Under the pieces are notes generated by a model. The model did no database searches, was not told the origin of the DNA, and was given only the letters and a program-made list of their open reading frames with translations. This document shows positions 1 to 64,000 of a stretch of DNA of 64,000 nt, in pieces (position 1 is the first letter of the stretch; the number at the start of each line of letters is the position of its first letter). Location: the NCBI GenBank assembly GCA_018902385.1, contig JABSSW010000008.1:62001-126000 (forward strand). The letters are read 5' to 3'. Source of the stretch: Physcia stellaris. Taxonomy: Eukaryota; Ascomycota; Lecanoromycetes; Caliciales; Physciaceae. The position numbers and the translations under genes were made by a program.

Positions 1-118
1 GATTAGGGTTCAACAATCGCATGTGACGATGTGCTGCCAACAAATATTTCTTGGACTTGGATTTTTGGGCTCTAACGTTCGCCTCAACCAATATCCCTAA
101 TACTATCGGCAGTAAACC

Positions 119-1256
119 ATGGCGGACAAAGTCAAGGAAGTTGCCAAAGAGGAGGCTGATCGCATCAAATCACTCGCAGTAGAAGCAGCACGCTCTGCAG
201 CCTACCTTTACCCTCTACGTGTATGTTCCTCCCATGACTGCTCCGAGACCATCCTCTTCCGCAGAAGATCCTTGTACTCACTTGTGGAATAACCTCTGAC
301 CCTTTTGCTTCTAGGGTATCGCATATTTTCTATCACACCGAGACCTATGGCGTCCAATGACCTCCAGGCTCGCGCCCACGGTCTCTCTAGGCCTGGGAGT
401 CACGACCTTCATGTTTGTCTTTACGTATTTGCCGCAAGCTGCAGGTATGTTCCCACGAGGCTCTCTTCCCCGTTCGTGATTGCTCTGAGTAAGCCCGAGA
501 GACCTCATACTTGCATCAAGCTTTGAGGACAAACGCGTAAACCCAATACTCGCGCAAGAACCGAAATGCTGACTCTGGTATCCTCTTCTTACAGTCATGG
601 CATTCACCAGCGGTCCCTTGGCTGCTATTAGCGCTGCTCTTCTCGTCCTCAGCGAGAGCTCCACCCTCATGACGATCCTTAGCAAGACTTTCCTCATTGA
701 AGATGCCCTGGTTGACACGTTTGACGGAGTACTGGTCTCCCAAAATACAACGAATCTCGTCTCGGGAGGACGGCAGATCAAGTCAGGTGGTGACTCTATT
801 GCGAAGCTTGGGAAGCTTGTCAAGAAGCCGTTTGCCAAATTCACCCCCAAGGCGTTGATCAGATACGTGATGTACCTACCTCTCAACTTTATACCGGTGG
901 TGGGGACCGTTATCTTCGTGATATTGCAAGGAAAGAGAGCAGGACCCGCCGCTCATTCGAGATACTACCAATTGAAGGAGTGGAACAGTCATCAACGGCA
1001 GAAACATATCGAGGAGTATAGGGGCGCATACACCAGGTTAGTGATTTAGCACCTTCAAGGATTCTTGCTGATTCTGACACTTGATAGCTTCGGTATTGCC
1101 GCTGTCTTACTAGAGCTGATCCCAATCGCCTCCATCTTTTTCGCTTTCACGAATACTGTGGGCGCCGCACTGTGGGCAGCCGACATTGAAAAAGGCAACG
1201 TAACTAACGAGGGAACGGCACCGCGCTTGAGGGAACAAGCGAAGAAGGCCGAATAG
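119..1256 (+). CDS. Rrt8/EI24-like membrane protein
   Basis: Four exons (about 119-220, 315-444, 595-1036, 1088-1256) join in frame across GT-AG introns and give a protein of about 280 residues. The third exon carries the family pattern LSKTFLIEDALVDTFDGVLV, then a basic segment, a hydrophobic stretch around PLNFIPVVGTVIFVI, a YYQLKEW motif and RRGAYT-like residues split by the last intron. The end contains a further hydrophobic stretch and GAALWAADIEK. This order matches the fungal EI24-domain family that includes yeast Rrt8 (called outer spore wall protein, and found on lipid droplets). Known for the family: an integral membrane or lipid-droplet protein linked to spore wall formation; biochemical activity is not established. 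The start was chosen because it is the first ATG giving a charged amphipathic N-terminus (MADKVKEVAKEEADRIK). Function here is by family resemblance only. Confidence 0.8.
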
Positions 1257-2252
1257 ATACCATGGGCGCTGGTACTATACTTTGTGCATTGCACACGCGG
1301 GCATTCTGAATAAGTCAACCTGTCTGTTATAGGCTGTTGAATTGAGTTTGCATCCTAGTTCTAGCTGCGAATTCCCGCAGAAGGTGATTATAATAAGGCT
1401 AGACTATTGACAGTGGAGAGCTGCTGAAGCTGACAGGAGATTGCTCATCGGGCTTGAGCAATGAATTATGCCTAAGCACGAAAAGCAAAGCCAATAGGAG
1501 CCCAGTGGGACTTCACGAGTTTCAGGCATCTTCGAGCCATTCGTCTTCGCACCCACGTGATACCAATATCTTCGAATTACCACCTCTCACTGAGCGACAT
1601 TTGACCATGTTTGGACCTTGATGATAGAGTAAGCTCGTTCGGAGCATTTCCCTCAAGGAGCTGCTAGTCGCCTATATCACGTGATTGATCGTGAACAAGG
1701 CAGATCATGATTGGGGATGGCATTCTCGTTCGGTATCATCGAGGTTGTACCTGCTTTCGATGAAGAGAGTAAGCGCCGCACATGGCTAGCAACGTGAAGC
1801 AGGCGGCTGCTTGCACTCACTTCCCTTCTCTTCAGTCACGTGTTGTGTAACCCTCATTAGACGAGTATCAATCACGGACCGAGGTCAAGGCCTGAACCGG
1901 TCTCGCCTGTCGAGGTAGGAAGGCACAACAATGACTGTCGCGCCTTCCGTTTATTACTTTACTCTACCTCATTTCTGAAACCCTCCTCCCCTATCCAATA
2001 TCTGAACTCCTACCATTGTCACTCGTTGTTCACTCACGCTCTTTACCAGCAACTGTCAAGCTCCCAGTCATTCATTAAGCCTTCACGGCAATTCCCAGTC
2101 TACTTGAGGTCTTCCAAGCCTTGATCCGTATAAGTAAGTTTGAAGCCTGCGAAACTCCTTTGTCCCGACCCAACAGCATCTTTACCGGTGATAAACATCT
2201 CTTACATCCTGGAAACTTGAACTGATATGGACTCATTGCTTGCAGGCCGACA
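1257..2252. promoter_or_regulatory. Intergenic region with three CACGTG boxes
   Basis: No coding frame is convincing in this 1 kb. It contains three perfect CACGTG palindromes at about 1554, 1678 and 1837, in contexts CCCACGTGAT, ATCACGTGAT and GTCACGTGTT. CACGTG is bound by fungal bHLH factors (Cbf1/Pho4/SREBP type). A GTAAGT at about 2133 and a TTGCAG at about 2246, just before the next start codon, suggest a 5' UTR intron of the downstream gene. Regulatory use is inferred. Confidence 0.4.
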
Positions 2253-4832
2253 ATGAAACCCAACATTCTTTCTACAGTCGGGGCCCTGGTCTTGTTGTTT
2301 GCTCTCTCAGCACTGCCAATCTGTAGCGCTCGACCGCGCTCCCATCTTCATCATCGCAATGATCGTCTCCCTCGCATTGCCCGTGCCACTCCAGTCGACT
2401 CCGGAAGTAGCTTGGTTGATGACGGTTCCGATAGCTTGTGTGGTGAGCTTCCCGATTCGCTGCAATACGAAGCGGAATCCTACTAACAGCGTGTAGATCC
2501 TAACAACGTCCTGGCCCACGCAGTCGCTGGAATCCCTCTCGAAGAAGGGCCCTGCTCCCCGAATCCTCCTGCAAATACCTCTAGTGTAATCTTCGCTGGC
2601 CCAACCATAAGCCCTTCGCCAAGCTCTATAGGGACAGCCACGCTCAAGGATCGCGAACAAGCTCCTCGCTGGACTTGGGGACATAATCCGCATCGCGTAC
2701 AAGCCGTGCACACAGTTGTACATAGCGTCACTGCGACTGCGTGGATAAGCACTACGACTAGTGAGTTTGTTCTAGAATGATGAAGGTGAATCATACTTAC
2801 CAAGTCACAGCTGCACCAGCCCACAATATCTCCGTCAAACCAATCGCACAATCTTCTACATTTACGGTTGATGCTCTGGCAGCTTCTGCTTCGAGTGTTG
2901 TGGTTGGATTCGATGGCAGCTATCAGTCTTTTGTGCTTCTCCCAGGCTTTGACGGGTCTTCGTCAACATCTTCTTCCGCGAGCAGCACGTCAAACTCACT
3001 CTGTCCATCTGGAAATGGCACATCATACACATCCAAGGCCAATGACAAGTACAAGATCATCTGCGATGTCGACTACTTTAGCCGCGATCTACCGTTTCAG
3101 CTGGCCAACACCTTCGCTGATTGTGTCTCGGCCTGCGATGCTTATAATACTAAGGCTGGCAGTATCCAATGCATCGCAGCTCTCTTCCTCCCTAGCCGTG
3201 TCGGTGATACAGATGACTGTTATCTCAAGTATTCGATTGATAATCCTTCTGCAGCAACAGTGGCAATTGAAGGTGCTCTACTTGTAGCGAGCAGCACATC
3301 GTCGGCTACATCAACCAGCAAGACGTCTACCACAAGCAGTAGGTCCTCCACCAGCACCTCTTCAACAACATCGGCAACTACAGTTGCAGGTTCCCAGCCA
3401 AGTGTCACATACGCTTCGGGCAACTCGGTCATTGTGCCGAAAACTTCGTCTACCAAGCTGCATGGACCAAGTGTCAATACCCCAAGCAAACAATATGTAA
3501 AGGTTCCCAAGCCGCTGACGCAGTCATTGCTTACCCTGTCTACGTCCCTGCTCACTGTTGGGGTTAATGGCGACCTGTCTACCAATTATGACATCTCCAT
3601 CAACTCTGGTTACCTAGATGTCAATACCACAACCCAGTCATACTTGTCCTCCTTGTCAACTACCCCACATCTCTCTCGCGATGGAGGCCGTGGTGGCTAC
3701 CTAAATGGTCAACATTTGTTCATCTTCTGCGATACCGGCTCCTATTCCGCTACAACTGCCGATGCGAATGGCAACTTCCTGGGCTTTACCTCGAGCTCAG
3801 TCGCAATCGATGTAGGTATGAATGGTCTTAGCGGAAAGCCTTTGAACATTCAGGATGGCATTGGAGCATGGAGCGATAATGCTGGACGCCAACGGAGCTT
3901 CTCACCTTTGACTCGAGGAGAAGAAGCTTACAACCAAGTTATGCAGGGCATGGGCCAGCGTTATGCGATCTGGCCGGAATCTGCCATCATCCCTTTGGAT
4001 GCAACTTCAGCACTTATTTACGCACCCATCGTCTATGACAATGTCAATCAGAACACCAAAGCCGCTGTCTTTACCTACACTGGTGCGACACTCCTCAAGA
4101 TAACAGCGGGCGGCCAGGGTGGACCAACCGCAACACGCATCAATAAGAAGATCTTCGACCAAGGTGAAGTTGAATGGGGATGTGCAGGTGGGATTCGCTC
4201 CTGGGGTGCTTCAGGCATTGGTGGTGATGATGGGAGTGTGTACGTCTTTGGCAATGTTAATGGTGGCATATTGCTCGCTCGAACTTCTCCAAGTAATGTC
4301 GCTGACCGCAATTCGGTAAGTGATCGCCTTAATCCTGAAACTTGGCTTACTCTTCTAGTACGAATACTGGAACGGCAAATCTTGGACCAGTGGACAGCAG
4401 TCATCCACCTCCAAAGCGTACTTCATCGATGGACCGATCATGGATATCGATGTCTTTTATTCCCCTCGTCATTTAACATTCATCGCCGTCTACCTCACAA
4501 TTTACGCCGATAGCACGTTCTACTATCGCTATCTCGAAGCAGATCAAGCAATCCTACCTCCATTTGCACCTGGTGGAGACAAGAATAGCGACTACGTGGA
4601 GAACATCCTCAAATATACCTGGTCCGACCAGCAAATTCTCTACAAGGCCGCGACTGGCTTGAGTGGGAAGTACATATATTCTGGGGGTCTACACGCTGGC
4701 TACTTCGGCTCTAATGACATTACTAACGGCGGTTCGAAGATGTTGCTCAGCTGGACGGCGCCGACCGGTCTGGACCCTTCAACGCTTGAGAGTGAGTACC
4801 AGATCGTCACTGCAGAAGTCGACTTGGCCTAG
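2253..4832 (+). CDS. Secreted PAN/apple-like plus propeller-like protein
   Basis: Four exons (2253-2442, 2497-2760, 2811-4315, 4359-4832) join in frame. The protein starts with a signal peptide (MKPNILSTVGALVLLFALSA, cleavage after ICSA likely). The first half has a Ser-rich stretch, then a cysteine-bearing segment (IICDVDYF, DCVSACDAYN, QCIAALF, DCYLKYS) with the spacing of PAN/apple-like domains, then a Ser/Thr linker that is likely O-glycosylated. The C-terminal half of about 430 residues contains RDGGRGGYLNGQHLFIFCD, WPESAIIPLD and VYVFGNVNGGILLAR, which reads like a beta-propeller of a fungal secreted family related to DUF4185-type or glycosidase-like proteins. I cannot name a substrate. 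The role is probably extracellular carbohydrate binding or processing. The gene is convergent with the next gene. Confidence 0.75.
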
Positions 4833-5483
4833 TGCCCAACTACAGCATTGCTCCCACTGGCTTCTTTGCGGCCACGTATCCCTTGCCGCTCATGGATCTT
4901 CTGGATATATCCTGAGGATATAGTTCCAGACCGGTCGGCTTATTGATGTTTATCTTTTCCCCTGATGATGCGTGAGCGCCTATAGCAGCCTCTAGATCTG
5001 GCCTTACGCTGTTTATATGTTCTTGGCTGCTAGCGGGGTGTAACGACGGAGAGAAACTTGCATGGATTAGATGCCTTGGTTCGATAACAGCTAGCTGGCT
5101 CTGGTAGCTTATGGTCCTTGACTCTTTCCTTTTACATAGCAAGCCTTTTATGCCGAGGACTCCCCAAGTGGTTCGTGGGAATTGTTGTATAATACTGATA
5201 TGAATACCATTCAATAGATTTGAGATGAATGATAGACGATGCAGATTTAGCCGTACTTCTTGATGAGTAGGTGTTTCTTCGCCGCTATGCTGGTTATCCG
5301 CAGGTTTACTTGCGAGATGATGCTGATGTGAGGGAGAGCTGGTGGGCTGGATCTTTGGTTTTGTTGCTGAACTAGTGCCTTGTCCATTCGGGTTGTCGGC
5401 GACTTTTGGAAGCTCTGCTCTCGCCAGCTAGTCCTAGTCCATTTACCAATCCAGCTTTTGGATACATTTTCGTTTTTCTTCAT
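4833..5483. other. Convergent 3' intergenic region
   Basis: The 650 bp separate the 3' ends of two convergent genes. Short frames are present on both strands, but none has a recognisable domain or good intron structure. I see nothing else in it. Confidence 0.5.
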
Positions 5484-6831
5484 CTAGGGAAACGGCTTCT
5501 CCCAACCTGATTTCTCAAGAGCCCACCGGACAGCCGCCGTAACATCCGGGACAATCGCCTTGGGTTCATAATCCGGTTTGCCCTCCTTATACACGCCCGT
5601 CCGGACGAGGATCGATTCCCAGCCCGTGCCCACGGGGCTCCGATACCGATTCGCACCGCAGATATCCGACGCCGGGTTATCGCCCACCATAAACACCCTC
5701 CTCAACCGCGCCTCTCCACCCCCCAACCCCAGCAAAGCCCGCCGATGCCCCTCCAACCTCCCCTCCGCAAACGCAAACGTCTCGCAACTCGGCTTCCCGA
5801 ACACCCGTCTCCGGAACTCCCATCCCTTCTCGGGCCTCTTGTTCCCCACGACCGCGTCGTAGACGCCGCACAGCGCGTGCTGGAAGCCCCCCTGGCCGAG
5901 CCGCGGCAGCGCGTGCGCGCTCGCCCACCACAGGTCTGGGTTCGAGAAGTAGAGCTCCGGCTGCCCGTCCGTTTGCCAGCCCCAGTTCGGGTATCTCGGG
6001 TCGCCCGCTTTGGGGGAACGCGTGCCGAGGACCCCGGCGCGGGAGAGGAGTAGGTCGATGACGATTTGGATGTCCAGCGCCCAGTCGCGCGGGTCGTGGA
6101 AGATGAGGATTGCGGCGATGCGGAGTGGGGAGGGGGGAGGGGGCGCGCGTGGGGGGTGTAGTGGGTATGGTTGGCGAAGGGCCAGAGGGTTGGGTGGGCG
6201 GTTAGGAGGTCTGCGGGGGTGAGGACGCGGGTGAAGCCGTAGCTTTTGCGGGGGGTTAGTGAGGGTTTTTCGATCCGGGGTTGTGGAGGAAGGTGGGGCG
6301 GGGGGATTCGCTCACCCTTCGGCAACATCCCGACATTCATTTCCTTCTCCGCCGAGCACGAGGATATTTTCGTCTTTCAATCTCGGTAGGGTCTCGGTTC
6401 CTTCCACTAGCTGCGCGAACGGGGTGTGGCTTTGCACGAACATGTCCACGTCGAGAGGGACGTCGAGGTGTCGGCTGAGATCGGCTACGCGCTGCGCTTC
6501 GCTCTTGCCCCCGCCGTTGGTGAGGAGGATGAATGGGATGCGGTGGGCTTGGAGGTAGCGGAGGGAGGAGGTGGCGCCGGGAAGAGGGGTGGAGCTGCGG
6601 AGGAGGACGCCATCGATGCTGGAGGTGTTAGCTAGTAAAGCCTTGGGGTTAATGGAAGACTTACTCGAAAGCAAAGGCGAAGTTGGGAATAGAGGATGTT
6701 GATTGGGTGGTGGTGAGAAACGATCTTGCTGAAGTCAATTTGCTCAATCCGCCTGTGTTAATGGGCCTGGTCGATGCGTGGATAGCAGTGACAGATCGAA
6801 GACATCGTTTTGTCGTCAACAGCGCTGCCAT
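5484..6831 (-). CDS. HAD hydrolase, CECR5/HDHD5-like, mitochondrial; apparent frameshift
   Basis: Starts at the ATG at 6831 with a basic, Ser/Thr-rich leader (MAALLTTKRCLRSV and on to SARSFL) typical of mitochondrial import. An intron with GTAAGT at about 6667 ends in CTCCAG and rebuilds HAD motif I as FAFDIDGVLL with the two catalytic aspartates. Motif II is seen as PFILLTNGGG. A second intron lies near 6247-6319 (GTGAGC...CTAAC...AAAAG). The C-terminal part holds FHDPRDWALDIQ, the conserved YFSNPDLWWAS and motif IV as VFMVGDNPASDICGAN. This is the eukaryotic CECR5/yeast YKR070W subfamily; the substrate is not known. The frame changes by one step inside C/G-rich DNA around 6121-6158, with no GT-AG pair to explain it; the protein reads on correctly on both sides. 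Either a homopolymer sequencing error or a recent lesion. The gene is divergent from the F-box gene. Confidence 0.85.
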
Positions 6832-7008
6832 TGACACATTGAGGCTTGCTACCTTAGAACGAAGAGTGCTGTGAAAGATGGAAAGTTCCGTTTAAGACAT
6901 GACGCTAGCGACGCTAGCTTATCGATAAGAATCTCAGCAATGACGCGGATTTTTCATCTCTTCGACATCTCGAACTTGGACTTTCTTTCACCTAAAAGCT
7001 CGTCCATA
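6832..7008. promoter_or_regulatory. Shared divergent promoter region
   Basis: Only about 177 bp separate the start codons of the HAD hydrolase (minus) and the F-box protein (plus), if the ATG at 7009 is the start. Regulatory elements of the two genes must overlap here. No specific box was recognised. Confidence 0.4.
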
Positions 7009-8314
7009 ATGCCAAAAGCTACTCTTAAGTCGGCGTCAAAGGCCACTCTCAGGCCGGCCGCGCAACCAAAAAACCGAAGTTATACACCGTCTCTGCCACT
7101 CGAGATCATCGAAATCATCCTCTCCCACATTCCGCGATCATACTGTTCGCAGCCTACCCTACACGCCTGTACCCTCGTCTCTCGCGCTTGGTACTCAGCT
7201 TCCGTCGCTCGTCTTTATGAGAAACCTATTATCATCGGGAAGAACTACGATCTGTTCGTAAGATCAGTGTGCCCATCCATCAATGCCAACATACGAAAGA
7301 ACGGTCTTGCGGAGCTTGTTAGGACGTTGGATCTCAGTAGACTGGTCCACCATGGTAGCAAGAGCTTAACTGCAAGGCTACTGGGAAGAGTAAAAATTGG
7401 CATCGAAGTCTTTGTTGCTCCGCAAGCATCCTTTGGGTTCGTGCGACTGCCATCTCATCCTCAGTTCTATTCACTCGCTGACTCTTCATAGGATCAACGC
7501 CTTGTCCGCTCTAGCAAAGTGTTCTCGACTACGACGGCTTGATATGTCTCTGGTCTCAGTAGCTTTCAGCACGTCGGAGTTGGCTCACTCACTCCGAAAG
7601 CTAACGAATCTGGACACCCTACTCTTCCCACGAGCAGGGAACGAGAATCATGAACGCCTATCTAGCTGCTGGCCAGAATGCTTAAAGACCTGTATAATCA
7701 CTGGAGGATTGATGAGTAGATATTACACCAGTTATCAGTCCCCGACAGATCCTGGCTGTACGTTCCCAAAACGCCGACCTCACAACCTCACCCGCCTTAC
7801 GATAGGCAATTGCGATAAGCTTCGTCCCTTGGATATCGAGTCAATAATCTTTAATCTGCCTAATCTGGATCACTTGGAGATCAAAGCGCCCATGTCCCAG
7901 CTTCAAGAGACACCAATGGAATACCACTTCCTCTCACTGGCGAATTTTCGGCATCTCAAAATCCCTGTGAACTATATTTCACCTTCGATTTTTCGCTGCG
8001 GAACGTTGCACCCTCATCCAGACGGTCCTGGAAAGTCTTTCGTCTTAGACACTTTGGAATTAGACTGTGTCGAGCCTCGAGGGTCAAGAGCGGAACAAAT
8101 AGACGTTGATACGATATGGGATGCAGTTGCCGAAGGTGCTTTAACTAATCTGCGAAGGTTGAAGCTTCATCGAAAATTCATCCCCTCATCGATTCCGGAA
8201 GTAATTGCAGATGCCACAGCACTCGATCAGTTGTTGAAGACGCTGGCTTCGGAAGACGGGGAAAAGGGAAGGTTCAAGGAGGAGGATGCAGGAGTGTGGA
8301 TATTTGGTGAATAA
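7009..8314 (+). CDS. F-box protein
   Basis: Two exons join across an intron at about 7437-7491 (GTTCGT...TTCATAG), restoring the frame FGINALSALAKCSRLRRLDM. The N-terminus is short and basic (MPKATLKSASKATLRPAAQP). The F-box follows at residues about 25-70: SLPLEIIEIILSHIPRS, then CTLVSRAWYSASVARLYEKP, with the usual Leu-Pro-x-Glu-Ile-x-x-x-Ile-Leu pattern. The C-terminal 300 residues contain leucine-spaced segments (LRRLDMSLV, LRKLTNLDTLLFP, NLTRLTIGNC, NLPNLDHLEI) typical of degenerate LRR substrate receptors. Known for the family: SCF ubiquitin ligase adaptor binding Skp1. The substrate is unknown. The reading frame is open further upstream to 6871, but an ATG at 7009 just before the basic leader leaves room for a promoter, so it was preferred. 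Confidence 0.8.
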
Positions 8315-8430
8315 ATATAGGGACTAAAGCCCTCCAATCAGATTTCCGCGGCTCAATATTTCCAATTAATAAGTCCCAAATCCTGATATGCCACTATTAC
8401 ATGCAGGACACTTTTCGCCAACGCAACTCG

Positions 8431-9571
8431 ATGTCTACGATGTGGATGAACTTCTTATTAATATCTACAACGCTTCTGTGGCTCTCGTTCTACAACAGTA
8501 GTGTCATTTCCTTCACACCGGATTCTCGATCTTCGCTTCATAGCTTTAATTCTACCGTATCCATCTCCAGCGCAACGGGTCTTCACATTGAACCTAATGC
8601 ACATTGTACTGACGAATCATCTTGGCTTGCCAGGCGGCAACGGCCACCTTCGCAATACTTACAGCCTTGCTTGAGTGCGTCTTTGAAGATGCTTCGGGAC
8701 TTGGAGAGCCATGGCACCTACGTTGAACATGAGTTTCTTCCCCCGGGGTTTCAGCCACTCACAACGCTTCCTCATATTCGTCTACCATTGAGGTATACAG
8801 CACGTAAGTTTTTTTAATACTCAATTACAATTCTTCGGCGATGATGGAATGTCTGGCAGTCGTAAGCTTCATAGAAACGTTACGATTAGCTCTCCCCGTG
8901 ATTCATCGAAGGTAGAGTCTACTGGAGCGCCGATTTGTGCGGACATAGTCGACACTTCCAATTCATAGAGACACATACCCGAGGACATAATCAACAGTTT
9001 CGTCTTCAAAACAGCATGGAACATAGATTGGCCGACTTCAAAATCAATCATTCTATCAACAATACCATTCTTTTTCTCGCCTTTTGACGTCCAAGGACTA
9101 CCAAAGGCTGATTCTGACCGAATAAGTCTCATCTCCCTTATTCTTCCGAGGCACTCGCTGATGAGATCTTTTCCGAAAACAGTTGAAGATCGACGGCTTT
9201 GCACATTCGCGATAGCAATGATCGGATCATTGAGACCGGGAGAACCATTGCCCAATCAACCCATCCATCCTCTTGGCTTGAGGGATCGAGCTACCATTGC
9301 TGAGTTCACCATCAATCCGGGTTGGGCGGAAAGATTATGGAATGTCTGTATGCTTTCACCATATGGTTCCCAGGCATATGGTGAACCTGCATTTGGCTGG
9401 GCGCAGGCGGGTAAGCAGACGCCATTTCTATTAAGCAGCCAACCGACAACCTAAACTGACTTGAATATCAAACTCAGGCAGATACGGCAACATTGGTGTT
9501 TTTATGATGGCGACCTGGTCAGAAATAGACGAGCGGATACCGAGAGCTATCAACCCAGGAACGATTGAGTG
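8431..9571 (+). CDS. Putative small secreted protein (uncertain model)
   Basis: The first exon begins with a hydrophobic leader (MNFLLISTTLLWLSFYNSSV) that resembles a signal peptide. A GTAAGT follows at about 8803. The best evidence is at the 3' end: a frame with RRLCTFAIAMIGSL and LWNVCMLSPYGSQAYGEP joins across an intron (GTAAGC at about 9410 to CTCAG at about 9478) to GRYGNIGVFMMATWSEID. This pattern, two cysteines about 45 residues apart and a C-terminal Gly-rich GNIGVF strand, is common among fungal small secreted proteins. The middle (8860-9100) is unclear: the plus frame has an interruption and the minus strand is also open from 9255 to 8869. It may be one gene with another intron, two degenerate tandem genes, or a pseudogene. 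Confidence 0.4.
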
Positions 9572-9780
9572 AGCCCGCAGTTGACATATTCACATCCACC
9601 TTTCCTCCGTCGACGTTTGCGTCCATGACGGGCTACGTTGTCGGCTTGAGGACATTGCGGCTCAACGGAAGTCGCATGCGTTTTGCGCTCTAAGACAAGG
9701 ACGAATGGATCTCCTTGCGACATGCGTCATGCAGAGCTTTAATATCCGGACGCGCACGGCGACAGGTTTCAATCAACTGT

Positions 9781-11274
9781 ATGGTGTTCAGAATGCATAT
9801 CCGAAAGCTATCATGCTTTTATAGTGTGCTTACTTTGATCATTTCCACCCAAGCAGCAGCTGTTCCCGGACCAAGTTTGTTACTTAATCCGAAGCCTTCA
9901 GATCTTGGCACTAATCCTTTATTAAATAGCAGCAGCAATCATAGGTAAACTGACACTGCCTATTGAGTAACACTATCCCTAACATGAAGATAGCTTACAG
10001 CGACCTCCACGCAGACCTTTCCCTTGGTACATTCATGGCACCTCTTTGATGCTTGACTTTGTTTCCTACGGGCAAGACGTCGACGACGAAGATCTCATCT
10101 CCTGCTATCAGGAAGCTAGGCGTTATATTGACAACGTTGTCCAAGACCATGGCGATGGACCCATACCTCCGTCGGTTCAACTTCACTGGGCCCACGAATC
10201 CGCCGCTTTAACCCTTCATCATTCCTCCCGCATGACCTACGACAACCTTTCCAGTGTCATCTTAGGCATTGAAGTTTTTCAGCTCACATATGGTTATTTC
10301 GAGACCAATTTTGAGATAGTCGATCGTACAAGGGGCCAAATTGGATCTGGCGAAATCCGCTTCATTGGGCATCCTACACTCAGTCAGCCGGGCAACTTAA
10401 CCTCCCCACGCTCCCCATCGTAAATCTCTCGACCAGCTCTAACAATACAACTGTCTCCGACCCTCCGACCCCTCCTTTTCTCTGGCCTATACCAAGACAA
10501 CCTGTCCTTTTTCTTAACTTCAGATCCTTTGGCCGCGCTGTTGAACAAGCCGATATCTTAAGGTGCTATTTGAATGCTGCGAATGAAATACGCCAACAGA
10601 TTGAAGTTCATGGCGACATACCGATCCCTCGTCAGGCTATCTTGCACTGGAGTCATGGTTCCGCCAGCGTTACCGTATCGCGCAGGCCCATGCTGACGTA
10701 CGGTGTGGTGGCAGACGTACTTGGTGGGCTTGTGGCATTCCAGGATCACTTCGGTTTTACGGAGGCCTTTTGTACCATCTTGCAAGACGGCACCATGAAT
10801 CTGGGATCTGTCACAGTGCTCTCCAGGGCGCCGCGGAGCGAGCAGGCCGAGAGCGTTACTTCCCCTTTCCAGATCGACCAAGTCACCAATATTTCCACTT
10901 CCCTTGGTACTCCTCACGACCCAACGACTATCCGTGTCCGCGATACACCAATCACTATCACCTTTTCCGCATTTGGCCGCTCCGTGCCTAGCGAAGACTT
11001 TCTCATTGTTATGAATCAGATTACCTTTCGTGTCATCGATGAGCTCGTGAAGGGCGGCAGAGACCATCTGATTGGGGAGAAAGATCTGGAGTGGAAGTGG
11101 CATCGGGCGTTGATGGTAGTGAATACATATGAGCATATGACGTGGGGAATGCTGGGGACGGTGTTGGAGGGAATTACAGCATTTGGTATGAAGAACGGGT
11201 GGCTGAGCTGTGATTTTCATGCCGCACAGGATAGTTTGGGAGGGATTGGGAATGGGTTTCTCACCCTTCTTTAA
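9781..11274 (+). CDS. Secreted protein with three internal repeats
   Basis: The start gives a signal peptide (MVFRMHIRKLSCFYSVLTLI then STQAAA). An intron at 9945-9993 (GTAAAC...GATAG) joins in frame to LQRPPRRPFPWYIHG. The mature protein is built from three related units of about 110 residues: unit 1 from MLDFVSYGQDVDDEDL, unit 2 from FLNFRSFGRAVEQADI, unit 3 from TITFSAFGRSVPSEDF. Each unit shares an aromatic-Gly strand, an acidic helix start, a His/Trp segment (LHWAHESAALTL, LHWSHGSASVTV, KWHRALMVVNTY), a MTYDNL/LTYGVV/MTWGML segment and a GxxAF/GxxVF helix. I do not recognise the family. Units 1 and 2 lie in different frames; an intron 10420-10526 would join them but would remove the first strand of unit 2, so a one-base change near 10380-10420 is an alternative. 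The role could be as a surface or effector-like protein, but that is a guess. Confidence 0.6.
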
Positions 11275-11462
11275 TCAGCTCCAGAGGAAGTGGCGAGGAG
11301 TACGAAGCTGGTTAAGACCAAGATATGTGAGTTTATTTGAGTTTTGTCCCGACCACCATAGAACCCAATCTGCGGAGCCTGGCTGGAGTCGACTTTTTGA
11401 AGCGATTATCATATCTCATATACACTTGACCAACGTCCCGCATCTCCGAACAAGGAGAATAT

Positions 11463-11575
11463 CCCCTCCACAGCCCTGTGAATACCGGATCCTGCAGTGG
11501 GCCGCCTCTCACAACAAAATTTCGCAATATTGATACGCCACTCTGAAGAAAGAAAATCAAACGCCCAACTCCCAA
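11463..11575. repeat. Dispersed 110-bp repeat, copy A
   Basis: Copy A of a repeat seen three times in this window (also about 24914 and 31779), all in the same orientation. Shared features in order: CCCTCCACAGCCC, a short variable AT segment, GTCTGCAGTGGG or a close variant, CCGCCTCTC, ACAAA, TTCTCAATA-like, and a purine-rich AAAGAAA tail followed by CAAACGCC. It lies about 300 bp beyond the 3' end of a broken minus-strand ORF. Confidence 0.7.
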
Positions 11576-11876
11576 TTCTTGACGCCTAACGCCAAACGGC
11601 ATCAACAAAGAAATGCTATCTAAAGAAGAATGTGGAAAGCAAAACGATAAATCGTTTGTCCACATTCGTGAGATGTAGGACAGCAGAGCGATGGATCGCC
11701 TGTCGATTCAACTAACCCACCATATCCTCCTCCTCATCAAGATTTTCATCTTGAGTAGGGGCGGGCAGGGGAATCTCATGAGGTTCGTGCTCAGGATAAA
11801 GGGGCGGGGAGGACTGACGCGTGGGAGGCTGCTCGATGGCTAACCTGCCCACAGTCTGCCTCTGGACACGGGCGGC

Positions 11877-12533
11877 CTAGATGGCTTGAGTGGCCTGGAC
11901 GACAAATCGACCAGACTCTTCTGCCCTTTGGACAGTCCCCTCGAGACGCAACGTGTACTTGTCCTCGGCGGCTTTTATACCAGCATCGCGTTGCTTTTGC
12001 AAATCCGCGATTGCCTGTTGAGCTATTTGCTCAGGTACCTCGAAGTGAGTATCGTCATAGCGAGCGAGTGTATGGACATTGTATTTGTTCATTGTCTCTC
12101 TCTCGCTTGCGTCCAAGCTGTTCATCAGCTGCTCGATGACTATGATCCTCTCCCGCGCGCGATCCAGCTGGTGCTGCCAGGTGGCGGTACGTTCGTCCGA
12201 GGCTGCCAGCCTGGCGGACTCCTGGTAAAGCCCTCGTAGCTCCCAAGTAGCGGTACAAGCGGCACAAGCGCAGATAGCCTCCACCTGGCGTCACGTAGCT
12301 TCACGCTGCTAGTGGAGTGCAGCATCAGTCACTCCTTGGAATGACTGCTGCTGCTGCTGCTGTTGCTCCTGCTGCTCCCGCTGCAGCTGCTGCACCCGCT
12401 GCCCGTCCCTCACCATCTGCGCCTGCGCATTTGCGAGAGTACGCTGGGTGTGAGCCAATTCCTCTCGCAACTGGGCAACTTCGGCAGGCACGGCGGGTGG
12501 GTTACTGATGTCCATGGAGCCTGGACCACCCAC
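11877..12533 (-). pseudogene. Broken coiled-coil ORF with poly-Gln
   Basis: In one minus-strand frame the segment reads as a mostly helical, charged protein: VAQLREELAHTQRTLANAQA, then a Gln-rich run, then ATWQHQLDRARERIIVIEQL and EQIAQQAIADLQKQRDAGI. The frame is broken about twice near the junction at roughly 12.29-12.31 kb. Heptad-like spacing supports a coiled coil. It is not assigned to any family; proteins of this look occur in accessory, repeat-bearing fungal DNA. The dispersed repeat copy A lies just beyond its 3' end, as a similar copy does for the coiled-coil ORF at 33 kb. Confidence 0.4.
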
Positions 12534-12538
12534 AGCAT

Positions 12539-12680
12539 CCTCCCCCTCTCTCCTCTTTCTCCTTCTTCTTTCTCTCCTTCTCTTTCTTCTTTCTCTTCTT
12601 TTTCTTCTTCTTTTTCTGTTTCTGCATTCACGTCATCTGCTTTATCTGCTTCTGCGCTCTCTTTTTTCTCGCTTTCTTCT
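12539..12680. repeat. Pyrimidine-rich CT tract
   Basis: About 140 bp are almost entirely C and T on the plus strand (TCTCCTTCTTCTTTCTCTCC-type runs), a microsatellite-like polypyrimidine tract directly upstream of the broken coiled-coil ORF. Confidence 0.8.
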
Positions 12681-12799
12681 CTCCTCGATCTGTTTCGGCC
12701 TTCTCTCCTTCTCTCTACATCTCTTTCTCAGGCAGTCTTGTCTCCCATGAACCTCAAAAAGTGTTGAAGTCTCTGGTATCTTCCAAGGACACCGGAATT

Positions 12800-13480
12800 G
12801 TTTGGTTTCCGGAGTCGGGAAACCTGTGTTCCAGGCTGGAATCTTGTGGGAAATGCTGACTACGTCTCGATAGAGATCCGATGCAATTCTTTCCGGGGCA
12901 GATCTTCTCACTGCTGATTATTTCCATTGGATTCAAATGTGTCTTGTTTCCGGAGTCGGGTAAGCGGTTTCCCATTCTGGATTCCCATTGGACTTTTCAA
13001 TATTTTGGCAGAATTGCACTTGAGACTTAATATCTCTGAGGCGGTTTTTCCCGGATGAACCACTTCAATTCTCGTAGAAAACCTGGCTATTTTCCATGGA
13101 ATTCATACGAGTTGTGGTTTCCGAGTCGGGTAACCCTTTTTCCTTGCTGGATTCCCGTAGGGAATTTAATTGTTCTGGCAGAATTGCATTTGGGATATCA
13201 TTTTTAAAGGCAATCATTATTTCATTAGCGTTCTATCTTATTATTCTATTCAAAACTGCCGATATCTCGTTTGTCTCGAATAACTTCAAAAGTTAGGTTG
13301 AAAATTCAAACCTATCGTGAAAAATCCTGAAAAATCTGCATGCCTTTTCCTGGAACTCGCACATGTTCTGTTTCCGGAGTCGGGTAACCTCTTTTCCATG
13401 CTGCATTCCAGTAGGACATTCAACTGTCCTAGCAGAATTGCAGTTGAGACGTGTTTTCTCCCTTTCTAAAGCAACTAATG
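12800..13480. repeat. Four diverged tandem units with GGAGTCGGGTAA core
   Basis: Four units start at about 12806, 12945, 13110 and 13369. Each begins with TTTCCGGAGTCGGGTAA or a one- or two-base variant (unit 3 lacks a G), followed by a run like CCTNTTTTCCATGCTGG, then ATTCC, and 40-60 bp further on by GGCAGAATTGCA(C/G)TTGAGAC in units 2-4. Spacing is irregular (about 140-260 bp) through insertions. The segment is AT-richer than its flanks and has no believable gene. Single related cores occur elsewhere (about 16614, 20017, 25741, 26967, 37245, 38091). Confidence 0.7.
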
Positions 13481-14049
13481 CCACAATGCTGCTCTATCTC
13501 CTTTTACTATTCAGCTTCGGATCTACTCCAGTCTGTCTCGAATGGACCTCTATATTCGTGGCCGACTTTTTGGAGGTTGCTGACGTACGTGGTGGTCATG
13601 ATTGCGGTTTTGACTGCATATCATAGAATTGATACGAATTTGTCTGATTACAGTGACTCTTCAAGGATCATTGCTGTGCTGACGAAGCTGAAGATTGCAG
13701 ATCGAGCTTTTATGCTGAGCTCATGAGTCGTGCGGAGTGCTACGGATGTTGTGGATAGATTTCGATTCTGGAGTCAAAAGCTTGTTCGTCGAGGCTGCTT
13801 TGAGGATATTGCACAATACAAAGCCAATAGATGTCTACTTTAGGTATGCAGCCTACTGATGTTAAGTGTATTCCGTTCAGAACACAACCACTTACATGTC
13901 ATTGGCGGACAGTAGTGATCTCGGAAAACTCGCTATTTACTATTAACCGATGGATTTCCTATCATTGAAGCAATTTTCTCTTAACATGCTACTCACAATC
14001 TACGACATACTAAAAAGAAATACAAAGCCAATATCGTATCTGAAACTAA

Positions 14050-15731
14050 TTAGCCATCCTCCTCGTCCCTCTCCTCTTCACCTGTGCCCTCTCCTTTCCC
14101 ACCTCCTTCCCCCTCTTCCTCTTCCCACCCCTCACCACCCTCCTCCCAACCCCCCTTGCAATCCTCTCCAAGCACATCATCACGATAGACAAGTTCCCCA
14201 GTCGTATCGCCCTCAATACCCTTCCCCCACCCCTCCGCAAAAACACAATACCGGCTTCTCCACAGCCTGACTTCCTCCCTCCTGGCTCTCAACCCAGCCC
14301 CTCCAATCAGCTCTCTAAATCTCGCCAAACGAGCGCTACTCCCCTCAAAAACCAATCTGTCCTCAGCTAAGCACACAAAGAGCGACTCCCACACCGTCTC
14401 CGGGATGGGCGGCTGATTCTCGTGCGCCGAGCCAAAGAAGTCGGAGCCGCAGTGCTGGGCCAGGACGGCGGCGTAGAGGGCGGGGATATCGGGATCGCCT
14501 GGGGCGTCTGTTAGCTCCGCGTCTGATACCAGGTGCAGACCTACCCCTGGTCGAGGGATCTCGAAGATACAAGGCTGGGGATGGCTGCTCTCGAGGGCTA
14601 GGGCGCCGGGGAGCGGGTGGTGGCAGGCGGCGCAAGAGAGGTGGATGCATGTTCTTGGGAAACATTCGCCCTCTCCTTTCTTTTGCTCCTCACTCGGACA
14701 CAGGTTTCGAAAGGGGAGATCGGATTCTTTCTTGGGCTTGGTTGGGGTGGGGATGGGGGTTGGGGCATGCAAGCATGCTTTACAGCCCATGGGTAGAGCT
14801 TTCGGAGGCGGTAGTGCGTAGGCGCTCGGTGTGGGGATGTGCTCGGGCGAAGGGCGCATGAGGAAGGGGAGGATTGCGAATATTAAGCTCGTAGGAGGGC
14901 TTTTTGGGAGGAGAGAAGGGTGAGTGGGGCCGAGAGTGAAGGAGAAGGAGAAGGAAGACAAGGAGGATAGGGAGGAAAAGGAGGCGCTGGCGGTGTTCTG
15001 GGGTGGAGGAGAGGGGGTGCTAGCGAGGGAGGAGAGGGGAGAGTCTGAGTCTGTGCGTGTGCCTGTGGGTAAGTCGCGCATTTCTTCCTCTTGAACCGCC
15101 ATCGGAATGTCCATTGGTAAACTGGAGCTGCCCTCCCACCCAAACTTCTCGCTCCCTGCAGATGTGCTGGAACCGACCTCCTGCGTGACAGTGCTATTGA
15201 TCAACGGCGTTAGCGGGGAGACGCTGGGAGTAGGCACAGGTTGTCCTTGTACACCGCAAGCTTCCGGAGTCCATGTCCTAGTAAGAGTTCGAGGATGAGC
15301 TCGTTTCTTGTTGGTTGGTCTCGCTGAATGCTCCACACCAGCGGGAGACGAAAGATGGATTTTATTGAACGGGGAAGCTAGAGATATTGCATCAGAGGGT
15401 GTGGTTGATGTTGACTTTCGTGTCCACGAAGGAGGGCATCCTTCGCTGACAATTCCATGATCTTTGACGCTTACGTGTCCCTGAAGGCTCTCCTCGTCTG
15501 CGAAACCATAGTCGTTATACTTACACCTCGTTGAAGGGCATTTCCACGGTCGAGGGTGGTATTGTTCTTCGTGTGTTCTGTGGAGAATGTTAGCATTGCT
15601 TCCATTGCAACAAAATTCACGGAGTGATAAGGTAAAAAGATAACTTACATGATGTCGGAAGCGTAGAGGGTCTCGTCGCACCACCTGCACTGATTCCGGG
15701 GCTCAAAAGGTTGGGACGATCGTCCTGCCAT
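14050..15731 (-). CDS. Zinc-finger-like protein, low-complexity middle
   Basis: The ATG at 15731 opens MAGRSSQPFEPRNQCRWCDE and an intron (GTAAGT at about 15649 to CCACAG) joins in frame to ITHEEQYHPRPWKCPS then TRCKYNDYGF. The paired Cys-x-x-Cys and later His residues (CRWC, H; CPSTRC, GHVSVKDH) look like a fungal C2H2-type pair. The middle 200 residues are Ser/Pro/Thr-rich and disordered. A cysteine-bearing block (MGCKACLH, CFPRTCIHLSCAACHHPL) precedes a conserved-looking C-terminal region (HLVSDAELTDAPGDPDIPAL, ESLFVCLAEDRLVFEGSS, RLWRSRYCVFAEGWG), and the end is a Gly/Glu-rich tail. Probably nuclear and nucleic-acid binding; the C-terminal region is not recognised. The long run without stops over such biased DNA also leaves open frames in the shadow strands, which were ignored. 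Confidence 0.7.
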
Positions 15732-15831
15732 GCTGCTTATATCGATAGCGACCGTCAGGAAATCCTCAATGACGTTGTGTTGGATGTATAGTTGACTTCT
15801 AGGTTATCAATTGTTAAGATTAGTCATTTGA

Positions 15832-16414
15832 TCATGCATTGGAGCGCGGGTTGGGATTGAACATACTTATGGGAAATACTGTTGTATACTGCTTGACAAA
15901 GCCCATTGTAAATTCTGGAGGACAAAGAGACTCCAGAGTGGCTTCCATTGTTAAGCTCGATTTCTGATAAGAGTTGACCGCCAATTTGACAAAGACGGTA
16001 AAGTCTAAACCCTCATCGTACTGATAGTACGTACGCTCCAGGAAGTCATGGTTTAGCTTACAGGTCACCCATCGCGGACAAGATTTGATAGTGAACCGTA
16101 TCAGACAACGGTGAGCCAACATCAAGGATAAAGTATCCCAAGCTTTTTCCCATAAACAGATCGTCGTACACGCCCGGAAACGGGAATTGTTCTCTCGTCC
16201 GCTGATCGCTTTGTGGCAACCAATTTTGGCCGGGGCAAGTGGAACGTGGGATCAGTCTGAAGCAATGAGATTGATCTATCGTGGTGATTTTCCTTAAACC
16301 ACTTTCTTTCGAGTTGTCTGAAAAAGATTGACCGCCGCAAGTGAAGATGATATCAGGGTATTTTGTCTTCGGCATGGCATCTCTATTCTCAGCTAAACCT
16401 GAGTTGCAAGACAA
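15832..16414 (-). pseudogene. BTB/POZ-like relic
   Basis: The first frame has YPDIIFTCGGQSF followed by KESGLRKITTIDQ, which resembles the opening of fungal BTB domains (YSDxxxxCGGxxF ... ES..xIxL), but about 20 residues that normally carry the His-Lys-x-x-Val-Cys segment are missing. A second frame downstream has FTVFVKLAVNSYQ and PPEFTMGFVKQYTTVFP, which resembles the end of such domains. The two frames are not joined by a good intron. A weak call; the alternative is chance. Confidence 0.3.
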
Positions 16415-16775
16415 ATCTCCCGCACGGGAGAGTTTGTGATTTGAGCAGGAATCTAGACAGTTTGTTTTTCGATCGTCCGTGCAATTTCTTTCTGGATAGT
16501 TGTGCTATCTTGCCTCTGATGCATCGTCATTGATACATTCATTACGACAATACGCGTGCCCGTCTCTGGCACAAAGCATATGAAGACGACATGAAGATGA
16601 TATCATCTTGGATTTCCGTCCCAAGTCGGGCTACCGGCAGCTTATCTCTCATTCAGTCGGGACTCGAGGTGAAACATTTGGGTATATCATGATGCAGATA
16701 CATCTTTTATGTCTACTGACCATAAGGGCACCTTTCGGGTCAAGCTAACATTGCTACAGATCTTCGTGGAGCTCT

Positions 16776-18229
16776 CTAAGCAGAAAACGTGACCGCTGGC
16801 TCGTTGTCCATCGTAATCTCATTCTCCGCCTGGCCGTCATTGAACTCGGTCTCTTCTGGTTCTCTGTAACCTGGAGTATCTGCTGCTAGATTGAAAAACC
16901 TATTGATGTTTTAAAAATTTAGCATTTTTGCTGCCGGTAACACCTCAAAGAGAGACTTTGTCTGGGGCTTCAAATTTCAAATGGGGATAAAGCACAGCTG
17001 CCTGATTTGGCGGAAGACTTACCCAAGCATCTTCTTATGGGCCATCGGCATGATGCGCTCGACGTAGGTTGTCTCGCCCGAGGAATAGCAATTGCAGCCG
17101 AATTCATCGCGGCCAGGCAATGGGGTTTCGAGAGGTTCTTGGGAGATGAGGTACGCGCGGGCGCGCTATTTTATCATTAGCTTAAAGCTGTCGTAGAAAG
17201 AGCGAAGGGGCAACCCACGGCAGCCCAGAAGTCCGCAAATTCCTCGCTCCATTCGTGTCTCTCCTCTCCCAACCAGACCATTCCACTTATCCAGTGTCAA
17301 AATCAGGCTGTCCGCTCAAATCTCAAGCGTTCGAAGGAAACTTACCTGCCTATAGCAACAGCAGAGATATTCTTCTTGAACTCTCCCCATCGTCTACGTA
17401 GAACCTTGACCAAGTCCTCGATGGCATCGCCAACACCCACGACATCAATCTTCACATCCTTACCAGCTTGTTTCTTGACCCAGGACAAAACAAAATCAAT
17501 ATGTGCCTCAGGAGTCTCGTTGCCCGCCGGGTGGTTATTGTGACTATCCATCCGATATGGCTGTTTCACTGCATTCTCTCTTGGCAACGCAGACCACGTC
17601 TGCTGCGTCACTGCACGACGGGACTTTCGATGGAAGATGAGCTGGCCGCAGTTACCGATAACAATTCCAGGAGCTTCAGCACCTTCTGGAACATCTTGAA
17701 TGTTGCTGACGAATTCAATGGCGGAACCTGCGGCGGTGGAGACCTGGCCGATGGTGCGATAGGCAAATATTCCGAGATCTTGGTTTGATTCACCGAAGTA
17801 AAGAATCAAGCGCTTAGCGGATGCAATGTTCTCGGAATAAAGGATGGGAACGAAGGGAAAGGCTTGACCAGAAGGCAGATCAATTGTCTTGAGCCCAAAG
17901 GCAGCCAATCGGCGGCCAACATTTTCGCGAATGGCTTCTGTAGCGATGTTAGCGTTGCATGACTTCTAGAAAGAAACACAAGGGTGATGAGAAGGCGCAC
18001 CGTTCATCGACTCACGCTGCCTCTCGCAGACGCGCTCATTCTTGCTGATGAAGAAGTTGAATTCTTGGTCAGGACGAGCTATCGAGCGAATTTGATCATG
18101 TTCGTTGATGTAGTATCTGGACTGGATCAGCGATTGTTTGTCTAAGAGTGGGGATACTTACCCAAGCTCACCGAAGTCGGCTGGGAATGTGGGATCCTTC
18201 GGCAGCTGATGGGCAAGAAGGCGGAACAT
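16776..18229 (-). CDS. Arb2-domain protein
   Basis: Six exons join in frame from the ATG at 18229: MFRLLAHQLPKDPTFPADFG, then YYINEHDQIRSIARPDQEFN, then NVGRRLAAFGLKTIDLPSG and RLILYFGESNQDLGIFAYR, GIVIGNCGQLIFHRKSRRAV, KIDVVGVGDAIEDLVKVLRR, MVWLGEERHEWSEEFADFW, LPGRDEFGCNCYSSGE, and a last exon ending EPAVTFSA. Introns at 18117, 17998, 17340, 17216 and 17023 or so all have GT-AG ends. This is the Arb2 fold, found in fission yeast Argonaute-binding protein 2 and at the C-terminus of Hda1-type deacetylases; it is related to alpha/beta hydrolases. Here it stands alone, without a deacetylase domain. A role with chromatin or small-RNA factors is known for the yeast protein and only inferred here. 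The stop lies at 16776. Confidence 0.85.
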
Positions 18230-18839
18230 GTTAGATGCCGATGGAGCGATCTGTGTCTGACAATACTGGGAGCTGGAAAAACGAGGTTGACAGTTTGCAA
18301 GTTATTGTTACGGCCGTGAGCAGTTCACAAGGATGAAAGGAGAGGGCTGTAGGTGAATTGGTGAAAGGTAGTATGCTATTGGTGAATTTGACGTGACCTT
18401 GATTGCGCAAAACAAACAGGTGTCAAGCTATGTCCCTTACGCACCTGCTTCGACCGCGGATCACACAGAGGGTGAGGCCACATGACCTAGTGATAGCAGT
18501 TGTGAGAGGGGCTCCAATTTTGATAACATCCACATTGGAGACATGCAGATTTCTACAAGGATGACAAGCGATACCTTCTTGCGCGAAATATAGGGAAATC
18601 GAAACTATGAGATGAGGATTCAACCTCGACGGCCTGTACCTAGCCGAAAATGTGCGTCTCTCCAAACGAGCTCCCATCGGTGACTCAAATGTATCGGCGA
18701 CAAAGCTCCATCAGAAGAACTGCCGCGGTAGCTCTTGTACTTATTAGATATGATATGCCAAACGCCCACCCATGCTTTTTGTACAATGCTCCTGCTCCTG
18801 CAGCTTCACATCCTTGACCACTGCCAATTCACCCAGGCG
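18230..18839. other. Intergenic region
   Basis: Lies between the start of the Arb2-domain gene and the end of the mitochondrial ribosomal gene, which are on the same strand. Contains only short, unconvincing frames. It should hold the Arb2-gene promoter and the uS14m terminator. Confidence 0.5.
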
Positions 18840-19381
18840 TTACCAACTCGCCTTTCTTACTCCGGGTAGATTGCCCTCCAACGCATTCATCCTGAACGGA
18901 TACTGGAATCCAAGTCAGCCTCCTAAAAGCGTGCTCATGGTATCAATGCGCAGTTTCTTACTCTTGCCATTCGGAAGTCGCTGAACACACCCCGCCCCTT
19001 ACCTCCCTCAATACATCGATTGTTGATCTGTGTAGGTCTAGTGTAGCAGTGCATCTGCGATAACTGCAGCTGTGCCTGAGCGCGCATTCGACCGGGTAGG
19101 GTGGTGTTTCGGATGATGTAGCGGAGGGCTTGTCTAGAAGATGGAATGACTGTCAGTCACGATCCTTGTATGTAGGAAGTTGAGCGCTCTGATTGTTGCA
19201 TAGATAAGCGAGGAATTTTGCTCACCTTTCAGTCTCATACTTCTCGAAGACTTTCCTAGAAAGCCATCAGCTCCTGTTCCAAAAGTCAGTGTGAGAGTAA
19301 TTACCGCTTGGTATGATCACGGATGATCTTGATGTTGACGAAGCCGGTTATGTCAAGCCTTTTCGCTCTGAATTGAGCCAT
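18840..19381 (-). CDS. MRP2: Mitochondrial ribosomal protein uS14m
   Basis: A small four-exon gene that single-frame analysis misses. From the ATG at 19381: MAQFRAKRLDITGFVNIKII and RDHTKR, intron (19256-19304), KVFEKYETER, intron, QALRYIIRNTTLPGRMRAQA and QLQLSQMHCYTRPTQINNRC, then GGKGRGVFSDFRMAR, intron, YPFRMNALEGNLPGVRKASW and stop at 18840. All splice ends are GT-AG and every phase fits. The end (LPG(V)KKASW-like) and the TRPTQINNRC block are the signature of the S14 family of the mitochondrial small subunit, yeast Mrp2. Total length, about 115 residues, is usual. It acts in the mitochondrial ribosome head and is expected to be essential for respiration. No separate cleaved presequence is visible, as in the yeast protein. 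Confidence 0.93.
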
Positions 19382-20514
19382 GCCGGCATCAATTTCTCGT
19401 GCAGAACTTGCGACAATAATGGGTGAGAGGAACTTGGAGGCGAAGATGGCTCGGAAGCGCCTCGAGCGCTAACCTGCATGATTAGCGTCACACGCTTGAC
19501 TGAATTGGTCAAAATATACAGACGGTCTCCCCGCAGGTCATCAGTCTCGATCTTTCGCTCGCGATGAAATTGAGCGCGCAAAAAGCCAGGTAGCAACGAT
19601 AATACTGTGGCAGCCGCAATGCGGAATATGGATAAATTTCGCATACTCAGAGAACCTTTGGGCGTGCATTCGGGTCTCTACATATGCCTACTTTAAGCTG
19701 GTACTCAATCTTTTCTGCGTCGAGTGGACTGATCCACTGAGCCCACCGATGGCGGATCAAGGATGAGCTGCGGTTACGGTAACATACAGTGTGATATATC
19801 ACTCCCTGCATCTCCAAGCGAAGCCCCCAGCGTCTCCTGACACATATTAGATTTTGGGGATCGGCTTTCACAAAAGTGTGATTATCCCATGCCCTAGTGT
19901 GGTGCTTACTCTCCCTCTCATTCATCTCCACTCACATGCTCAATGAAGAAAGACGTGTACCCGACCTTGGCACAGAGTGATTGATTTACTTGATCACAAA
20001 ATGAAGAAGACATGATTCCGTCCCAAGTCGGGCAATCGCAGGTCTGTTGAAAGAAAGAATAGGTCAGCAATATATAGCACCACTTAGTAGCAGGCCATGG
20101 GGTAAGCCGAAGATGACTGTTATGCGGGTTTTTAACGTTGTTGAAAGTCCACGGTGATGCGAACTCAATATCGAATCTAAACCATGATATACGCTAGCCA
20201 GGATTACCCGGAATATCTGATATGGCGTTTAGATATTACGGGTTGTTGAACGCCACAGTGAGGTTGCCTTCGTGACGACTTGAGAATAACAGGCTCCACT
20301 TTCAACAAAAACTCCCAGCACAGTTCAACAGAGCTCAACAAATACTAAGAAATTTCCAGCTCGCATATATAAAGTAGAAATAATCTCCAGTAATCTCAGG
20401 TTAGATATCTCCATCAGTGAATCAAGTGCACACCACATAAGTCCAAAATTCCATTGCCATATACTTTTCGCTGAGATCATTCATTCCCGCGAATCCCATC
20501 CTAATCTCATCAAG
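19382..20514. other. Intergenic region with one GTCGGG core
   Basis: About 1.1 kb upstream of both the uS14m gene and the mucin-like gene. At 20017-20034 it carries TCCGTCCCAAGTCGGGC, identical over 17 bases to a site at about 16614; both copies are preceded by ATGAAGA-type sequence. Minus-strand frames at 19647-19931 show no domain. A TATATAAAG-like sequence at about 20367 is a possible TATA box for the downstream plus-strand gene. Confidence 0.45.
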
Positions 20515-21837
20515 ATGCATCTTCCACTCCTCGCTACTCTCCTCTCCTTCCTTACAGTCATCTCGGCCAACCCTGTTGAAAGGTTGCGTGCTAACGTCCA
20601 TGTCACCACGCTCGGCGAAGGAGCCACTCAACCGGGCCCTATCCTGCCAAGGGGATCCATCATCCCCCTTGAGCCGGCTGACCATTTCCCCTCGGAATTA
20701 GAGATCGTGCAGAGCGTCAACGCTTACTCGATGCTTCTGGTCTGTCACTTTTTCCGGCAGGGATCCTTCTGCGACTCGCCCCTCAACAACGTCGACGAGT
20801 TTCTTGCATTTACTGGCCATTTGCATAATGTTCTGGATTGCCAGTTCAAGCCGGGAGGAAAGAAGTGTGCGACCAATGAGAACGTGGTCGTGTCCATGTA
20901 TAAGCTCTTTGACTACCTGGCCCTCCTTCCGGATAGCCCTACCTCCAATTCGATTTCGAGCTTTTCATCGACCGCAGCACCCTCTACGCTATCGATAGCA
21001 AGCTCCCCATCGACTGCAACGTTCCCTACAGCTTCGGTCTCTTTAGCCCCGAGTCCCATGTCGACGTCGGCGATCCCACCTTCGACAACGACCTCGTCAT
21101 CGCTGGTGCCCCTTTCGAGTTCTACATCTTTGACGACTGCGACGTCTTTGTCAACTTTCACCTCCCGGCACACATGGATATCCCTCTCCACTGTGACTTT
21201 ACTGTCAACATCGACTGTCCCTGTGCCTTCGAACCCTTCCTCGACTCCTTCGACGTCGCTGTCAACCTCAACAGTGTTGTTGAGATCGACAGTCGCCGCG
21301 ACTCCGGTCCCTTCCTCGACTCCTCTTACTTCGCTGTCAAGTTCGACTGTCACTGTGCCTTCCGTCCGTGCCTCGACTCCTTCGATTTCCATGGCGATTG
21401 TGACGTTGTCATTGACTTCGACTGTCAGAGTGCCTTCGGTGCCTTCCTCGACCCATTTCATCAATGAGAATTTGATGATGAAGAGGACCGTCCAGAGAGC
21501 CGGGGACACTGAGCGGAAACCTCTCGCACAGGAGAAAGCTGCCCAGCCCGACCAGCTTAATGGAACAGCGGCCGCTCCTGGCAATGACTCAACCTCCGAC
21601 ACCTCGTTAAGCTTCGAAAGGAAGGGTGCCCTCCCCGGTATCATCACGAATGCTGCAGCTAATGCCATCACCACGACAGTCCAGGACGCCGTCGCTGAAG
21701 ACGAACAGGAACACGCTAAGAACGAATCAGAGGGAAAAGACAAGGAGCTGAAGATCATAAGGGGAAATACAATTGCATCAGGTAATGTGACTGATGTAGT
21801 GTTTGGGGTAGTTGGGGCGATGGGTGTTGCTCAATAA
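20515..21837 (+). CDS. Secreted Ser/Thr-rich mucin-like protein
   Basis: Single exon, 440 residues. Signal peptide MHLPLLATLLSFLTVISA, cleaved before NPVERL. An N-terminal domain of about 110 residues has four or five cysteines (LVCHFFRQGSFCDS, LDCQFKPGGKKCAT) and no recognised family. From residue 145 to 320 the protein is Ser/Thr/Pro-rich with at least four imperfect repeats of about 25 residues built on TVPVPSNPSSTPSTSLSTST, with variants (VAATPVPSSTPL, TVPSVRASTPS, RVPSVPSSTH). Such a region is expected to be heavily O-glycosylated. The C-terminus is charged, then ends GVVGAMGVAQ; a hydrophobic tail is too short for a sure GPI signal. A likely cell-wall or secreted protein. The codons of the repeats are uniform, which suggests recent tandem expansion. 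Confidence 0.8.
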   Translation: MHLPLLATLLSFLTVISANPVERLRANVHVTTLGEGATQPGPILPRGSIIPLEPADHFPSELEIVQSVNAYSMLLVCHFFRQGSFCDSPLNNVDEFLAFTGHLHNVLDCQFKPGGKKCATNENVVVSMYKLFDYLALLPDSPTSNSISSFSSTAAPSTLSIASSPSTATFPTASVSLAPSPMSTSAIPPSTTTSSSLVPLSSSTSLTTATSLSTFTSRHTWISLSTVTLLSTSTVPVPSNPSSTPSTSLSTSTVLLRSTVAATPVPSSTPLTSLSSSTVTVPSVRASTPSISMAIVTLSLTSTVRVPSVPSSTHFINENLMMKRTVQRAGDTERKPLAQEKAAQPDQLNGTAAAPGNDSTSDTSLSFERKGALPGIITNAAANAITTTVQDAVAEDEQEHAKNESEGKDKELKIIRGNTIASGNVTDVVFGVVGAMGVAQ

Positions 21838-22632
21838 GAGCCAAATTGAGGTAAGTAGCCCACCCCTTCTTTTGGTCTGCGGATGGTACTCATTAAGCGT
21901 TGAAGGGGTTTCTTTCGCAGTTTTAATAGAGAATTGCATGGCTAGACTCATATTCTAGTCTAAATACCCTTGTTGAGGATCCATTGGTTTTGTGAGCCGA
22001 GTCGAGCACTAAGATGGGAATCTCTATGTCCTAATCCTCATGGTTCAGGAGTCTGATTCATCTCGAGAAGGCCGGGTAGGAACCTCGAGGGAAACTCCAT
22101 TTCCCACCAGCAATATTGAGTCCATTCAGGACCGTGTAGAATTCTTCAGGCTTGGCTTTTGTGGTTTCTAACATTTACGGCCCCGAATTTTAGATCATCG
22201 AGCAGGTTGGGGACATGACTGCAGGTCCATTTGTCACTCGATAGACACTATAACTCGTATTTAATGCCATCGCACTTTGGTCCAGGAAGCTTGAGCAATG
22301 TTGACTTTCACATAGAATTGTGATCGCCACTACCTACCCATGTTGAAGCCCATATGTTGAAGATGAGTGGATGGTTCCTTCCGGATACGAGTAACCAATA
22401 CCTGTTCTAATGATCATCGTGGCGTAAGCTGTGGCGCAGTCGGTACAATTCGTCATTCTTGGCGCGTAGACGCGTCTTGGCACGTCCAGCAAGTTTTCCA
22501 AAAGTCAATAAAGCAAGTCTCAATCCTTACCCACATTCCACCATCAGAGTATTCCCAGGTTCAATCGATACCTACAATCACTTACCGAACAAGTCAAAAA
22601 CAAGCCCTCAGTATTTCCGTAGCTCCATTAAA
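21838..22632. other. Intergenic region
   Basis: No convincing coding frame, repeat or RNA structure was recognised in this stretch. Confidence 0.5.
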
Positions 22633-22850
22633 ATGGCAGGACTTCACGTCAACCACAAAGTGAGCAACCTCAGCAGAGCTTTTATTTACAACATCTGAGA
22701 CAGGCCTCTACGTTCATGATACAGAGTTCAAAGCTGATCATTTGTTCATAGATGCACCAGTATACCCTCATCCCCAAAGTCCTCTACCTCCGCCGCTGGG
22801 GCAAGCGCTTCTCCCTCTCTTTCGGCAATGGTCGTGTCACCTACGGCTAG
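22633..22850 (+). CDS. Possible 41-residue microprotein
   Basis: A tiny two-exon model: MAGLHVNHK (22633-22659), an intron of 92 nt (GTGAGC ... TTCATAG), then MHQYTLIPKVLYLRRWGKRF and SLSFGNGRVTYG, stop at 22848. The splice ends are good and the junction is in frame. The product is basic and contains aromatic residues; it matches no family I know. It could be a real short protein, an upstream ORF, or chance. Confidence 0.3.
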
Positions 22851-23649
22851 ATTACGTTCTGCTTTAGGCCTAGGAGTGTGCTGAGCAAGTATGTTCTCCA
22901 CGTTCCAACGTCCCGGAGACTTGCTGAATAGGGATCAGGCTCCGATGGACAGCAGTGGCTATTGTTGATGCTAGTCGTGGAACGGGGATGCCGGCCAGTG
23001 AGGGCGTTGTTGGTGCTAGTCAAGGAGCAGTGATACTACTTTAATGGGCAAGGCGTTTGGCAGACAGCTACTATGATACCCACTTCATTTTTGAAGTGTT
23101 AGCCTGCTTACTTTTGAATTGTTTAAAGTCTATGATACCCTAGGCCCAATCAAGGGATTTCTCTGTCCAAATGCTACATCCTGTTGAGATGATGTTGTTC
23201 ACCCATGTTGCCGCCTCATGCAATGGAAGTAGCTCTCTCGCTGTCCTACTCTACGCCATCAAATTACAACATAAAGTTCCGCCTCGGGACTAGCCTCACA
23301 CGAGAGGATCAGGGTGCCAAGACCTGGAGTACACCACCCGTGAAGAAGGCTTCGCGATAAGCCTGACAAACTGTTGAACCAAGCGTTGAAGCCTATGAAG
23401 TAAATCAACGTCACAGAATTGCGCCGCTAATCGCTCTGCTAGATGTGGGAATGCTCAAGACTTCTTCAATCGACTATTATCCGCGTATCTCCAATATGGA
23501 CTAGGGATAATCGGTCATATCTGGAATCTTGCAGATTTGCAGAGCTTAGAAAGGTGCTTGCCCCTCCCAAAGAAGCTACAGCTATGATACCTCGATGCTG
23601 AACAACTCCCTCCTGATTTGTTTTAAACTGACCGTTCTTCAAACGCAGA
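22851..23649. other. Intergenic region
   Basis: No gene recognised. Just before the next start codon the sequence ACTGAC followed by AACGCAG at about 23630-23648 looks like the 3' end of a 5' UTR intron. Confidence 0.4.
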
Positions 23650-24201
23650 ATGTCCGCATCGACACTTTACTTCGGCTACGGCTCCAACCTTTGGCTGCAT
23701 CAAATGTCCATGCGCTGCCCTTCTTCTACCTATGTCGGCATTGCACGCTTGAGCAGCTACCGCTGGATCATCAACGACCGCGGGTATGCGAACATCGTCG
23801 AGACCAATAGCGCCTCGGATGTTGTATATGGGCTAGTATATATTCTCACCGAAGAAGATGAGAGGCAACTTGATGTCAACGAAGGCGTACCCTATGCATA
23901 CACAAAGGAGACGATCCCTATGGATTTTTGGTTTCTGAAACCTGGGGAGAAGATGGACATGGCTCAAGGCAGTCAAAAGGAACAATTGCTGGTTTATATC
24001 GATCGAGAGAGGGTGGAAGATGATAGGCCCAAAGCTGAATATGTGCATAGGATCAATATGGGCGTGCGCGACGCTGTTAACATAGGGATGCCGCAGACGT
24101 ACGTGGATGATGTGATCAGGAAGTTCATACCCGCGGAAGGCGACCAGAATGCCAGAGATTTGGCTGAGAAGCAAGCCCTGATGTTTGAGGACGAGCGCTA
24201 G
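23650..24201 (+). CDS. Gamma-glutamylcyclotransferase-like protein
   Basis: Single exon, 183 residues. The N-terminus has the substrate-loop motif LYFGYGSNLW (residues 6-15). The GGCT fold continues with MRCPSSTYVGIARLSSYRW, GYANIVET, VVYGLVYILTEEDERQLDV, and the conserved acidic residue lies in DVNEGVPYAYTK (Glu at about 77). Members form 5-oxoproline from gamma-glutamyl compounds such as glutathione breakdown products; fungal relatives of this length are often annotated simply as GGCT-like. The C-terminal part (GMPQTYVDDVIRKFIPAE) matches the usual end of the fungal proteins. The cytosol is likely, since there is no signal peptide. Confidence 0.88.
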   Translation: MSASTLYFGYGSNLWLHQMSMRCPSSTYVGIARLSSYRWIINDRGYANIVETNSASDVVYGLVYILTEEDERQLDVNEGVPYAYTKETIPMDFWFLKPGEKMDMAQGSQKEQLLVYIDRERVEDDRPKAEYVHRINMGVRDAVNIGMPQTYVDDVIRKFIPAEGDQNARDLAEKQALMFEDER

Positions 24202-24913
24202 AAAGCCAAGGTCTATTCAGGGATGCGGTGGTACATCCGGAAAAGATTCCTTCTCAGCGTTTTTACTCCTAAAGCGATCCAGTCGGTTATGTTTAGAACA
24301 TCTCAAGCCGGCCTGGTCTCCGCTGCGGGTTTTGTCCTTCATACGACAGCACGCTCGGCCTTCAGATCGATTCGAAAGGTCCTTTCATGATACAGACAAC
24401 GAGGTACCTTACTGCGTCATGACGATCCAGCAAGATCTCATGATTGCCCACCTTCTTGCGACACATAACCTGCGTTCGGGTTGAACAGTACTTACAACAG
24501 ATGGCTGTTTCCGTAAGTCTTCACTCGAGCTAGGCACGTGCCGAAAGAGTCATCTTCAGCAAATTCTTCAAAATCAGAAGCATCCGCCGTCGAATGCGCG
24601 ACACACGCTTCAGTCATTATTGTCCAATGGTTTTACCTTAGCCGACCCTTCGAGTTCGAAGCGATCTGCTTACATATCCTCAAATCTACCTATCCATCGA
24701 GCCAGGCCATGCTTAAGGTCTCGGCTACCTGGTCTCCATGAGCCTCCAATTCCCCCTGTCAGTTTCTTGACCACAGCGACTACTTCTTGAGGGCGTATTC
24801 CCCGCGGCAATGCTAAGTATGCTTTATGGCATGCATAGACAGCAAGGCGTGTTTGTTAAGCGTGTCTATTGAGCGAGCTGTTGGGGATACTGCACGCCAC
24901 AAACCCGAGACTT
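24202..24913. other. Start of accessory region
   Basis: Several short frames without domains. No repeat recognised. Beginning of a 9.8-kb stretch poor in conserved genes. Confidence 0.4.
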
Positions 24914-25026
24914 AACCCTCTACAGCCCCATATAAAACGGGGTCTGCAGTGGGACCGCCCCTCTTAGCAAAGATTTTCAATACATGGTCACCGAAAAGAA
25001 AGAAAGCAAACGCCAAACGCCAAATC
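24914..25026. repeat. Dispersed 110-bp repeat, copy B
   Basis: Copy B: CCCTCTACAGCCCCATATAA, then GGGGTCTGCAGTGGGACCGC, then CAATACATGGTCACCG and AAAGAAAGCAAACGCCAAA. It lies within 10 bp of the end of a minus-strand ORF, in the same relative place as copies A and C. Confidence 0.7.
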
Positions 25027-25032
25027 AAGCAC

Positions 25033-25865
25033 TCAAGAAAATACAGCCTCATAGCATGTCCTCCAGCCACTCGAACATCTCATCATGCTATTCCCAGTGG
25101 CTAAGTCCATACGACGGAGTTCAGTTGGCAAGCCTTCAACAGATGGTAAATCAATGAAGGCATACCCCATCCAAGGCGTGAAACATTTGACAGCTGGGAG
25201 TTCCATCAGGAAAAGCTGCTGTTCGTTCACAATATCCCAAGCCAGGAAAAGCTGACCTGAGCTACGGATCCAACTGACTCCTGGTGGCACGGGACTGTTA
25301 CTGGAATCGACCCGCTTATGGGTCGAGAGGTCATCAGCAATCCAAGAGGAGATTGGAATTTTCAGGGAAACGAGGCTCCGAACGTGACTGCAAACAGTAT
25401 AAAGGACTGTATGCTCGCTCGGAAATCGAACCGATAAGGTATCGAGCATCTCCTGAGGCGTGGTCATCATAATGATGTGTTTAGAGGCCATCTTGGATGT
25501 CAAATGTACCCAGGCAATGCCTTGCAGCAGAACCACGAGGACAGCGACAGGGACGGGCCTCATCTGACGCAATCACTGCATGGATGACACGGTCAAGCAT
25601 GTCAATAACCCACGGTAGGTAAAATGTAGCTGCGGGAGTGATGGTACGATTGAATCGACTGTCCATCTGAACACCAGCAGAAGCAAGGACTAAGGTAGGG
25701 GGAAGGAGCAGGCAGATGACCAGCGGCGACCATGTTCGTCTTTCCGAAGTCGGCCAACCTGTTTTCCATATCGGTTTTTCGACAAAGATTCTGACTATGT
25801 CCCGGATAGCTCTGCCTGTATCTGTCAATCCCTCTCTGCTTCTTCAGTATTTCTTCACACTTCAT
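25033..25865 (-). CDS. Hypothetical ORF, possibly degenerate
   Basis: Two overlapping minus-strand frames read as protein: a hydrophobic N-terminal part (PLVICLLLPPTLVLASAGVQ and FYLPWVIDMLDRVIHAVIAS) and a 179-residue C-terminal part (VPVAVLVVLLQGIAWVHLTS, VRFPSEHTVLYTVCSHVRSL, VKCFTPWMGYAFIDLPSVEG). They shift frame near 25575 with no obvious intron. No family recognised. It is followed directly by the dispersed repeat copy B. May be an orphan gene, a relic or chance. Confidence 0.3.
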
Positions 25866-27253
25866 TCATTTCATTGCACTGCCCAAGCAAGATTCGAGTC
25901 CTGTTTTAAGAAGCTTAGATGAGCTACATGGTCAAACATCTGTATCTTACTGCTCTCTGATTGGGTCACGCGCGCCTACTCATTTTCAACATTGGTACAA
26001 GTAGTAGATAACACCTACATCCGTCGACGACACATGACACCCAGAGGAAACCCCAACTTGGCCATCAAAGAGCCCATCCTCCAAGCGGAAATCCTCAAAT
26101 AAGAGCTCCAAGAAACCCAAGCACTGATAAACACCAAGCTACTGGATCTCGAACAAAAGCAGGCAGAACGACGTAGGAAATAAGGCACGCCGGACTTCGT
26201 CTCCTCTCAAAAACATGAAGAGTTGGATTAGAACCTCCGGCGCCTCCTCCCAATTGCGGAACAAAGCAAGCGGCTGGAGACTGGGAAAGGCAGACTTCAG
26301 CTGATGTATATGCGTGATGAATGGCGTCAATCCAGCAATCTACTACACAAGTTGAAGACTGTAAAGAGGTGGGCCCCTTCACTTTCGAAACGGGTTCTGT
26401 GGCCAAAGCCGAGAGCTGTTGTTAGGATTTGGGCTCTTACAGATGTGGCTTAGGTGCTTCAAGAAGACTGGTTCCTGAGTCTGGACAATGATTGATGAAC
26501 AGCTATGACACATCCAGTAGGCTATCATCCCCCTCGCATGAATTAGCATGGAATAGCGCGATATCGCCGGGCAGGTAGATGACTCTCCCGCCCGGACGAC
26601 ATCCGAAGAGGGTATTCTACGCCTGTCACACTCACAGGCTCTATCCCAACCCATGGGCATACAGAATGTCGACGTCGGCGTTCCTAAAATAGTCAAAAGT
26701 AAACAGCTTTAAGCCTTGGTGAAGGGAATTGTGAAAGACCATAAGAAGTAGCACCGTTGCTTCATTACCTCCAATGTCCATGTCAGTAGGCGGCAGGATT
26801 GCCATAAAGACTACCTTTTCTCCTTTTGACAGGTGTTGCCAGAGAAACCTCCATTGGTATTTCATCTTGTCAGGTCATTGAAAGCAGTGTCACTTTCAAC
26901 CTTCTCAGTCATGAATCATCACGACCTCCATGGTCCTCCATTTTCGACCGGTTCCTATATCGGATCCTCGAGTCGGGTATTCGGAGGTCTGTATGCTCAA
27001 AGATTGCACCACTGAGGTAGTACGAGGGATATCCCAATCGTAGTAGAAGTAATTCATAGCCACGACTTACATTCACGCCGGGAATTCGGTAGTCATGCTC
27101 TCTACCTGATTGTTTGAGAAAATAAAAGCAATTTCCTATCTGGTGTGGCCTTGGCACGGCAAATCCCGGCACAGCGAATTAGCCGAAGATTTCCTGATAA
27201 GAGGGTCACGCCTCGGTGATCGTGGACCTTCGCTTTTGCTCCCCACAAGAGAA
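25866..27253. other. Gene-poor stretch
   Basis: Only short unassigned frames on both strands (for example minus 26641-26865). One CTCGAGTCGGGTATTCGGAGG site at about 26965-26985 belongs to the GTCGGG family described elsewhere. Nothing else supported. Confidence 0.4.
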
Positions 27254-27400
27254 ACGCGTCCGTGCCGTACCCTTGATTTATCAAGAGTTACCACGTCTGT
27301 GATCTTGATTTACAAGCCTCCACGTCCGTGATCTTGATTCTATCAAGCCCTCCACGTCCGTAGTCTTGTTATCCAGAGCTCCACGTTTATCTTGTCTTGA
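27254..27400. repeat. Tandem 30-bp repeats just before a start codon
   Basis: About five imperfect units of TCCACGTCCGTGATCTTGAT plus a short variable end (TCTATCAAGCC or similar), at about 27254, 27290, 27319, 27350 and 27380. The array ends only a few bases before the ATG at 27407, so it probably forms the 5' UTR or core promoter. Confidence 0.75.
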
Positions 27401-27406
27401 GTCAAA

Positions 27407-28915
27407 ATGGCTGGTTCACAGAGGGATCCGCCTCAACTGAGTCAATTCCTTGCTCCAGCATCTGATGCTGTCAGCGAAAGGTCTCAGTGGGTTGGCGCCT
27501 TACCTCCTGATCCACCAGAGCCAAGACCGTTGCCGAGCGAGAAGCCTCGTCTGACAAGATCAGGTCCGAGCGTCCCTCAGAGGCCTGAGGTTGCAGAGAA
27601 ATGGGAAGCGGTGTTCCTGCTTCACGGGCGTACCGGTCTGCAGGAGGCATTTTATGCCTACGCCGATGAACAGCTCTCGGAACTACACACTGGGCCGCAA
27701 GAGGAGATGGGAAACGCAAGGGCGAGTTGGGGCTGTCTACTGAGGGATCGGACAGAGGGAACAAACTTGATTCGTAATCTGCTCCACACACTTCCTGATT
27801 GCATCATCTTGGCTCTGCTGAAGGGCGAGCTGCCGCGTCAGACGAGGACGGCTCCAGAGGTGACAAGTTTTGTGGAGGAGCATATGCAGTTGACGCCTTA
27901 TCCAGGCATATATATCAACCTGCTCCACGACCGCGATGGTCGGTGGCTCAGCAGCAATGATATGGAGACGCTGTTGGATAAGATGGAAGATTACGCAAGT
28001 AGCGATGGGAAGGGAGAGCCGACGCGGGAGCAAGCGCTGATCGATGGACAGATCACTGCGTGGAATGCAGACGATCAGGACGAGGGCATGAAGATACGTT
28101 GGCTACAAAGCGAGCACCAGGCTATCATGATCCGGGAGTGGGTGGAATTGGCAAGGAGCAGGTATTGCAATAATGCTACCGACCCAACCGAGCCTTTCAC
28201 ATCCTGCCCGACGGAGGTAGGCTGGGCAACGAATCCCGTCATGCGCTGCAAGCAGCATGAGTCAAACACGGGCACCACGTTTCTCTTTGGGCTTGCCCAT
28301 GGGATCCTGCGGATGTCTCCTTCGAGTGGGGGGTTTGGCTGGGGTCCACCGACACAACTTCTTCTATTCCCGTTGACCGCGAGGGACGAGACCATGTGTC
28401 GGGTAGCCGAAGTCGTTGGCTCCTTGCTAAGCCTGTCTTACTGGTTCCTCGGGGGCTTCAACACCTGGTTCGGCGGTGGCTTCGGCTGGGCAGCAGATAC
28501 GGGCGGCGACGATGTCCGTCCACCCACAAGCACATCGTTTGCTTGGGGTTACAATGCACAGACATTCGTCCGCCGTCTCGGATTTGAAGATCCCAAATTC
28601 AGCGATGCTGAAAAAGCTAAGCGTTACTACGATCTGGTAGCCGATGCTCTGGCATACGAGGACACCAACAAGCAGCTCGACGAGACACGCGTTGCGTATG
28701 AACGGCTGACAGAGGATGCAGAGGCGGGGAAGGCTGACACCCTAGAGAAAAACAAAGAGGTCGAAGGACTTCAGAGACAAATTGAGGATATGTCAGAGAT
28801 CAAAGCCGATCCAGAGCTGGAAGATCTATTGGGTGACTTATCACTAGTGGAGGATGCAGGGAGGGAGGACGAGGCGGAGGATGAGGAATGGAGGGTGAGT
28901 GTGCGAGATATATAG
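27407..28915 (+). CDS. Orphan 502-residue protein, weak GIY-YIG-like motifs
   Basis: An uninterrupted 502-codon frame in a repeat-rich accessory region. Residues 1-65 are Pro-rich and disordered. The middle contains PYPGIYINLLHDRDGRWLS (about 165-183), then an acidic helix, a Tyr/Cys segment (RSRYCNN), and VGWATNPVMRCKQHES (about 269-284). A GIY triplet followed 100 residues later by VGxxxxPxxRxxxH recalls GIY-YIG-like fungal orphan families, but the usual spacing and the YIG partner are not clear. A Gly/Phe/Trp-rich segment (FLGGFNTWFGGGFGWAAD) follows. The C-terminal 90 residues (LDETRVAYERLTEDAEAGKA, KEVEGLQRQIEDMSEIKAD) form a coiled coil with an acidic tail. Composition and long open frame support a real gene; function is unknown. 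Confidence 0.6.
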   Translation: MAGSQRDPPQLSQFLAPASDAVSERSQWVGALPPDPPEPRPLPSEKPRLTRSGPSVPQRPEVAEKWEAVFLLHGRTGLQEAFYAYADEQLSELHTGPQEEMGNARASWGCLLRDRTEGTNLIRNLLHTLPDCIILALLKGELPRQTRTAPEVTSFVEEHMQLTPYPGIYINLLHDRDGRWLSSNDMETLLDKMEDYASSDGKGEPTREQALIDGQITAWNADDQDEGMKIRWLQSEHQAIMIREWVELARSRYCNNATDPTEPFTSCPTEVGWATNPVMRCKQHESNTGTTFLFGLAHGILRMSPSSGGFGWGPPTQLLLFPLTARDETMCRVAEVVGSLLSLSYWFLGGFNTWFGGGFGWAADTGGDDVRPPTSTSFAWGYNAQTFVRRLGFEDPKFSDAEKAKRYYDLVADALAYEDTNKQLDETRVAYERLTEDAEAGKADTLEKNKEVEGLQRQIEDMSEIKADPELEDLLGDLSLVEDAGREDEAEDEEWRVSVRDI

Positions 28916-29597
28916 AGGTTTTTTATCCCTAAAGGACAGGGTTTTTCCTTGAGGGGCTAGCAGGGGCTTTAGCTGTCAATTGAATCACCTTGCTCGCTCC
29001 AAAATAACTTCGATTTACTCTGTGACGCGTAGAAAACTATGAAAACAACGAGGACAAACTGATAATTGGAGACAATCTCACCCGAGTCTCAAGACCCACT
29101 ATCCCCTCCACACACAACCCCCCTTCCACGCCCTCCCCCACTGCAACAAAGCGCGTACCGGTGTATGACACGCAACATACCAAGTTGATGTGAAGGCGGC
29201 ACCCTCCTTTAATTCCGCCCTTAGTCAGGTAATAGTAGGTCTATCTAGATCCAGTGGTCGGCGAATGTTGCCCTTTTGGTAATTCGTAGCTCCTTCCTCG
29301 AAGCGTATGTTCACTCCCTCTCTCACGTGCATTGTCGTACCATTGCGATGGAAGAGGCATCGTATATAAGTCTTTATTAAGGGGGATGATAGGATTTCAG
29401 GATGCCAGGGAACGGGACAACCAATGCACTGTTTGATGCTCGCGCCCCTTGACGAAGCCTAGAGTCCTCGCCCGATCACTTGAACTGCTCGCTTCTTGCT
29501 CATATCTTTTCTCACGGGAGTGCCAGCTGTGCGTGGGATAGGAGTTCGCTGGGCACAGGAATCGTTGGGGAGAGGGGAGGTGTTTGGATACATTACC
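28916..29597. other. Intergenic region
   Basis: No gene recognised. The minus-strand frame at 29397-29912 lies mostly over the tandem repeats and is not taken as coding. Confidence 0.45.
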
Positions 29598-29895
29598 TGA
29601 TGTTGGCTGAGGTCTCGCATAAAATCTTTTCTGGTGAGGATGCCAGGGTCCTTTGGCGAGAAAATGATGTTGGCAGAGAATCTCACATAAAGTGTTTGGC
29701 TGATAACGATATAAATTACAAGGGTCCTTAGGCCAGAGTTTGGCTGAGAATCTCACATAAAGTGTTTGCTGAGAACTGTATTGAATACCAGGGTCCTTTG
29801 GCGAGATAATGATGTTGGCAGAGAATCTCGCATAAAGTATTTGGCTGATAATGATATAGATTACAAGGGTCCTTTGGTGAGATACTTCTTTTTTG
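29598..29895. repeat. Nested tandem repeat, 145-bp period
   Basis: Two long units at 29644 and 29789 share CAGGGTCCTTTGGCGAGA, ATGATGTTGGCAGAGAATCT, CATAAAGT(G/A)TTTGGCTGATAA and GATTACAAGGGTCC with few changes. Within each, a shorter motif GAGAATCTCRCATAAAGT recurs two or three times. A partial copy precedes them at about 29598. A higher-order minisatellite. Confidence 0.75.
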
Positions 29896-30864
29896 GCGAG
29901 AATATCGGTCAAATCTTGGGTACCGCTAATACTGACAATACGTTACCACCCAGCAGAAAAGCCCACGCAGTTGTCTACCACCTCGTCCTGAATGCACACG
30001 GGTGTGAATGTCTCGCGGATCTTCTTTCCCATGTGCCAATAGCTGATCGAGACCAGAAATTATGAGCTAGACGCCGTGGTTGAGCTGGTGCGGCGCTGGT
30101 GATGCTTCAGCTTCACTGCCAGACCACCTCACGCGATCCCATTTCTTCGAAGTCTTGCCAGGAAGTCGCCGCAACGTCTGGGAGTCATTTGAAGAGTACA
30201 CGAAGATATCTGGGAGGCGAGGGGACGGCCGCTTGGCAGCTGACGCCTGAACAGAGAGATCGGCTGCTTGCGGCTGCTTGAGCTGTAACGTACTTCTAAA
30301 GACTCGCTATTGATTGGGAGGAGGACATGCAGGGTGGTTAGGCTTCGTGAAGCTAGGTATGGGTGCTGGAGCTGCGCTGCGCAGCGCAGAGTCGAGGTCA
30401 CCGCTGACTCCTTTTAGTTGATCGTAACAACAGCTCCCACTAGAAAGACTTACAATGCCAACTCCATACGTTTTCCTATTGTGGCTTGGTGTGGAGGACG
30501 AGCATATTTGGTTAGATCCGACCGATTTCCTCTCGAGTCGTTCACTCCTTTGTCGCCACGGATTCCTCCATCATCAAGCCCCTATCCGCAGACCGCAGAG
30601 CGCTTCGGAGGCATATAGAGAGGTCACTGGAGTTCCAAGGTCGTCTAGACATTGGCAGAGGTGGCTGCAGCTACTTCGGATTCCTCAGGCTAGGCTAATT
30701 TAGCTTCGTCGGTCGCGCTTCGTTACCGGGACGATCTACACAGGGATTTTTTGGCAAGGATAGCATGTGTTGAGGACGTCAAGCCATGACATTTGAGGAT
30801 GGGGGAGAATGGACGACCATTGCGAGTCGCTCATGAGGAGTCACAAACTCATAGCTGAAGGAAG
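29896..30864. other. Gene-poor stretch
   Basis: No supported gene, RNA or repeat. Short frames at 30129-30401 and 30418-30703 show no domain. Confidence 0.4.
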
Positions 30865-31498
30865 CCGCCGTCGCATTATTGGAAATCAAGCCGCACTCTT
30901 CAAGTCTGGAAGATACTCGGATTTGACCATCGCTTGCAAGAGTAATGAATGACACAATGTCGTTTGCTTTCACTCAAGCTTTTTCGCTGCGGCTTGCGAT
31001 ATTGATTTTCAGACGAGCTTTGTTTCAACGATGTGAAAGTCTCGAACTAATGAGACATAGGAAGCGAAAGAAGGAAAGATCAATCTTCCTGAAGACGATC
31101 CAGAAATCGTAGATTTGATATTGCAGTATCTCTACAAGCTTGACTACAATGACGAGGGCCATACTGCAATTGAAACAGCCACCGCTGATGTGCATCACCA
31201 AAGCAGCTCTGCTCAATTTCCGAATGATCTATTATCGTCTTCTACAGCGGTCACTGGTGAAGCCACCCTTGAAGGCGAGAACACTGTCGCAGCCGAGTCT
31301 CTAGAGCATGTCGAGACGAAAGATGATGTGCACGGCAAAAGCAGCTCTGCTCAGTTCCTGAACGATCTGTTATCATCTTCTACAGCGGTTACTGGCGAAG
31401 CCACCCGTGAAGGCGAGGACTCTGTCGCAGCCGAGGCTCTAGAGCATGTCGAGAGGAGATTTTTCGAGGTAATGCTGGATGGAAAAGAGGTGCTGTAG
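30865..31498 (+). pseudogene. BTB/POZ-domain pseudogene
   Basis: The first part reads ALFKSGRYSDLTIACKSNE, a stop codon at 30951-30953, then HNVVCFHSSFFAAACDIDFQ; the second, after about 50 bp, reads EAKEGKINLPEDDPEIVDLI then LQYLYKLDYND. Together they give the order of a fungal BTB domain (SDLTI.C ... VC.xSxFFAAACxxxF ... EAxEGxIxLPEDDPEIVxLxLQYLY). A position where such genes usually have an intron now has ACGAGC in place of a GT donor. The C-to-T type stop and the lost donor suggest decay, possibly RIP-like. The tail contains two copies of a 46-residue segment. BTB proteins usually act in protein interaction or as Cul3 adaptors; this copy is unlikely to work. Confidence 0.6.
31201..31476 (+). 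repeat. 138-bp tandem duplication in the BTB relic
   Basis: Two copies starting at 31201 and 31339. Both contain AAGCAGCTCTGCTCA, TCTTCTACAGCGGT, GAAGCCACCC and CTAGAGCATGTCGAGA in the same order; the translation repeats SSSAQFxNDLLSSSTAVTGE. The copies differ at about 12-15 positions, so the duplication is older than the last few changes. Confidence 0.85.
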
Positions 31499-31778
31499 AC
31501 GGAGTGAGTAGCGGAATGGAGAACTGAAAATCCAAAGATGTCGCAGAAAATCTGGACTTTTATTCAAACCTCCGAACAACGAATGCGGACATTGTTAGAT
31601 AGTGCACGGGGTGACCGATTCGTGCGCATACTAGAGTGATAGATGCCAAGCCCGCAACTAAGTCCTGCCACCTCTTCTCCAGCTTCTGTACTTTTTCGTC
31701 TCATCCACCCACTACATACATTAAGTACCTCAGCTCTAACAGTTCCCATGTAAAAACATTTCCAATCATTCAAAACAA
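31499..31778. other. Short gene-free stretch
   Basis: Nothing recognised between the BTB relic and repeat copy C. Confidence 0.4.
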
Positions 31779-31892
31779 TCCCCTCCACAGCCCCATATTA
31801 AATGGAGTCTGCAGTGGGGCCGCCTCTCATAACAAAGCTTCTCAATACATGGCCACTTGGGAAAAAGAGAAATGAAAAAACGGCAAACTCAC
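31779..31892. repeat. Dispersed 110-bp repeat, copy C
   Basis: Copy C: TCCCCTCCACAGCCCCATAT, then GGAGTCTGCAGTGGGGCCGC, then CTCTCATAACAAAGCTTCTC and AATACATGGCCAC, with an A-rich tail. Closest to copy B in the first half. It lies beyond the 3' end of the second broken coiled-coil ORF, with two minisatellites between. Confidence 0.75.
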
Positions 31893-31916
31893 CTATGATT
31901 CCGCACACACCCAAAC

Positions 31917-32058
31917 TCCTCCATGCGCACACACTCAGAGTCCTCCATTCGCTCACACCCAACTTCTCCATCCGCTCACACCCAGACTCCTCCATCCGCA
32001 CACACCTAAGTATTCGTCCCCCCCTCCGCATACACCTCTGTATTCCTCCCCCCTTCCG
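31917..32058. repeat. 24-bp minisatellite
   Basis: About six units of CTCCATCCGCTCACACCCAG with a 3-6 base variable end, becoming CCTCCGCATACACCTCTGTA-like in the last two units. The array is C-rich on the plus strand. Confidence 0.75.
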
Positions 32059-32294
32059 TACCAGAAAGGTGATAGAGACCCCTCTACAACACAAGGTCGT
32101 GATGTCAGGGCCCGATCTCTATCGACCTCCAAGCTCAAGCTCGACGTAGAGTAACAAGCCAGTTTCTGCACCACACCGCAAGCGCTCCGGAGACAAGCCT
32201 GCACTTGCTGCACGCGGAGTCGACATAAATGTCGAAAGTGGTACCGTTACCGCGACTTGTTACCCAGGGTATCGAGTCTGCCCATCAGCGGAGA

Positions 32295-32915
32295 GAGCTC
32301 CTCTGGAACAAGTCCAGAGAAACGGACTGCATGCTGAGCTTTTCAACGTCTGCTCCACTGGAACAAAGTCCAGAGAAACCGACTGGGCGATGAGCTTTTC
32401 ATCGTCTGCTCCGCTGGAACAAAGTCCAGAGAAACCGACTGAGCAATGAGCTTTTCAGCGTCTGCTCCGCTGGAACAAAGTCCAGAGAAACCGACTGAGC
32501 AATGAGCTTTTCAGCGTCTGCTCCGCTGGAATAAAGTCCAGAGAAACCGACTGCGCATCAGCTGAGAGAGCTCCTCTGAAACAAAGTCCAGAGAAACAAA
32601 CTCCGCGCTGAGCTTCTCAGCGTCTGCTCACTCTGGAATAAAGTCCAGAGAAACGGACTGCGCATCAGCTGAGAGAGCTCCTCTGGAACAAAGTCCAGAG
32701 AAACAAACTCCGCGCTGAGCTTATCAGCCTTTGCCCATCAGCTGAAATTAGAGAGCTCCTCTGGAACAAGTCCAGAGAAACAAACGGACTGTGCGCTGGG
32801 CTTATCAGCGTCTGCCCATCACTTGAGAGAGCTTCTCGTGATGGACAGAGAGAGCTTCTCTGGAACAAAGTCCAGAGAAACAAACTCCGCGCTAAGCTTC
32901 TCAGCGTCTGCAACT
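32295..32915. repeat. 56-bp minisatellite with hairpin core
   Basis: About ten units. The clearest run, 32347-32515, has a 56-bp period with TCTGCTCCGCTGGAACAAAG, TCCAGAGAAACCGACTGAGC and AATGAGCTTTTCAGCG. Every unit contains CTGGAACAAAGTCCAG or a close variant, an inverted repeat with a 5- to 7-base stem and a 6-base loop. Outer units have insertions such as CATCAGCTGAGAGAG. Confidence 0.85.
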
Positions 32916-32920
32916 AGTGC

Positions 32921-33468
32921 TTAAGACTGGCTGTTCAGCTTCTTGTTGAGCGCATCGCTGATCCCCTCAGAAGCCACAGAAGAGTTTTTCAAGAAGGTCG
33001 CGGAGGACTCTGCTTGAGAGAGCTCGGCGCCAACTTTCCGTGCGATGGAGTGGGAGTCATTAAGACCGTTGACCAGCCTCGTGACTTGACCACCCATCGC
33101 AAGCCAGCTCCCGGGATCTCCTCTTAAGCTCGATGCCCTTCTCATCAAGCTCCTTCTGCTCTCCCTCAATGTCTCCTCTCCCTCCCTCAGCTTCTCCACT
33201 CCCTCCCTCAGCTTCTCCTGCCCTTCCTTCAACTTCTCCTTCCTTTCCTCAGCTCCCTCACTCCGCCCTTCAGCTTCTCCTCCGCCTCCTTCAACTTCTC
33301 CTTCCTCTCCCTCAGCTTCTCCTCCTTCACATCTAAGCCCTCATGTTTTGCCCTCAGTTCGCCAGCTCTCTCCTCACCCTGCCGCCACACCTCGCTCTCT
33401 CGAGCTTTCACACTCTCGACAGCTGGACGATGCGCATCACAGAGTTCGTCGAGAAGCTGGTCGAGCAT
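32921..33468 (-). pseudogene. Broken coiled-coil ORF
   Basis: Minus-strand frames read MLDQLLDELCDAHRPAVESV, KEEKLRERKEKLKEAEEKL, then in the next frame EKLKEGQEKLREGVEKLREG and a C-terminal part TRLVNGLNDSHSIARKVGAE. The Lys/Glu repeats (EKLREGxEKLREG) form a strong predicted coiled coil encoded by short tandem repeats of DNA. The frame changes once near 33.24 kb, inside the repeat. Further upstream, to about 33.65 kb, related protein-like sequence (RPLHEAERKRNEESVQK) is interrupted. No family is recognised. Same setting as the coiled-coil ORF at 12 kb. Confidence 0.4.
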
Positions 33469-33469
33469 C

Positions 33470-34015
33470 TTCGAAGAGAGACGACATCTCGGCTAGCAGA
33501 TTAGCTCACTGAGTGGTGAAGCTTGATCTATGCGCTAGGAGAGTCGAGCAAACTTCACAGAGCTCTTTTGGACCGACTCCTCATTGCGCTTACGTTCTGC
33601 TTCGTGCAACGGACGCCAGTCCAGCTCGAGTGCAGATCTGGCAAAGAGTGCTCGCCTTGAAAAGTGCGAGCGCGAGTGCGGACAGGGAAAGAAAAGAGAG
33701 GGAAGAGCGGACCTCGTGGGCTTTTTGTGTGGGCTAGCGTGGCGCTAGTTTGTTGCCGAGATTACATCGGTGTCACTCGAGATAAGAAGGATTAGGGTTT
33801 CCGTGTCATGACTACGCGTGGGAAACAGAAACAGAAGAGACAGTATTTGCTGGCTGCGGAGATGAAACACGGTCTCTTGACTCCAGCTCCCGTGATTAAT
33901 CGATAGAAAGGATCTGACAACGGTGGTTGCCCTGCTACGGCTGGGGGTGTATCTAGTTCTCTTCTCTTCTGATCCTACTATCCACAAAACCTAGAATGAT
34001 AGGACAACCGCGGTT
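33470..34015. other. Short intergenic stretch
   Basis: Apart from the upstream remnant of the coiled-coil ORF, nothing is recognised. Confidence 0.4.
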
Positions 34016-36469
34016 TCAACTCCCCTCAACCTCCCCAATCCTCTTCGCCATCGGCGCCGTGACCTGAATCGCGCTCTCCACCCTCTCCGCCGAGATCTGA
34101 TACCCCTTACAAAGACACCAACTCCGTGCCGTCTTGACGGCATTCTTAATCTCCCTCCCATTCAACTCCCACGCCGCCAACTGCTCAATCTCTGCGGTCT
34201 CGAGGCGGCGGAAGCCGGGAGCTGTGGATGCTGCTGCGGGGTTCTCGGTTTCACTTTCGAGGAGCAGACGGTCGAGGAATTTGCGCCAGAGTTGGGTGCG
34301 GTAAGGGAATGAGAGTGGGGAGAAGAAGAGGTGGATGTTGACGCGGGAGCGGAAGGCGAGGTCGATGGTCGAGGAGAGGTTGGTGGTGAGGAAGATGATG
34401 CCTTTGAAGTATTCGAGTTCGCGGAGGAAGACTGGGGATTGTCAGCAGGTATCATGAAGAGGAAAAAGAGATAGCTTACTGGATACCAGTTCATTGCGGG
34501 CAATGTCTGCATAAGAACGCTCCGCCATGAAGACGTCCGCCTCTGCTCTTCGATTAGCTATGGGCCAGGCACTGAATATCTTCTACAAACTCACCATCCA
34601 AGAGAATGACAGCATTCCACTCCGTCGCCATTTCGAATACCTTCTTGACCTTCTCCCCAAGAGCGTCAGCCTTGGTGCCAAGCTCTTCAGCATGCAGGTA
34701 GTAAAGCGGACGTCGTGTGCGATCAGCGACTGCTTCCGCAAGCAGTGTCTTCCCCGTACCCGGGGGCCCACTGAGCAAAGAGACGAGGCCTTGGCCTTTG
34801 CCTACGATCACATCGTCCAAGCCCGCCTTTGTACGCTGATGGTTTTCGACAAAGGTCAGGACAAGGTCTTTTTGCGCTTCTGGGTAGACCAGATGATCGT
34901 AGGCTTCGTCGTTCCATTGGAGGGGTTTGATATCGTCGACGTAGAATTTGACTGAGGGTATGTCAGCTCTATCCGATTCAGGCGATACATCAGATTTATA
35001 ACGTACGCCAAACTTTGTCTTTCATTGCAAATCCGGACAGCATAGGGGACATGAAGATAAGGTCTTTGCTTCGCTTTAACATGGCTGTCTTGTTGGCCTG
35101 CTGCTCTGTGTCGCTCAACGGCTTGATGTATGCACCTTCTTCGGAGGTGCTGGTATCTCCTTTCTTTGAAGGTTTCTCGATTCTCTGAAGACCTAAATGG
35201 TGTTTTGCATAGCCGTGGAAGTCGACGAGAACTCTACCAGTGACCTGAGACTCGGTCAGTTATCCCGACAAAGGAGAATCATAGACGCAAATGCTTCCAG
35301 TGGCTGATAGGGCTTTTATTAAACCCAATTGTCGAGGATCAGAAGACACGAACGCAGAAAGTATCAGCTCCTTCCGTGTCGGGCGCTCACCAATCCATAA
35401 ACAAGGAACTAATGCTGGAGATGAAGTGGAAGGAAAAGACCCAACCAGAGAAGCAAAGCGCAGGACACTGAAACATTACAAAAGCGGAACTACTCACGTT
35501 GTACTTCTTACACTTATCATCCACACCAGTCCCAGTATACTCGCGGTACTCCAACCCCTGATAGTCCAGCACCTTTTTCCCACGAACGGTCAACCGCTTC
35601 TTCAGACCTTGAACATCGGCATGAAACTCAAGTGGGTAATTCGGTAGATCAGTAATCGGCCTATTCCCGCCAAAAGCAGGAATACTGAGGACCGCATTCT
35701 TCCAATCAAAAGTCATGCCGGTGAAGACCATGCGTTCGCACATCAGTTCCAAGCGTTTGCCATCGGCGTCGCACACATAGGCCGTATCCAGGACGCGAAA
35801 CAGCCGCTCGCAGTCCCCGGAGTTGGCGAACAGGGTAGCGCCTTTGGGGAAGTATGTCCACGCCAGACTGAAATTGATCAGCTTGCTCTGGCGCAGACTG
35901 CGAAGCTTCTTCCTCATGTCGCCGAATAAGTCTGTCATTAGCTGAGTGAGCAGCTCCAGATGCTCTTTGAAGACTACATCTCGGGACACCTGCTCACGAA
36001 GAGCAAGGATCTTGTCATAGCAAAAAAAGAGCGGTTTAAACGGCTCCGCGAATTTAGCGACATCGTTCTCATCAAGGTAAAACCCCACCTCCTCGACAAT
36101 GGGTTTCAGAGCGGCCACGAGCAGCGGGCTCTGGATATCAATGGCATGCGTCTTCAAGGGCGATCGGCCGGCGATGGTATCCCTGTCCGGATCTCTGATC
36201 TTGTAAATCTTGATCGCAACGCGGTCGTATGCTCTCGCTGTCTTTTCTTTCAGCTGCTTCGGCGGTGTCTCGACCCAGTTGTAGCAGCCTTCGGAGCTGC
36301 CCTTGCCCGGGTAGAGAGTCTTGATGATGGGGGCGGTGCCGAAATTCGGATCTTTCTCTTGCAGCGGTGGGGAGGAGGTTATGGATAGATCGTCCAGCTT
36401 CTCGGAGATGAATGCTTGGGCATTGGATGTGGAGTCGGCTGCACGGCGGAATATACTCTTGATCGTCAT
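34016..36469 (-). CDS. Fungal AAA+ ATPase with long N-terminal region
   Basis: From the ATG at 36469 (MTIKSIFRRAADS) a 350-residue N-terminal region with LKTHAIDIQSPLLVAALKPI, CYDKILALREQV, LFANSGDCERLFRV and VRGKKVLDYQGLEYREYTG matches the DUF7025-type module common in fungal AAA proteins. Later exons give VTGRVLVDFHGYAKHHLG, MSPMLSGFAMKDKVW, VKFYVDDIKPLQWNDEAYDH, then Walker A GPPGTGKTLLAEAVAD, Walker B as AVILLDEADVFM (restored by using the CAG acceptor at about 34537), sensor 1 IIFLTTNLSSTIDLAFRSRV and a C-terminal helical lid ending RIGEVEGS. Introns are 45-60 nt, except one of about 250 nt near 35250-35495. The family is related to mitochondrial/chaperone AAA proteins, but substrates are unknown. 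Confidence 0.85.
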
Positions 36470-37160
36470 GATGGATTGATAGCAACCAGATTTGAAAGAT
36501 TAACGAGTGGACTTCAACACTTTACACCTGCTTGGAGCATCTCTTCAAAGGGGGATCGTGAACCTCTTAAGGGCCCCGATGTACCAGTGCTCCCTTCACT
36601 GAAAAAGACGAGAATGCCTGCCCCACAAAACACCACCAGGACTCCAGTAGTCCTGCAGGCGTTCTGCGAGGCTGGGCCATAAATTATCTCAAGTACACCC
36701 ACCATTGGACAGATAGTCTAGACTTATATTTCCCCGCAGAACAGCCACCTTTGCTGCCTACACCATAAGTCCTCCAAGACAGCTGCGACCCAATCACGTT
36801 CGTCTCTATCGTCTAGATTTGCGGAGAAAGTATTGTTCCAAGTCGACACCAGCTCGATCGAGGCTGTGTCTCTCAACCTTCACCTCAACAATTTCCCTGC
36901 TATCGTCGGCGAGTAGCCCCAAGAACCGCTCCTGGCTGCGGTTCAGTCCATCTCGCCATCACATCCTCAAACATTCATCACAGCACAAAAAGCGTACTCC
37001 CCAACAAGCATCCATCTACCCAGAAGCCATCCATCCCTTTTACACAGCCACTTTTATAGACGAACATCGGCATCAGTCCACTACCTGAACAACGAAAACC
37101 TGAAATGCGGGGAAGTGAAACATCCAGACAGACGGTCGAAAACAGGCAGCACCCATCCTA
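36470..37160. other. Upstream intergenic region
   Basis: Promoter side of the AAA gene. The plus frame at 36819-37088 has no domain and is not taken as coding. Confidence 0.4.
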
Positions 37161-37161
37161 G

Positions 37162-38180
37162 ATATCGCGCTAGGCCCGATTGAGGTTTCTACCAGCGAGG
37201 CATTGGAATCCGCACGATATTTTGGCGGTGTTTGATGAACGTGTGGTCCCAAGTCGGGGAAGCATCTCGGCGCTCAAAGGCAGCAATCACTTAAAGTACA
37301 TGTAGTTTGTCTCAGCTAATCAGACCCCTGGCTAGTTCAAAAGCCTTCATTTTTCGCCAGAGGGTCTGAGCCAAAGATCGGGTAAATCTTGTTTTGAACG
37401 TTCGCGACTGCAATATTACACAAAAACAGCACGATAAGCTGATAACTAGCGTTTTTATCGAGTATTATTGATTTACCTCAAAACATCCCGAGCGCTATCA
37501 GGGTTATTTCAGGGTTGAAGCTCTCGAAGCCACGCAATTGAACGTTCAATGCGCAATACAATTGCGCAACAAACATCATATATTATACAATTATCTGTGT
37601 GGAACATTGTAGTCTGATATCGAATTAGCAATTCTCTCGCTTTATATTGTTAAAATTCAAAATATTCGTTGCAATAATGAATTGCGCAATGTGCTTGATT
37701 TGACATTTTTTGAATTTGAAAATGTAAGGAAATGTGCGTTCACAAAACGTTCGCATTATTGCGCAATTCAATTACACAACAATCATGATGTATTTTACAA
37801 TTATTTCTTTAGAACATTGTAGTCTCGTATTGAAATAATCGTTTTCTCGTTTTCAATTAATTGTATTCGATGTGAATTGTGCAAGAGAAAACTTCGAAAA
37901 GTGCTTGATTTGAGTGGTGTCACGAAGGCAAATACGGCCATTTACCCGATTTATGGTCCAGACGTGTAGGTAAGAAGCCCGAGCCCTGTGACGCTTCGGC
38001 TACACGGCCCGAGACAACATGTAGTAGTCTTTAAGGTAGGATAATATATCGCGCTAAGCCCGATGAAGGTTGTTCGACAGGAATCAACGTGTTTCCCAAG
38101 TCGGGTATCCGCTTCTCCACGATTCGGCGCTCATCTTATCCAATTCGAACGATAAAACATGCAAGGGACGAAGACTCGCT
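37162..38180. repeat. AT-rich block between direct repeats
   Basis: Direct repeats of about 110-120 bp flank the block: ATATCGCGCTAGGCCCGATT at 37162 and ATATCGCGCTAAGCCCGATG at 38046, each followed 75-80 bp (first) or 45 bp (second) later by CCCAAGTCGGG and CGGCGCTCA. Inside, 37366-37385 reads CCAAAGATCGGGTAAAT and 37940-37957 reads ATTTACCCGATTTATGG, imperfect inverted repeats. The interior (37440-37920) is strongly AT-rich and contains two diverged tandem copies of about 190 bp (37550 and 37748) sharing GCGCAATxCAATTxCxCAAC, TTTACAATTAT-like, AACATTGTAGTCT and AAGTGCTTGATTTGA. No coding frame. Possibly a RIP-decayed non-autonomous element. Confidence 0.6.
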
Positions 38181-38386
38181 GACGAGAACGAGATGAATAT
38201 ACATTAAAAATCCAGAAGGCTACACAATCTCATTCCCTACGCTTTCCCTCTAATATCCCAGCCAGCCCACGAGTTCCATTCTAAGTTTCCAGCCGCTAAA
38301 ATGCAAAGGTCATAACGTCATCATAATTCCCAAATCTTCCAATCCCAATTCCCATAATCCAAACATAATCCGTACCGCTCTAAAAT

Positions 38387-41300
38387 CTAGACACCAGGGG
38401 TCTTGAAGTCCGGCAAGGCAGGCCAATTGCCCAGATTTCCTGGATCGCCCCCAATCCGCACAAAGGTAGATCGCGACGGGGTCGGTCCGTTGAGGATGAA
38501 CAGCTGGAACCAACCCATCGGGCAAACATACTTGTTCGGTGGCGCGGTGATCGTGCAGGTGGTGCCGGCGCAATTGATCGCAGGGAACAGAGTACGTTGA
38601 CCCATGCTGTTGCCGTGGGTGCTTGATTCAGCCCCCATGAGCGACGCGCGTGGGTTGGTAAGAGCGCCGGATGTAATTTGAACGGTAATCTGTTGACCGT
38701 AGGACCAGTCTTTGTTGGCGACCGTGAAAGTCGGGGGAGCTGGAGTACCTGGCATACGGTACGGTGGAGTGAAGACTTCGACGCGGTACTCTTCCGGGTT
38801 TTTGCCATCCTGAGGATCGGACCCCGAGACCATCACACGGCCATCCTGCATCAAGATGGCCTCGGAGTGGTACAGACGAGCGACGGTAGTGTTTGCCATC
38901 ACAGACATGCGCTGGTTGATCGGCTTGCTGGGGTCGTAGAGCACGGCATTGAGGTTGGGGCTCGTAGCAAGACCGAAGCCTGCTACACCCTGATGGGCAC
39001 CGTTGACGATCATGAAGGTTCCGTCGGGAAGAGCGGTCATGCAGGTCATGACACGCTGCGAAGGCATACGTTCGATGGTCCATTGAGGATTAGCGGCCTC
39101 AGGCTGAGTCGAGATGCAGTTGTCCGTCGCTATACCTGCCCCAGTTGTCGAGCCGCCGCAGATCAAAACGGTAAGCGGATCGTTGAAAGGTGCATATTGT
39201 GGCATGAGCATGGCGGTGCCCTCTAGCGGGTAGGTGCGTCCTGCTCCGGGATTAACAACGTTACCCGGCATGTTCGGTAGCGTTTTCTTTGTTGCGAACG
39301 TGACTTCGTCCAGAATGCGCATCTCGTTGTAGTAACCGATAACGATGCCACTGGGAACGACGAACAAGAAGGGGTATAGATTGAAGGGATCGGTGCGTCG
39401 GAGAAAGTCAAGTTCGATGACCGTGCTACCACCGGCTGGTTTCGGAAGGATTTCGAGAGACGGCTGTGGTGGACCGTTTGAGCCGTTTTCACCCCCGACC
39501 ACGAGAATGGAGCCGTTGGTCATGGTCATAGCACTAGGATACCAGCGTCCGATCTGGAGTTTGAGTTCGCTCCCGTTCTCTTGCCAGTCGTTGGTGCTAG
39601 TGGTACCTGGAGATCCATCAGGCCAGTAAATACGGATGCCGAAGAGCGAGTCGCCTGACCAGCCTCCGATGTTGATTTGTCGTCCGGCCTTGTCCGGGAG
39701 CGTTAGACTGGCAGAGCAGAAAACATCAGTCTTGACGTGCATGGGTCTCCAGGCCTTAGAGATGTCGTTGACGTAGGCCAGATCCAACTCATATGCACCA
39801 GTTGAGTTGGGCTCGCCGGTTCCGAATTTTTCGACAAACTGATATTTGCCATTGACGCCAGGAGTTGTGAGGAGAGGAATGCAGACACCGCCAATCAGGA
39901 GGGAGTACGAGCCAGCACCATTGCCGGTGGGATATGACCATGTGTAGAGAGGCGCGCCAGTCCATTGGTACCAGGAGAGACGATCGCCACCACCGCAGAG
40001 GTAGTCACCGTTACCAGAACAAGCCACGTTGCAGTCGGATTCCGTTGCAACGGTAGCGCCGTTGGACTCGATCTCGTCAATGTCACCGCAGTCTACACTC
40101 AATCAGTATACAATCTGGACAGGGCTTCGGATAGCCTCTTACAGCATTCTTGACCGTACTCCATGCCGCCAGCCATGAAGCCGAATTGAGCGCATTGGTT
40201 GAGACAGCTGGTAGCGGTATTGGTGGTTGGGTTGGTGATTTGATATTTCCACACCTTTCGGTTGTTGCTGCCCTCACTGAAACCGCTGTTAGCATAATTT
40301 CTGGATGGGGTGAAAGGAACTCACGTGATGCAGCCTTTGTAGGTCCAAGAGCCAGGTAGGTTGGACGTTTGTGGTCCGGTGGGCGCGCGGACATCCAGAT
40401 CGCCTCTAGCGTAGATGGACTGTCTGTTGGGGCCTCCGCACTTTTCTTTGTTGTTGCCAGCGCAGGCAGTGTTGCAATCTGTATCGGCGTTCGCAAGAAC
40501 GCCGCCATTAGTAATACTATTACCACAGAAGCACTGAGTACTATACTCCATACCTGCAACCTTGTACCCGGAGGCCACACAAGCTGCAACGCAGGATTCA
40601 ATAGTTAGTGTCTGGGAGTCCGGTTTTTGTACATTAAGTATACGCCCATCGGCATTATCGACATAGCATCCCTTGTAACTCCATCCGGTAGGAAGGCCTG
40701 TTGTGCTACCAGCACCAGTAGAAGTAGGCGGTTCGGTAGGCGTGGTAGGCGTGGTAGGCGTGGTAGCTCCACCGTCCCCATACTTATACATGTCAAGTCG
40801 GTCTGTGGATATTGTCAGTAGTTGTTAGATTCGACGTGACGGAAGTTGTGCTTACTTGGACCACCACAGTATTCGGTTGCGTTGCCATTGCAAGGCATAT
40901 TACAGCCTTTCAAGCCATCTGGAGCCGGGCCGTTGTCACCACCAATGGAGTTGGCGCAGTAGCACTCTCCAGCATACTCGAGGCCGGCATACTGATAGTT
41001 TGCAGACTTGCAAGCAGAAGTACAAAGAGCTACAGTGAGAGCAGCTGCACCACCAGTAGTGGCAACATCATTGGCAAGAGCACGAACGCCGGCATCACTA
41101 AAGAGGAAGCAGATTAGAAAAACTTCTGCAAATCACCGTTGAAAATAGTCGCATCAAGGAACCGCTTCACAGAATCGAATGTCGGGACTTTTCACAAAAG
41201 GTGGAATACAAGGTGTAGCCACACATGATACTTGAAAGGTGCTATCGTGTAGCAGAAGCTATTCATCTACCCGGAAAAGACACCACATATGGCATGATGA

Positions 41301-42032
41301 ACGCACAAACAACAATCACTTATTCCGATAATTAGATGCCAAATACGTGAGTAACAAATAGTGAAAAATGAGATGGTAATGGAGAGATAGAGTGAAGGAC
41401 GTACGTGTAGCAGCCAAGACTAGTCCAGCCAGCAGGGCCGGGGTTATGGACAGGGGCGGACTAAAGATGTCAGACTATGTTCCGGTAGGTATGGAATATT
41501 TGAGCTTACTGCGGGTTTGACATTGGGGTTGCTGAACACAGTGAGGCGGTTGCCGGCTCCACAAGCTTCGGTAGCGTTACCAGAGCAGCTCATGTTACAA
41601 TCGCCTGCGGGAGCAGCAGCAGCAGTGCTATCGAGGGTATTTCCACAGTAGCATTCTGAAGCATACTCTATCCCTGCATAGGCAGCACCCTTTCCGCCAC
41701 AGAAGGCAATGCAAGATTTCTCAGTCATTGCAGTACCGCTTGTATATGTAGGGCCGCCCAAGGCACGACCACCGGTGCCCTCGCTACAGATTCGTGAGCC
41801 ATTTGTTCAGGGAGATGTGCCAAATAGACATACGTCCAGCATCCGGCATATGTCCATGGCGATGGAGGTGAAGCGACGATTACGGCACGCTTTTGGAGGA
41901 TGGAGGCAGTTGAGGGAGCAAACTAGGCAATGTCAGCTTCGTTATCCAAGGCCCAGCCCGTCATATCGTAAGACATACTGAAGATAAAACTATTGCCAGC
42001 GACAATGCTGCATTAAAGAATGTAAGAGCCAT
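38387..42032 (-). CDS. Secreted copper-radical oxidase (glyoxal oxidase type) with four WSC domains
   Basis: ATG at 42032; signal peptide MALTFFNAALSLAIVLSSFA, then a KEX2-like LQKR. Four WSC domains follow: YAGCWT...ASECYCGNTL...CSGNATEACG; LGCYT...AGECYCANSI...CNGNATEYCGG; YKGCYVD...STQCFCGNSI...CAGNNKEKCGG; YKGCIT...GQECYCGDI...CSGNGDYLCGG. A TPTTPTTPT linker lies between the second and third. The catalytic part (AA5 subfamily 1) shows the Cys of the Cys-Tyr cofactor in VFCSASLTLPD, its Tyr in RWYPSAM, the axial Tyr and His in ARLYHSEAILM and the second His in SSTHGNSMGQR; a DUF1929 domain closes the protein. It oxidises aldehydes or alcohols with release of H2O2. The WSC domains likely bind wall glucan. 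Introns are short, except one of about 290 nt between WSC1 and WSC2 (41108-41404). Confidence 0.93.
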
Positions 42033-42136
42033 CCTTGACGATAATCAAGTACGGACAACGAACGAATGTATAAGTATTAGAAGCCGTGTAGAACAACTTA
42101 GCCGTAGGCAAACAAAAGAACGAGCAGAAGCCCAAC

Positions 42137-42144
42137 ATTTTATA
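42137..42144 (-). promoter_or_regulatory. Possible TATA box
   Basis: TATAAAAT on the minus strand, about 105 bp upstream of the oxidase start codon. Confidence 0.4.
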
Positions 42145-45100
42145 ATGAGGCCTATCCTGCAAGGCCTAACAAACACAGCGGATGCTCTACTGTCAGCATT
42201 TGAGCCTCATCCTCCAATCGCCTGGGATGACAGGGTAAGCCTAGCTCTAGCGAGTCGGTGTGAGCACGGAGCTCAGGATGTCCTGATCCATGTGAAGGCC
42301 CAAATGACGACTCCAGAAGGGCCCGAAAGCCAATGGTACGAGGAAGAGCCGGTTGACGAGCGGTAAGAGAATTTCGTATCCATTGGTAAACTGGAGACGC
42401 TATCAGACCTCGTCAGCAAGGACGCGGCAAGGAGGCGATGCTTCCCTCTGCCATCTCACTCTCGCTAAAACTCGTATTAATCTAGCAGCGTCCACGGGAA
42501 CGAGGAAGAAAGGGAAGAGGGGTGCTCGGATGAACTATGCGACCCAGATACCTCTTTGGCACGTGTGAAAATCTATCAATATACTTCCAACCAGCTTCTA
42601 CGTTTTCCCAAAGATTGGACCGACTACTGCAGCCTTTTATGCATGATGCATAAGCCACCAGCTGCCGTGGCTTAATGATCGTCAAGTTGCCCCAAAGATT
42701 TGGAACAGGAAGAAAAATTGATTGGTGCATCTTTTGCGGCTGGTTGACGGCAAGGCTAAAAAATCGCTCACTGCCGAGTCAGTGGTGCATTGAGTTTTCG
42801 CTCGCAGTTCCCCACGGATCTTCAACCGATTTCTGGTAACTCTTAACTCTCCTAGGAGCTCGTAACGTCCTTCTCCAGCCTCCGGGCATAAGGCGGCAGT
42901 TCGTACATGACGCCATCTGCAGTTTCATCGGGCATGTTGGGTGGAGGAAGATCTGTGCAGACACGCGACAGCAATGAATTAACAGATAGAATCTCAGTGG
43001 GTGATGAACAGACTGCAGTTCTGGACGAGGCATGAAAGGTCCGATCACAGATTCACCGTATCAGCGTCGACACAGGAGTCGTCGGCCTAAAGCGATAAAC
43101 GGTCGCCGACCAGCTGACTAGAGTTGATGCTGTTGTGACTCGTCCATGAAAGGAATCCCAGCCTGGAGAGGACGGCGGAGGATCCAGAGCTGCAGTCAGC
43201 AAAAGACCATTAGCCGGGTGGAGTTTAGTGAGGAGGGGCAAGGCTCTAGCGGGCCAGATTGAGTGGCTCTTCCTAGCGAACCACCCACGCCATCCTCATG
43301 TTACCAAAAGCCCATAGGCACACCGCGACTTTTAGAAATCATCCATCTCCCTTGATCACCCTCCCCCGTCTCTGATAGCTCGGCCTTACCCAGGCCCCTC
43401 GGCACATGCTTTTTATGCCTGTGACCTCTTCTGGTAATCCAGGTCAGATGGACGTCTGTTTCCAGAACAGCGAGGCCGCTTGGCCATCCTGGAAACCTTC
43501 TGTCCGGCTGCCGCTTCTTGATCGGTCTCTAGAGGCCGATTCCTAGGAGATGGTAGCCCGCCGAGCCCGCTCAGGTGCGGGCTTTTGACGATAAGCCAGG
43601 CACTGGAGGAGATAAGATGAATGGGTGGCGTAGACATCGTAATTCGTGAAGTACCATGTACCCTCGTACCGTGCTATGCATAGATTCGGTACGTAGATAC
43701 TTTGGATACGAGCAACCATCAGGCCGCACGGTGAGGACCGTCTGGTGACTTTTAATAATCATGTGGAGCAAAGGTTGGTAATAGGTGGGAGATGTTCGCA
43801 TGTGTTCGCATGGCTCGCATGGGAGCGCATAAAGTGTGCTGCATGGTTATCGTCAGCTGTGGAGGCACCATCATATTGCATACCAATGACAAGCATCCAT
43901 CAAAGCCAAGCATGTTAGGGTCACACCGTGGCGATTCTCGTCGGAATCGCCCACATATGCTCCAGATCGAGAGAGTTACGGTGGCATTCATGTCGATCCT
44001 GGTCTGCTCCATCGTCAATGCCTCGATCTGGATATCATCGCAGTCGCGGCTGAAGCGCTATGCACCATTCCTGATTCTGGCCCAGAGCACTGCTCTCAAA
44101 CGGAAGCCTTTCTCGCCTAATGCTTTGACTTATCGAACTTTAGGATTGTATACCTCGTTTGTTCGTGGTGTCCCACCTCGTCTTTTAGAGTGAAACTGTA
44201 GTCAGACGCCTCCCGCTGTCAAAATGACGATGACAGCCACAGCAAAGCTTGAAAGCACGTGAGGATTGACCGCCGTGGGCGTTAGGGTGTTTGAAGCCAT
44301 CCGTGTGATGGAGGTACGGCCCCAGCATTGTTTTCCAATAATTCTGTTAGAATATGCGCGGTCTCTTCTCGACCCAGCGATGGTGTGTAGTACTGAGGCG
44401 AAGTGAAGATCCTGACTCGTGTATCCATCACCCTGGAGCCTCAAAACGAGCATCTCCAAGCTCTCCAATCCTGATGTCCTGCTGTGAATGGTGACGATTG
44501 GACCCAGCAATCTCCTGGGAATGCTGCAAGCATGCTGCAAGCAAAATGCATACAATAATATCTCTGTGGTAGCGATACGCCGAACTGGAGCGTAAGCGAC
44601 AAGCGACCCAAAAGTTAGTTTAGCAGAGCCTTTGAGCTGGGAGTATCTTTAAGGTTCCCGGTTGATCGACAACGCCTTCGGCCTCGACCTACATAAGCGA
44701 TATTGCCGCTCTTGGCACGGGGCTCCAGTGCTACCTCATCTCTACCAGATTCATGCACTTCAGTTTTCGTTGGTGGCGACAGATACGACATCTTTGACTT
44801 TTTTCTTCTAGTGAGATGCCCCGTCAGACGCCTTGTTCAGTCCTGATTGAATAACATCGAGTGCCGCAGAACGACGCCCCGCTCGTACGAGATGCCACGC
44901 TAAGGTCGTGGCAAGCCCATTTTCAACTCTCTTCTCTTATTTTTGTGCCGCAGAGTCTTAGATAGCAGCTGAGGGATTCCATCTCAAAAATTTATCAATC
45001 TTTCCCCCTTGTTGGATGAAAGCCCCAATATGCGGGTCTTCCTTTGATAGTACCGGGACGACAAGGCAGTAACATCGTAGGGACCTGACGCCGAATACTT

Positions 45101-45534
45101 AGAACTCTAGAGTTGTTATCCACCAGCTTATAGTGGGCTGTCGACGAAGTGGACGCCACCCGGAGATGTCGTGTGCATTCGAGGTTACCAGTGTACCTGT
45201 ACGAAGGGAGCTTGAATAAGGGCTTCCACCTTCTGTCTCACATTGTGGATTCTAAGGCAATCTCAGAGCTAAGGATGCAAGTTCAAGGAAGTCGAGGACT
45301 GGGTCAGAGCGATAGTAAGAAGGGAAGTCGCTCAAGTGGTTACACAATGTCTTAGGGTTATGGCAATTCAAGGGTACTACACTGGCTTAGTAAGGTAGGT
45401 AAGCAACGAGTTATGGTACGCTTTACATGAATATTCAAACTATCTGAACAGTCCGGAGCTTGTGAGCAACAGGATTAACTTGAGAGATTCCATGGTAGAC
45501 AGACGTGGCCACAGGAGTATGTCCTGTTCAATGT
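42145..45534. other. Gene-poor region of 3.4 kb
   Basis: Short frames on both strands, none with a domain, good splice structure or protein-like composition. A hairpin pair with a T-run lies at 43530-43588 (see findings). No other repeat recognised. It may hold decayed or lineage-specific sequence. Confidence 0.4.
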
Positions 45535-48233
45535 TCACAGCTGAGGAGACACGCTGATGGCTGGACTTCCCTCCACGCTCAATTGCTCAAAGTCAGGTTT
45601 CTCCCATTGTCCCTCTTCCACCCTGCTGTATCCGTTGCTGAGATAATAATGGTCGTGCTCTTTATCGTGCCTTATCCTCCACCGGATTCGAAGTTGCTCA
45701 TTGATAGGTCCACACCCACAGGCACCCGCGAGGCTCTGGCTAGGAGGCGAGTTCATCGCTAGCGTAAATGTATTCTGTGGTTCCGTGAAGTCGGTGATCA
45801 GACCTCGGTCCTTGGATACAAATCTCTTGAAGAGATAACACAGACACCCACAGTTGAAAAGCAGTGTCAGAGCCAAAACAATGTGGAGAACGCCCTGCCA
45901 TGGCTTTGATCCGCCTGACATGTACTGTTTCGATTGAAGTAAAGCCTTGAACGACTGAGGTTGAGGGATCGTGAGGTTCGGCGTCGTGTAGTTCCAGAAA
46001 TGGACGAAAGGCGAGTCCAAAGAACTAATTAGCAGTGTACAGCCAGCCAGGACAGCTAGCGCTTCTGCGATGGAAGGCATCGAAGGATCCAATGTAAAAT
46101 CTGTAGGAACCAGTTGCGTGAGCAGCCTCGCGTTTGTAGCGTTGAAATCATTTATTCCGTCCCCCAGTGCTATAGCTTTCGCCCAGCTATCAGCAACATT
46201 GACCCAGTCTGCGTTGTAATTCGCAGTCGGAGCGTCTTTATGGTATTCACCATACCTAAACGGGTCTGACATGTTTTCGCAGCGTGAGTACAATGATCCA
46301 CCCTGCTGACTTGCGTTGTAGCCTGTCGAACAGTTTGGAGATAGGAAGGCACGCAAGGAACACATGACATAGTCAGTTTTAGATGCAGCCAATATATAGA
46401 GGGAATCCCCGTATTCGGCAGTTTTATTTAAGACTGTATTATATGGCTCCGGGATCCTGGGAAAGATGGGAGGGTGTGGGCGATTGTACTTTGAGCCAAA
46501 GGCAAAAACATCTTCTAGACTAGTCCTGTTCACCGAGGGTGTGGACGGTGATGTTGTGGATTCCCGCTGTGTTAGTCCATGCTTGTTGAACCATTCTCCG
46601 TCGATCAGTGGAATAATGTCAGTACTTGTCATGTTTGAACATAGGACGTTGATCGATGGTGATGGGACGGAAGCCAAAAGATGATACTCGCCGATATTCT
46701 ATGGGTATGTTAGCCTAGCTTCACTAGTCTGGAATGGATGGTCTACCTCAAGATCAGATGGCTGTATGATACCATTTGAAGGGTCATGGGCAGCGGTGAA
46801 GACTCCAGCGTGTGGGAAAGCCATAGTCACATTGTTCACCATACGTTTATGGGTGGATGAAACCTCGGACATGTTTTGAACTTCTATCCAACTTCCTCTC
46901 ACTGTAGTGTTATCGTAGAGCATTGCAACAGGATCTTGGCGGAGGGCGAGATCTGTTGAGGACGTCCGCGAGGTATTTGTCCATGACCACTGTGTAAGAT
47001 ATTGCATGTAATTATGATAGCTGTTTATGTTAATTATTCAGGTAGATATAAACGATGGTGACAACGCTCACGCTTGGCCCGCATGCTCGATCTCGATGCA
47101 TGTCTCGCCCGAGCTATTTGAATCTTTTTGGGGAGATATGGGCGTCTGGCATCGACTCTTGATGTAATCCGGATTCGCAAATGAAGCAGACACGTTTCCC
47201 GTCATATTCTTGGGTTGCCAGTCACCAAAATTCACCTTGGGAAGAACTATAAATCATAAGCGTAGATCAGTAAGCTGCTGCGCCAGAGAGCTGAATTCTT
47301 TTCTCGATATAGGGAACAGAGAGATTATTTCTTACCGAGTACATTCGATGCCGTGGTATAGAACATTACGAGCAAAGCGGCGACGAAGGTAGGTATCCCC
47401 AGACGCGAGAGCATCCAATATCTGAAGCCCTTAGTCGTTGTGAAGATAGTAGTCGGCTGCACCACCCATGACCGCATTGACATATCTGTGATACTGATTC
47501 CACCCGGGGAGCCTGGACTGAGGGCTTTTCGACTGAGCCATTGACCCAATACTGCCATGAAAATCGCGGCAAACGATACTTCAATGCTCTTCGCGATCAG
47601 CGCAAATAAGAATGAGACCGTTGATGGTGACCAATTTCCGTGAGTCTTGATATGATTGCCCCAAGCCTGCTTCTTGACAGCAAGCGCGAACCAAATACCA
47701 GATAATACCGTCGAATAGATGGATACTATGAGCAGAAGGATGGGAAGCCAATGGCTGCATGGCTTGTGAATATCTTTTGCTGCGCTGCAATGGAAATCAG
47801 GGTCTGTCTTAGGAGGCTTCCAGCCATCTTCAAGGGTTTGGTCTTGAGTAGGCTTCAACAGCCGTCGATGATCATCTCCATCATCCATTGGTGCTTTATA
47901 GCCGTGGTATCCCCAACCGCCGAACCTGCCAGGCTGCTCCCACGACGGTGAATTTAACGTAGTAGTACTGCGCCCAGTACTAGTAGGGCTAATAGGAGAC
48001 ATCTCAGTATTACTGGAAGGAGAGTCAGTTGCGATTTTGTTCTGCTGCTGTGTTTGACGCCTTGCAGTGTCTGTGTCGTGATGTGGACACAGAAAGTTCT
48101 TGTGGCAAGTACAGCGCTGACTAAGTGTCGACGTTGGGGAGGCAGTTACTGTCGAACTCGTGCCATCCGAGCACTGCGAGATGATCGAGGGCAAACGTCT
48201 CAAAGCATGAGCTTCGCCGTCATGAGAGTCCAT
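45535..48233 (-). CDS. Multi-pass membrane protein, fungal family of unknown function
   Basis: Four exons join in frame: MDSHDGEAHALRRLPSI to NVL (48233-47327), VLPKVNFGDWQPKNMTGNVS to HAGQ, YHNYMQYLTQWSWTNTSRTS to PSDLE, and NIGEYHLLASVPSPSIN to the stop at 45535. After a disordered, Ser/Thr-rich N-terminus, transmembrane segments are seen at WLPILLLIVSIYSTVLSGIW, STVSFLFALIAKSIEVSFAA, LGIPTFVAALLVMFYTTA and near the C-terminus at VLHIVLALTLLFNCGCLCYL. A large extracellular or lumenal loop with many N-glycosylation sites lies between the third and fourth. The blocks ISITDMSMRSWVVQPTT and ITDFTEPQNTFTLAMNSPPS belong to a large Pezizomycotina-specific family with no known activity. Confidence 0.8.
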
Positions 48234-49931
48234 CCTATCTTTTGAGTATTGTTGCTGCTCCGCAATCGAGATGTAGTTTAGTACTCAAGAATCGACCTTC
48301 TTCGAAAACATCAGGTCATAGCAACCATGTTTGCCAGTTCGAGGGGATAACCTGATTTGTAGTTGTAATTACCCGGTCGTTCATCAAAGCAAACAAGTTG
48401 TCACGGGTCTCATAGACGCAGCTATCCGGAAGGCGGTGTTGATTATAAGGCGAGGTATGGCACTTCAGTGCTGCGAGTAGCCGACATGAAACCCCATTTG
48501 GTAATCCAGTCCGTCAGACATGTTGATCGACGTAAATACGGCCGAGAAAAAGTCGGCACGAAGAGCTTCGGACGTCATGAGGTTTGCCAATATACTCATT
48601 TCTGTAAAGTCAGGACCTTTCAAGGTGTCTTACTTGCGACTATGCCGGATTGGAAAAGTCCTGGCACTAGTACTTGTTTCATAGGCTGGTACAGAATCGT
48701 AGAACTTCCGAGTTGTAACCCAGCTCATGGATGTTGTCCTGGGAAGAAATGAAAGTAGAGAGATTGGCAAGGAAGACTCAGATACTCCAACATCTCGCTA
48801 TCGGTTTCAGAGAAGGGAAACGCAACTTACCCATTGACAATTTCACATCCCTGAGACATTTCGCTTTGGGGCAGGGCCCGAACAAAATATTGGCGTAATG
48901 GCGTAAAGTCCGGCCATGAGGCATCTCCCCAACTAGCCAGCACGTAATCTGACTCTGTCCCCTTTAGAGTCCTGGGCGTAGATAGCAAGACATGATCATT
49001 CCACAGGGATTATCTGGAAGTTTTGAGGGTCAGCTTAACAAACCTCGATGTGCATGGTGTTGAAAGACCTTGGAGTATCATCTCTTCCCTCCTTTCACGT
49101 TATCGTCCAACAATTAGCTCTCGGTCCTTTGTTCCTGTAGACATCTCATAGCCCTTGAAACACCCGCCCATTGGCACCTCGAAACTCGCCAGGAGGTGGC
49201 GACCTCCAGTAAGCCATGTCCGAGTCTTCCATTTGTGAATTCCTATACGAAAACTCAACAAGTGACGGTGCTATCGATGTCTTTACCGCTCTCGTCTATG
49301 TGCTTCTCGTTTAGTCATTAAATACCTCTTAAGACTTCCCTGGTCATTAAATCGCTCCCACTCTCTGATACATGTCCATCTAGCAAAGAAACAAGCCTAT
49401 CACACCGTCGCCTAGTAACAAATTTTTCTAAGCTTCTTAAACAAGCCCTAAGCCTCTACAGTAAGTCTTTTCAAACTGCATACCACGATAGTCGTCACTT
49501 CCTTATCATTTCCTGGTAGTCTCGTTCGTCCTTGGTATAGGATTCACCGGTCTGGAAGCTTTTGTTCATTTTTACTGGTGAAGCCGAATTCTAGTGATTT
49601 GCTCCCTGCATTCACACTCCTCATAAGTGAACCCAACCTTCAGTCCTGACCATCAACAGTCCAAAATGATTGAAATCCTGCATCGTTTGCTATCAGCCTC
49701 CAATGCTTGGAAAGACAAGAGTCTCGTCTGGTCTTGAAACTCGGCTGGTAAATCCACGTCTCCTCGAGTAAGGAAAAGAAATAACGAGCTGACATTAGCA
49801 AAGGATAAAGGCGTTTTTCAATCCCAAGGCCGTGGACAAGCTATCGCATCACAAGCAGGCGTAACCTGCGTGAAACTTTGCAGAACTGCTTTTGATCTTA
49901 AGCTCACAAACCGGGAGGAGTAGTCCTCGGA
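48234..49931. other. Intergenic region
   Basis: About 1.7 kb between two divergent genes. The frame at 48468-48752 shows no domain. Nothing else recognised. Confidence 0.45.
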
Positions 49932-51131
49932 ATGGCAGAACAGCAAGATACACTTCCGGAGGTGAAGATCCGTGCGTTTGCTGGCCTAGCTGCAGCCATG
50001 ATGAAAAAAGCCAAAGCTACTAAAGCTTCGCAATCGAGTTCCCCTTCTAGGACTAGCATTAATCGATGCTCTTCCGAGGGTGAAGCTGAGATGCTTAGTA
50101 GCAACGCGGACGATGACGAAGAAGAAGACGATAAGGAAGTTGAGATAGGAATTATCAAGACCGCCCAATCTATCATGAAAAAGTCCGGTCTCAACAGTCT
50201 GAGTGATTCGGAGGACAACGAGCTACCACGATGGACTAACCCCAATCCGAAGAAGAGGAAACGAACAGAGGAAGAGCAGAAGAGACGTAAGCCTGACGGA
50301 TTCGACTATGCTGGAATGAACACACGCAACATGGCTCCAAAGATCGTATATCCGCAAGACCGTAAAATCTTGAATAGGCTCACGACTAGAGCTTGGATCG
50401 GGGAAGCCAAGGCAGCCGGCTTGGCCGAGACGCGTACGTATATCACTACAGATCATCTTGGCTTGGAAGACGAGGACGATACCGAATTTGCGCGGCCGTT
50501 CGCTTCTCTTTACCCCAGAGTCATTCCAAAGGATAGTATGCCTCTTAAGGATCGAAAGCGCTTCTTCATCTACACGCCAACCGCAGCCATGGAGAAAGCC
50601 ATGCGAGCACACGTCTCCGAAATTCACCAGATATTCGCTCCGATTGAGAAGATTGATGATTGCATGCTCCATCCAGATCCTCCCCCATGCCGTGTGGATG
50701 GAAAGCCGATAGGGACAATAAAGTACAATTACCAATGGAGAGACGTGAGCGGCGTCCACAAAATCACTGTCAACTACGGCGTCATTGCACTGCTCATCAA
50801 TTCTCGCTTGACGGCGGCGCAGAAAGAAGGCTGGATTGAGGAAGCGTGGCATCTAAGCCACTTATGTGGCAACTGGATCTGCTGCAATTGGCGACACCAC
50901 ACGGTTGAGGATGGGCCTACGAATATCAGCCGCAATGGGTGCTTCGGGTCCTCCAAGGAGTGTGTGCACAATCCGCCATGCATGAAGGATAAGAAGCAGA
51001 AGCTGCTATTGCCGGCCAATAAGAAGACGTCAAAGCAAGTAGCTTTGCCGGGGATGACGGACACTAATATCGAGGTGGACGAAGAGAGTTCCGAAAGCGG
51101 CTGCTCAATCAATTGCGATTGTTGCGATTAG
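49932..51131 (+). CDS. I-PpoI-like His-Me finger nuclease domain protein
   Basis: Single exon, 399 residues. The N-terminal 130 residues are acidic and disordered (DDDEEEDDKEVEIG), with a basic NLS-like NPKKRKRTEEEQKRRK. The C-terminal part carries the zinc-binding His-Me finger of the I-PpoI type: HLSHLCGNWICCNWRHHTVE (about 307-326), then TNISRNGCFGSSKECVHNPP and CMKDK. It aligns by eye with I-PpoI ASHLCHNTRCHNPLH ... GRNWCPG ... CVHAVVC: the general-base His (SHLC), the metal-binding Asn (RNxC) and most zinc Cys/His ligands are present. Known for I-PpoI: a homing endonuclease encoded in an rDNA intron. This ORF is not inside an intron or rDNA and carries a nuclear-protein-like N-terminus, so it is probably a host gene derived from such a nuclease. 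The C-terminus ends in CSINCDCCD. Confidence 0.85.
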   Translation: MAEQQDTLPEVKIRAFAGLAAAMMKKAKATKASQSSSPSRTSINRCSSEGEAEMLSSNADDDEEEDDKEVEIGIIKTAQSIMKKSGLNSLSDSEDNELPRWTNPNPKKRKRTEEEQKRRKPDGFDYAGMNTRNMAPKIVYPQDRKILNRLTTRAWIGEAKAAGLAETRTYITTDHLGLEDEDDTEFARPFASLYPRVIPKDSMPLKDRKRFFIYTPTAAMEKAMRAHVSEIHQIFAPIEKIDDCMLHPDPPPCRVDGKPIGTIKYNYQWRDVSGVHKITVNYGVIALLINSRLTAAQKEGWIEEAWHLSHLCGNWICCNWRHHTVEDGPTNISRNGCFGSSKECVHNPPCMKDKKQKLLLPANKKTSKQVALPGMTDTNIEVDEESSESGCSINCDCCD

Positions 51132-51513
51132 ATCAAATGCGAGAAGGCTCAAGCGAATGGCGAAGACGCCGAGCCAAAGAGCGCAGAGGTTCTGGTTAAG
51201 GTGAAAAGGTCGGATTAGTCGAGGTGAAGGCGGAGGCAGACGGCGAGCAGCGGAGGAAAGGTGATAATGATAGTGATCCAAGCGGATGATGATGAGGAAG
51301 CGGCGAATAATGACTCTAGGATAGCATGCGTTTCACACAAATAGCGAGTCAGCAAGGATCAGGTAGCCTGCGTTGGGAACAGCTCTAGGATCTTACGCAA
51401 TATGCTTAGTTTTAGGCAGACAGGATAGCCGGAATTTCGATGCTAATTCATGACAGCTTGCTTCAACTTACCTCCGGATAGCCCTGTATACTTCGAAGAC
51501 TGCTCGAAGGCTT
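51132..51513. other. Convergent intergenic region
   Basis: 380 bp between the ends of the nuclease gene and the oxygenase-like gene. Purine-rich on the plus strand at its start; no gene. Confidence 0.5.
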
Positions 51514-54500
51514 TTAGTCTTCAAGATCGATAACCTCTACGCCCGACTTGTGCATCATCGCCTGTTGCGGAGCTGATGCTTGAACTTCAGCGAGCGCGGT
51601 ACGATGATGTTTATCAGGGCCATCTCGGTGAGACACGTCGACTGATTGCAGTTCAGTAAGCTCGCTGTATACCTCGTCGAGGAGTTGACGTAAGGCGTCG
51701 AAACCTATGCGATCAAAGAATCCTCTTGCCTCTTTGCAGCGCTCTTCCCACGCTTTGTGATCATGCTCATATCGGATCCTGGTCTTTGTCAAGACTAAAG
51801 TGTGCGGTGCTGTCGGGTTCTGCTGGGTCCTTTTGTCAACTGAAATCTCTTGGCGCAAAGAGGACTCAAGATGATCTCGACGCTTGCCAGTGCCTTTGAA
51901 ATACATTGTCTGCTGCGAGGGACTCTTGAGGAAAAAATTAAGTTCATGGCAGTCCTTACAGCCACATCCTCTCCTGGGAAGGCTCCAGTCTCTCGGCGGC
52001 TGAGGCTTCATACCAACGAATTTCGTGACGAACATGGCAATAACGAGGCGGAAGAGCTTCGAATATCTAAGGTTGGTAAAAGCAACATGCTGTTTTCGCA
52101 TTACAGCCGCGAGACCTTCAACAAAAGGCATAAGGATCAAATGCAGAGTCCTAGCGTTGCCTAGGCTGGCTTCTTTCTCGACTTGCGCAAGCAACATCTC
52201 GGATTCTTGATCAAGTCCGAGATCCAAACACATCTCGACTATAGATGCCCGATGATGCTTTTGGGCGGTTGGTCCATTATCTGCACAATCGCCATCCTGA
52301 ATCGTGTCCAGCTTCTGGCGCTTGACTGGGGGCGACGTAGGTTCAACGGCAAATGTCGGAACCATACTTATAACCATCTCACGGGCTGCTATTGTAGTAG
52401 TCTGCACATCTATCTTTCGAGATTGGTGGGCCTCTCTAATACGATCCATGAAAATCGATGCAAACTCGAATACTGATCCGTTGCGTTTAGCTAACGGTAG
52501 TATCCTTCAATCGATGTCAGCGCACTGCACTTGGAACTTTTCACATTGCCAGGCTTACTTAGCGATGAAAAACTCTTGTCCGTACTTCTCACCCCATTCC
52601 ATTAGAGTAGTGGCATCTTGTGGCTCAACGATACTCTTGGCACCGAGGGAGTGCTCTATTTCAGATCGAATCCATTGTTCCACTGCTACCTTGGCAGACT
52701 CGCTGGGTGCTTGACTTTCATAGCCTTTTTGAATTGACCCCAGAAGGCGGTCAATATCGCCAATGGTCGTCATCTTGTCCAGTGCTAGATGTACTCTGTG
52801 AACAATGTCAGTTCGGAAGTGGTATGGGTAAGGACAAGAAGCGTTCGTACCCATCACGGCACCAATCCAAGCCGAGCCTTTTCATCGCAGAGCCTATGCC
52901 GAAGGAAACATCAAACGATAGACAATCAGCCTTGAAAGCGAGCACTCTATCGAACAGAGACTTGTCACTCAAAGTGATTGCAACACGGATGAGCATGGCG
53001 AAGTCGTCATTAGGATTCCGGATCTTCGGTTGACAGTACGAGTAATTCTCCACCACTTTACGGGGTTTTAAAAGCTTATCTAGGTAGAGCGAACAGATAG
53101 CCTCCAGGTCATTCCTGGCGTTCTTGGTTATATCCTCGTCTTTCGACGATTGATCGTCCAACAACTGTTGGATCCAGGACCTTATCTCATCGTCTGAGCT
53201 GTTCTCGACAAAGAATCTGACTCGGTGATTCTCTGGTATGATTACAAAAACCTATACAGAAGTCAGCAATCCAATGTATTTAGCATGAAAAATCTCGGAA
53301 ACGAGGTCTCCTTCTTCGAGCCTGGTACAGCGGTACAATAGAGTATCTGCCGTGACATCGTGCGAAATTGATCGTTGTTTCCTTTAACCCAATTTCCAGG
53401 TTCTCGAGTTATTCATAACAAAGCAAAAGTAGTACCAAGCAGCTCTTGATCTCTCCGAATGAGCCGAAACCTGTAGGCTGCAGACGCCGATATAAAGCAT
53501 TGAGAAACTATTCAATCTTACCATGTCTTTGAAATGGTAATCATACACCTGATCAAAAGGATCCTCTGTACCATACTCGCTGTCATTAGACTCTCGATTT
53601 TTCAGGAAGTCATCAGGCATGATTTGCTCAATCTCAATCTTTTTGCTGGCATACGGAGTCTTGGCTCCCGTGAGACTGATTAGACAATTTACCTCGTAGG
53701 AATATTCAGAGTCTTCCAGGCTACTTTGCAACTGAGCCAAGAATGCACACATCCCTGTGTTTGCACACCTCTCCACAAGGTATTTCTCCCTCAGAACATC
53801 GGCTCCTGTAAGCACTGCGTCTCCTGGGTCGTGATGCGGACATTCATCTAGGACATAAACAAGTAGCGGGTCCGCTTGGCCGGATTTCTGCAAATTGTTC
53901 CATCTAGATAACTCGTTTTCAAAATCTTTGGCGTAGCGGGCCATAGCGCCTGCTGTCTCGATTTCCTGATACTTCGAGCCGTACAGCCTGTATTCTAGCA
54001 GAAGCCTGAAGCCCGACACGATTGGTTCAGTAGTACGAGTGACATCGGAGTAGCTACCAACATCAGCCCGCAGCAACACCAGCAAGCTTCATCGCTCCAT
54101 GCATACCTTGCAACATAGGACGTATCAAACTCGGAACATTCTGCAGTTTCGAAACTTTTGCTCGCTGATCTAAAGGAACATCTCAAGTGACCACCGGTGT
54201 GTACAGATGGCTTTTGCAGTTGTTAAAGAGCGAACAGCAATGGTACGAACCGACTTACTAAAGATAGCAACAATGACAGATGAGGACCTGCTTTGGATTC
54301 CATGGTACTAGCGAAACATTAGACAGGCTACTAGGACGCGACGATCAATGCTCACTGCGTTTGGAGTTCTCTATTTGAAGCTTGTTCAAGTCTTAGGCCG
54401 ACAAGCTCAAGCCGCAGAGATTCGACAGACATGCCTAGTGTTCTTGAACCAATTTCCATGACCGATCTATCCCAAGCTGGGTTGCGGAGGGTGAATCGAT

Positions 54501-54912
54501 CAGGCGACAAGTTCCAGACCGAGGCAACATCGCTCATCGCCGTACCTATACGGTCATCACTTCGGTTTGCCTCTTCCTTGATCCTTGGAACATCATGAAT
54601 TGATAGTGGAAGGCCAACGATGCCACTCTCTTTTAGTGTTAAACCAGGGTTCACGGAGTGGAGAAGCTTGCCGTTGAACGCACATTCGTGATCTGCTTCG
54701 GCTTTCATACCATCAAGGCAATTCTTCAAGACTTCCTTGATCTCTTCCATTTGATCCTCTGGGTCAAGTACCCTTCTATCCGGCGTGCTGCTTGTTGACT
54801 GCCCATCGCTACCCTCGGAACCATCCGATTCGCCAACAACCTCGGATTCCTCATCCTTCGAAGTCTCCCACCATGGTCTTTTGCTACCTGTAGTATATGT
54901 CTCTACACCCAT
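51514..54912 (-). CDS. 2OG-Fe(II) oxygenase-like protein, iron ligands apparently lost
   Basis: From the ATG at 54912 (MGVETYTTGSKRPWWETSK) an acidic N-terminus of about 70 residues precedes a double-stranded beta-helix region split by short introns: TLRNPAWDRSVMEIGSRTLG, LELVGLRLEQASNRELQT, LSLLLSLPSVHTGGHLRCSF, FDTSYVASYSDVTRTTEPIV and SGFRLLLEYRL (an intron of 53 nt at about 54033-54085 restores this last join). The pattern SLPSxHTGG ... YSDVxxxxxPxxSGxRxxLxYxL is that of fungal 2-oxoglutarate/Fe(II) oxygenase-like proteins. In the usual members H-x-D precedes SLPSxHTGG and a His follows YSD; here they read HTM and TRT. Later exons give a helical middle and GCGCKDCHELNFFLKSPSQ, a zinc-like Cys pair typical of the C-terminal part of this family. 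Probably catalytically inactive. Nuclear or cytosolic. Confidence 0.65.
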
Positions 54913-56732
54913 GGCTGTCAAGAGATCGTGATCCACGGATGTCGAATTAATCAGTAATGGAGAGGTCGGTGGACTGAATCATGTTTGTTGATGGCGAACC
55001 AGACGCGAGTCACGCGACCGAGGGGGACGCGTCAAAATTATCAAAGCGCTAGTAAGTGCCAAGAAATCTGTAATCATTTGTCTGATTGGTCGAACCACTG
55101 TTGGTAAATATCATAGTAATTGATATGGATTCGAAGAGGCGGAGGTTCCATCGTCGGCGTCCTATGGCTTCGTAAACATTGCCGAAGTCATAACACATAC
55201 TCTGCATTATCAAGTAAGAAACAAGCTACCTTGCCAGTCAAGACAGACTCAAATCGGGAATTGAGGCCTTCCAGATCACGAGCAAATGAGATAAGGGTTT
55301 CGGAAAGAAGTGTGTCGAGGCGCCCTAATTAGATTTGAAGTTGAGCCATCGGTGGGATTAAAACCAAGTGTTCTACTTTGAGAGCTGAGGGACAACCTAG
55401 TTTTGTGAGGTCTTTCGTAGAAAATGTTGCTGTTCAATGGGGCCATTCCGTCCATCTCTGATCTCCATCTTGATGTCCAATGGCCCCTAATCCCACACAA
55501 CGAAGCTTTTCTGACCGTCCCTCTCTGGCAATCCTCCATCAGCTCCAAGATCAAAATGCCAGAAAATACGTGCCAGGACAAGTCTCTTTTCAGAGTAGGC
55601 GAGGTGATTACCATTACAATGCATTGGACAGAGAGAGATTGGTTGAATGCGGACACCTTAATCGATGGTCTGATGCAAGCCATCAAGCCGGATCAAAGAC
55701 CTCTTCGGGAATATTGAGCCAGGATCGAGTCGAAGCAAAGCCGGAGGCCGAAGCTTGACTACTAAAAATGTAAGTTCAGTATCGATGTTCCCTACAAACT
55801 GTTTATATAGAAAAGCTAAAGCTGACTAAACGTTTGCACCCAAACGTAAAAGACTGAAATGTCGACGAAAGGTACGATGCTCATCGGGACTAGGACGAGT
55901 CAATCTCTTGAGTGGAATTGGTGAGGTACGATCGAGGGCGCCTTACTTTCTCGTACCTGGTAGCTATCTTCCCGGAACCTCCACCACACCTTTGAGAACC
56001 ACACGAGACATACCAAATGGTACCGGTGGTAAAAGGCGAAGGCCCTTTTGAATAACGGCATTGAGATATTTGAGGTTGGCGTCACGGTCTGCGCGGTTTT
56101 CGAATTCACTGACAAAAGATTTTCGAACCTCATTTACCAGATGTTCGTAAATATCTCAATTTTGTAAAGTCCATTCACCATTCCAGACAGCACCGTACCG
56201 GTCGAATAGATACTAGCTGGCGCCAAACATCCGGGTGCAATCGGTCCTCTTTCAAGGAATCAGCTGATGAAGATCCATGTAACTGCTTGAGAACAAGGTG
56301 CAGGAGCTATCCAGCAGATCTCATCAAGCTAATGGATATTAGAAGGACAGTGAGCGTCCAATCCCATTTATCATGTTCAGGGGGGTTGGTTTGTCCCATT
56401 GTAGAACGCTGCAATTACAGTGCAGATCATCCATCCGATACATGGAGGTTCAAGCGTTATTCGGAAGTAGCTTCTCGACAGATGTATCATACGGAATTAT
56501 CGGGACCGAAGCTTGACACGGCTCCTGACTTTGAAGCGAGTTGCCACAGGTGATTTGGCATGAAGGTTGCTCTCAGTTTATTCATCGCGGGAGGATGAGT
56601 TTGCTAACCTCGCCCAGGAATACCTCATCCCATAGACGATTGGTGAAAAGGAGATCGATCTCCATGGAACAATTACCTGTACCGGCTCGACAAGTAATAA
56701 CATGAGGCCATCCAGGAGTAGTGGAAGCACAT
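54913..56732. other. Gene-poor intergenic region
   Basis: Overlapping open frames on both strands at 55276-55758 cannot be told apart and have no domain. No repeat recognised. The 1.8 kb separates the start of the oxygenase-like gene and the end of Rrp40. Confidence 0.4.
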
Positions 56733-57512
56733 TTAGATGCTTCTTAGTAGCTTTTTCACAAGCTTTTCCTGCTCGGAGATCCCAAGTCCAGCACTGTCTG
56801 TATCTTGCAACGCCTTTCTGACAATGAGTGTTTCTTTGATCGTCCCAGCTTGAATCCAGACCAGTCCATTCCTTCCAACTGCAATTTCGAATGCCATTTT
56901 TGCTGCGAGCTCCTCGAGAACTGCTATACCTCCATCCTCTTTTTGACGATTCATCAACAGCCTTCTACATGTCCCCAAGCTTAATTCAACGACCGTTCCA
57001 CCCTTGAGCTCACCCATGCCATCGCTTTTACCTGTCGAAGGATTATAGCAAACAAGCTCAGGATCCATATGCCTGGGAGCCGAGGAGATACGAGCATAGA
57101 TCAGACTCCCAGGAGCTAATTGGGGTCGTGATTTCTTCGTAGCGCCTTCAAATGCTAATTGAGGGAGTAGAGCAAAGGTTGTGTGAGGGGTGATCGAGCA
57201 GCTATAGTAATCAGTAGCCGAATGGTGGACAGTGGCGAGAACGACGTCGTTGGCTTGAGGAATGTACTAAAGATGAATAAGTATTGGCCCTATAACTTGG
57301 AGATATCCTGTTCATACTCTGCCGCTATTGCACTCTACCCAGATAGCATTTTTCCTGTGATCTACACAAAGCGGACCTGCAAGAACCGAGGCAATGGTCG
57401 AAGGAGGAATATGGCGAAGGCCTGGGCCTAGCTTGAGAGCAGCCGAGGGATTCGATGGGACTGGCAGGACCTCTGGAGGGAGAACATCACCTGGCAAGAC
57501 CAGGGTTGACAT
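56733..57512 (-). CDS. RRP40: Exosome cap subunit Rrp40
   Basis: Two exons join at an intron of about 50 nt (GTATGA...CTTTAG at about 57263-57313). Exon 1: MSTLVLPGDVLPPEVLPVPS then LKLGPGLRHIP and LAGPLCVDHRKNAIWVECNS, the N-terminal domain. Exon 2 continues with the S1 domain YIPQANDVVLATVHHSATDY then YSCSITPHTTFALLPQLAFE, APGSLIYARISSAPRHMDPE and LVCYNPSTGKSDGMGELKGG, and the KH domain FEIAVGRNGLVWIQAGTIKE. Length about 243 residues fits the family. Rrp40 (EXOSC3) is one of the three S1/KH cap proteins of the RNA exosome and guides RNA into the channel for 3'-5' decay and rRNA processing. Nuclear and cytosolic. Divergent from Ssz1. The ATG at 57512 was chosen because it is the first in frame. 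Confidence 0.93.
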
Positions 57513-57838
57513 GGTCAACAGTTCGTTGTCGATTGTCGTAGGTTCTAAGAGAGGAAAGGTTGGTACTTAGATCGCCTGGTGCCTTCTCGCCATTCTAGAA
57601 GATTACCTTTCTGGAATAGCGGGACCCTGAATGAAAGCTTGGCTCGCTTGGTATGGTTTGCTGCCGCCGCTAGTAAAATTTCCGAGAATGGAAATCGTAA
57701 GATGCGACGGGTCGGTCGATGCCTTTCTTTTGTATTGAAAGGTTCTCCAGAGTCATATACCGAGATATCATGCTCGATATAGAGCGTCTGTTCTCTTCTC
57801 CTTGAATCAGTGCGCTGCCTCTGGATATAAAGTAAAAG
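57513..57838. promoter_or_regulatory. Divergent promoter region of Rrp40 and Ssz1
   Basis: 326 bp between the start codons of two conserved RNA/ribosome-linked genes. Short frames here are not coding. A shared control region is likely; no specific box is claimed. Confidence 0.45.
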
Positions 57839-59763
57839 ATGAGTGCAGGAGAAAGCAAAGAGGCTACCCCAGCCGAGACTTTCGCAATTGGGATTTCTTT
57901 TGGCAATTCAAATAGCTCAATCGCATACACATCGGGGGTAAGCTTGGAGCTCAATCTAGACCTTCACGACCCTATTCTATCCCAGGACTTTCTAACGTCA
58001 AGTTGCCGAATAGGAAGGAAAAGCAGAGGTGATAGCGAACGAGGAGGGCGGTCAGTATCAACCACCTAGAATTTCTAAGGATAAAAGGACTAACCGTCAA
58101 TAATACACAGATCGCCAGATACCCTCATTCCTTTCTTACATCGAAGGCGAGGAGTATCATGGCACCCAAGCGAAGTCTCAACTGGTCCGTAACAGCAAGA
58201 ATACAGTCGCGTATTTCAGGGACTACATAGGCAAAGAGTACGGCGTCATACCAACCTATCATCCCAAGACTCAGCTCACAAATGCTACAGCTTCGAATCG
58301 ATAGACCCTACACCCTGTCATGCCTCTGCTCATCCTCAAAAACACGATTCCACTGTCGCATTCTCCATCCAAGACACCACTTCCGACTCCCCCGCCACAC
58401 TCTCCGTCTCCGAGATCATTACTCGCCATATTCGCCGCCTAGCATCTTCAGCCTCCGACTTCCTCGGAAAGAATGTCAATGCTGCCGTCCTCACGATACC
58501 CACCAACTTCTCCGACGAGCAAAAGGCCGCCCTAAGCAAATCAGCCAAGGACGCGGGCGTTGAGGTCCTCCAATTCATCTCAGAGCCTGTCGCTGCCGTT
58601 CTCGCCTACGATGCACGAGCTGAAGCGATAATATCAGACAAGTTGATTGTGGTAGCAGACCTCGGCGGCACACGATCCGACGTCGCGGTCGTAGCCTCAA
58701 GAGGCGGAATATACAGCATCCTCTCAACAGCACACGACTACGAAACCGCCGGTGCCCAGCTCGACCAAGTCCTAATCGACCACTTCGCCAAAGAATTCCT
58801 AAAAAACACAAAACCGACCCTCGGCAAAACGAGCGCAGTCTAGCAAAACTGAAACTCGAAGCAGAAGCGACGAAGAAAGCACTCAGCCTCGGATCCAGCG
58901 CCAGCCTGAGCGTAGAGAGCTTAGCAGACGGCGTAGACTTCAGCTCCACCATCAACCGAACACGCTACGAGCTGCTCGGCGGGAAAGTCTTCTCAGGCTT
59001 CACCCGACTGATCGAAGAAGCAGTGCGCAAAGCCGATCTCGACATCTTGGACATCGACGAAGTCATCCTCTCAGGCGGCACATCCCACACCCCAGTCATT
59101 GCGCGCCGACTTACCTCGCTCTTCCCCGCCACCACAACGATCCTCTCCCCCTCCACATCCGCCACAGCAATCAACCCCTCCGAACTCCCCTCCCGCGGCG
59201 CCGCCATCCAAGCCTCCCTGATCTCCTCCTTCGAGCCCTCCGACATAGCGCAATCCACCCACCCCGCACTGACCGCGACCCCGCACCTCGCCCGCGCGAT
59301 CGGCGTCCTCGTCCTCAGCGGAGACGAGAGCAGAGGCATCTTCAAATCCCTCCTGGAAGCCGAAACCGCCGTCCCAGCGCGGAGAGCAGGGATCTTCGCC
59401 GTGCCTGGCGGGGGCGGAGACGTACTTATCAAAGTCTGCGAAGGGGTGCGGGATATCAAAGTCACAAAGCCGGAGCCCAAACCGAAAACGAACGGGAAGC
59501 CCGCGAGTGAGGAGGACTCGGAGGCCGAGTCCGAGGACGAAGAGGAAGCGGAAGAAGAGGAGATACGGGAGAAGGTGTGGAAAGTGGGGAAAGTGCTCGC
59601 CGAGGCGGCGATACGGGGGACGAAAAGGGGCGCCAAGGTCGAGGTCACGGTGAACGTGGGCGCGGATCTCGGGGTGACGGTTACGGCGAGGGAGGTGGGT
59701 GGGAAGGGTGGGGTGAGGGGGCAGTTGGAGAAGATGGGGGTTACGGAGAATGGGAGTGTCTGA
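57839..59763 (+). CDS. SSZ1: Hsp70-like Ssz1, ribosome-associated complex; one-base frame slip
   Basis: Exon 1 MSAGESKEATPAETFAIGIS and FGNSNSSIAYTSG, then EGKAEVIANEEGDRQIPSFL and SYIEGEEYHGTQAKSQLVRN, then FESIDPTPCHASAH join across GT-AG introns. The ATPase domain continues with NVNAAVLTIPTNFSDEQKAA, QFISEPVAAVLAYDARAEAI and VVADLGGTRSDVAVVASRGG. After FAKEFLK the frame must move by one base at an A run (58801-58806); the next frame then reads TDPRQNERSLAKLKLEAEAT, and on through DEVILSGGTSHTPVIARRL to the C-terminal half, which has a long acidic insert (EEDSEAESEDEEEAEEEE). Ssz1 forms the RAC with Zuo1 and helps Ssb fold nascent chains. With one more A the conserved KKHKTDPR would be rebuilt, so a sequencing error is likely. 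Confidence 0.92.
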
Positions 59764-60299
59764 TTTACATCCAGGCGCCGATGGGCCTTGCAGAGAAGCG
59801 GATTTTCATGAAAAGAAAGCATAGAAAAAGGGGAATAGTGGGCGTTTTAGTGAAGCGGTTACATTGTGCACGGGCGACCGGGTTGAGAGAGCGATAGAAA
59901 ATGCAATACGTTTAGATAGTCCTCTAAGTATTACCATCTCACTCGCTCACTCCCTGCTCTCCACTAGCAAAAGCAGTCATCTCACATCATCTTCGAAGAT
60001 TTGGAGAACGCTACCAGATGCTAATCCTCCGCCACGCAAAAAAAAGCTATATAACAAGAAAGGTAAAGACCCGTCTACTATGCATCTAATAATCCAAACA
60101 TAACCACATATATCCAACAAAACATCCACAGGTCATTAGTCTCATCCATCGAGGTATATGCCCAACCCAACCAAAAATACCCAAACATGCAATATCCTTC
60201 CATGCCTATTTCATTTTGGTGACATCCAAGCCCTTTTGATACGCCGTCGCCAGGTGCCCATATATACAAATCCCTCGCACCATTCATTCACCACCGCTC
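59764..60299. other. Convergent intergenic region
   Basis: Between the ends of Ssz1 and the EGF-like membrane protein gene; AT-rich second half, no gene recognised. Confidence 0.5.
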
Positions 60300-63041
60300 C
60301 TACCCTCCCCCAGACCCACCCCCAAACCTAGTCCCATTGCCCAAATCGACAGTCAAATCCACAAAATCCACAACAATGCCCCCAACCGTGCCATTCCCCG
60401 CAGCCATAGTACTCATATCATACCCCCTCCCCGTCTTCCCATCCTGCACGCCCGTCAGCGCATCCTGCAGCCTGCTCTGCGCGTTCACAGCCGTGGTCAG
60501 CGACTCCTCTTGGAAGATGAAGAGGACGACCACGCGCGCGAAGTCGAGGATCGTGGGGGTGATTTTGGAGGCGCCGCTGCTGGCGGATGAGGAAGACGTT
60601 GAGGGAGGAGCGGAAGATGTGGAAGATGGGGCGGCGGTGGCGGCGGAGGGAGCGGCGTAGAGGATGCCGTTTGAGGTTGCGGCGCCGGGGTTGACGGGTT
60701 GGGTGGCGGTGGGGGTTTCGGCGGCTGATGAAGGGGAGATGGTGCTTTGCATGCGGCGGACGATGGTGTGTTGAGGATGTGCAGGCGAGAGTGTGGATGC
60801 CGGTATCAGGATGGGGAGGGGAGCAGCGGCTTCGTAGGGGTTTTCGGGAATGAGGGGCTCTTCGCGGTGGAGGTCGAGATTCGAGAGTGAGGAGAGTAGT
60901 GACCGCCGCCGTTGGGATTGCCCATCAAATGTCACGAGAGCGTTTTCGGAGGTGCAGGAGATATTTAGGGAGGAGAACAGGGAGAGGATGGTTTGAGTGC
61001 TGAGGGGTATTCTGTAGTTGGTTTGGGCGGCGGAGAGGAGGCGAGGGATGCCGGTACCTAGTGTTGCATTCTTGAACGTCGTATGGCCGATATCAGCAAC
61101 GTCTGTATTTGTGCATGCTATGTCCGCTGGGTTGGTGCACTTCGAGCCCGTAAACCCATTAGCGCAGACGCAGCGACAAGTGTTATTGACCAAGACATTA
61201 GTGCCACCATTTCTGCAGGGGTTCGAGCTTTTACAGGCGGAGATGTCGGCGGAAGTGCCGCCGTTGTTGTTCTTCTTAGGCAAGACGATAAGGGTAATCG
61301 GAATGACGACGGCAGCGGCGATGAGAAGGAGGAGTATGATGCAGAGAAGAACGAAAGCCCAGATTGGCATACCACAGCACTTCCGCGAGCGATGTCTGTC
61401 CGTGTATGAGGTTGGTGAGTTGGGTCCGGCAGTATGTGTTCTTGACAGACCAGACTTTGCCAAAGGAGACGGCCATCGTGAACCGGATTTCTCTCCATTC
61501 GGAGTTACTGGTGAAGGAGATGGAAAAGCAGCCAGTATGTCGGATATTGAACCTGAACGAGAGCCCCGACTGTGCTTGTCCAGCTTGGCTTTCTCCTTCT
61601 CCTCCAGCATGCCCAAGAAGCCAAGGCGACTTGCAGTCCTTCCTCGGTCGAGGTTAGATGCAAGTTTGGTAGCTCTCCGAATTAGTTCAGGTAGACTACT
61701 CGAGCTTCCTCTAGATTGTTCGCTCTCCCGAACTGCTTCGAGATTGAGCCTGGCTGGTCTCCTGGTACCTCGATCGCTCATAGACGGAGGCACCGAGCCC
61801 AAGGGAGTTGCACTACCACTTGACCCGATAGCCCCTCCCTTCTCTAAACCACCGAGCACCGCTTTGACACGGGGATCCAGAGGAGTCGTCGGTGTCCTTG
61901 TGCCCGACGTTGGCACGCTCGTGCTCTTCGAGGTAGGTGCACTAGGCCGCAGTGGTGCCGGAATCGCAGACGTATCCTCCCATTGAGCATACATCCGACC
62001 ACTCCCGGGACCACTGGGTGGGGAAAGGGTACCTGCAGCAGCGGTCACAGCACCAAGGCCCACCTTCGGCCTCTCCTCGCTGCTAGCAGGTGATGGTTCG
62101 CCTCGATCATCGCTTGCAAGCGCCTCTCCACTTCTTATGTGTTTCAGGGACGGCTTCCCGGGTTTGCCTATACTTACTTTCCGCACTAATCCAGTATTCT
62201 CGTCGTGATCACCAGCTCTCGACTGCCGACTACTGCTGTTTACACTGTCTTCATCCTCTTCGTCGATACCGTCATTGATATATGAATCAGGTGCTCCATC
62301 TCCCCAGCTAGCAGGTATCACATGACTTGAGGCATATGAGTTGTGTGACTCGGATTGCTCTTCCGGAATAGGGGCGACATAGGAGTTTTGCGAGTAAAAC
62401 GTGGCACCACCTTTTCGTGCCGAAGGCGGGGGTCCGAGGTTTCCGCTTCTTCGGGGCATTACCGGTGAAGTAATTTGAGGAGAGGCCATGGGGAAATCGG
62501 GTATACTGCCGGCAGAAGATCCTGAAGATGTGGTCGTAGGTCTGCTGGAACCACTCGAGTACCGCTCCGAAAACCGATCGTGGGCTGGAGACGGCGTATG
62601 ACCTTCATCCCACTGATTCTGCTGCGGCTGTTGATAGAATTGAGCACGCTGACTCGGATCAACCATGGAAGGAACCACGCTTGGCCTTGGTGGTCTTTGC
62701 GGTGGAGGTCCTCGTCCAATCCCATTTACTCGCATCGGACTTGTGGAGGCCTGTCTCCCTTGATTGTCCCGTAGTATTGGATCCGAGGAATCGATTGGGA
62801 ATTGGTTCATTGATGGTATTGGAGGCATTGGAGGTCGTTGGTCGCCGTGTGAAGGATCTTGTAGATACCGACGGCTGGTAGGGCTATTTCTTTGTGGACT
62901 CCCTCGACTTGATAGGGACTCGGTCTGACTTGGATCAGGATCTATAGTGACTCTGGGCGGCCTCTCTTGAGCTGCTCTTTGCCTGGCTCGTTTGACGGAT
63001 CCTCCGGGCGATCTGCTGGGTGCCGTACTTGCGGAGTCCAT
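60300..63041 (-). CDS. EGF-like single-pass membrane protein
   Basis: Single exon, 913 residues. The N-terminal 550 residues are Ser/Pro/Arg-rich and disordered, with many possible phosphorylation sites (PPPQRPPRPSVVPS, RPTTTSSGSSAGS), and no signal peptide. A cysteine pair and a strong transmembrane helix follow at about 553-585 (CCGMPIWAFVLLCIILLLLI then AAAVVIPITLIVLPKK). Just outside lies an EGF-like module (about 600-635): CKSSNPCRNGGTNVLVNN then CRCVCANGFTGSKC. The C-terminal part is extracellular, with N-glycosylation sites and a Ser/Ala-rich stretch, and ends in FVDLTVDLGNGTRFGG. This architecture (long cytosolic tail, TM, EGF) is widespread in Pezizomycotina; its function is unknown, and a cell-surface sensor or adhesion role is a guess. 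Confidence 0.85.
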   Translation of the reverse strand: MDSASTAPSRSPGGSVKRARQRAAQERPPRVTIDPDPSQTESLSSRGSPQRNSPTSRRYLQDPSHGDQRPPMPPIPSMNQFPIDSSDPILRDNQGRQASTSPMRVNGIGRGPPPQRPPRPSVVPSMVDPSQRAQFYQQPQQNQWDEGHTPSPAHDRFSERYSSGSSRPTTTSSGSSAGSIPDFPMASPQITSPVMPRRSGNLGPPPSARKGGATFYSQNSYVAPIPEEQSESHNSYASSHVIPASWGDGAPDSYINDGIDEEDEDSVNSSSRQSRAGDHDENTGLVRKVSIGKPGKPSLKHIRSGEALASDDRGEPSPASSEERPKVGLGAVTAAAGTLSPPSGPGSGRMYAQWEDTSAIPAPLRPSAPTSKSTSVPTSGTRTPTTPLDPRVKAVLGGLEKGGAIGSSGSATPLGSVPPSMSDRGTRRPARLNLEAVRESEQSRGSSSSLPELIRRATKLASNLDRGRTASRLGFLGMLEEKEKAKLDKHSRGSRSGSISDILAAFPSPSPVTPNGEKSGSRWPSPLAKSGLSRTHTAGPNSPTSYTDRHRSRKCCGMPIWAFVLLCIILLLLIAAAVVIPITLIVLPKKNNNGGTSADISACKSSNPCRNGGTNVLVNNTCRCVCANGFTGSKCTNPADIACTNTDVADIGHTTFKNATLGTGIPRLLSAAQTNYRIPLSTQTILSLFSSLNISCTSENALVTFDGQSQRRRSLLSSLSNLDLHREEPLIPENPYEAAAPLPILIPASTLSPAHPQHTIVRRMQSTISPSSAAETPTATQPVNPGAATSNGILYAAPSAATAAPSSTSSAPPSTSSSSASSGASKITPTILDFARVVVLFIFQEESLTTAVNAQSRLQDALTGVQDGKTGRGYDMSTMAAGNGTVGGIVVDFVDLTVDLGNGTRFGGGSGGG

Positions 63042-64000
63042 GTCTGAATTTTAGTTGTCCTGACCGTTTGCGGTGGTTGTTGACGAAAATCGGAATTTCA
63101 GCATTTTGCAAAGACGTCCACTTGTCTGACTAGTCAAAGATATTGCGTCCTTCTGCTGCTATCAGGATCGATCGGTCTTGCGATCTGGTAACGTAGAACG
63201 AATTGAGTACAACGTTTAGGAGTGGTAATGAACGACTGTATAAAGAACGACTGGAAGGTGAATGAGCGACTGAGAAAGAACGAGCTCCCGATGTAGTATG
63301 TAGCAGAGCTATGCGAGCAATGTGTTGAATTTTTAAACCAGCCGTCTCTCCTGACAGGGTTGATAGGCGAAATTAATGCCTTGCGTTCATGAATACCAAG
63401 GGCTACCTCAGACGGAGAATTCTAAAATTGCCCATCAGTATATCATCTCAGTGACGTCTATCATTGACAAGGTTCGCAACGAAGAAGCCGTAGGGTCGAG
63501 TGTGATGATCCGGTGACATGCACGCTGTGCATCTTCTCCATGTTCTCTTGCATCAAGGACCGCGTTTCTCCAGTTTCAAAGCCCCTCAGTTTCAACGCAT
63601 AGCCGCGGGGTCCTGCAATCTATATTGCAGAGAAGACGTACCTCTAGTGAAATACACGTAGTGTTTGCGCCGAGATGCCGTGGTTCTCTCCTTGCGATCT
63701 TCGATGGCAAGTTGCGATGCAAGATGACGCTCTGGCGAGTCGCTATCTACTCGGCACGGAAGGTAGGGAGATAGCGAGAGGAAGCCGGCCTATCGAAGGG
63801 TTTTTCGTGATCTAAAGGAGCCTCAAGCTCGCGCTGTATGGTGGCGGATGGAAGTCGATAGACACGAAGGCCCGAGTCTGGCGAGGAATGATAGAGGGGG
63901 GGCAGAAATTGCGATGAAGAGAGAGTGTGAACAGGCCAGGTACTCAATTGGGCCGGCAAGAGGTCAGCGGCGACGGATGGGGCAGGATGAGGCACGAACA
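63042..64000. promoter_or_regulatory. Upstream region of the EGF-like gene
   Basis: No convincing gene up to the window edge. The minus frame at 63747-63995 runs toward the edge and shows no domain. The last 950 bp are presumed to be promoter and 5' UTR of the minus-strand gene. Confidence 0.4.

Follow-up and report, generated by a model that had tools for sequence, protein, structure and literature searches.

The closest described counterpart of the gene reported here is I-PpoI, a homing endonuclease encoded within an rDNA intron of Physarum polycephalum (PDB 1a73, 1cz0, 1evw). Published accounts of I-PpoI-type enzymes name H98, H110 and N119 as residues of the catalytic motif, together with S97, E114 and eight conserved His/Cys positions (PMC9587614), and place His98 near the attacking water as its main activator, with the conserved asparagine holding the metal (PMC11325842). 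Genes of the I-PpoI kind have already been recorded away from rDNA introns. The KolobokP elements of animals carry His-Me finger nucleases that are, like the present one, I-PpoI-like, encoded in the nuclear genome and located outside rDNA introns, but which are accompanied by a DDD/E transposase and flanked by terminal repeats (PMC9587614), neither of which we found at our locus (for repeats of at least 18 bases). Naegleria rDNA plasmids bear PF05551 domains in free ORFs, as here, but these reside on an extrachromosomal rDNA plasmid (PMC12482156), whereas the fungal gene is chromosomal. Among the matches listed in a search of titles and abstract openings in the open-licence literature, none concerned an I-PpoI-like gene standing alone on a fungal chromosome. 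The gene reported here is an intact-looking addition to the known, little-studied PF05551 family; if active, it would be a natural DNA-cutting member of a rare-cutter enzyme family encoded away from any intron, and would illustrate the way in which genes of this kind are maintained on chromosomes.

The gene lies at 49932–51131 on the forward strand of the window (the whole 64-kb stretch of DNA that was analysed) and consists of a 399-codon ORF, read without introns, that runs from ATG to TAG and is preceded by 10 open codons. It sits on a 943-kb contig of an assembly of 44 Mb in 147 contigs. The longest ATG-initiated ORF across 100 simulated 10 kb sequences (first-order Markov) reached 213 codons, compared with 399 here. 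Codon usage also favours this reading: with a model trained on eight window ORFs, each left out in turn (own scores 0.009–0.17), the nuclease frame is the most gene-like of the six at 0.07, with the other five at or below −0.057, a test that is weak because off-frame readings of the training ORFs score up to 0.095. Immediately 3′ of the stop, 28 codons in the same frame (51132–51215) have gene-like usage (0.131); either the stop may be a recent gain or a tail may have gone unannotated. A splice that would remove the stop (51039–51131) was judged by eye and rejected, having neither a consensus donor nor a well-placed branch site.

The encoded protein is considerably longer than I-PpoI (399 versus 162–163 residues), and only the fungal protein has a long charged N-terminal part with an NLS-like motif. 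Residues 1–125 are rich in charged residues and Ser/Thr, and include the sequence PKKRKR at residues 106–111 (50247–50264, +), followed by further basic residues (KRRK); the NLS-like KKRKR stretch described in an earlier note on this DNA is thus present, and it suggests that the protein may be directed to the nucleus. The nuclease core spans residues 253–350 (50688–50981, +), from C253, the putative equivalent of Cys41 of I-PpoI, to C350, the equivalent of Cys138. Beyond it lies a C-terminal tail (residues 354–399; 50991–51128, +) ending in CSINCDCCD. The same note had called this tail acidic, which is true in direction but mild in degree (8 acidic versus 6 basic residues).

Assignment to the I-PpoI family draws on several searches. 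With hmmscan, residues 301–354 (50832–50993, +) match the I-PpoI zinc-loop family of Pfam (PF05551, zf-His_Me_endon) at 31.6 bits, above the curated cut-off of 27, and so agree with the family proposed from the letters alone. Fungal PF05551 proteins appear to be numerous in databases. A phmmer search of the PDB up to E 10 returned three distinct sequences, all of them I-PpoI (E 1.2 to 3.9), and the PADLOC homing endonuclease model matches residues 308–353 (E 0.0014); searching NCBIfam with the nuclease gave no match. I-PpoI 96–141 aligns to the C-terminal part of the nuclease over 46 residues without gaps, with 18/46 identical, and within it I-PpoI residues S97, H98, C100, C105, H110, E114, N119, R122, N123, C125, C132, H134 and C138 are all matched. 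The SHLC, RNGC and CVH...C elements therefore do follow one another in the order of I-PpoI, as had been noticed, with 7/7 zinc ligands of this stretch kept. The region from H310 (His98, catalytic) to N331 (Asn119, metal-binding) occupies 50859–50924 (+) and encloses the zinc-1 ligands C312, C317 and H322; the zinc-2 ligands C337, C344, H346 and C350 follow at 50940–50981 (+). Both the catalytic histidine and the metal-binding asparagine are accordingly represented in the alignment, as earlier claimed, but the asparagine had been sought in the wrong place: Asn119 corresponds to N331 in TNISRNGC, and the Asn of RNGC itself corresponds to Asn123.

His-Cys box nucleases require eight ligands in two zinc sites, and the candidate for the eighth, suggested by spacing, is C253, which precedes C312 by 59 residues, as Cys41 precedes Cys100 in what we take to be the I-PpoI zinc-ligand numbering. 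In a 68-row alignment, C253 also sits in a column where at least 90% of the rows have Cys. The ordered motif SHxC-x4-C-x4-H-x8-N-x5-C-x6-C-x-H-x3-C occurs at residues 309–350; without its leading Ser it arose in 0 of 200,000 protein shuffles, whereas the part up to and including the Asn, its first half, arose in 5. Taken together, these results confirm the observation of an I-PpoI-like nuclease gene at this position and, as far as conserved residues can indicate, support a working nuclear nuclease.

Structure prediction is consistent with an I-PpoI-type beta-beta-alpha metal core. A single-sequence model of residues 191–399 was unsuccessful (pLDDT 30.6), and an AlphaFold model of residues 205–365 built on the 68-row alignment had a mean pLDDT of 61.5 and a pTM of 0.44. 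Within the latter, the active-site part (residues 305–334) is predicted as strand-strand-helix with a local confidence of 85–89, an element partly put in by the alignment, since this is composed of phage and bacterial HNH relatives. In a PDB fold search, the best 4 of 146 matches are I-PpoI, all weak (E 0.16–0.21, TM 0.23), and among the best 50 of the 146 no match reached E≤0.001.

Turning to the genomic setting, the earlier description of the gene as stand-alone, outside rDNA and introns, stands: across the 64 kb, none of the Rfam families, among them those for rRNA and group I introns, reaches its gathering score, so that the rDNA group I intron in which the I-PpoI gene lives has no detected counterpart around the fungal one. 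Between 48.5 and 52.6 kb a single match was obtained at E≤5, unrelated and at chance level (E 4.1), and ARAGORN identified no tRNA in the setting of the gene. The nuclease gene lies in DNA of normal composition, and its named neighbours are of ordinary kinds, with glyoxal oxidase and WSC domains at 38.4–41.8 kb, an RRP40 exosome subunit at 56.7–57.3 kb and an Hsp70-like gene at 58.2–59.8 kb; a convergent neighbour (51514–52506, −) gave no Pfam match in its tested part (51514–52449). Elsewhere in the window, tandem repeats with unit lengths of 21–138 bases cluster at 29645–33343. Neither the 15-base I-PpoI site nor the 35-base LSU stretch around it (allowing up to 3 mismatches) was found in the assembly, from which rDNA may therefore be missing, so that the result has no bearing on the nuclease.

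We also searched the same genome for relatives, in six frames and exon by exon. At E≤10 there are four PF05551 places, the nuclease gene included, and the other three look broken; further places may exist, as only the best candidates were scored. The relic on contig C41 (L001; 49.4 bits) has an internal TGA, and its counterpart of the zinc ligand His110 is a Tyr; that on C61 (L002; 31 bits) is an open frame of 73 residues without two of the motif residues and without the zinc-2 set. A third, on C10 (L007, near 1501–1632), is PF05551-like (SHRCHQPCCVNPDHGVWE) and scores 23 bits, below the cut-off; Val replaces Asn119, and its frame lacks the zinc-2 set. All three relics keep the His98 position, and those on C41 and C61 keep Asn119. 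The short frames on C61 and C10 might be exons, introns being outside the model. No second DNA copy of the C41 relic stretch was found, and protein scans of genome contigs and of viral contigs with relic P0001 recovered no remote relatives. Two short stretches close to the C10 relic have further occurrences in the genome.

Because these relatives have decayed, the PF05551 family appears to turn over in the manner of selfish nuclease genes, and we consider it reasonably probable that the intact-looking gene encodes a nuclear I-PpoI-type His-Cys box nuclease descended from a mobile, selfish-type family that came and went in this genome, of which it is the sole intact-looking copy among the four places found. 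As proposed, a C-terminal domain (about residues 240–360) would be held by two zinc sites, H310 would activate a water molecule and N331 would hold a single catalytic metal ion, a chemistry with which the protein, probably acting as a homodimer, is expected to cut both strands of DNA. Activity, dimerisation, nuclear import and sequence-specific cutting are each predicted, and the gene may spread, or may once have spread, as a free-standing element.

Two alternatives concern where such a gene came from. One is that it is a nuclease of phage HNH type, separately acquired, and no His-Cys box enzyme. In its favour, a profile of 135 phage and bacterial HNH proteins (from 134 of 138 loci on viral and prokaryote contigs, gathered by motif pattern) matches the nuclease at 16.2 bits, compared with a maximum of 2.6 over 200 shuffles, and PHROG HNH families match it weakly (E 0.022 and 0.078). 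A scan of viral contig proteins with the nuclease domain found no remote relatives; tblastn gave one weak match each in phage and plasmid DNA (E 0.08 and 0.2). Nor is PF05551 itself decisive; of 40 viral records, a biased set chosen by motif and comprising the first 40 of at least 120 viral loci, all 40 match it at E≤1 and 29 exceed the cut-off, and a PF05551 match by itself was therefore not accepted as establishing a His-Cys box enzyme. The separating feature is the second zinc site. Phage and bacterial HNH proteins with HxCHNxxCxNPxH resemble the nuclease in having aligned zinc-1, catalytic His and Asn positions, but the ordered zinc-2 set present in both the nuclease and I-PpoI occurs in 0/135 of them, and a looser CxH..C after the core motif in just one (in L020). 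As the ordered site is absent from these proteins, we regard the common core as the His-Me finger and the zinc-2 site as the mark of the I-PpoI side; with I-PpoI also the only solved sequence match up to E 10, a phage HNH origin is highly improbable. A comparably slim chance attaches to the gene being the accessory nuclease of a DNA transposon, for which the KolobokP arrangement described above provides the precedent. The interval from 40.2 to 58.9 kb contains 32 stop-to-stop ORFs that are 110 aa or longer, none of which matches a Pfam transposase (E≤0.01, or E≤1 for the nuclease; four ORFs taken from the first ATG/TTG only). No element-end-like repeat pairs of at least 18 bases were found in 46–56 kb, and the 3.6 kb around the gene (49.0–52.6 kb) was detected at a single place in the genome.

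The remaining alternatives concern what has become of the gene since. The earlier note had read it as domesticated for genome defence, rDNA or DNA repair, and a host nuclease kept for such a cellular job, or for a programmed break, while the selfish members of its family decayed would account for the survival of one intact-looking copy of four, among ordinary genes (RRP40, Hsp70-like) and in DNA of normal composition, as well as for the NLS-like motif. However, a free-standing nuclear homing gene would be just as likely to have ordinary neighbours and an NLS, and with the other three of the four PF05551 places broken in appearance, a selfish-type, turning-over family fits at least as well as domestication; we therefore do not uphold that claim, and view domestication as possible but on the unlikely side. 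Were it nonetheless true, the host would have a DNA-break enzyme of a new kind. A particular version, which we hold with considerable doubt, is that a filamentous fungus has kept a once-selfish nuclear His-Cys box nuclease for programmed DNA breaks while genome defence destroyed its mobile relatives, in which case the enzyme would be the His-Cys counterpart of yeast HO endonuclease, itself descended from a homing element (PMC7282806). The broken look of the three relatives could also be read as the fate towards which this gene is heading, its ORF still open but selection gone, and the gene-like codons past the stop could then signify a newly gained stop. Yet 28 codons are too few to carry much weight, and the gene still encodes the catalytic residues and the zinc ligands, so that recent or ongoing inactivation seems rather unlikely to us. 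A once-mobile, selfish-type nuclease is the reading that we prefer.

The C41 and C61 relics lie inside AT-rich blocks of odd composition. Such blocks comprise six of 20 sampled stretches (L152, L153, L158, L159, L160 and L171, on contigs C41, C61 and C100), a proportion that gives no estimate of extent, four of the 20 having been picked beside the two AT-rich relics; one further stretch (L154) is intermediate (CC 0.25), and the other 13 have normal values (CC 0.82–1.08), some of them coming from contigs C41 and C61 as well. Within the blocks, CC/GG falls to 0.00–0.07 of expectation and CT/AG to 0.11–0.55, TA is low (0.35–0.49), and CA (1.09–1.43) and CG (2.7–3.8) are high. The pattern is what C-to-T changes at CpC and CpT would leave, a direction suggested by composition. 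Classical RIP changes CpA; in these blocks, by contrast, CpA is retained, CpC is almost entirely missing and CpT is much reduced. In earlier work, Amselem et al. describe CpA, CpT and CpG signatures, in a paper where the term CpC does not appear (PMC4352252), and RIPCAL treats CpC as a possible class, with Stagonospora nodorum showing dominant CpA and some CpT (PMC2621366); none of the literature titles among the matches listed concerns CpC-directed RIP. The CpC/CpT signature may merit separate study. The genome also contains three loci matching DNA cytosine methylase (PF00145), at C3:340323-341498, C5:498855-499792 (in two pieces) and C6:791557-792528, the last with two in-frame TGA codons in its matched stretch that possibly reflect introns.
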